Assembly (NCBI GenBank): GCA_025934895.1 | Contig: JAICWH010000030.1 | Span: 1 to 33,145 of the forward strand | Reading direction: 5' to 3' | DNA length: 33,145 nt | From: Nocardioidaceae bacterium | GTDB taxonomy: Bacteria > Actinomycetota > Actinomycetes > Propionibacteriales > Nocardioidaceae | Part shown: positions 1 through 33,145 of the stretch, piece by piece | How positions within the stretch are numbered: position 1 is the stretch's first letter | Layout of the letters: each line of letters opens with the position of its first letter | The notes under the pieces: generated by a model | The model's database searches: none | What the model saw: only the letters and a program-made list of their open reading frames with translations | Told to the model about the DNA's origin: nothing | Translations under genes and position numbers: made by a program

Positions 1-139
1 AGTGCGCCCGGCTGGGACATCTTTCGCATACCCGAACCATAAGGCCGACTCGGCTGTGAGGCGCGGGCCCGATGGGCCGCCGAAGCAGCTGGGCCCCGGC
101 TGCGGCCCGGGCGGGGCCGCTGCGCACACTGGGACCCTC

Positions 140-616
140 ATGCTGGTCACCAACCACGTCCTGTCCGGGGCGCTCATCGGGTACGCGACCCGCAGGGCGC
201 CCGTCGCCTTCACCGTCGGGGTGGCCTCCCACCTGGCTCTCGACGCGGTGCCGCACTGGGGCGACGACCGGGCCATCGAGGACGTGCTGCACATCGCCGT
301 ACCGGACGGGTTGCTGGGCGCCACCGCGATGGCGGTGGTGACGCTCACCAGCGCACCGCAGCGACGTCTGCGGGTGCTGGCAGGCATGGCCGGCGCGGCG
401 TTGCTGGACATGGACAAGCCCAGCAGGCTGTTCTTCGGCTTCTCGCCCTTTCCGGGCGTCGTCGACCACGTTCACCAACGGGTCCAGCGGGAGTCAGCGG
501 GCCGGCTGCCCCAGGAGTTCGTCGTCGGCTCGGTCCTGATGGTGGTGGTGGCGGTCTGCACCAGGAGGAGGGGAATGCCCGGACCCCCTCGGCCGGTTGG
601 GACGGCGTCCGGCTGA
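140..616 (+). CDS. Small integral membrane protein, possibly a YdjM/DUF457-like metal-dependent hydrolase relative
   Basis: This is a 158-aa protein read from ATG 140. The frame stays open back to the window edge (GTG at 2), but the extra 46 residues are Gly/Pro-rich with no hydrophobic character, so I take 140. Several hydrophobic segments suggest a polytopic membrane protein. The N-terminal TNHVLSGALIGY and the following SHLALDAVPHWGDD resemble the His/Asp pattern of membrane-bound metal-dependent hydrolases (DUF457/YdjM). That resemblance is only by eye and the activity is unproven. The gene ends 33 nt before the start of the PEP mutase-like gene on the same strand, so the two may be co-transcribed. 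The family assignment is tentative; the reading frame itself is well supported. Confidence 0.6.
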   Translation: MLVTNHVLSGALIGYATRRAPVAFTVGVASHLALDAVPHWGDDRAIEDVLHIAVPDGLLGATAMAVVTLTSAPQRRLRVLAGMAGAALLDMDKPSRLFFGFSPFPGVVDHVHQRVQRESAGRLPQEFVVGSVLMVVVAVCTRRRGMPGPPRPVGTASG

Positions 617-648
617 CCGTGCCGCGCATCCCGACGGAAGGAACCACC

Positions 649-1431
649 ATGACCGACGCCCAGGCCACCCTCGCCAGCGATCTCCTCCGGCTGCACCGGG
701 ACCCCGAACTGCTCACGGTGGTGAACGTGTGGGACGTGATCAGCGCCAAGGTGGTCAGCGACATCAGCGGCACGAAGGCCCTGGCGACGGCGAGCCACTC
801 GATTGCGGCGTCGCGCGGCTACCAGGACGGCGAGAACATCCCGGTCGAGGAGATGATAGAGGAGGTACGACGGATCGCCGCCGCAACCTCCCGGCCGGTG
901 ACCGCCGACCTGGAAGGCGGTTACGGCGACGCGGTCGAGACGATCCGCAAGGCGATCGGCGTCGGGGTCGTGGGCGCGAACCTCGAGGACCGGATGAAGC
1001 CTCTTGTCGAGGCAGCGGCGCAGGTCGAGGCCGTGATGGCGACGGTTGAGGCGGAGGGCATCCCGGACTTCGTGCTGAACGCACGCACGGACGCCTTCAT
1101 CCGGGCCGGCGACCGCACACCCGCGGACGTGCTGGCGGATGCCGTCGAGCGCGGCCGGGCCTTCCTGGACGCCGGGGCCCCGGCGGTCTTCGTGCCCGGC
1201 ATCCTCGACGAGGTCCAGATCGCCACCCTGGTCGACGCCTTCGGGCCGCAGCGCCTGACCACGATCGGCCTTCCGGGCACCCCGCCCTTGGCGCGTCAGG
1301 CGGAGCTCGGGGTGGCTCGGGTGTCGTTCGGTCCGATGTCGCAGCGGGTCGCCCTGACCGCGCTGGCCAGGCTGGTCGAGGCGGTGCACGAAGGCGGTGG
1401 CGTCCCCGAGGACATGCGTCCCCTGAACTGA
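649..1431 (+). CDS. Isocitrate lyase/PEP mutase superfamily protein
   Basis: The 260-aa product belongs to the isocitrate lyase/phosphoenolpyruvate mutase TIM-barrel superfamily, whose members cleave or rearrange C-C or P-C bonds of 2-oxo or 2-hydroxy acids using Mg2+. Visible family motifs are VNVWDVISAKV near the N-terminus, TADLEGGYGD (metal-binding Asp/Glu), NLEDRMKP and NARTDAF. The isocitrate lyase KKCGH loop is absent, so it is a PEP-mutase-like 'phosphonomutase family' enzyme of unknown substrate. I chose ATG 649 because GGAAGGA lies 6 nt upstream (636-642). An in-frame GTG at 619 is possible but has no comparable site. It runs convergently toward the dienelactone hydrolase gene; a hairpin separates the two. 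Confidence 0.85.
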   Translation: MTDAQATLASDLLRLHRDPELLTVVNVWDVISAKVVSDISGTKALATASHSIAASRGYQDGENIPVEEMIEEVRRIAAATSRPVTADLEGGYGDAVETIRKAIGVGVVGANLEDRMKPLVEAAAQVEAVMATVEAEGIPDFVLNARTDAFIRAGDRTPADVLADAVERGRAFLDAGAPAVFVPGILDEVQIATLVDAFGPQRLTTIGLPGTPPLARQAELGVARVSFGPMSQRVALTALARLVEAVHEGGGVPEDMRPLN

Positions 1432-1461
1432 CGTCCAGACGCCAGGCGCTCGGTCGGCAGC

Positions 1462-1488
1462 CCGCGTCCAGGTCCGACCCGGACGCGG
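1462..1488. terminator. Hairpin between convergent genes, putative bidirectional terminator
   Basis: CCGCGTCC (1462-1469) pairs with GGACGCGG (1481-1488). Inside the loop GGTC and GACC can extend the stem after one mismatch. It lies midway between the ends of two convergent genes (1431 and 1523). There is no T-tract, as is usual in very GC-rich actinobacteria, so terminator function is inferred. Confidence 0.45.
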
Positions 1489-1522
1489 CGCGGGGCGGGT
1501 CGTCGAGCACGCCACGACCGGC

Positions 1523-2263
1523 TCAGCCGTGCAGCCGCTCCTGGAGGAAGGCCAGGATCCGGTCCACCGCCTCCTGCTGACGGTGCTCCGTGACCACCGC
1601 GTGCCCGCGACCCTCGAACTCGACCGCGACGAACTTCTCGCCGAGCTGGCGACGCAGCGTCGCGAACCGGGTGCCGGTGGCCGGGTCGGTGCGGTATCGC
1701 AGCCCGAGCACCGGGCACCCCTCGGCCGCCCGACGCCGCACCAGGTCGAGGTCGTGGGGCGAGAGGTTCAGGTCGGCCGAGCGGCGCCTGCCGATGGCGA
1801 ACGGCAGGGAAGGCTGGCAGAGGACCGGCGCGGTGACCGAGCCGTCCACCATCATGGCCAGCGCGAACCCTCCGGTGAAGCACATCCCGAGCGCGCCGAC
1901 ACCGGGGCCTCCGAGCTCGGCATGCAGCGTGCGCGCCAGGGACCGCAGCCAGTCGGCGACCGGCGACGTCTCGGTTACGGCGAGCTTGGTGAACTCCTTG
2001 CTGACGCAGAGCGAGGGCATCACCCTGGCAACGTCCCGCAGCGCCGCCGGGCCGCCCACCTTGCCGAACAGCCGCGGCATCACGACCGTGTGCCCGGCCG
2101 CGACGACCTCCTCGGCGAACGCGATGACGTTGTCGGTGATGCCCGGGATCTCGTGGATCAGGACGACACCCGGTCCGGCGCCCTTGCGGTACGTCGGATG
2201 CGTGACACCGTCAGCGGTGTGGGTCCCCGAGGTCCAGGTGTCGAGCGCCGAGCCGTCACTCAC
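1523..2263 (-). CDS. Dienelactone hydrolase family protein
   Basis: This 246-aa alpha/beta hydrolase matches the dienelactone hydrolase family. The nucleophile is Cys128 in GMCFTGG (the family G-x-C-x-G-G elbow), with Asp193 (YRTDPATG) and His221 (GRGHAVVTE) completing the triad. HEIPGI at residues 37-42 holds the Glu that activates the Cys in classical DLH. Classical enzymes open dienelactones from chloroaromatic degradation, but nothing nearby supports that pathway, so the substrate is unknown. The GTG start at 2263 overlaps the stop of the upstream PRC-barrel gene (GTGA, 4-nt overlap), making it the last gene of a four-gene leftward operon. Confidence 0.88.
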   Translation of the reverse strand: MSDGSALDTWTSGTHTADGVTHPTYRKGAGPGVVLIHEIPGITDNVIAFAEEVVAAGHTVVMPRLFGKVGGPAALRDVARVMPSLCVSKEFTKLAVTETSPVADWLRSLARTLHAELGGPGVGALGMCFTGGFALAMMVDGSVTAPVLCQPSLPFAIGRRRSADLNLSPHDLDLVRRRAAEGCPVLGLRYRTDPATGTRFATLRRQLGEKFVAVEFEGRGHAVVTEHRQQEAVDRILAFLQERLHG

Positions 2264-2700
2264 GGCCCGTCGCGGACCACGACCGCATAGGACCCGACGC
2301 CCACCAGACGCGCCGCCTCGACCTCGGTCCCGCCGTCGACCAGCAGCGCGATGAGGGCACCGGACGTGGCGTCGAAGTCCACGTCGGCGACCGTGCCCAG
2401 CTCGTCACCTGTGGAGGTGAGCACCCGCTTGCCGAGGACCCGGTGCGCCTTGCCGGACAGCGCTTGGACCGTGTCACCGCCGTCTCCGACCCGGTCCGCG
2501 TCCGTGACCGTGACCGCGTCGGCACCGAAGGCGGTGATGTCGGACCAGCGCAGCATGTCGCCGCGTTCGGTCTTCTTCTTCAGCTGCACCCCCGCCACCG
2601 CGCGGGTCGTCGGGTCGATGACGAGCCGGGACACCTTGCCCACGGTGCTGGCGGTGCTGGAGCTGACCACCTTGCGGCCCCTTGCCTCGGAGAACAGCAT
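2260..2700 (-). CDS. PRC-barrel domain protein (146 aa)
   Basis: The 146-aa soluble protein consists of two consecutive PRC-barrel-like beta modules, about residues 1-75 and 76-146. The pattern GKRVLTSTGDELGTVADVDFD, quoted here only by its ends GKRVL and VADVDFD, is typical of the family, as is KVVSSSTASTVGKV at the N-terminus. PRC-barrels occur in RimM, in the photosynthetic reaction centre H subunit and in many actinobacterial proteins of unknown role; they often bind protein partners. Its ATG shares one base with the stop of the 199-aa PRC gene (TGATG), and its own stop overlaps the dienelactone hydrolase start. Translational coupling across the operon is likely. No catalytic motif is visible. 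Confidence 0.82.
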   Translation of the reverse strand: MLFSEARGRKVVSSSTASTVGKVSRLVIDPTTRAVAGVQLKKKTERGDMLRWSDITAFGADAVTVTDADRVGDGGDTVQALSGKAHRVLGKRVLTSTGDELGTVADVDFDATSGALIALLVDGGTEVEAARLVGVGSYAVVVRDGP

Positions 2701-3299
2701 CAGCGGGGTCCTCCCAGCTGGGCCCGGAACGCCTCGACAGCGGCACCGAAGCCGGCCAGGTCGCGGCCCACGAACTCCTTCGCGCTCGCCGGCACCATCA
2801 GGTGCTCACCGGAGGCAGCGATGGTGTCGGGCAGCGGGATCAGGACCTTCTCGCCCTGCGTGCCCAGCGCCTCGGACGCCTCGATCTCGTAGCCCACCAC
2901 GTCGCACTGACCGGAGGACTGCCCGGCCGAGCCGGTGGTGACCGACACGATGACGTCCCGCACCACCCCGAGGTCGACGCCTGCGTCGGAGAGCACCTGG
3001 GAGCCCAGCACGTTCGCGCCGGACCCCCCGGAGGCGCGTGACGCATCGAGAACCGCCTTCGTGGGTTGCAGGACGCTCTCGTCCCGGATCATCACGGCGT
3101 CGGCTCCCAGCGCACTGACGGCGCTCCAGGCCAGGCTCTCCTTGAGCGGGCCGGCGAACAGCCCGCGCCCGGCCAGGGTGAAGCCACCCACCGTGCCGCC
3201 GCCCGCCGCATAGATCACGTCCTTGATCTGGGCGATGTCCTCCCCCGCCATGGTCACCACCGGGCGCCTGGTGATCTCCGAGGTCCGCATCAGCCTCAT
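2700..3299 (-). CDS. PRC-barrel domain protein (199 aa)
   Basis: The 199-aa product also has two PRC-barrel-like halves: about residues 1-80 (SEITRRPVVTMAGEDIAQIKD at the start, given here only as a landmark: SEITRRPVV then AQIKDVIY) and about 95-175 (VLGSQVLSDAGVDLGVVRD-type pattern, landmarks LGSQVLSDAG and VVRDVIVSV). It is probably a paralogue of the 146-aa neighbour. The start at 3299 overlaps by 4 nt (ATGA) the stop of a 49-aa membrane protein gene; a second ATG lies nine bases in at 3290. Function is unknown. The pairing with a tiny membrane protein suggests the PRC proteins may work at the membrane, which is inference. Confidence 0.8.
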   Translation of the reverse strand: MRLMRTSEITRRPVVTMAGEDIAQIKDVIYAAGGGTVGGFTLAGRGLFAGPLKESLAWSAVSALGADAVMIRDESVLQPTKAVLDASRASGGSGANVLGSQVLSDAGVDLGVVRDVIVSVTTGSAGQSSGQCDVVGYEIEASEALGTQGEKVLIPLPDTIAASGEHLMVPASAKEFVGRDLAGFGAAVEAFRAQLGGPR

Positions 3300-3445
3300 C
3301 TGCGGTCACCGGACCCGGGTCTGCGCGGGTTGCCCGGACTGATGATCACTCCTCCGCGACGTCGTCTGGCCTGCACGACCAGAGCGGCCACCACCAGCAG
3401 CACGATCACGACGAGGGCCACGATGACCCAGCCCCACCACTCCAT
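3296..3445 (-). CDS. 49-aa single-pass membrane protein, first gene of the PRC-barrel operon
   Basis: Reading the minus strand from ATG 3445 gives a 49-residue protein: MEWWGWVIVALVVIVLL, then a continuing hydrophobic stretch to about residue 24, then a basic RRRR cluster at residues 27-30 and a polar tail ending SGDR. The layout is that of a single-pass membrane protein with a basic cytoplasmic tail. GGAGGAG (complement of 3450-3456) sits 4 nt upstream as a strong ribosome binding site. Its stop overlaps the next start in ATGA, so it is very likely translated as the first gene of the operon. I recognise no family beyond small actinobacterial membrane proteins. Confidence 0.78.
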   Translation of the reverse strand: MEWWGWVIVALVVIVLLVVAALVVQARRRRGGVIISPGNPRRPGSGDRR

Positions 3446-3531
3446 GGCACTCCTCCGGACGCTGACACGGCAAAACTACCTGAGCCGTCATCCGGGATGC
3501 AGGGGGACGCGCGCAACTCCCGAGCGGCGCC

Positions 3532-3537
3532 TAGCCT
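3532..3537 (+). promoter_or_regulatory. Putative -10 (TAGCCT) for leaderless gene at 3544
   Basis: TAGCCT fits the actinobacterial TANNNT -10 and ends 6 nt before the ATG at 3544. That places the transcript start on or beside the start codon; no ribosome binding site is visible there. Confidence 0.45.
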
Positions 3538-3543
3538 GGACCG

Positions 3544-4173
3544 ATGGGCCCGGACCCGCATGGACCGTTCCGCGTCGGCTTCGACGCCGGCGTCACCCCC
3601 GACAAGTGGGCCAGGGTGTGGGCCGAGCGGATGCCGAGGCGCCGGCTCGATCTGGTCCACTTGGCCGGCCAGGACGGTGTGGCACTGTTGCGCACCGGTG
3701 CCCTCGACATGTGCCTCCTGCGGCTGCCGGTGGACCGCGACGGCCTCCATCTGATCCCGTTGTACGACGAGCAGCCCGTCGTCGTGGTCTCCGTGGACCA
3801 CCCCGTCGCGGCCTACGACGAGGTCGACGTGACCGACCTGGCCGACGAGCACCTGCTGCAGGTTCCGGACACCGTGCCCGGGTGGCGCGGTGCCGCCACC
3901 GGGGTCGCGGACGGCACCCGGCCCCCGGTGCGCGGGACGGACCTGCGGAAGGCGGTTGAGACGGTCGCCGCAGGCGCCGGTGTCCTGGTGCTGCCGATGT
4001 CACTGGCCCGGCTGCACCACCGCAGGGACGTGACCTCCGTGCGCGTCACCGGGGTCCCGGCCACCCAGGTCGGCCTGGCCTGGCCCGTGACCGCGGACGA
4101 CGACCGGGTCGAGGCCTTCATCGGGGTCGTGCGGGGGCGCACCGCGAACAGCTCGAGGGGCCGAGGCGGCTGA
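3544..4173 (+). CDS. LysR-type substrate-binding domain protein without a DNA-binding domain
   Basis: The 209-aa protein matches the effector-binding (periplasmic-binding-protein-like) domain of LysR regulators. FRVGFDAGVTPDKWARVW opens the domain, followed by VALLRTGALDMCLLRLP (the 'L..G.lD..i' pattern), LYDEQPVVVVSVDHPVA and GAGVLVLPMSLARL (the late 'G.Gia.lP' element). LysR proteins normally begin with a winged helix-turn-helix of about 60 residues, and there is none here or just upstream. The product should therefore bind a small ligand but not DNA on its own. It may be a remnant, or a stand-alone sensor found in some actinobacteria. The start fits a leaderless mRNA. Confidence 0.78.
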   Translation: MGPDPHGPFRVGFDAGVTPDKWARVWAERMPRRRLDLVHLAGQDGVALLRTGALDMCLLRLPVDRDGLHLIPLYDEQPVVVVSVDHPVAAYDEVDVTDLADEHLLQVPDTVPGWRGAATGVADGTRPPVRGTDLRKAVETVAAGAGVLVLPMSLARLHHRRDVTSVRVTGVPATQVGLAWPVTADDDRVEAFIGVVRGRTANSSRGRGG

Positions 4174-4174
4174 C

Positions 4175-5680
<1,506 letters not shown>

Positions 5681-5775
5681 CTACACCGCCGGTCCGGCGG
5701 TCACGGAAGACCGGGACGGGGCCGGCCTCCCCCGCTGGCCGACCCCGGTCCCTGCTTGCGCGCCCTGCCCCCCGG

Positions 5776-5789
5776 GCAGTGCGCACTGC
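5776..5789. promoter_or_regulatory. Perfect 14-bp palindrome in the guaB1-galK divergent region
   Basis: GCAGTGCGCACTGC is a perfect palindrome in the 231-bp space between the divergent guaB1 (start 5668) and galK (start 5900). It could be an operator for a dimeric repressor. No regulator is assigned, and a chance origin is possible in GC-rich DNA. Confidence 0.35.
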
Positions 5790-5887
5790 GTTCCCCCTCC
5801 GCGGCGCCCCGGCGTCACGGTCACCCAGCACAACGCGCGGGAGACGGAAGGGTCACGGGTCTCGGCGAACTTTCCTCGGAACCCGCC

Positions 5888-5893
5888 TACAGT
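5888..5893 (+). promoter_or_regulatory. Putative -10 (TACAGT) for leaderless galK
   Basis: TACAGT fits TANNNT and ends 6 nt before GTG 5900. This supports 5900 as the galK start on a leaderless mRNA. I see no clear -35. Confidence 0.4.
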
Positions 5894-5899
5894 GACGCC

Positions 5900-7084
5900 G
5901 TGGACACCCTGGACCCCGGCGACCCGACCAGCATCTCGAGGAGCGTGACCGCCTGGTTCGAGCGCCTGCACGGCCGCTCGGCGCTCGGCGTGTTCGCCGC
6001 GCCTGGACGGGTGAACCTGATCGGCGAGCACGTCGACTACAACGGTGGGCTGTGCCTGCCGATGGCCCTCCCGCACGCGACGTACGCCGCGGTCGGCCGC
6101 CGTGCGGGCGACACCGTCACCGTCGCCAGCCGCCAGCAGCACGACACCCCGTTCACCGGTCGGGTCGCCGAGCTGGGGCCGGGGTCGGTGACGGGATGGG
6201 CCGCCTACGCCGCCGGGGTCCTGTGGGCGCTGCGCGAGGACGGCTGGGACCTGCCCGGGATGGACATCACCGTGGACAGCCGGGTCCCGGTCGGCGCGGG
6301 GCTGTCCAGCTCGGCGGCGATCGAGTGCTCGGTCGCCCTGGGAGCGGCCGAGCTGTCCGGGGTGGCCGTGGACGACGAGGTCCGCGCCTCCCTGGTGCGG
6401 GCCTGCATGCGCGCGGAGAGCGAGGTCGCGGGTGCCCCCACCGGTGGTATGGACCAGACGATCGCGCTGTTCGGTGAGGCCGAGGCGGCGCTGCTGCTGG
6501 ACTGCCGGGACTGGTCGACCCGGCAGGTGCACTGGGACCCGGCCTCCGCCGGGCTGACGCTGCTCGTCGTCGACACCCGAGCCTCGCACTCGCTCTCCGA
6601 CGGCGGCTACGAGTCACGTCGGCGGGACTGCGAGACGGCGGCGGCCGAGCTCGGGGTCGATCTCCTGCGGGACGTGGTCGACCAGGACTCCGCCCTGGCG
6701 TCGCTGGGCGACGAGCGGGTCCGGCGACGGGTGCGGCACGTGTTCACCGAGATCGAGCGGGTCCGCCGCGCCGTGGACGAGCTCGAGGCCGACGACTTCG
6801 AGACCCTGGGCGCCACGATGACCGCGTCGCACGTGTCACTGCGCGATGACTACCAGGTCTCCTGCGCCGAGCTCGACGAGGTGGTGGACACCGCCCTGCG
6901 GCACGGCGCGCTCGGCGCGCGGATGACCGGTGGCGGCTTCGGCGGGTCGGCCATCGCGCTCGTCCCGGACGACCGGCTCCAGGAGGTCGCGGCAGCCGTC
7001 CAGCAGGCCTACTCCGAGCGGGGCTGGGAGGCCCCCGGTTTCCTCACCGCGCTCCCGAGCGCGGGGGCCCGCCGGCTGGCGTGA
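5900..7084 (+). CDS. galK: Galactokinase
   Basis: Galactokinase phosphorylates alpha-D-galactose to galactose 1-phosphate with ATP (Leloir pathway, cytoplasm). Read from GTG 5900 the protein is 394 aa, the usual family length. The galactokinase signature GRVNLIGEHVDYNGG is at residues 36-50, the GHMP ATP-binding motif VPVGAGLSSSAA at about 129-140, the catalytic Asp in GGMDQ (Asp185) and the third GHMP motif MTGGGFGGS at 342-350. The frame is open well upstream, but galactokinase homology begins only after 5900; GTG 5945 is a second candidate. No galT or galE is nearby, so it stands alone. It is divergent from guaB1 and convergent with a small gene. Confidence 0.93.
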   Translation: MDTLDPGDPTSISRSVTAWFERLHGRSALGVFAAPGRVNLIGEHVDYNGGLCLPMALPHATYAAVGRRAGDTVTVASRQQHDTPFTGRVAELGPGSVTGWAAYAAGVLWALREDGWDLPGMDITVDSRVPVGAGLSSSAAIECSVALGAAELSGVAVDDEVRASLVRACMRAESEVAGAPTGGMDQTIALFGEAEAALLLDCRDWSTRQVHWDPASAGLTLLVVDTRASHSLSDGGYESRRRDCETAAAELGVDLLRDVVDQDSALASLGDERVRRRVRHVFTEIERVRRAVDELEADDFETLGATMTASHVSLRDDYQVSCAELDEVVDTALRHGALGARMTGGGFGGSAIALVPDDRLQEVAAAVQQAYSERGWEAPGFLTALPSAGARRLA

Positions 7085-7102
7085 GGTCCGGCGCTCAGGT
7101 CC

Positions 7103-7141
7103 GGTCCTCGGCTCTGGTCCTCGGCTCTGGTGCTCAGCTCT
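7103..7141. repeat. Three tandem 13-bp repeats across the stop of the 70-aa gene
   Basis: GGTCCTCGGCTCT occurs at 7103 and 7116, and the variant GGTGCTCAGCTCT at 7129. The third copy contains the stop (TCA, 7134-7136) of the leftward 70-aa gene. The period and placement mirror those of the 4175-4239 array, although the unit sequence is different. Confidence 0.85.
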
Positions 7142-7346
7142 GGGCGGGGTCCGCGTTGCTGATCGCCTCGGCGTTCGAGCGCAGCCATGCCTCCGGACGC
7201 GTCTCGCCGATCTGGGAGAGGCCCCTTTCGAGCTCCTCGCGCACCGTGTCCTCGGGCGCCCCGGCCTGCCAGGACAGCACCCGGTCCAGCACCGCCTGGA
7301 CGGCCTCGTTGTCTTCCTCGTGACGCAGCTCGGTGTTGTCGCTCAT
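7134..7346 (-). CDS. Small acidic protein of unknown function (70 aa)
   Basis: The 70-residue protein is highly charged and predicted soluble: MSDNTELRHEEDNEAVQ, then an amphipathic helical centre and TRPEAWLRSNAEAISNADP. I recognise no family. It begins 9 nt after the stop of the upstream membrane protein gene and is therefore probably the third gene of the tetR operon. Its last codons lie inside a 13-bp tandem repeat, so the C-terminus may vary between strains. Confidence 0.65.
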   Translation of the reverse strand: MSDNTELRHEEDNEAVQAVLDRVLSWQAGAPEDTVREELERGLSQIGETRPEAWLRSNAEAISNADPAQS

Positions 7347-7355
7347 GACCGGCCA

Positions 7356-7985
7356 CTACCCAGCGTCGCCGGCCACCACACGCTCCGGCGGGACGAGCCC
7401 CGCGTCCCGCAGCTCGAGTAGCGCGAGCGAGCGTACGGCGGCCGCGTCGCCGGACCGCCAGGCGCCCACCGGGTCGGCACTGACCCGGGCGAGCCGGTGC
7501 ATCGGCTGGTGGGCCATCGCCCGCAGCGCGAAGAGCTCGAGGTCCGCGGAGCTCTCGACCAACCGCTGGCCGGCGGTCGCCTCGCGCACGAACCGCCATC
7601 GGCGCGGGAGGTAGACCGCCAGGACCACGAGGATCGGCACGGCCGCCACGGCGACCGCCAGCCACAGGGCCAGGTGCTCGACGGCCTGCACCTGCGACGA
7701 GCCCGCCGCCGCCATCCGGTCCGCGGCGCGGCCGGCGCCGTCGAAGGGCGCCCCCGCCTGGTCCCCGACCAGCGGCAGGTCCCCGAGTGACCGTCCCGCG
7801 TCGCGCAGCTCACTGGCGAGCCTGACCCCCGCGGCCTCGATCTCGTGCCCGGGCGCGGCGAGCCCGAGCGTGGCGCGGCGCACCACATCCGCAAGCCACA
7901 GCCACAGGGCCGCCCAGACGACGACGGCGACGTCGGTCAGCTGCTGGCGGGTCCGGCGCGAGCGGTCGCCGGCGTACACCCTCAT
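7356..7985 (-). CDS. Membrane protein with two TM segments, translationally coupled to the TetR gene
   Basis: The 209-aa protein has a hydrophobic segment at about residues 17-35, a roughly 65-residue polar loop, and a second segment at about 104-126 followed by basic RRWRFVRE. The remaining 80 residues are helical and cytoplasmic or periplasmic depending on topology; WLADVVRR and MAHQPMHRLARV are landmarks. I recognise no named family. The ATG shares one base with the TetR stop (TGATG), so translation is almost certainly coupled. A regulator tied to a membrane protein of this kind suggests the regulator controls its own operon. The frame is open far upstream inside tetR, but only the ATG at 7985 makes biological sense. 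Confidence 0.72.
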   Translation of the reverse strand: MRVYAGDRSRRTRQQLTDVAVVVWAALWLWLADVVRRATLGLAAPGHEIEAAGVRLASELRDAGRSLGDLPLVGDQAGAPFDGAGRAADRMAAAGSSQVQAVEHLALWLAVAVAAVPILVVLAVYLPRRWRFVREATAGQRLVESSADLELFALRAMAHQPMHRLARVSADPVGAWRSGDAAAVRSLALLELRDAGLVPPERVVAGDAG

Positions 7986-8728
7986 CAGTGCGCCGACTCG
8001 GACCGGATCAGCGCGATCCGCTCCAGCAGCTCCTCGAGCGCCTCCTCGAACTCGACGGCCGAGTGGTCCTCGGCCAGCGCGTCGGAGAGCCGCTCGACGG
8101 TGGGAAAGGTCATCGGCTTGTGGTTGCGCTCCTCGCCGTCGTCGGTGATGTCGAGCGGGCCGACGTCGGCGCCGAGTGCGGAGACCTCCAGGAGCAGGTG
8201 GCCGAGCAGGAAGCTGGTGAACGCCCGGTAGGCCGACACCGCGGCGCTCTCCGCGAACCCCTCGCTCAGCAGCCCGTTCAGGAACGACTCGACCGTCTGC
8301 AGGCTGCGCAGCGGGGGCCGGAGCCACGGGGCCTCGGTGGGCCTCGACGCGACGAGCGGGAACGCCTTGGGGTGCGCCAGTGCCACCCGTCGTACGCCGT
8401 GCGCGATCCGCTGCAGGAAGTCCTGCCAGCCGTCGCGGGGCTCGTCCAGGATCTCCTCGTCGGCGAGCATCTCGCCCAGGATGCTCTCCACCACCGCGTC
8501 CAGCAGGTTCTCCCGGCCGGGGACGTAACGGTAGAGCGACATCGCCTCGACCCCGAGACTGCTGCCGAGGCGACGCATGGACAGCCCGGCCAGCCCCCAC
8601 TCGTCGATGTAGCCCACCGCGGCGGCGACGATCCGCCGTCGGTCGAGCGGCTGACGGACCGACGGCGCATCGTCGCCGGCCACGACGGCCGCGTCCCCGT
8701 CGACGACCTGGTCCTCGTCCTGGGGCAT
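7985..8728 (-). CDS. TetR/AcrR family transcriptional regulator with TetR-type C-terminal domain
   Basis: The 247-aa regulator has an N-terminal TetR helix-turn-helix at about residues 30-75: RRIVAAAVGYIDEWGLAGLS, then MRRLGSSLGVEAMSLYRYV, the hallmark recognition helix ending in LYRYV. The C-terminal part resembles the tetracycline-repressor-like all-alpha ligand domain (TetR_C_1 type). I chose ATG 8728 because GGAGGAGG lies 4 nt upstream; the longer frame to 8782 has no such site. A perfect CGCTTAC-GGT-GTAAGCG palindrome 89 bp upstream is the probable operator, giving autoregulation and possibly control of the divergent membrane cassette at 8921. Confidence 0.88.
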   Translation of the reverse strand: MPQDEDQVVDGDAAVVAGDDAPSVRQPLDRRRIVAAAVGYIDEWGLAGLSMRRLGSSLGVEAMSLYRYVPGRENLLDAVVESILGEMLADEEILDEPRDGWQDFLQRIAHGVRRVALAHPKAFPLVASRPTEAPWLRPPLRSLQTVESFLNGLLSEGFAESAAVSAYRAFTSFLLGHLLLEVSALGADVGPLDITDDGEERNHKPMTFPTVERLSDALAEDHSAVEFEEALEELLERIALIRSESAH

Positions 8729-8816
8729 CGGCCCTCCTCCGCTCCCTCGGGTGCCGACCGGCGGCATCGTCGGCCACCTCACGGCTACCCGCGCGACCCC
8801 GTCCGAAACAACCGCC

Positions 8817-8833
8817 CGCTTACGGTGTAAGCG
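8817..8833. promoter_or_regulatory. Perfect TetR-type operator palindrome
   Basis: CGCTTACGGTGTAAGCG consists of two perfect 7-bp half sites around a 3-bp centre. It lies in the 192-bp space between the leftward TetR gene (start 8728) and the rightward cassette (start 8921). The TTAC-GGT-GTAA core is typical of TetR-family operators. Binding by the adjacent regulator is inferred. Confidence 0.7.
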
Positions 8834-8920
8834 CCTCAGTAATGGGCACCATCGCCGCGGGCGTGCACGTGGCGCGCCCTCACCCCAGGATCCCCGAGCG
8901 GGACCAGGAACGGAGACGAT

Positions 8921-9388
8921 ATGAGGGGCAAGTTAGCACTCGTCGTTGGGCTCGCCACCGGCTACGTCCTCGGCACCCGGGACGGCCGCGCGCGGTACGA
9001 GCAGATCAAGAGCCAGGCCACCCGGGTGATGCAGGACCCGAGGGTCCGGGAGAAGGCCGCCCATGCCGGCGACCTCGCCAAGAGCAAGGCGCCACTGGTC
9101 AAGGACAAGGTGTCCGACGTCGCCTCCCAGGCGAGCAGCAAGGTCGGCTCGAGCGGCGGGACCAGCCCCGGCTCGGACCTTCCCGCGCAGACCTCTGCGG
9201 CCGGCCCGGACCTGACGCACAGCACCGCGGGCAGGTCGGAGCCGTCGGCCGGCATCCCGGCTGAGGACTCCGTCGACGCTGAGGACTCCGTCGACGAGGA
9301 CGCGATCATCCTGACGCCCCCGTCGCCGTCGCCGCTGGCCCCGGGCCCGACCCAGACCGGCTCGAGCAACGGTGGTCAGGATGGCTGA
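8921..9388 (+). CDS. YtxH-like small membrane protein
   Basis: This 155-aa protein begins with a short hydrophobic segment (residues 4-17, LALVVGLATGYVLG) followed by TRDGRARYEQIKSQA, the usual YtxH-domain layout: a membrane anchor and then an amphipathic Lys/Ala-rich helix to about residue 75. The rest is low-complexity Ser/Pro/Gly and acidic, with a tandem AEDSVD/AEDSVDED repeat at about residues 114-127. YtxH proteins are associated with the general stress response in Bacillus; the role here is unknown. GGAGACG precedes ATG 8921. It is the first gene of a compact rightward cassette. Confidence 0.75.
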   Translation: MRGKLALVVGLATGYVLGTRDGRARYEQIKSQATRVMQDPRVREKAAHAGDLAKSKAPLVKDKVSDVASQASSKVGSSGGTSPGSDLPAQTSAAGPDLTHSTAGRSEPSAGIPAEDSVDAEDSVDEDAIILTPPSPSPLAPGPTQTGSSNGGQDG

Positions 9389-9821
9389 GACGAGCGGGTC
9401 CACCGCGGCAAGCTTCTCCGGCTCGAGCTCGGCTGCCGACGCGTCCACCTCCGAGCTGGTCACCCGGCTGACCCAGCAGTCGACCGAGCTGATCCGCAAC
9501 GAGCTGCGACTCGCCCAGGCGGAGATGACCGAGAAGGCCAAGCATGCCGGGGTCGGTGCGGGACTCTTCGGTGGGGCAGGGCTGGTGGCGCTGTACGGCG
9601 TCGGTGCCCTGATCGCGACCGTCATCCTGGTCCTGTCTCTGCTGATGCCAGCGTGGCTCTCGGCGCTCATCGTGACGGTCGTGCTGTTCGCGATCGCCGG
9701 AGTCGTCGCCCTGATGGGCAAGAAGCAGGTCACCCAGGCGACCCCGGCCGCTCCGCGGCACACGATCGAGAGCGTCAAGCAGGACGTGGACACCATCAAG
9801 AAGGGAGGCGGCCACACATGA
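9381..9821 (+). CDS. Holin-superfamily III (DUF1469-like) membrane protein
   Basis: The 146-aa protein has a polar Ser/Ala-rich N-terminus, an amphipathic region (VTRLTQQSTELIRNELRLAQ, about residues 28-47), then two adjacent transmembrane segments with a central GAGLFGGAGLVALYG, and a Lys-rich tail. This is the layout of the actinobacterial 'phage holin family'/DUF1469 group. Despite the name these are ordinary chromosomal membrane proteins, and no phage genes are present. ATG 9381 overlaps the YtxH gene end by 8 nt; a GTG at 9372 is an alternative. The next gene overlaps this stop (ATGA). Confidence 0.82.
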   Translation: MAETSGSTAASFSGSSSAADASTSELVTRLTQQSTELIRNELRLAQAEMTEKAKHAGVGAGLFGGAGLVALYGVGALIATVILVLSLLMPAWLSALIVTVVLFAIAGVVALMGKKQVTQATPAAPRHTIESVKQDVDTIKKGGGHT

Positions 9822-10252
9822 GCACCCACGAGGACCAGACGACCACCCGCTCGGCCGGGTCGGAGACCCACGTGAAACCGGACATCGAGCAGATCCAGTC
9901 CGACATCGAGCAGACCCGCGCGGAGCTCGGTGAGACCGTCGAGGCGCTGACGGCCAAGCTCGACGTGAAGTCGCGGGCGCGTGAGCAGCTCAACGACACC
10001 AAGCGGCGCGCGGCCGAGCAGCTCAACGAGGCGCGCGCCAAGGTCACCGGCCAGGTGACCACCGTGCGAACCAAGGCCAACGGCCACGTCACCACCGTGC
10101 GGACCCGGGCGACCGGCTGGGGCCAGTCGGCCAGGACGGCTGCCACCACCCACGACGGCAGGCCGAAGCCCGCCGTCCTGGGCGGCGCCGCGGCTGTCCT
10201 GGTCAGCGCGGTGGTCGGCACGGGTCTCCTGCTCTGGAGGCGGCGGCGGTGA
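9818..10252 (+). CDS. DUF3618 domain protein
   Basis: The 144-aa protein has the DUF3618 signature near its N-terminus (IEQIQSDIEQTRAELGETV, about residues 24-42), an extended Lys/Arg/Ala helical stem with repeated TTVRTKANGHVTTVRTRATG units (about 85-104), and one C-terminal transmembrane segment before RRRR. It is probably a tail-anchored membrane protein. The function of DUF3618 is unknown; it typically sits beside holin-superfamily III and YihY genes, as here. ATG 9818 overlaps the previous stop (ATGA), with AAGGGAGG upstream. Confidence 0.85.
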   Translation: MSTHEDQTTTRSAGSETHVKPDIEQIQSDIEQTRAELGETVEALTAKLDVKSRAREQLNDTKRRAAEQLNEARAKVTGQVTTVRTKANGHVTTVRTRATGWGQSARTAATTHDGRPKPAVLGGAAAVLVSAVVGTGLLLWRRRR

Positions 10253-11325
10253 CCTCTGCCCAGCAACGCACCGAGGACCGGCACAACGAGGGCGCCGACA
10301 AGCCCGACTCGCCGGCCGAGATGAAGAAGGGCTCGTGGGTCTACGTCCTGCGGCGCACCCTTCGTGAGTTCTCCAAGGACCAGTGCACCGATCTCGCGGC
10401 GGCGTTGACCTACTACGCGGTGCTCGCGCTGTTCCCGGCCCTGATCGCTCTGCTCTCCATCCTCGGGCTGGTCGGCCAGGGTCCCAAGATCGTCAGCTCG
10501 ATCCTGAGCATCATGTCCTCCAGCGGCCTGGCCGGGGTCGCGAAGACACTCGGCCCCACGCTGCAGCAGCTGACCCACACCCCAGGCGCCGGGCTGGCCC
10601 TGGTCATCGGACTGCTCTCCGCCCTGTGGTCCGCCTCCGGCTACGTCGGCTCCTTCAGCCGCGCGATGAACCGGATCTACGAGATCCGCGAGGGGCGGCC
10701 AGTCTGGAAGCTGCGCCCGGTGATGCTGTTCGTGACCCTGGTCAGCGTGGTGCTGGTCGCTGTGGTCCTGCTGGGCCTCGTGGTCAGTGGCTCCATCGCC
10801 CAGAAGGTCGGCGACACGATCGGCCTCGGGTCCACCGCGGTCACCGTCTGGAACATCGCCAAGTGGCCGGTGATGCTCGTCATCGTGGTGTTCATCGTGG
10901 CGCTGCTCTACTACGCCACCCCCAACATCAAGCAGCCCAGGTTCCGCTGGCTCAGCATCGGCGCGGCCGTGGCCATCCTGGTGTGGGTGCTGGCGTCCGT
11001 CGCGTTCGGGTTCTACGTCTCCAACTTCTCCAGCTACAACAAGACCTACGGCTCCCTCGCCGGCGTCATCGTGTTCCTGTTGTGGCTGTGGCTGACGAAC
11101 ATCGCGCTGCTGTTCGGGGCCGAGCTCGACGCCGAGCTCGAGCGTGGCCGCGAGCTGCAGGCCGGCGTGGCCGCCGAGGAGACGGTCCAGCTGCCGCCGC
11201 GCGACACCCGCAACATCAAGAAGACCGAGGAGAAGGAGCAGAAGGACTTCGCCCGCGCCCGCGAGCTGCGGAGCACCCGCGGCGAGAGCCAGGACCCGAA
11301 AGGAGCCTCCGATGGCACGAAGTGA
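10249..11325 (+). CDS. YihY/virulence factor BrkB family membrane protein
   Basis: This 358-aa polytopic membrane protein belongs to the YihY/BrkB family. It shows about six transmembrane segments, with family landmarks DLAAALTYYAVLALFPALIA (about residues 46-65), SALWSASGYVGSFSRAMN (about 124-141), PVMLVIVVFIVALLYYATPN and the last membrane pair ending LLFGAELDAELER. The N-terminal 30 and C-terminal 60 residues are polar and charged. The family was once called RNase BN in error; its real function is uncharacterised. The GTG start overlaps the DUF3618 stop (GTGA). It is the central gene of the cassette. Confidence 0.92.
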   Translation: MTSAQQRTEDRHNEGADKPDSPAEMKKGSWVYVLRRTLREFSKDQCTDLAAALTYYAVLALFPALIALLSILGLVGQGPKIVSSILSIMSSSGLAGVAKTLGPTLQQLTHTPGAGLALVIGLLSALWSASGYVGSFSRAMNRIYEIREGRPVWKLRPVMLFVTLVSVVLVAVVLLGLVVSGSIAQKVGDTIGLGSTAVTVWNIAKWPVMLVIVVFIVALLYYATPNIKQPRFRWLSIGAAVAILVWVLASVAFGFYVSNFSSYNKTYGSLAGVIVFLLWLWLTNIALLFGAELDAELERGRELQAGVAAEETVQLPPRDTRNIKKTEEKEQKDFARARELRSTRGESQDPKGASDGTK

Positions 11326-11611
11326 GCAGCAGAGCAGCAACTCCGCCAAGATCCTCTATCGGCCCCTGGGGCTGGTCAGCAGCCTGATCGGAGGCCTCCT
11401 GGCGGGGACGGTGTTCAAGCAGGTGTGGAAGCACGCCACGCCAGGTGACAAGGCCGACGCGCCGCGGGCCCTGGAGTCGGAGTACCGGCTGCGCGAGATC
11501 CTGGTCGCCTCCGCGGTGCAGGGCGCGATCTTCGCCACCACCAAGGCGCTGATCAACCGTGGCGGGGCCCGGGTGTTCCAGAAGCTGACCGGCGAATGGC
11601 CGGGCGACTGA
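11312..11611 (+). CDS. DUF4235 family membrane protein
   Basis: The 99-aa protein has two hydrophobic segments: YRPLGLVSSLIGGLLAGTVF (about residues 16-35) and LREILVASAVQGAIFATTKA (about 59-78). Between them lies a short polar loop with VWKHATPGDKADAP. This is the DUF4235 pattern common in actinobacteria; function unknown. AAAGGAG precedes ATG 11312, which lies inside the end of the YihY gene (14-nt overlap). Confidence 0.85.
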   Translation: MARSEQQSSNSAKILYRPLGLVSSLIGGLLAGTVFKQVWKHATPGDKADAPRALESEYRLREILVASAVQGAIFATTKALINRGGARVFQKLTGEWPGD

Positions 11612-12156
11612 TCACCGGCGGGGTCGTCCGCCCGATCACCCGATGGGGAGCGCCAGTCCTGCACCGTCCGCAGCAGCCGGTCGTCGACTACGACGACCGG
11701 CTGCGTGCGCTGGTCGCGGACATGACGGCGACCATGTACGCCGCCGAGGGGGTGGGCCTCGCCGCCTGCCAGATCGGCGTCGACCTCTCGGTGTTCGTCT
11801 TCGACTGCCCCGACGAGGCGGGGGTCCGGCACCAGGGCGTCGTCTGCAACCCGGTGCTGCGGGTGTCCACCGGCAAGGACCGCACCCTCGACGACGGTGA
11901 GGAGGGCTGTCTGTCCCTGCCCGGTGCGTTCGTGACGTGCGCGCGTCCGACGTACGCCATCGTCGAGGGGTACGACGCGGGCGGCACGCCGGTCACCTGG
12001 GAGGGGGACGGGCTGCTCGCCCGCTGCCTGCAGCACGAGACCGACCACTGCCACGGCACCGTGTTCGGCGACCGGCTGAGCACGCGGGCCCGCAAGCGGC
12101 TGTTCAAGGAGGCCGCGCAGAGCAGCCCGGACTTCCCGGAGACCTGGCCGGCCTGA
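11596..12156 (+). CDS. def: Peptide deformylase
   Basis: Peptide deformylase removes the N-formyl group from nascent proteins. All three family motifs are intact in this 186-aa protein: GVGLAACQIG (residues 52-61), EGCLSLPG (103-110, metal ligand Cys105) and QHETDH (146-151, ligands His147 and His151 with catalytic Glu148). The third motif continues CHGTVF, where most deformylases have a hydrophobic residue after the second His. The gene starts 16 nt inside DUF4235 and therefore belongs to the membrane-protein cassette, not to the usual def-fmt pair. It may be a second deformylase copy. Confidence 0.92.
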   Translation: MAGRLITGGVVRPITRWGAPVLHRPQQPVVDYDDRLRALVADMTATMYAAEGVGLAACQIGVDLSVFVFDCPDEAGVRHQGVVCNPVLRVSTGKDRTLDDGEEGCLSLPGAFVTCARPTYAIVEGYDAGGTPVTWEGDGLLARCLQHETDHCHGTVFGDRLSTRARKRLFKEAAQSSPDFPETWPA

Positions 12157-12318
12157 GCGGCTGCCGGCCAGGGAACCCGGCCGCTGGGGGCCGCCGGACC
12201 TGGCTGCTGCGCCGCGCCGGGCCGGGGCTCCCACGTGCCGGCCGTCGAGTCCGTATCCTGGAGCGTGCCGTGCATCCGCACCGCGCGTCCCCCACCCAGC
12301 CCGGAGAACTCCTCGGCC

Positions 12319-14109
12319 ATGCCCAGCTCAGCACCGGACGGCGGCGGCCCCCGGCATCCTGTGACCCTGCGCCGGCTCGGGCTGCTCGCGCTCCTGGTGA
12401 TCGCGTTCGTCGTGACCGCGGTCGCACTCAACCGCCCCGGCTCGCCGTCCCAGCGCATGGCCGCCTCGATGCCGGAGGGCAAGAACAGCGCCGCGCCCGC
12501 GGAGCTGGCTCCCGTCGGGGCGCCCGCCGCCCCTCAGTCGAAGCGGCCCAACATCATCACGATCCTGTCCGACGACATGCGCACCGACGACCTGCGGTGG
12601 ATGCCCAACGTGCGCAGGCTGGTGGAGGACCGCGGCCTGAACTTCCGCAACTCGTTCAGCCCCTTCCCGCTGTGCTGCCCGGCGCGCGCGTCCCTGATGA
12701 GCGGCATGTACACCCACAACCACCACGTCTTCTCCCACGTGCCGCCGTACGGGTTCGGGGCCTTCGACGATCGCAGGACGCTCGGCACCAGCCTGAACGA
12801 GGCGGGCTACAACACGCTGTTCCTGGGCAAGTACGTCAACGGCTACGGCGACCAGGACTCGAAGGTCACCGGACAGCCGTCCTTCCGCTACGTGCCGCCC
12901 GGCTGGACCGAGTGGTACGGCGCGGTGAGCCGGCCCGCGCACAGCGGCTACTCCTCGGGTGGGACCTACAACTACTGGCACACGATCTTCAACGTCAACG
13001 GTCACATCGACGACAGCCACAAGCACCAGTACCAGACGGACGTGCTGGGGAAGATGGCGCGCGACCTGGTGGTGAAGTACCACCGCTCCCCCAAGCCGTT
13101 CTACATGTACCTCGCTCCGGTCGCCCCGCACTTCGGTCTGCCGAACGAGAAGGACGACCCGACCGGCGTCATCAACCCGAGCACCGGCAAACCCGAGCAG
13201 ATCAAGACACCGGCCCGGCCGCAGTGGGTCCGCGGCCGTTTCGACGCACAGCTACCACGGGCTTCCGGGATGCCGAGCGACGGCGGGCCCAGCCAGGCGA
13301 ACGTCAGCGCCCTGCCACGGCCGATGAACCAGCTCGCCGAGCTGAGCCCTCAGGAGCGGGTCGCGGTGCGCACCCTGACCCGCCAGCGGGCAGAGGCGCT
13401 GTTCGTCCTGGACCGCCAGGTGGGCAACCTGGTCAAGACGCTCAAGGCGACCGGGGAGTACGACAACACGGTCATCATGTTCACCTCGGACAACGGCTAC
13501 TTCCTGGGCGAGCATCGAATGCGGCAGGGCAAGATCAAGCCCCAGGAGCCGTCCCTGCGGGTGCCGTTCGTGATCGCCGGCCCCGGGATCCCGCACGGCA
13601 CCCGCTACGACCCGATCACCTCGCCCGGGTTGACTGCCACCGTCCTGGACCTGGCGCACGCCAGGCCCCCGCACCCGGCGGACGGCATGTCAGTGGTGCC
13701 GTCGTTCCGGCGAGACCGCGGCTGGCGGGTGCCGGTGGTCAGCGAGGCCCTGGAGACCTCCTCCGTGTTCAAGGCAGCCGCCTCACACCCCGCTCCCGGC
13801 TTCGACGACCCGCGCACCTCGATCGGCGTCCGCACGGCCCGCTGGAAGTTCGTGCGCTACAACGACGGTGACGGCGAGCTCTACGACCTGGCGAAGGACC
13901 CCAACGAGCTGACCAACCGCTTCGGTGAGCCGAGGTACGCCCACATCCAGGCCGAGCTGCAGCAGCTCTGGGTCGCCTACAAGGACTGCCACGGTGCGTC
14001 CTGCCGGGCGCCGATGCCGGCCGCGCTGCAGGCGAGCCCGGCCCGGGACAAGACGTTGACCGACGCGGAGTCACGCGGAGTGGAGGAGCGCTACGGCTAC
14101 TGGCGCTGA
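12319..14109 (+). CDS. Membrane-anchored sulfatase (type I, formylglycine-dependent)
   Basis: The 596-aa protein has an N-terminal signal anchor (about residues 16-37, ending AFVVTAVAL), then the alkaline phosphatase/sulfatase fold. SDDMRTDD (84-91) supplies the first metal ligands. CCPAR (119-123) within PLCCPARASLMSG is the CxPxR sulfatase signature, so Cys119 is the predicted formylglycine site. FTSDNGYFLGEH holds the later metal-binding Asp-Asn. Substrate is unknown; it looks most like arylsulfatase/GlcNAc-6-sulfatase relatives. A formylglycine-generating enzyme is required but not encoded in this window. The start is uncertain: GTG 12265 follows a TATCCT box, and the frame extends to 12235. 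It overlaps the trmH end by 13 nt. Confidence 0.85.
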   Translation: MPSSAPDGGGPRHPVTLRRLGLLALLVIAFVVTAVALNRPGSPSQRMAASMPEGKNSAAPAELAPVGAPAAPQSKRPNIITILSDDMRTDDLRWMPNVRRLVEDRGLNFRNSFSPFPLCCPARASLMSGMYTHNHHVFSHVPPYGFGAFDDRRTLGTSLNEAGYNTLFLGKYVNGYGDQDSKVTGQPSFRYVPPGWTEWYGAVSRPAHSGYSSGGTYNYWHTIFNVNGHIDDSHKHQYQTDVLGKMARDLVVKYHRSPKPFYMYLAPVAPHFGLPNEKDDPTGVINPSTGKPEQIKTPARPQWVRGRFDAQLPRASGMPSDGGPSQANVSALPRPMNQLAELSPQERVAVRTLTRQRAEALFVLDRQVGNLVKTLKATGEYDNTVIMFTSDNGYFLGEHRMRQGKIKPQEPSLRVPFVIAGPGIPHGTRYDPITSPGLTATVLDLAHARPPHPADGMSVVPSFRRDRGWRVPVVSEALETSSVFKAAASHPAPGFDDPRTSIGVRTARWKFVRYNDGDGELYDLAKDPNELTNRFGEPRYAHIQAELQQLWVAYKDCHGASCRAPMPAALQASPARDKTLTDAESRGVEERYGYWR

Positions 14110-14915
14110 GGGTCCCGGCGGCCGGTGACGTAGCAGGCCACGGCGGCTGCCGCAGCGACGTTGAGCGAGTCGATCCCGGCCCGCATGGGGATCACCGCAC
14201 GACGGTCCGCCGCTTGCTGCCAGCGTCCGGACAGCCCGTGCCCCTCGGTGCCGAGCACCAGCGCCACCTTGTCCAGGCCCGCGACCGCCTCCTCGATCCC
14301 GACGGCGTCCTCGGCCAGGGTGAGCGCGACGGTCGTGAAGCCTTGCGCGGAGACGGCCGGCAGGGCGTCGTACCAGTCGGGGAGGCGGGCGTAGGGCACG
14401 CTGAACACCGCCCCCATGGCCACCTTCACCGCGCGTCGGTAGAGGGGGTCCGCGCACCGGGGGGCCAGCAGCAGGCCGTCCACTCCGAGCGCCGCCGCGC
14501 TGCGGAAGACCGCTCCGACGTTGGTGTGGTCGACGACGTTCTCGAGGACCACCACCGTCCGGGCCCGGCCGAGCACGTCCTCGACGGTCGGCAGCGGCAG
14601 GCGTTCCAGCGAGGCCAGGGCGCCGCGGTGCACATGGAACCCGGTGACGTCCTCGGCGAGCCGCTCGGTGACCACGAAGCACGGCGCGGCCGTGGAGACG
14701 AGTACGTCGGCGAGCCCGGCCAACCAGCGCGGCGCCATCAGGAACGACCGCACCGGGAAGCCGGCCTCGACAGCGCGGCGGACCACCTTCTCGCCCTCGG
14801 CCAGGAACAGGCCGTGCCGGGCCTCGAGGTGCCTGCGCAGCTCGACGTCGCGCAGGTGCCGGTAGTCGGCCAGCCTCTCGTCGTCGGGGTCGTCGACCTC
14901 GACGAGCTGAGCCAC
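14097..14915 (-). CDS. TrmH/SpoU family RNA 2'-O-methyltransferase
   Basis: The 272-aa enzyme is an AdoMet-dependent SPOUT methyltransferase that probably methylates rRNA ribose. An N-terminal substrate-binding region (about residues 1-105) with FLAEGEKVVRRA precedes the SpoU domain. Its three motifs are DHTNVGAVFRSAAALG, LGTEGHGLS, and IPMRAGIDSLNVAAAAAVA near the C-terminus, which together form the trefoil knot. The start is GTG 14915, 6 nt after a TAGGGT -10-like box. It converges on the sulfatase with 13 nt of coding overlap. It could act on 23S rRNA or tRNA; the sequence does not decide. Confidence 0.9.
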   Translation of the reverse strand: MAQLVEVDDPDDERLADYRHLRDVELRRHLEARHGLFLAEGEKVVRRAVEAGFPVRSFLMAPRWLAGLADVLVSTAAPCFVVTERLAEDVTGFHVHRGALASLERLPLPTVEDVLGRARTVVVLENVVDHTNVGAVFRSAAALGVDGLLLAPRCADPLYRRAVKVAMGAVFSVPYARLPDWYDALPAVSAQGFTTVALTLAEDAVGIEEAVAGLDKVALVLGTEGHGLSGRWQQAADRRAVIPMRAGIDSLNVAAAAAVACYVTGRRDPQRQ

Positions 14916-14921
14916 CCAGGA

Positions 14922-14927
14922 ACCCTA
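14922..14927 (-). promoter_or_regulatory. Putative -10 (TAGGGT) for leaderless trmH-type gene
   Basis: On the minus strand TAGGGT is followed by TCCTGG and then the GTG start at 14915. The 6-nt spacing fits a leaderless transcript. Confidence 0.4.
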
Positions 14928-14935
14928 CCCACCCC

Positions 14936-15042
14936 GCCGACCCGGCGCATCCGCAGGCCCCCACCCCGCCGACTCGGCCGGCTCCCGCCCTGCAGACGCG
15001 CCGACTCGGCCGGCTCCCGCCCTGCAGACGCGCCGACTCGGC
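14936..15042. repeat. 32-bp-period repeat array B (palindromic core, mixed orientation)
   Basis: The palindromic core GCCGAnnCGGC starts at 14936, 14968, 15000 and 15032, exactly every 32 bp. The unit at 14936 reads core, then GCATCCGCAGG (forward). The units 14979-15010 and 15011-15042 are identical to each other and inverted: CCTGCAGACGC followed by the core GCCGACTCGGC. The array lies between the start of the trmH-type gene and the end of cobA (stop 15075), 32 nt beyond that stop in cobA's direction. The same family recurs at 25999 and 30611. Confidence 0.9.
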
Positions 15043-15074
15043 AAGCCTGGGAGGCAGCGCGGCCAGGCACCAGC

Positions 15075-16298
15075 TCAGGCGTAGTGCGCCGGGTTCGCCA
15101 CGGAGACGACCTCCCCTACCACCACGACCGCGGGCGGGCGCACCTCCTCGCGGGCCATGTCCTCGTGGACCGACCCGAGCGTGCTCAGCAGGATCCGCTC
15201 CCCGGGCATCGTGCCTTCGGAGATGACAGCCAGCGGGGTGCTCGAGGGTCGTCCGGCACTGACCAGCCGCTCGGCGATCCGGGGCAGGTTCTGCACGGCC
15301 ATCAGCAGCACGACGGTGCCACGGAGCCGGGCGAGGGCGTCCCACTCGACGAGTGAGTCGGGGTGGTCGGGCGGCAGGTGGCCGGACACGACCGTGAACT
15401 CGTGGGCGACGCCGCGATGCGTCACCGGGATACCCGCCACGGCAGGCACGGACACCGCGCTGGTCAGGCCTGGGATGACGGTCCACGGCACGCCCGCCTC
15501 CTCGCACGCGAGCGCCTCCTCGTAGCCGCGCCCGTACACGAACGAGTCACCGCCCTTGAACCGCACGACGCGCTTGCCGGCCAGGGCACGCTCCACGATC
15601 ACCCGGTTGATCTCGTCCTGAGAGGCAGCCCGGCCGCGCGGCAGCTTCGCGACGTCGATCAGCTCCACGTCGGGTGACAGCTCGCCGAGCAACTCACGCG
15701 GGGCGAGCCGGTCCGCGACGACCACGTCGGCCTCGCTGAGGGCTCGCCGCGCGGCCACCGTCATCAGCTCGGGGTCCCCCGGTCCGCCACCGACCAGAAC
15801 CACCCCCGGCGGACGCTCGTCGTCGTACGGCGCAGCGATCACGCCGTCACGCAGCGCCGCGATGATCGCGTCGCGCACCCCCGCGGACCTTCGGGGTTCA
15901 CGGTTCCCCAGGACGGCGACCGTCACGCCCGCGTGACGGCCCACCGCCGGGGTCCAGGCCGTCGCCCCGCCGGCGTCATCGGCGCGGACGCAGAAGATGC
16001 GGCGCCTCTCGCACTCGGCGCTCACAACCTGGTTGACCGAGGGGTCGTCGGTCGCGGCGATCACGTACCACGTCCCCTCGAGATCCTCCGGCTCGAAGGG
16101 TCGCGCGTGCCAGGCGATCTCGCCCGAGGCCGCGAGCCCCTCGACGGCTGGCGTCGTCACCGGCGACACGACGACCACGTCGGCGCCCGCGCCGATCAAC
16201 CGGGGCACCCGACGTTGCGCGACGTGGCCCCCGCCCACGACCAGCACCCGGCGGCCCTCCAGACGAAGCCCGGCCGGGTACGGCGGGAAGTCGGTCAC
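15075..16298 (-). CDS. cobA: Siroheme-synthase-like protein: precorrin-2 dehydrogenase fused to uroporphyrinogen-III C-methyltransferase
   Basis: The 407-aa fusion has an N-terminal Rossmann domain (about residues 1-150, VLVVGGGHVAQRR at 18-30), like the NAD-dependent precorrin-2 dehydrogenase of CysG/Met8. A C-terminal SUMT domain (about 165-407) carries VGGGPGDPELMT (169-180) and RFKGGDSFVYGRGYEE (246-261). SUMT methylates uroporphyrinogen III at C2 and C7 to give precorrin-2, shared by siroheme and B12 synthesis. The N-terminal part is shorter than in E. coli CysG (about 215 residues before the SUMT), so ferrochelatase activity is uncertain. The GTG start overlaps the cobT stop (GTGA), so the pair is co-translated. 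Confidence 0.9.
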   Translation of the reverse strand: MTDFPPYPAGLRLEGRRVLVVGGGHVAQRRVPRLIGAGADVVVVSPVTTPAVEGLAASGEIAWHARPFEPEDLEGTWYVIAATDDPSVNQVVSAECERRRIFCVRADDAGGATAWTPAVGRHAGVTVAVLGNREPRRSAGVRDAIIAALRDGVIAAPYDDERPPGVVLVGGGPGDPELMTVAARRALSEADVVVADRLAPRELLGELSPDVELIDVAKLPRGRAASQDEINRVIVERALAGKRVVRFKGGDSFVYGRGYEEALACEEAGVPWTVIPGLTSAVSVPAVAGIPVTHRGVAHEFTVVSGHLPPDHPDSLVEWDALARLRGTVVLLMAVQNLPRIAERLVSAGRPSSTPLAVISEGTMPGERILLSTLGSVHEDMAREEVRPPAVVVVGEVVSVANPAHYA

Positions 16299-17362
16299 CC
16301 GTTCTCCTTGCGCGCCACACCCGCCGAGTCGAAGGTCGCCATCTCCCGCAGCAGCGCACCGGCGGCCTCGACGATCGGGAAGGACAGCACGGCGCCGGTG
16401 CCCTCTCCGAGCCGGAGGTCGAGGTCGACCAGGGGACGCAGGCCCAGGTGCTCGAGTGCGACGGCATGGCCCGGCTCCACGCTGCGGTGTCCCGCGAAGC
16501 AGTAGCCGACGACGTCCGGCGCCAGGGCAGCCGCGACGAGGGCAGCCGACCCGGCGATCACGCCGTCCAGGATCACCGGGACCCGCCGGGCGGCCGCGCC
16601 GAGCACGAAGCCGACGATCCCGCTGTGCTCGAACCCGCCCACGGAGGCCAGCGTCTCGACCGCGTCGCCGGTGACCGGACGGTCGCGGAGCGCGGTGGTG
16701 ACGACCGCCACCTTGCGGGCCAACGTGCCGTCGTCGACACCGGTGCCTCGACCGGTGACCTGTGCAGGAGCGGCCCCGGTGAGCCCAGCGACGAGGGCCG
16801 CCGACGGGGTGGTGTTCGCGATGCCCATGTCGCCGGTCAGCAGGCAGTCGTGTCCCGCCTCGACGAGCCGCTGCGCGACTGAGGCCCCGGCGAGGATCCC
16901 CTGCAGCGCTTCGTCTCTGGTCATCGCCGGCCCGGTCGAGAGGTCCGACGTACCCCGCCGGACCTTGTGGTCGAGCAGGTCGGCACCGGCGACGAGGTCG
17001 GCCGCGACCCCCATGTCCACGACGACGACCTCTGCGCCGGCGTGCCGGGCCAGCACGTTCACCGCGGCGCCACCGGCCCGGAAGTTCGCGATCATCGAGG
17101 CGGTGACCTCCTGGGGCCAGGGGCTCACCTGCTGAGCGTGCACGCCGTGGTCGCCCGCGAAGACGGCGACGACCGGCCGGGTCATCGCGAGCGGCGGGCA
17201 GACGGCCTGGATGCCGGCCAGCTGCACCGAGGCGTCCTCCAGGGCGCCGAGCGACCCGGGCGGCTTGGTGAGCTGGGACTGACGGACTCTCGCGTCCTGC
17301 ATGGCAGGGACGTCGAGGGGCTGGACCTGCGCGAGCAGGTCGTCGAGATGCGCAGAGGTCAT
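16295..17362 (-). CDS. cobT: Nicotinate-nucleotide--dimethylbenzimidazole phosphoribosyltransferase
   Basis: CobT transfers phosphoribose from nicotinate mononucleotide to dimethylbenzimidazole, activating the lower ligand of cobalamin. The protein is 355 aa from ATG 17362. Family features are QLTKPPGSLGALE near the N-terminus, VAVFAGDHGVHAQQVSPWP, FRAGGAAVNVLAR, TGDMGIANTTPSAAL, and LRLGEGTGAVLSF near the C-terminus, which holds the catalytic Glu. An ATG at 17371 is in frame, but GGGGAG lies only 1 nt before it and 10 nt before 17362, so 17362 is preferred. No cobU or cobS is in the window, so cobalamin assembly genes must lie elsewhere. No B12 riboswitch is visible upstream. Confidence 0.93.
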   Translation of the reverse strand: MTSAHLDDLLAQVQPLDVPAMQDARVRQSQLTKPPGSLGALEDASVQLAGIQAVCPPLAMTRPVVAVFAGDHGVHAQQVSPWPQEVTASMIANFRAGGAAVNVLARHAGAEVVVVDMGVAADLVAGADLLDHKVRRGTSDLSTGPAMTRDEALQGILAGASVAQRLVEAGHDCLLTGDMGIANTTPSAALVAGLTGAAPAQVTGRGTGVDDGTLARKVAVVTTALRDRPVTGDAVETLASVGGFEHSGIVGFVLGAAARRVPVILDGVIAGSAALVAAALAPDVVGYCFAGHRSVEPGHAVALEHLGLRPLVDLDLRLGEGTGAVLSFPIVEAAGALLREMATFDSAGVARKENG

Positions 17363-17469
17363 GCGCAGCATTCTCCCCGTCGCGCGGTTCCGGCCCGCAG
17401 CCGACCGATGGGCGGGACGCCGCGCTAGCCTTCGCGGTGCCAGTCGCGAACCGACGTACAGGAGAACCG

Positions 17470-17793
17470 ATGAGAAGCCTCGAGCGTCCCGTGGCCCCGG
17501 ACCCCTAGGAGCTGCTGGCCGCCGACGTCACCAGCCTCGAGGCGGCCGCGGGTGCCGAGGGCGCCGCCTTACCCGGCAAGGCGTTCATGTGCCGCAACGA
17601 CTTCGGGCCGCGCGCGTTCGCCGGCGCCGCACCGCACGCGGGTGACCAGGTGCACCGCTACTACTTCGTGGTGCACGCGGTGGGCGAGGAGTCGCTCGGC
17701 GTCGATGCCGACGCGACCCCCGCCGTGGTGTCGTTCAACCTCGCGGTCAAGACCCTGGGCCGCGCGATCCTGCAGGGCACCTACCAGACCTGA
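17470..17793 (+). pseudogene. YbhB/YbcL (PEBP, Raf-kinase-inhibitor-like) pseudogene: nonsense codon plus internal deletion
   Basis: Reading from ATG 17470, which has AGGAG upstream, gives MRSLERPVAPDP, then TAG (17506-17508), then ELLAADVTSLEAAAG and on in the same frame to GDQVHRYYFVVHAVG, ATPAVVSFNLAVKTLGRAI and LQGTYQT before the natural stop. Both ends match actinobacterial PEBP proteins, which read PDPYELL where the TAG stands. The whole frame is only 107 codons against roughly 170-180 in the family. About 65-70 residues are missing between the ELL motif and the DVTSLE motif, including the ligand-binding DPDAP region. A nonsense mutation and an in-frame deletion together mark a decayed gene. 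A 68-aa piece could still start at ATG 17587. Confidence 0.82.
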
Positions 17794-17807
17794 GCGCCCG
17801 TCCCCAA

Positions 17808-17831
17808 GGCCCCGAGGCCCCGAGGCCCCGA
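17808..17831. repeat. Three tandem 8-bp repeats beside the SDR stop codon
   Basis: GGCCCCGA is repeated three times head to tail at 17808, 17816 and 17824, ending 3 nt before the stop (17835-17837) of the leftward SDR gene. The rightward PEBP pseudogene ends at 17793, so this too is a convergent junction. Confidence 0.85.
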
Positions 17832-17834
17832 GGG

Positions 17835-18674
17835 TCAGAGGATCGGTCGACCGCCCGTCACCGCGACCCGGGCGCCGGAGACGTAGCTACCGTCGTCCGA
17901 GGCGAGCAGCACGTAGACCGGCGCGAGCTCGACCGGCTGGCCCGGCCGACCCAGCGGGACGTCGGAGCCGAACTGCTCGACCTTGTCGGGGGGCATGGTC
18001 GCCGGGATCAGCGGCGTCCAGATCGGTCCGGGAGCGACGCTGTTGACCCGGATGCCCTTCGGGCCGAGCATCTGGGCGAGGCTCGCGGTGAGGTTCGCGA
18101 TGGCGGCCTTCGTCGCGGCGTACGGCGCCAGCGTCGGTGACGGCGAGTCGGAGTTAACGGACGAGCTGCCGATGATCGAGGAGCCCGGCTTCATGTGCGG
18201 CACCGCGGCCTTGCAGAGGTGGAACATCGCGGAGACGTTGGTCGCGAAGGTGTGGTCCCACTCGTCGTCGGGGATCTCCTCGAGCGTCTCGTGGTTCATC
18301 TGGAACGCCGCGTTGTTCACCAGCACGTCGATCCCGCCGAGCTCCTGTACGGTGCGGGAGATGATGTCGCGGCAGTGCTGCGGGTCCGACACGTCCCCGG
18401 GGATCAGCAGTGCCTTTCGACCGGCCTCCTCGACGTACCCTGCGACCTCCTTGGCGTCACTGTCCTCGGAGAGGAAGGAGATCACCACGTCGGCACCCTC
18501 GCGGGCGAAGGCGATCGCGACCGCCCGACCGATCCCGCTGTCCGCGCCGGTGATGACGGCGACCTTGCCGGTGAGCTTGCCCGAGCCGCGGTAGCTCTGC
18601 TCGCCGCAGTCGGGGACGGGATCCATCTTGGACTGGATGCCGGGGACTTCTTGCTGCTGTGGTGGCTGGGCCAT
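17835..18674 (-). CDS. SDR family oxidoreductase (glucose/ribitol dehydrogenase-like)
   Basis: The 279-aa NAD(P)-dependent short-chain dehydrogenase carries the cofactor motif TGADSGIG (residues 42-49), NNAA (120-123), and catalytic Tyr185/Lys189 in YAATK with Ser residues at 170-172. The N-terminal 35 residues (PPQQQEVPGIQSKMDPVP) match the extended subgroup that includes Bacillus general stress protein 39/YhdF-like enzymes. The substrate is unknown. ATG 18674 has GAGGAG 7 nt upstream; the frame is open to 18737 without a better site. Confidence 0.9.
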   Translation of the reverse strand: MAQPPQQQEVPGIQSKMDPVPDCGEQSYRGSGKLTGKVAVITGADSGIGRAVAIAFAREGADVVISFLSEDSDAKEVAGYVEEAGRKALLIPGDVSDPQHCRDIISRTVQELGGIDVLVNNAAFQMNHETLEEIPDDEWDHTFATNVSAMFHLCKAAVPHMKPGSSIIGSSSVNSDSPSPTLAPYAATKAAIANLTASLAQMLGPKGIRVNSVAPGPIWTPLIPATMPPDKVEQFGSDVPLGRPGQPVELAPVYVLLASDDGSYVSGARVAVTGGRPIL

Positions 18675-18763
18675 GGCCTGCTCCTCACGGTGGTACGACG
18701 TCTGGAGGGTCGGCGTACCCCCCGGTCCCCGGCCCATGCCGGCCGCGGCCGCGCGGCGTCGGT

Positions 18764-18769
18764 CACAAT
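18764..18769 (+). promoter_or_regulatory. Weak putative -10 (CACAAT) for leaderless hydrolase gene
   Basis: CACAAT ends 6 nt before ATG 18776. It keeps A2 and T6 of TANNNT but not T1, so support is weak and rests on the same spacing seen at other starts here. Confidence 0.25.
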
Positions 18770-18775
18770 GCGTCC

Positions 18776-19747
18776 ATGCCTGATGCCCCGGACACCCGCT
18801 CGGTCGACGTGCTCGGCGAGCCCTACGTCGCGGAGACGATCGAGCTGGACGCCGACGACGAGGGCGCGGTGGTGGCGACGTTGGTCAGCCGCCCGGCGCT
18901 CGCCGGCGGCCGGACGGCACCTGCAGTGCTGCACGTCCACGGCTTCGCGGACTACTTCTTCCAGACCGGCGCGGCGGACTACTGGGTGGGGCGCGGCTAC
19001 GACTTCTACGCCCTGGACCTGCGCAAGTACGGCCGTTCTCTGCGCGAGCACCAGACCCCCAACTTCGTCACCGACCTGACCCACTACTACCCGGAGATCG
19101 ACGAGGCGTTCCGCCGGGTCACCGAGCGCGACGGCCACGAGCACGTCGTCGTCACCGGTCACTCCACCGGCGGCCTGGTCACACCGCTGTGGGCGCACGA
19201 CCGGCAGCCACAGCTCGCCGGGATGGTGCTCAACTCGCCCTGGCTGGACCTGCAGGGCAGCCTGCTGCTGCGCACCGCCGGGACCAAGGCGATCGACCAG
19301 ATCGGCCTGCGGCGGCCGTTCCTCACGGTGCCGCGCGACGTGTCCGGCTTCTATGCCCGCAGCCTGCACCGGGCCCACGACGGCGAGTGGGACTTCGACC
19401 TCGCCTGGAAGCCGCTGGAGTCCTGGCCGGTGTACGCCGGCTGGCTGCGCGCCGTACGCCGGGGGCACGCGCGGGCGCACCGCGGCCTCGACGTGCGGGC
19501 GCCGGTGCTGGTGCTCACCTCGGCCGCCAGCGGCCACCCCAAGGACTTCGACGAGTCGTGCTCGAGCACCGACATAGTGCTGGACGTCGAGCTGATCAGG
19601 AAGTGGGCGCACAAGCTTGCCGACCACGTCACCCTGGCCCGGGTGCAGGGCGCGATCCACGACGTGTTCCTGTCCCGGGAGCCGGTCCGGCGACGGGCCT
19701 ACGACGAGGTGACCCGCTGGTCGGACGCCTACCTCCCGCACCATTAG
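18776..19747 (+). CDS. Alpha/beta hydrolase (lysophospholipase-like)
   Basis: The 323-aa serine hydrolase has the oxyanion-region motif VLHVHGFADYF (about residues 51-61), the nucleophile elbow GHSTGG (128-133, Ser130) and a late GAIHDVFLS containing the probable catalytic His. The layout resembles the monoacylglycerol lipase/lysophospholipase group ('serine aminopeptidase S33' type). No signal peptide is visible, so it is cytoplasmic. The stop codon TAG (19745-19747) forms the first half of the putative -10 of the next gene. The substrate cannot be told from sequence. Confidence 0.87.
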   Translation: MPDAPDTRSVDVLGEPYVAETIELDADDEGAVVATLVSRPALAGGRTAPAVLHVHGFADYFFQTGAADYWVGRGYDFYALDLRKYGRSLREHQTPNFVTDLTHYYPEIDEAFRRVTERDGHEHVVVTGHSTGGLVTPLWAHDRQPQLAGMVLNSPWLDLQGSLLLRTAGTKAIDQIGLRRPFLTVPRDVSGFYARSLHRAHDGEWDFDLAWKPLESWPVYAGWLRAVRRGHARAHRGLDVRAPVLVLTSAASGHPKDFDESCSSTDIVLDVELIRKWAHKLADHVTLARVQGAIHDVFLSREPVRRRAYDEVTRWSDAYLPHH

Positions 19748-19750
19748 GTT
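19745..19750 (+). promoter_or_regulatory. Putative -10 (TAGGTT) built on the upstream stop codon
   Basis: TAGGTT begins with the TAG stop of the hydrolase gene and ends 6 nt before ATG 19757. No ribosome binding site is seen, so the downstream gene may have its own leaderless transcript despite a gap of only 9 nt. Confidence 0.4.
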
Positions 19751-19756
19751 TCTCGC

Positions 19757-20500
19757 ATGGGTGTCTCGACCGACGACTGCGTCAATGCCATCGACCGCCA
19801 CAGTGCGGGCTTCGCCGCTGCCGCCCGCGACCAGCTCACCAGGCCCGTCCAGCACTGCCCGGGCTGGTCGGTGGCAGACCTGGTCCGACACCTCACGGAG
19901 GTGCACTGGTTCTGGGCCACGATCGCCGAGGAGCTGCCGCACTCACCGCCCGAACAGTCCCGGAAGCCGGCCCGCGCTGCGGACGCGGACCTTGTCGACG
20001 TCTTCGAGACCGGCGCGGCCCGGCTCGTCCAGGTGCTGCGGTCCGCCGACCAGTCCGCGGCATGCTGGACGTGGGCCCCGCAGGCGCAGAACGTCGCCTT
20101 CATCACCCGGCACCAGGTGCAGGAGGCGGCCGTGCACCACTGGGACGCCGCAGACGCCGGCGGGGCCCTCTGGGACGTCGACCCGACGGTGGCCGCGGAC
20201 TGCGTCGACGAGTTCCTGCACTACTCCGTGTCCTCCGACGCCGACCACGAGGACCCTCCCGGTGAGCCGCTCGCGGGCACCTTCGTGGTCCGCGCCACCG
20301 ACACCGGCGACAGCTGGACGATCGCCGACGGCGACCTCCCGGGCACCATCCTCGTCAGCAGCGGTACGACGACCGCGCCGGCCGTCGAGGGCACCGCCGC
20401 TCGCCTGCTGCTGTGGCTCTACGGCCGCGCCGACCTGCACGCGTCCGACGTTCCCCGCGACCTGCTGGCCCGGTTCAGGGCGCTGACGTACACCGACTGA
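19757..20500 (+). CDS. Maleylpyruvate isomerase family mycothiol-dependent enzyme
   Basis: The 247-aa protein has an N-terminal DinB-like four-helix fold of the MDMPI family. The metal-binding His45 lies in CPGWSVADLVRHLTEVH (residues 34-50), and the second His cluster is in RHQVQEAAVHHWDA (about 119-132). A smaller C-terminal domain with LLLWLYGRADL follows; that pattern also resembles SCP2-like C-terminal domains of the family. Such proteins use mycothiol, the actinobacterial thiol, in isomerisation or detoxification. The substrate is unknown. It is convergent with the TauE gene. Confidence 0.87.
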   Translation: MGVSTDDCVNAIDRHSAGFAAAARDQLTRPVQHCPGWSVADLVRHLTEVHWFWATIAEELPHSPPEQSRKPARAADADLVDVFETGAARLVQVLRSADQSAACWTWAPQAQNVAFITRHQVQEAAVHHWDAADAGGALWDVDPTVAADCVDEFLHYSVSSDADHEDPPGEPLAGTFVVRATDTGDSWTIADGDLPGTILVSSGTTTAPAVEGTAARLLLWLYGRADLHASDVPRDLLARFRALTYTD

Positions 20501-20569
20501 TCCGGGTTCGCGTCCTGCGCGGCCGCCGTACCGGTCGGCTCGTCCCCCTGACTCCCCACGGGAAACTGT

Positions 20570-20601
20570 CGCTCCCCATGGGTCATGCCCCATGGGGAGC
20601 G
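20570..20601. terminator. Perfect 13-bp inverted repeat between convergent genes, putative bidirectional terminator
   Basis: CGCTCCCCATGGG (20570-20582) and CCCATGGGGAGCG (20589-20601) form a perfect stem with a 6-nt loop, TCATGC. A partial third copy, CTCCCCACGGG, lies at 20552-20562. The site falls between gene ends at 20500 and 20640. No T-tract follows. Confidence 0.6.
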
Positions 20602-20639
20602 CCAAACGCCCTGCATACCCTGGGAATCGGCGGGAGGCG

Positions 20640-21410
20640 TCAGCCGAAAACCAGGATCTGGGTCAGCGCGGCGAGCCCCACCACGACGATGAAGCCGCGC
20701 AACGCCCAGGACGGGAGGCGGCGCCCGACGGTGGCGCCCACCTGACCCCCGATCACCGAGCCGACGGCGATCAGCGCGACCGCCGTCCAGTTCATCTCGG
20801 CACGGAACAGGAACACGACCGCCGCCACCAGGTTGACCAGCATCGCCAGGACGTTCTTGGTGGCGTTGTTGCGCTGCATGGTCTCCGTCAGCCCGATCCC
20901 CAGGACCGCCATCAGCAGGACCCCTTGGGCGGCACCGAAGTATCCGCCGTACACGCCGGTGACGTAGACGAGCACCCAGACCCACAGCGCCCCGTGCTCG
21001 GGCCGCTCCACGCCCCGCGACTCGGCGCGAGCGGCGACCCGGCGGCTGATCGCCGGCTGGAAGACCACCAGCAGCAGGCCGATCCCGATCAGCACCGGCA
21101 CGATGGACTTGAACGCGGCCGCAGGCAGCACCAGCAGCAGGAAGGCACCGGTCACCCCGCCGAGCACCGACGCGGAACCGAGCCGCACCAGACGGTCGCG
21201 CTGGCCGGCGAGCTCGCGGCGGTAGCCGATCGCCCCGGACAGCGACCCCGGCACCAGGCCCAGGGTGTTGGAGACGTTGGCGGTCACCGGCGGCAGCCCG
21301 ATCGCGACGAGGGTCGGGAACGTGATCAGCGTTCCCGACCCCACCACTGTGTTGATGGTGCCGGCGGCGATCCCCGCCAGGAAGACCGCCACCATCTCCA
21401 GGAGGCTCAC
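20640..21410 (-). CDS. TauE/SafE (TSUP) family sulfite or organosulfonate exporter
   Basis: The 256-aa integral membrane protein has about eight hydrophobic segments and the TSUP duplication. The first half has GTINTVVGSGTLITFPTLVA (about residues 17-36) and NVSNTLGLVPGSLSGAIGYR; the second half repeats the pattern as VTGVYGGYFGAAQGVLLMA and NATKNVLAMLVN. The family exports sulfite, sulfoacetate or related anions. The GTG start overlaps the SPFH stop (GTGA), an unusual coupling for an exporter. The substrate is unassigned. Confidence 0.9.
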   Translation of the reverse strand: MSLLEMVAVFLAGIAAGTINTVVGSGTLITFPTLVAIGLPPVTANVSNTLGLVPGSLSGAIGYRRELAGQRDRLVRLGSASVLGGVTGAFLLLVLPAAAFKSIVPVLIGIGLLLVVFQPAISRRVAARAESRGVERPEHGALWVWVLVYVTGVYGGYFGAAQGVLLMAVLGIGLTETMQRNNATKNVLAMLVNLVAAVVFLFRAEMNWTAVALIAVGSVIGGQVGATVGRRLPSWALRGFIVVVGLAALTQILVFG

Positions 21411-22567
21411 TGGGCAGACGGCTCCCCGGGGTCGCCGCCGACGCCGCCGTCGGTGGGGATGTCAGGGGTGGTCGCATCGGTCGGCAGTGCGCCGTTGAGT
21501 CCCTGCGACGCCCGGCCGCGGAGGTCGCTGGAGGCCTCCGCTGCGGCGATCGCGGCCGCGACCTCCTGGTGGGTGTTGGTCAGCGCAGCGTCGTCGGACT
21601 GCACGGCCTCGGCGGGACCCATGTCGACGCGGGTCAGCGGACCGTCGACCTTGTCCGGGATGCCCTGCATGCTGGTCATCGTCGAGCCGAGCCCCTCCAA
21701 GGCCCTGCCGATCTCGCTGGGCACGATCCACACCTTGTTGGCACTGCCCTCGGCGATCTTCGGCATCATCTGGAGGTACTGGTAGGCGAGCAGCGACTGG
21801 TCCGGGCGCCCGTCGTGGATCGCCTGGAACACGGTCTGGATCGCCTGCCCCTCCCCCTGCGCCTTGAGGATCCGGGACTCGCGGTCGGCCTGCGCGCGCA
21901 GGATGAGCGACTCCCGGTCACCCTCCGCGTTCAGGATCGCGGCTTGCTTGCCGCCCTCGGCGGTCAGGATGGCGGACTGGCGCTGGCCCTCGGCGGTCAG
22001 GATCGCCGCCCGCTTGTCCCGGTCGGCGCGCATCTGCTTCTCCATGGAGTCCTTGATCGAGGGCGGCGGGTCGATGCCCTTCAGCTCCACCCTGTTCACC
22101 CGGATCCCCCACTTGCCGGTCGCCTCGTCCAGGACCCCGCGCAGCCGGTTGTTGATCTCGTCCCGGCTGGTGAGCGCCTGCTCGAGGTCCATGCCGCCGA
22201 CGATGTTGCGCAGGGTCGTCATCGTCAGCTGCTCGACGGCCTGGATGTAGTTGGCGATCTCGTACGTCGCCGCGACCGGGTCGGTGACCTGGAAGTAGAT
22301 CACGGTGTCGATCGAGACCACCAGGTTGTCCTCGGTGATCACCGGCTGCGGAGGGAACGACACGACCTGCTCACGCAGGTCGATCATGTAGCGGACCTTG
22401 TCGACGAACGGTACGACGATGTTCAGCCCCGCCGGCAGGCTCGCCTTGTACTTGCCGAACCGCTCGACTATGCCGGCCCGCGCCTGCGGCACGATGCGCA
22501 CCGTCCTGGCGAGCAGTGCCACGACGAACACCACCAGCACGATGAGCACGATGAATGCTGGAGACAT
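21407..22567 (-). CDS. SPFH/Band 7 (stomatin/paraslipin) family membrane protein
   Basis: The 386-aa protein has one N-terminal transmembrane segment (residues 3-20), then a Band 7 domain (about 22-185) with RIVPQARAGIVERFGKY (24-40) and GIRVNRVELKGIDPPPSI (154-171). Five consecutive 11-residue repeats of the form xxILxAxxxxx follow at 187-241, an alpha-helical coiled coil for oligomerisation. The C-terminal 90 residues are Ala/Gly/Pro/Asp-rich and probably disordered. SPFH proteins form membrane rings or microdomains and pair with NfeD, encoded 58 bp upstream. GGGAGGGG precedes the ATG. Confidence 0.93.
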   Translation of the reverse strand: MSPAFIVLIVLVVFVVALLARTVRIVPQARAGIVERFGKYKASLPAGLNIVVPFVDKVRYMIDLREQVVSFPPQPVITEDNLVVSIDTVIYFQVTDPVAATYEIANYIQAVEQLTMTTLRNIVGGMDLEQALTSRDEINNRLRGVLDEATGKWGIRVNRVELKGIDPPPSIKDSMEKQMRADRDKRAAILTAEGQRQSAILTAEGGKQAAILNAEGDRESLILRAQADRESRILKAQGEGQAIQTVFQAIHDGRPDQSLLAYQYLQMMPKIAEGSANKVWIVPSEIGRALEGLGSTMTSMQGIPDKVDGPLTRVDMGPAEAVQSDDAALTNTHQEVAAAIAAAEASSDLRGRASQGLNGALPTDATTPDIPTDGGVGGDPGEPSAQ

Positions 22568-22625
22568 GTTGTCCCCTCCCTGTTCTGCGTCTTTCTATCC
22601 TGGATGGAACGGTGGCGACCCGGGA

Positions 22626-23087
22626 CTAGGGGTCGAGCTCAGGGACCTGGTGGACCAGCGCGGTGGCTCCCTTGATCGCGAAGACGTCGACCTTGGCGCC
22701 CGGCTCGATCACCAGGTCCTCGTCGTAGGGTCGGGCCGACCAGACCTCCCCGTCGATCCGCACCCGCCCGCCCTGGGTGGACACCTGCTCGATCACCAGG
22801 CCCTGCCGGCCGACGAGCTTGTCGTGCCCGAGGACGAGGGTGGGGCCGGCCCGCAGCCTGCCCACGACGCTGGGCCGGACGAACCCGAGGGCGGCGACGG
22901 AGGCTGCCACAGCGGCGAGCACCTGCACGAGCTCCGGCAGCTGAGCGAGGGCTGCGAACATCCCGACGATCGCCCCGGCAGCCAGCATCAGCAGGATGAG
23001 GTCGAGGCTGATCAGCTCCAGTGCGCCGAGCCCGATCGCGAGTGCCAGCCAGAACGCCCAGTCCTGGAACCCGTCCGGAAGAGGCAT
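22626..23087 (-). CDS. NfeD family protein
   Basis: The 153-aa protein has about three hydrophobic segments in residues 10-70 and a soluble OB-fold-like C-terminal domain (about 85-150), with LVGRQGLVIEQVSTQGGRV and WSARPYDEDLVIEPG as landmarks. This is the short NfeD form lacking the ClpP-like protease domain. Short NfeD proteins partner with SPFH proteins, and the SPFH gene is directly downstream. The ATG at 23087 is 6 nt after a TAGTGT box, suggesting a leaderless start for the operon. Confidence 0.9.
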   Translation of the reverse strand: MPLPDGFQDWAFWLALAIGLGALELISLDLILLMLAAGAIVGMFAALAQLPELVQVLAAVAASVAALGFVRPSVVGRLRAGPTLVLGHDKLVGRQGLVIEQVSTQGGRVRIDGEVWSARPYDEDLVIEPGAKVDVFAIKGATALVHQVPELDP

Positions 23088-23093
23088 ACCCCC

Positions 23094-23099
23094 ACACTA
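23094..23099 (-). promoter_or_regulatory. Putative -10 (TAGTGT) for leaderless nfeD-SPFH-tauE operon
   Basis: On the minus strand TAGTGT is followed by GGGGGT and then ATG 23087, a 6-nt spacing. Confidence 0.4.
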
Positions 23100-23126
23100 T
23101 CCGCCGCCGAGCGAAAGCCGGAGGGG

Positions 23127-23930
<804 letters not shown>

Positions 23931-23937
23931 GGTGGGA

Positions 23938-23943
23938 AACCTA
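23938..23943 (-). promoter_or_regulatory. Putative -10 (TAGGTT) for leaderless ABC ATPase gene
   Basis: On the minus strand TAGGTT is followed by TCCCACC and then ATG 23930, a 7-nt spacing. It lies in the 61-bp divergent gap shared with the gene starting at 23992. Confidence 0.4.
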
Positions 23944-23978
23944 TACGCCCCTCCAGGCGCCCGAGCACCCCGGCTGCG

Positions 23979-23984
23979 TACCCT
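23979..23984 (+). promoter_or_regulatory. Putative -10 (TACCCT) for leaderless gene at 23992
   Basis: TACCCT is followed by CGGTCGG and then GTG 23992. Together with the opposing TAGGTT at 23938-23943 it suggests back-to-back leaderless promoters in 61 bp. Confidence 0.4.
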
Positions 23985-23991
23985 CGGTCGG

Positions 23992-24726
23992 GTGAGCGCG
24001 ACGCCTCTTCCGCTGTCGGCCCGGTTCGCGCTGTGGTTCTCGGCTTGGGTCACCGGCCGCAGCAGCCTGGACGACACCCGGGACGCGATCGTCGGGGACG
24101 ACGCCGGGCACGACATCGCGGCACTGCCGAGCCGACCCGACCCGCTGCCGCTGATCGTGGCGCTGGGGATGCTGCGCAGCAGCCGGGCCAGCGGCGCCGG
24201 CCTCGCGCTGCCGGTCCCGGGCGACCTGCTGGGGCTCGGCGGCCCGAGCGCCTTCAACGGCGAGGTCGTGGAGGCCGGGGAGGGGGTGGTGCTGGAGGGC
24301 GCCGACCTCGGCGTGGTCCCCCACCGCACCGGCGCCGGCGTGGTGTGGACCTGTCACCACGCCGTGTCCCGGCGTCAGGTTCCGGATCCGTCGGAGGCCG
24401 ACGCAGCCCTGCGCCTGGCCCTGGTCCACACCGCGGACGTGCTCGCGGACCTCGACGTCGCCCGGTGGCGGCCCGAGGTCGCCGACGAGTTGACCGGCCC
24501 GCGCAGAACGGTGGACTTGGGGTTCCCCGACGACATGTCGCCGCGCGCCGTGCGCCTGGCCTCGCTCGCCATCCGCTGCAGGTGCATCGTCGAGCTGGCG
24601 CTCGAGGACGACGGCGCGAGCATCACCGCCGCCGAGGCGGACGCGCGTCGCACGGCGCTCGGGCCGCTCGACCGGGCAGCGAGACGCGGCCTGGTGGCCG
24701 CCTGCACCTTCCCGTGGCAGCGGTAG
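23992..24726 (+). CDS. Conserved-looking actinobacterial protein of unknown function (244 aa)
   Basis: The 244-aa soluble protein starts at GTG 23992 (SATPLPLSARFALWFSAWVT). It has a central region GLALPVPGDLLGLGGPSAFN (about residues 77-96) and HRTGAGVVWTCHHAVSRRQV, then an Ala/Leu/Arg-rich helical C-terminal half ending TFPWQR. I recognise no named domain. It ends 12 nt before serB on the same strand, and its TAG stop may form part of the serB -10, so the two are probably linked. Codon use and composition look native. Function is not proposed. Confidence 0.7.
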   Translation: MSATPLPLSARFALWFSAWVTGRSSLDDTRDAIVGDDAGHDIAALPSRPDPLPLIVALGMLRSSRASGAGLALPVPGDLLGLGGPSAFNGEVVEAGEGVVLEGADLGVVPHRTGAGVVWTCHHAVSRRQVPDPSEADAALRLALVHTADVLADLDVARWRPEVADELTGPRRTVDLGFPDDMSPRAVRLASLAIRCRCIVELALEDDGASITAAEADARRTALGPLDRAARRGLVAACTFPWQR

Positions 24727-24738
24727 CGTCGGCGCGCG

Positions 24739-25962
24739 ATGGACGCGATGGAGGAGCCCCCGAAGACCCTGTTGATCACCCTCACCGGCACGGACCGCCC
24801 GGGGGTGACGTCGACGGTGTTCGCCACGCTCGCGGCGTTCGGCGTCGCGGTGCTGGACATCGAGCAGATTGTGCTGCGTCGCCGCCTGGTGCTCGGCGTC
24901 CTGGTGACCGTGCCCCGGGACTGGAAGGCGCTGCGGGACGCCGTGCAACGCGTCGGGTCCGAGCTCGAGATGCAGGTCGAGGTGGACCGAGGCACCGGTG
25001 ACAACCGACCCCGGCCGGAGGGACGCAGCCACGTCACCGTGCTGGGGACGCCGCTGCGGCCGGCTGCGGTCGCCGCCATCGCCGGCCGGATCGCCGACAC
25101 CGGCGCCAACATCGACCGGATCGAGCGGATGGCGCGCTACCCGGTGACGGCGATCGAGCTGCACGTCTCGGGGGCCGACCCGGACCGGCTGCGCGCGACC
25201 CTGGCGGCGGAGGCGGCGGTGCAGGCGGTCGACGTCGCCGTACAGCCGGCGAACCTGCTGCGGCACGGCATGCGGCTGGTCGTGATGGACGTCGACTCGA
25301 CGCTGGTCCAGGGTGAGGTGATCGAGATGCTCGCCGCCGAGGCCGGCTGCCTCGAGGAGGTGGCGGCCGTGACCGGGGCCGCGATGCGCGGCGAGGTCGA
25401 CTTCGAGACGTCGCTGCGCCGCCGGGTGGCGCTGCTCGCGGGCCTGGAGGTCACCGCGCTGGACCGGGTGTACGACGCCCTCCAGCTCGCCCCGGGCGCG
25501 CGCACCCTGGTGCGGACGCTCAAGCGGCTCGGCTACCGGTTCGCGATCGTCTCCGGAGGCTTCACCGCCGTCACCGAGCGGATCGCCGCCGACCTCGGCA
25601 TCGACTTCGCAGCGGCGAACGAGCTCGAGGTGGCCGATGGCAGGCTGACCGGCCGGCTGGTCGGCCCGGTGCTCGACCGCGCCGGCAAGGCGGACGCGCT
25701 GCGCCGGTTCGCCGCCGCGTCGGGGGTGTCGATCGGCGCCACGGTGGCGGTCGGCGACGGGGCCAACGACCTCGACATGCTCGCGGCCGCGGGGCTGGGC
25801 ATCGCGTTCAACGCCAAGCCCCTGGTGCAGCAGGCCGCGGACACGGCGGTGAACGTGCCCTACCTGGACGCCATCGTCTACCTGCTGGGGATCAGCCGGG
25901 AGGAGGTCGAGGCCGCCGACGCCCTGGAGGGCCTGACCACGCCTGCTCCCCCGCTGCCCTGA
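24739..25962 (+). CDS. serB: Phosphoserine phosphatase with N-terminal ACT domains
   Basis: SerB hydrolyses O-phosphoserine to serine, the last step of serine synthesis. The 407-aa protein has two N-terminal ACT-like modules (about residues 8-85, starting LLITLTGTDRPGVTSTVF, and about 95-165), as in mycobacterial SerB2, where they mediate allosteric control by amino acids. The HAD phosphatase domain has motif I DVDSTLV (nucleophile Asp184, acid Asp186), motif II VSGGFT, a motif III Lys in RAGKADALRR, and motif IV GDGANDLDM. The family length and domain order are normal. ATG 24748 is a slightly later alternative start. The gene is convergent with sixA across a repeat array. Confidence 0.94.
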   Translation: MDAMEEPPKTLLITLTGTDRPGVTSTVFATLAAFGVAVLDIEQIVLRRRLVLGVLVTVPRDWKALRDAVQRVGSELEMQVEVDRGTGDNRPRPEGRSHVTVLGTPLRPAAVAAIAGRIADTGANIDRIERMARYPVTAIELHVSGADPDRLRATLAAEAAVQAVDVAVQPANLLRHGMRLVVMDVDSTLVQGEVIEMLAAEAGCLEEVAAVTGAAMRGEVDFETSLRRRVALLAGLEVTALDRVYDALQLAPGARTLVRTLKRLGYRFAIVSGGFTAVTERIAADLGIDFAAANELEVADGRLTGRLVGPVLDRAGKADALRRFAAASGVSIGATVAVGDGANDLDMLAAAGLGIAFNAKPLVQQAADTAVNVPYLDAIVYLLGISREEVEAADALEGLTTPAPPLP

Positions 25963-25998
25963 TCTCCCTGGTCACTCCCCTCCTGCTCTCCCCTGCCT

Positions 25999-26126
25999 GC
26001 CGAGCCGGCACGTCCGCAGGGCCCGGGACCGCCGAGCCGGCCCGTCCGCAGGGCCGGGGACCGCCGAGCCGGCCCGTCCGCAGGGCCCGGGACCGCCGAG
26101 CCGGCCCGTCCGCAGGGGTCAGGACC
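25999..26126. repeat. 32-bp-period repeat array C, four direct copies
   Basis: Four head-to-tail 32-bp units start at 25999, 26031, 26063 and 26095. Each reads GCCGAGCCGGC, then CCGTCCGCAGG (ACGTCCGCAGG in the first), then a 10-nt tail GCCCGGGACC or a close variant. The fourth copy (26095-26126) runs over the sixA stop (TCA, 26119-26121) and its tail differs at only three bases. The family is shared with the arrays at 14936 and 30611. Confidence 0.92.
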
Positions 26127-26634
26127 GGCCGACGTAGTAGCCGACCACCCGGCCGCTCTCCGCCGCGAGCTCCGACCACGGCAGCTCGAACTGCAGCACC
26201 GCCAGCGCGGCCGGCGGGAACCCGTGCAACAGGTCGGACACAGCGGCCGGATCACCCTCGCCGTCGTCGAGGAAGTGGCAGATGTACTCCGCGATCGGGT
26301 TGTGGCCCACGAACAGCACCGTCGTCGCGTCCGGTGGAGCGCCGCGGAGCGCATCCAGCACGACGTCGGCGCTGCCGGAGAACAGGGCGTCGTCGAAGGC
26401 CGCCCGGGCCGGGTCGACTCCCGACGCGTCGGCGACCTCGGCCCAGGTCTCCCGAGTGCGGGTCGCGGTGGAGACCAGTGCGAAGTCGGGGAGCAGCCCG
26501 GCCTCGCGCAGATGCCGGCCCACGTCCCTGGCGCTCTCCCGCCCACGAGCGGTCAGCGCGCGGGCGTGGTCGCTGTCCCCGAACGGCTCTGCCTTGGCAT
26601 GGCGCAGCACAAGCAGGCGCCGACCGCGGGTCAC
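26119..26634 (-). CDS. SixA-type histidine phosphatase
   Basis: The 171-aa protein belongs to the histidine phosphatase (phosphoglycerate mutase-like) superfamily, SixA branch. LLVLRHAKAEPFGD at the N-terminus holds the catalytic His of the RHG-like motif (here RHAK). TRTRETWAE and FVGHNPIAEYI (second catalytic His) follow in the usual order. SixA enzymes remove phosphate from phosphohistidine or other small substrates. I chose GTG 26634 because GAGG lies 6 nt upstream. ATG 26670 is possible but would overlap the divergent cyanophycinase start and its -10. The last codons lie in the 32-bp repeat array. Confidence 0.85.
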   Translation of the reverse strand: MTRGRRLLVLRHAKAEPFGDSDHARALTARGRESARDVGRHLREAGLLPDFALVSTATRTRETWAEVADASGVDPARAAFDDALFSGSADVVLDALRGAPPDATTVLFVGHNPIAEYICHFLDDGEGDPAAVSDLLHGFPPAALAVLQFELPWSELAAESGRVVGYYVGRS

Positions 26635-26655
26635 GGGACCCTCGTCGGCACCCCG

Positions 26656-26661
26656 TAGGCT
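26656..26661 (+). promoter_or_regulatory. Putative -10 (TAGGCT) for leaderless cphB-cphA
   Basis: TAGGCT is followed by GCCGTGC and then ATG 26669, a 7-nt spacing, in the short divergent gap with sixA. It would drive the cyanophycinase-cyanophycin synthetase pair. Confidence 0.45.
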
Positions 26662-26668
26662 GCCGTGC

Positions 26669-27703
26669 ATGCCGAACGGTTCATCGGACACCGGATCAAC
26701 TATATCCCCCCAAAGTGGACCGGGAGCCCTGATCGCCATCGGTGGTGCCGAGGACAAGCTCGGACTCCGCTCGGTGCTCGGCGAGTTCGTGTCGCTTGCG
26801 GGTGGCACGGACGCCAGGATCGCCGTCGTGCCCACCGCATCCTCGCTCGGACCCGAGATCGTCGAGGTGTACGACGCCCTCTTCCGCCGGCTCGGCGCCG
26901 GCCAGGTGGTCGGTGTGCGACCGCAGACCCGCGAGGAGGCCGAGCACCCGGCGATGGTCGGCCTGCTCGGGGACGCGACCGGCATCTTCATGACCGGCGG
27001 CAACCAGCTCAAGCTGTCCTCGATCGTGAACGGTACGGCGTTCGGCGACGCGATCGTGGCGGCCCACCGACGCGGCGTGGTGGTCGCCGGCACCAGTGCA
27101 GGTGCCAGCATCCAGTCCAGCCACATGGTGGCGTTCGGCCCCGGCGGCTCCACCCCCAAGCAGCGGATGACCCAGCTCGCCGGCGGTCTGGGCCTGGTCC
27201 GCGACGTGGTCATCGACCAGCACTTCGCCCAACGCAACCGCTACGGCCGGCTGCTGATGCTCGTCGCGCAGAGCCCCGGCCTGCTGGGCATCGGCATCGA
27301 CGAGGACACCGCGGCGGTGGTCACCAGCGAGCCCAGCCCCGACCTGGCGAGCACCGACCGGGTGGAGATGCTCCGTGTGGTCGGGCGAGGTGCGGTCACC
27401 CTCTTCGACGCCCGCTCGGTGGTGTCGAACGCGGACACCGCCCGCCGTACGGCGCCACTGCTCGCGTCCGGCGTGGTGCTGCACGTGCTGCCGGCGGGCT
27501 CGGTGTTCAACCTCTCGGACCGCACCCTGGTGCGCCCGACGGCGACGGTGGACCCGGCCGAGGCCGAGGAGCTGGCGGTTGCAGGACGTGACCTGAAGCG
27601 GTTGGCTCGAGACATCGCCGCCGGCGACGTGTCCCCGACCGTGCTGCGGCGGCGCAGAGCCCGACAAGCCCCTGACCCGGTCATCGAAGGAGATCCTGCA
27701 TGA
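26669..27703 (+). CDS. cphB: Cyanophycinase
   Basis: Cyanophycinase is a serine exopeptidase that cuts cyanophycin (poly-Asp with Arg side chains) into beta-Asp-Arg dipeptides. The 344-aa protein has the S51-family catalytic Ser143 in GTSAGAS, FMTGGNQLKL (the Gly-Gly-Asn-Gln element), VVPTASSLGPE and VIDQHFAQRNRYGR, all typical of the family. It is longer than the roughly 270-300 residues common in the family because of a C-terminal basic extension (last 50 residues). Its stop overlaps the cphA start (ATGA), so degradation and synthesis genes are co-translated. Export is unlikely, as there is no signal peptide. Confidence 0.92.
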   Translation: MPNGSSDTGSTISPQSGPGALIAIGGAEDKLGLRSVLGEFVSLAGGTDARIAVVPTASSLGPEIVEVYDALFRRLGAGQVVGVRPQTREEAEHPAMVGLLGDATGIFMTGGNQLKLSSIVNGTAFGDAIVAAHRRGVVVAGTSAGASIQSSHMVAFGPGGSTPKQRMTQLAGGLGLVRDVVIDQHFAQRNRYGRLLMLVAQSPGLLGIGIDEDTAAVVTSEPSPDLASTDRVEMLRVVGRGAVTLFDARSVVSNADTARRTAPLLASGVVLHVLPAGSVFNLSDRTLVRPTATVDPAEAEELAVAGRDLKRLARDIAAGDVSPTVLRRRRARQAPDPVIEGDPA

Positions 27704-30480
27704 GCGTCCCCTCGCCCGACCTGTCGATCCTCGAGACCCGCGTCTACCGCGGGGCCAACGTCTGGTCGTACGAGAAGGCGATCCATCTCGTCGTCGATCT
27801 GGGTTCACTGGAGGACCACCCCTCGAACACCCTCCCCGGCTTCAACGAGGACTTGGTGCAGATGCTGCCCGGCCTGCGCGAGCATTCGTGCTCGCGTGGG
27901 CGTCGCGGAGGCTTCCTCGAGCGGCTCAACGAGGGCACCTGGCTCGGGCACGTCGCCGAGCACACCGCGCTCGCACTGCAGCAGGCCGTCGGCCACGACG
28001 TACGCCGCGGCAAGACCCGGCAGGTCAAGGGTGAGAGGGGCCGCTACAACGTGATCTACGGCTACGTGGACGAGACCGTCGGACTGGCCGCGTCCCGGCT
28101 CGCCGTACGCCTGGTCAACCACCTGGTCCGGGCCGACCCCGGCTTCGACTGGGACGCGGAGCTCGAGGACTTCATCCTGCGGGCCGAACGGGCTGCGTTC
28201 GGGCCGTCCACCCAGGCGATCATCGACGAGGCGGTCTCCCGTGACATCCCCTGGATCCGGCTGAACAAGCACTCCCTCGTGCAGCTCGGGCAGGGCGTGC
28301 ACCAGAAGCGCATCCGCGCCACCATGACCTCGGCCACCAGCGCGATCGCGGTCGACGTCGCCTCCGACAAGGACCTCACCACCCGGCTGCTCGGCGCGGC
28401 GGGACTGCCGGTGCCCAAGCAGGAGTCGGTGCGTACGGCGGAGCAGGCGGTCGCCGTCGCGGAGCGGATCGGCTACCCCGTCGTGGTCAAGCCACTGGAC
28501 GGCAACCATGGCCGAGGGGTGTGCCTGGGGCTGGAGAACGCGGACGACGTGCGCGCGGCGTTCCCGGTGGCCGAGGAGCAGGCCCGCGGCCCGTGGGTGA
28601 TCGTGGAGTCGCAGATCACCGGACGCGACTACCGGTGCCTGATCGTCGACGGCCGGCTGGCCGCCGTGGCCGAGCGGGTGCCCGCACACGTCGTAGGGGA
28701 CGGGCGGAGCACCATCGAGGACCTCGTGGACCTCACCAATGCCGACCCGCGTCGCGGCGTCGGGCACGAGAAGGTGCTCACCCGGATCAAGGTGGACGAC
28801 GCGGCGCTGGCCCTGCTGGCTGACCAGGGCTACAAGCTCGGTGACGTCCCGGCCGCCGGCGAGCTGGTGAAGCTGACCCTCACCGGCAACATGTCCACCG
28901 GTGGCATCTCCATCGACCGCACCTTCGAGGCGCACCCGGAGAACGTCGAGATCGCCGAGGAGGCAGCCCGGATGGTGGGGCTGGACATCGCCGGCATCGA
29001 CTTCATCTGTCCCGACATCACCGAGCCGGTGCGGGAGACCGGTGGGGCGATCTGCGAGGTGAACGCGGCGCCCGGGTTCCGGATGCACACCCATCCGACC
29101 ATCGGCGACCCGCAGTTCATCTCCAAGCCCGTGGTCGACATGCTGTTCCCGCCGGGTGCGGCGAGCCGGATCCCGATCGTGGCGGTCACCGGCACGAACG
29201 GCAAGACGACCACGGCCCGGATGATCTCGCACATCTTCAAGGGTATGGGCCGCAAGGTCGGCATGACCTCGACGGACGGGGTCGTGATCGACGAGCGGCT
29301 GGTGATCCGCTCCGACGCGTCGGGTCCGAAGTCCGCGCGGATGGTCCTGCAGAATCCCCGCGTCGACTTCGCCGTGTTCGAGGTGGCGCGCGGGGGGATC
29401 CTCCGGGAGGGGCTCGGCTACGAGCGCAACGACGTGGCCGTGGTGCTCAACGTGCAGCCGGACCACCTCGGGCTGCGCGGCATCGACACCGTCGAGCAGC
29501 TCGCGGACGTGAAGGCGGTCCTGGTCGAGGCGGTCCCGCGGGACGGGCACGCCGTGCTGAACGCGGACGACCCACTGGTGCGCGAGATGCGACGTCGCTG
29601 CTCCGGCGAGGTCGTCTGGTTCTCGATGGCCGAGCCGGACTCCGACGAACGTGACCTGATCGACCAGCACTGCCGCCGCGGCGGCAAGGCACTCGTCCTG
29701 GAGCCCAGTGAGCGCGGCGAGATGATCGTCGTACGCCATGGGCGACGGGAGATGCAGCTCGCCTGGACCCACCTGCTGCCCTCGACGTTCAGTGGCCGGG
29801 CCCGGATGAACGTGCAGAACGCCCTCGCGGCGGCGGCCGCCGCCTTCGCCGCCGGGGCGCCGTTGCACGACATCCGCCAGGGCCTACGGACCTTCACCAC
29901 CAGCTACTACCTCTCGCCGGGGCGGCTCAACGAGCTCGAGGTCAACGGCGTGCAGGTGATCGTGGACTACTGCCACAACGCGCCCGGGATGAAGATGCTC
30001 GGCGACTTCGTGGACCGGGTCGGGGACAGCCTGGCGACGACGAGCGAGCTTGGCCGTCCCTCGCGGATCGGCGTCGTGGCCACCGCGGGCGACCGGCGCG
30101 ACGACGACATGCGTGAGCTGGGCGCGATCGCCGCTCAGCACTTCGACGTGGTGGTGGTCCGGGAGGACCAGTCGTTGCGGCACCGGGAGCGGGGGGCGAC
30201 CGCTGCCCTGGTGGCCGAGGGGGTGCGCGCAACGATGGCCGACGGGGGGCGGTGCAAGCAACTCGAGGTGGTCCTGGACGAGATCGCCGCCGTGCGGCAC
30301 GCCATGTCCCGCGCCAACGCCGGCGACCTGGTGGTGGTGTGCGTGGACCAGCACCCGGCCGTGATGGCCGAGCTGGAGAACTGGTCCAACCAGGCCCAGG
30401 CCGGCTCCGGGTCGACGGACGGCCCGGTCGGAGACCCGGACTACGCGCGTGCGGCTGCGGCCGTCGTACCCGACGCCTAG
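27700..30480 (+). CDS. cphA: Cyanophycin synthetase (CphA1-type)
   Basis: CphA1 builds cyanophycin, a nitrogen and carbon store: its ATP-grasp domain adds Asp to the backbone and its Mur-ligase domain attaches Arg to the Asp side chain. All three modules are present in this 926-aa protein: an N-domain (about residues 1-165, LETRVYRGANVWSYEKA), an ATP-grasp domain (about 215-475, with Lys264 in VVKPLDGNHGRG and Glu453/Asn455 in CEVNAAPGFRMH) and a Mur ligase (about 485-900, P-loop GTNGKTTT from 498, then ARGGIL and DHLGLRGI). The enzyme looks complete and active. A 4-nt overlap couples it to cphB; a paralogue lies convergently downstream. Confidence 0.94.
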   Translation: MSVPSPDLSILETRVYRGANVWSYEKAIHLVVDLGSLEDHPSNTLPGFNEDLVQMLPGLREHSCSRGRRGGFLERLNEGTWLGHVAEHTALALQQAVGHDVRRGKTRQVKGERGRYNVIYGYVDETVGLAASRLAVRLVNHLVRADPGFDWDAELEDFILRAERAAFGPSTQAIIDEAVSRDIPWIRLNKHSLVQLGQGVHQKRIRATMTSATSAIAVDVASDKDLTTRLLGAAGLPVPKQESVRTAEQAVAVAERIGYPVVVKPLDGNHGRGVCLGLENADDVRAAFPVAEEQARGPWVIVESQITGRDYRCLIVDGRLAAVAERVPAHVVGDGRSTIEDLVDLTNADPRRGVGHEKVLTRIKVDDAALALLADQGYKLGDVPAAGELVKLTLTGNMSTGGISIDRTFEAHPENVEIAEEAARMVGLDIAGIDFICPDITEPVRETGGAICEVNAAPGFRMHTHPTIGDPQFISKPVVDMLFPPGAASRIPIVAVTGTNGKTTTARMISHIFKGMGRKVGMTSTDGVVIDERLVIRSDASGPKSARMVLQNPRVDFAVFEVARGGILREGLGYERNDVAVVLNVQPDHLGLRGIDTVEQLADVKAVLVEAVPRDGHAVLNADDPLVREMRRRCSGEVVWFSMAEPDSDERDLIDQHCRRGGKALVLEPSERGEMIVVRHGRREMQLAWTHLLPSTFSGRARMNVQNALAAAAAAFAAGAPLHDIRQGLRTFTTSYYLSPGRLNELEVNGVQVIVDYCHNAPGMKMLGDFVDRVGDSLATTSELGRPSRIGVVATAGDRRDDDMRELGAIAAQHFDVVVVREDQSLRHRERGATAALVAEGVRATMADGGRCKQLEVVLDEIAAVRHAMSRANAGDLVVVCVDQHPAVMAELENWSNQAQAGSGSTDGPVGDPDYARAAAAVVPDA

Positions 30481-30610
30481 CCTGGCGTCGCGTGCGGAGC
30501 ACGACCCCCGGCCGAGGCGTGCGATCCCTGGCTCCTCTCACGACACGATCCCGACGGCGGTCCCCGTCGACCGATGAGGCGCCCGGGCGCTTGTGGACCG
30601 TCCTCAGTAC

Positions 30611-30735
30611 GCCGAGTCGGCGCATCCGCAGGGCCAGGACTGTCGTACTCCTGCGGACGCGCCGGGTCGGCACGGTTTCGGCCTGCGGACGCGCCGACTC
30701 GGCACGGTTTCGGCCTGCGGACGGGCCGGGTCGGC
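30611..30735. repeat. 32-bp-period repeat array D, one forward and three inverted copies
   Basis: The forward unit is 30611-30642 (GCCGAGTCGGC then GCATCCGCAGG). Three inverted units follow at 30640-30671, 30672-30703 and 30704-30735, each with CCTGCGGACG before a GCCG(A/G)(C/G)TCGGC-type core. The first two units face each other and can fold into a 22-bp stem with about three mismatches and a 17-nt loop. The array ends 9 nt before the stop of the leftward Mur ligase gene and lies 130 nt after cphA, in the 263-bp convergent gap. Confidence 0.9.
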
Positions 30736-30743
30736 ACCGGGGC

Positions 30744-32432
30744 TCAGCCGCGAGCGGCGCGGACCTTACGGCCCAGGGTGTCGGGGCTGTCCGCGGTGAA
30801 CCCCTGGGCGGCCAGCCAGTCGTAGACGCCCTGGCGGTCCTCGTGGGTCATCACCGCGACCACGTCACCGGGCTCGGCCCTGCTGACCAGCGTCTCGAGC
30901 GCCTCGACCTCGGTAGGGTACGACGGCACGTCGACCACCCCCACCCGGGCTGCGGCGGCGCGGAACAGCTCGTCGAGCTCCCCGACGGTCCGGCCGCGGA
31001 GGTACGCCGCCTTGTGCGCGATGACCAGCACGTCGGCGTCCCGGGCGCCGGTCTCCGCCAGGCTCGCGAGCACCTCGTCCTGCCGGTCCCCGACAGCTCC
31101 GAGGGCCAGCAGAAGCCGAGCCCCCGGCCGGCGTACGCCGTTCATGATCTCGAGCAGGGCCTCCAGCCCGGCCTCGTTGTGCGCGAGGTCCACCACCACG
31201 CTGAGCTCGCCGCGGCTGAAGAAGTTCATCCGGCCGGGATTGTGCTCGGCGTCCGGCCGGAAGGACCGCAGACCCTCGACGACGGCGTTCCTGGGCAGTC
31301 CGACGCCGAGCGCTGCCGAGGCGGCGGCCAGCGCGTTCTCCACATTGAACCGCGACAGACCCGCGAGGGTCATCGGGATGTCGGCGACCTCCAGGAGCGG
31401 GTCGGGGTCGCTGCCGGCGGTCAGGACGCACAGCCAGCCGTCGATGACGGTCGTCGCGCGGCCACCTGCGGACAGCGTCTCCCGGACAGCCGGGGAGTCC
31501 GGGTCGCGGGAGAACACCCACGGCCTGGCCTGGAGCGAGCCGCGGACGGCGTACACCCGGGGGTCGTCGCCGTTGAGCACCGCCCAGCCGCCGGGCCGGG
31601 TGATCCGCGACACCACCGCCTTCACCTCCGCGAGCTGGTCGACGGTCTCGATGCCCTGCAGGCCCAGGTGGTCAGCGGACACGTTGGTGAAGACGGAGAC
31701 GTCGTTGTAGGCGACCCCGATCCCCTTCAGCAGGATCCCGCCGCGGGCCGTCTCGGTCACCGCGAGCTGCACCCCGGGACGCTCGAGCACCCGACCGGCG
31801 CCCGAGGGCCCCGAGTAGTCGCCCGACTCCACCAGCTCGCCGTCGACGTAGATCCCGTCCGTGCTGGACCACCCGACGTGCATGCCGTGCCCCAGGGCGA
31901 TGTGCGCGATCATCCGCGACGTGGTGGTCTTCCCGTTCGTGCCGGTGACCGCGACCACCGGGACGCGCGGCCGTAGGGTCGCCGGTGGCGGCCCGGGCTC
32001 GGCGTCCCGGACGGCCGCCGCGGCCCGGCCGACCAGCTCGTCCAGGTCCGGGCTCGGCAACGCGTCGAGCACGTCGGCGACCGCGCGGGCCAGGGCCTCG
32101 GCCCGACCGCGATGCCGCCAGGGGTAGGCGACCACGAGCTGACGGACGTCACCCGAGGGCCTGGTCCGCACGCCCAGCCGTGTGGTGCCGGCCTCGCGGG
32201 CCACCTGGCGGACCAGCCGGGCGACGGCGCGGGCCGCGAACCGCTGCCGCAGCCCACCGCCGGGCTCGCCGGGACGCACCTGGCGCAGCCCGACGCGCGC
32301 GGCGAACCGCCGGGCGACGTCGTCGGGTGCGTCCACCAGCCGGGTGAGGTCCAAGGTGAGCTTCACCGCGGCCCGCGGGAAGTAGAGGTTGGGCCCTTCG
32401 AGGACGCGGAGCTCGACGAGTGCGGAGGTCAT
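30744..32432 (-). CDS. CphA-related Mur ligase lacking the ATP-grasp domain
   Basis: The 562-aa protein aligns with the neighbouring CphA at both ends but not the middle. Its N-terminal 125 residues (VELRVLEGPNLYFPRAAVKL) match the CphA N-domain, although the EH pair of CphA HVAEHTALALQ is lost (RFAARAVARLV). Residues 155-562 are a Mur ligase with P-loop GTNGKTTTSRM (164-174), ETARGGILLKGIG, ADHLGLQGIETVDQL, DLAHN and YLRGRTVGELD, all corresponding to CphA. The roughly 260-residue ATP-grasp is absent. Such a protein could ligate to a side-chain carboxylate but not extend a backbone. The substrate is unknown. An in-frame GTG at 32441 is an alternative start. Confidence 0.88.
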   Translation of the reverse strand: MTSALVELRVLEGPNLYFPRAAVKLTLDLTRLVDAPDDVARRFAARVGLRQVRPGEPGGGLRQRFAARAVARLVRQVAREAGTTRLGVRTRPSGDVRQLVVAYPWRHRGRAEALARAVADVLDALPSPDLDELVGRAAAAVRDAEPGPPPATLRPRVPVVAVTGTNGKTTTSRMIAHIALGHGMHVGWSSTDGIYVDGELVESGDYSGPSGAGRVLERPGVQLAVTETARGGILLKGIGVAYNDVSVFTNVSADHLGLQGIETVDQLAEVKAVVSRITRPGGWAVLNGDDPRVYAVRGSLQARPWVFSRDPDSPAVRETLSAGGRATTVIDGWLCVLTAGSDPDPLLEVADIPMTLAGLSRFNVENALAAASAALGVGLPRNAVVEGLRSFRPDAEHNPGRMNFFSRGELSVVVDLAHNEAGLEALLEIMNGVRRPGARLLLALGAVGDRQDEVLASLAETGARDADVLVIAHKAAYLRGRTVGELDELFRAAAARVGVVDVPSYPTEVEALETLVSRAEPGDVVAVMTHEDRQGVYDWLAAQGFTADSPDTLGRKVRAARG

Positions 32433-32476
32433 GGCGGCCACACGGTACCCCGGTCCGGGACAGCCGGGGACGGGCG

Positions 32477-33145
32477 TCAGGCGCCCATGGCGTGGTAGCC
32501 GCCGTCCACGTGCACGATCTCACCCGTGGTGGCCGGGAAGAAGTCGCTGAGCAGCGCCACCACCGCCTTCGCGGTCGGCACGGTGTCCTTCTCGTCCCAG
32601 CCCAGCGGGGAGCGGTCGCTCCACATCGACTCGAGGTCCTCGAAGCCCGGGATCGCCTTCGCCGCGAGGGTCTTGAGAGGGCCGGCGGAGACCAGATTGA
32701 CCCGCACGCCGTGGGGTCCGAGATCGCGGGCCAGATAGCGGGCCGTCGACTCCAGCCCCGCCTTGGCCACACCCATCCAGTCGTACGCCGGCCACGCGAC
32801 CGTCGCGTCGAAGGTCAGCCCCACCACCGACCCGCCGTCGCCCATCAGCGGCAGGCACGCGTTGGACAGGGAGACCAGGGAGTAGGCGGACACCTGCACG
32901 GCCTGGGCGACGTCCGGCCAGGGACCGGTGAGGAACTTGCCGCCGAGCAGCGTCTCGGGGTTGCCGAAGGCGATCGAGTGCACCACCCCGTCGAGCCCGT
33001 CCACGTGCTCGCGCAGCAGGTCCGGGAGCCGCTCGAGGTGCTCGGGGTCGGTGACGTCGAGCTCGACGACCGGCGTCGGCTGCGGGAGCCGCCCGACGAT
33101 GCGCCTGGTGATGCCCAGGGCGCGCCCGAAGTTGGACACCACGAC
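32477..33145 (-). CDS. fabI: Enoyl-ACP reductase, InhA/FabI type (N-terminus beyond window)
   Basis: The visible 222 residues are the C-terminal part of an NADH-dependent enoyl-ACP reductase, the last step of each fatty acid elongation cycle. GLDGVVHSIAFGNPE matches the InhA nucleotide-site strand, YDWMGVAKAGLES holds the catalytic Tyr-x6-Lys of enoyl reductases, and GEIVHVDGGYHAMGA is the family C-terminus. The N-terminal Rossmann glycine motif (about 30-45 residues) lies past the right edge, so the gene is partial here. It is 44 nt upstream of the CphA-like Mur ligase start in the same direction. In related genomes fabG usually precedes it. Confidence 0.93.
   Translation of the reverse strand, partial: VVVSNFGRALGITRRIVGRLPQPTPVVELDVTDPEHLERLPDLLREHVDGLDGVVHSIAFGNPETLLGGKFLTGPWPDVAQAVQVSAYSLVSLSNACLPLMGDGGSVVGLTFDATVAWPAYDWMGVAKAGLESTARYLARDLGPHGVRVNLVSAGPLKTLAAKAIPGFEDLESMWSDRSPLGWDEKDTVPTAKAVVALLSDFFPATTGEIVHVDGGYHAMGA

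Follow-up and report, generated by a model that had tools for sequence, protein, structure and literature searches.

The window, meaning the whole 33,145-nt stretch of DNA analysed here (contig JAICWH010000030.1 of a Nocardioidaceae bacterium), carries near its right end a group of genes related to cyanophycin. On the forward strand, serB (24739..25962), encoding phosphoserine phosphatase and considered only as a conserved flank, is followed by the cyanophycinase gene cphB (26282..27703; 231 bits against TIGR02069, cut-off 126.6) and by cphA (27700..30480). The latter encodes a three-domain CphA1 (N, ATP-grasp, Mur) of 926 amino acids, which scores 1167 bits against TIGR02068, where the cut-off is 850, and in which the C-x19-HxxEH motif and the Mur residues are intact. 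Most relatives have no match to the initial 115-147 residues of the cyanophycinase ORF, whose true start probably lies downstream of 26282. Converging on cphA from the minus strand is a gene (30744..32432, with ATG at 32432 and stop at 30744-30746) that encodes a CphA-type Mur ligase of 562 amino acids, which I will call the short protein. Directly upstream of it and reaching the window's edge is fabI (32477..33142, minus strand), encoding enoyl-ACP reductase.

The order serB - cphB - cphA > < short < fabI < fabG is conserved across families. The short gene and cphA are convergent in all 72 loci where both are close by. In each of 85 loci the short gene shares its strand with fabI, from which it is separated by a median of 40 bp. 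This arrangement suggests a fabG-fabI-short transcription unit, in which the short gene and fabI may be co-transcribed; with fabI so close upstream on its own strand, the actinobacterial short gene may be regulated apart from cphBA. A scan of 30400-33145 for promoters and terminators, of a kind that does not cover actinobacterial promoters, found none, and the RNA fold of the intergenic region is no more stable than those of shuffled sequences (z = -1.17). A GC-rich unit of 32 bp, present in 2.8 copies with 91% matches (30650-30737), occupies the space between the ends of the convergent genes.

The short protein consists of a CphA1-type N domain fused straight onto a complete Mur ligase, the P-loop of such proteins falling about 163 residues from their start. 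Pfam models find only Mur_ligase_M and Mur_ligase_C in it, whereas in the same type of scan several ATP-grasp models match the adjacent CphA, with which it shares 40% identity. TIGR02068 gives 382 bits, below the cut-off of 850, and covers only profile positions 476-850, the Mur part. The preliminary description of the gene, made from the sequence alone, had read it as a CphA-like N domain joined to Mur with no ATP-grasp module between them, and that architecture stands: when 38 orthologues were scanned singly, none showed an ATP-grasp domain even at E<=1, which rules out an overlooked one. The minus strand and the convergence with cphA had gone unmentioned in that description. The comparison of a predicted structure with CphA1 that had been proposed at the same time gives the same picture. 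An AlphaFold2 model (mean pLDDT 88.6, pTM 0.79) superposes on chain A of TeCphA1 over 519 residues (4.1 A, Z 50.9), pairing residues 3-544 of the model with residues 1-877 of the chain and skipping the ATP-grasp domain, and the next structural matches are MurC and MurE structures (Z about 32). In the predicted structure, then, the N and Mur domains sit in the geometry of CphA1.

The N domain (residues 1-148; 31989..32432) falls below detection by Pfam, but profile-profile alignment with hhalign matches it along its length to the N domain of CphA1 (probability 93%, E 3.5e-7, 127 columns). In CphA1 a zinc site with the motif CxnHxxEH generates primers for synthesis (PMC9262961). That motif, typical of most but not all CphA1 proteins, is present in none of 111 short proteins, and its HxxEH portion, found in every one of the 74 partner CphA proteins, is likewise missing from 111 of 111, so the lost EH pair of the preliminary description extends through the whole set. 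The metal ligands of CphA1 align instead onto arginines: an arginine-rich stretch (R53, R62, R64, R68, R72 and R75; 32208..32276) corresponds to the C-H-H zinc site. The net charge of the N domain averages +5.8 in the 111 short proteins (range +2 to +10), as compared to -3 in the partner CphA1.

No such loss is seen in the Mur ligase. Its core (residues 155-393; 31254..31970), with ATP site and catalytic residues intact, is followed by a C-terminal lid (residues 394-562; 30747..31253) that matches PF02875 and its structural counterpart. The preliminary description had judged the active site intact from GTNGKTTT, ARGGIL, DHLGL and DLAHN, all of which are present in the short protein, and the relatives bear this out. 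GTNGK within the P-loop GTNGKTTT (residues 164-171; 31920..31943) is invariant in 111 of 111. Numbered according to SuCphA1, the positions that are invariant or nearly so in the same set comprise the P-loop GTNGKT, T522, E558, R561, N581, D585, H586, K602, N696, R731, D745, H748, N749, G775-D776-R777, R805 and R807. The features by which an intact Mur site is recognized in CphA1 (the P-loop, E558, D585, H586 and the Mg ligands) are accordingly all found in the 111 short proteins. These residues matter to the known enzymes: K499A, in the lysine of the P-loop, impairs TeCphA1 (PMC9427784), and D585A H586A is the published mutant in which the M domain of SuCphA1 is inactivated (PMC9262961).

At a second set of Mur positions the short proteins differ from CphA1. 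R778, which does not vary among the 74 partner CphA1 or four solved CphA1 structures, is replaced by T, Q, S or A, and D781 by L, I, M or V. G stands in place of S542 and an aromatic residue at position 537, while E800 is K and position 803 is Y in 111 of 111. The acidic loop of the lid in CphA1, of the type KEDDDKRGR, is replaced by HKAAYLRGR (residues 473-481; 30990..31016), which by analogy with MurE is the probable pocket for the incoming amino acid. The changes would cluster at the expected binding sites of the acceptor and of the amino acid to be added, taking pocket positions, as I presume one may, from alignment to the DNPR region of MurE rather than from measured coordinates. They make the addition of arginine less likely. 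Y537, G542, Y803 and the absence of R778 recur in alphaproteobacterial relatives (considered below); K at position 800 is missing from deep-branching ones. Variation at some of the same positions occurs in CphA proteins as well. Two divergent actinobacterial CphA (loci L150 and L151; about 40% identity), from loci with no short gene, both have L in place of D781, and one of them has A in place of R778. In one family (f14; genomes G067, G090 and G107) there are two copies of CphA and the short gene is missing; of the two copies in G067 (L147 and L148), that at L147 has changed residues in the lid loop.

The relationship between the two kinds of protein was considered through a tree of 62 Mur domains. 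One side holds 29 actinobacterial short proteins and three relatives of alphaproteobacterial type; the other holds CphA1 from cyanobacteria, proteobacteria, Bacteroidota, Deinococcus and actinobacteria, including the solved cyanobacterial and proteobacterial proteins. The branch separating short proteins from all CphA1 has support of 100/99, from which it follows that the divergence is old and that the short protein is not the product of a recent deletion. When MurC, MurE and MurF are added, by branches so long that the root is tentative, CphA1 remains one clade (90/99) with the short proteins outside it. With the same very long outgroup branches, short proteins and CphA1 group together against MurC, MurE and MurF (88/97), and the two alphaproteobacterial sequences no longer group with the actinobacterial short proteins but branch immediately outside them (88/71), the exact root being unsure. 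The alternative raised at the outset, that the protein belongs with ordinary MurE or FolC ligases, is ruled out by the tree and by family scores: TIGR01085 (MurE) gives 94.9 bits, far from its cut-off of 257.3, and the organism's own genome has a separate MurE that scores 302 bits.

Judging from these sequences, the short protein is best explained as an ancient sister of the CphA1 Mur domain, and I propose that the short Mur ligases associated with cphA be regarded as a subfamily. Its putative members combine N and Mur domains without ATP-grasp, an aromatic residue at 537, G542, a residue other than R at 778, Y803 and a partner cphA in the genome, all of which are found here. The two-domain layout may itself descend from an ancestor of that form, into which ATP-grasp was later inserted to give CphA1.

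Relatives of the short protein are encoded outside the actinobacteria, where the alphaproteobacterial form has been sampled through plasmids only. Plasmids of Shinella, Ruegeria and 'Roseateles' carry in one run of genes cyanophycinase, cphA and a protein of 578-601 amino acids labelled in RefSeq only as 'Mur ligase family protein'. These proteins have the signature residues of the short proteins and lie on the same branch of the 62-domain tree. Those of Shinella and Ruegeria resemble the short protein in having no ATP-grasp and in adjoining cphA and cyanophycinase, but their genes run in the direction of cphA and their N-terminal parts are more divergent, although the Shinella protein shares the motif GPNLY with the short protein in that region. 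The name of the third organism is doubtful: its plasmid (NZ_CP084754.1, locus L181; Roseateles sp. XES5, UNVERIFIED_ORG) encodes a Mur ligase with 94% protein identity to that of Shinella.

Other candidates were set aside. A 622-aa 'Mur ligase family protein' on a plasmid of Legionella adelaidensis (L172:4326-6191) also has N and Mur domains with no ATP-grasp, and its gene adjoins those for cyanophycinase and isoaspartyl peptidase, with no cphA nearby. It differs from the short protein in keeping HxxEH and the pocket residues of CphA1, and it groups with CphA1; its sequence thus apparently represents a separate, independent loss of ATP-grasp. Mur-ligase-family proteins of about 690-840 amino acids on Deinococcus plasmids (L168, L171 and L182) are also of the CphA1 type. 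Those of L168 and L171 give weak ATP-grasp matches where scanned, and L168 has in addition a full cphA, its second protein appearing split in two. The Legionella and Deinococcus proteins were rejected as orthologues, since their pocket residues are of the CphA1 type and the tree places them within CphA1. Convergent short and cphA genes are also found in MT838013.1 (L173), which is entitled 'Bacteriophage sp.' and comes from human faeces but looks like a fragment of an actinobacterial chromosome.

The preliminary description had called for a survey of how often the gene accompanies cphA. The association proves near-strict, and the inheritance of the short gene tracks that of cphA. The organism's own genome has CphA and a single copy of the short gene, and each of the 23 positive genomes among 58 relatives has both. 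Across the class (395 genomes), 31 have both, 7 have CphA only and none has the short gene only, so that all 31 carriers of the short gene have CphA (Fisher p about 1e-39, a value that treats genomes as independent of shared ancestry). Counts of this kind do not represent independent events, since adjacent genes can vanish in one deletion. Within the order, 126 of 392 genomes of at least 95% completeness are positive; in 125 of these the best match is of the short type and is joined by a second match (the second matches being listed in part), and in one there is only a match of CphA strength. The phylum survey found 24 carriers, 22 of them with CphA; the two exceptions are assemblies 87% and 67% complete. 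Where cphA is not near the short gene, in some cases at contig ends, it is found elsewhere in 7 of 8 genomes, several times on another contig. The short gene spans several actinobacterial classes, and many related genomes without cphA are also without it. In a collection of named genomes, the best 80 of 200 relatives come from Nocardioidaceae/Propionibacteriales, except for one record named only Actinomycetota.

How does the short protein compare with enzymes already described? It is closest to CphA1 (TIGR02068; 7LG5, 7LGQ and 7WAE), with which it has in common homologous N and Mur domains, their geometry and the catalytic Mur residues, and from which it is set apart by the absence of ATP-grasp and CxnHxxEH, by the changes at R778, D781 and the lid loop, and by its separate clade. 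Cyanobacterial CphA2 is likewise a relative of CphA that lacks one of two ligase activities. In CphA2, however, ATP-grasp is kept while the P-loop and lid of Mur are absent (PMC9427784), and in the short protein it is ATP-grasp that is absent and the P-loop and lid that are present, the reverse arrangement, just as had been surmised. MurE and ligases of the MurT/FolC type share with it the Mur fold, P-loop and catalytic machinery, but where MurE has its UDP-MurNAc-binding domain the short protein has an N domain of the CphA1 type, and it scores far below family cut-offs. I found no description of the short gene in the open literature; among the papers searched, none mentions 'Mur ligase family protein' together with cyanophycin, or Nocardioides together with cyanophycin synthetase, though subscription papers may contain an earlier mention.

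From its preserved catalytic site and its constant company, the short protein is probably an active ligase of cyanophycin metabolism. What it ligates is a finer question. The preliminary description had offered three candidate roles: decorating poly-Asp or other acidic side chains, altering cyanophycin, or helping CphA. My leading reading, held with middling confidence, is of a Mur-type ligase that uses ATP, is devoted to cyanophycin metabolism and links to an aspartate-type carboxylate a substrate that I infer is not arginine. The arginine-rich N domain would bind cyanophycin or a poly-aspartyl chain, whole or as a fragment; the Mur domain would phosphorylate an aspartate-type carboxylate with ATP; and the activated carboxylate would be coupled to the amine of the substrate. 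The outcome would be a second kind of side chain on the polymer, or on its starter or end, while assembly of the backbone would remain the task of ATP-grasp in the CphA1 next door.

A simpler possibility is that the short protein performs the reaction of the CphA1 Mur domain as a stand-alone enzyme, adding arginine to unmodified aspartate as a booster or gap-filler. Its nearest family is that very domain, it has all the catalytic Mur residues of CphA1, and it nearly always accompanies CphA1. I consider this unlikely, because the Mur domain of the partner is already intact and because R778 and D781, constant in CphA1 except for one divergent group, are uniformly replaced, the acidic lid loop giving way to HKxxY. 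Complementation of a broken partner is ruled out by the intact N motif, ATP-grasp matches and Mur residues of the window's CphA. The two-domain layout without chain-elongating ATP-grasp and the kinship of its N domain with the primer-making part of CphA1 would also suit a priming or capping factor, one that makes a short starter (e.g., aspartate plus another amino acid) or caps ends and so sets the number or length of chains. This too seems rather doubtful, and so does help to CphA in the form of primers: the short proteins lack the peptidase motif in 111 of 111 cases, and CxnHxxEH is complete in every partner CphA1 examined (74 of 74, and all paired ones in a wider set), so that an extra source of primers is unneeded.

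The strand shared with fabI in every locus, at so short a distance, might instead place the gene functionally in a fabG-fabI unit, acting outside cyanophycin metabolism on a molecule of the cell envelope or a cofactor. Such a role is improbable, given that presence and absence follow cphA phylum-wide, that related genomes without cphA often lack the gene, and that the alphaproteobacterial relatives adjoin cphA in a quite different setting. One could also imagine a partner of CphA1 without catalytic function, an N-Mur scaffold for attachment to the polymer or to tetrameric CphA1, as the CphA1 geometry retained in the predicted structure would allow; a scaffold would have no need of catalytic Mur residues that do not vary among 111 relatives spread over many genera, and I regard this as very improbable. 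Finally, a protein with two of the three CphA1 domains, encoded beside cphA, brings to mind a decaying, recently truncated copy of its neighbour, an explanation that is hardly credible and can be discarded in view of the 40% identity, the 100/99 split in the tree and conservation across classes.

In existing descriptions cyanophycin, a polymer for nitrogen storage, is made by a single enzyme and has side chains of arginine. Given a second ligase that is conserved, apparently active and co-inherited with cphA, the actinobacterial polymer, or its metabolism, is probably not that of the textbook, and the presence of this ligase beside CphA in many soil actinobacteria suggests that they modify cyanophycin in a way not yet described. 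More tentatively, the short protein may be the founding example of another class of cyanophycin ligases, one that attaches an amino acid that is not arginine. Many actinobacteria and some alphaproteobacteria would then make an undescribed polymer of mixed side chains, with an N-Mur ancestor of CphA1 a possibility. The short protein might serve as a tool for adding other amino acids to poly-aspartate, and it provides a view of how the three-domain synthetase was assembled.
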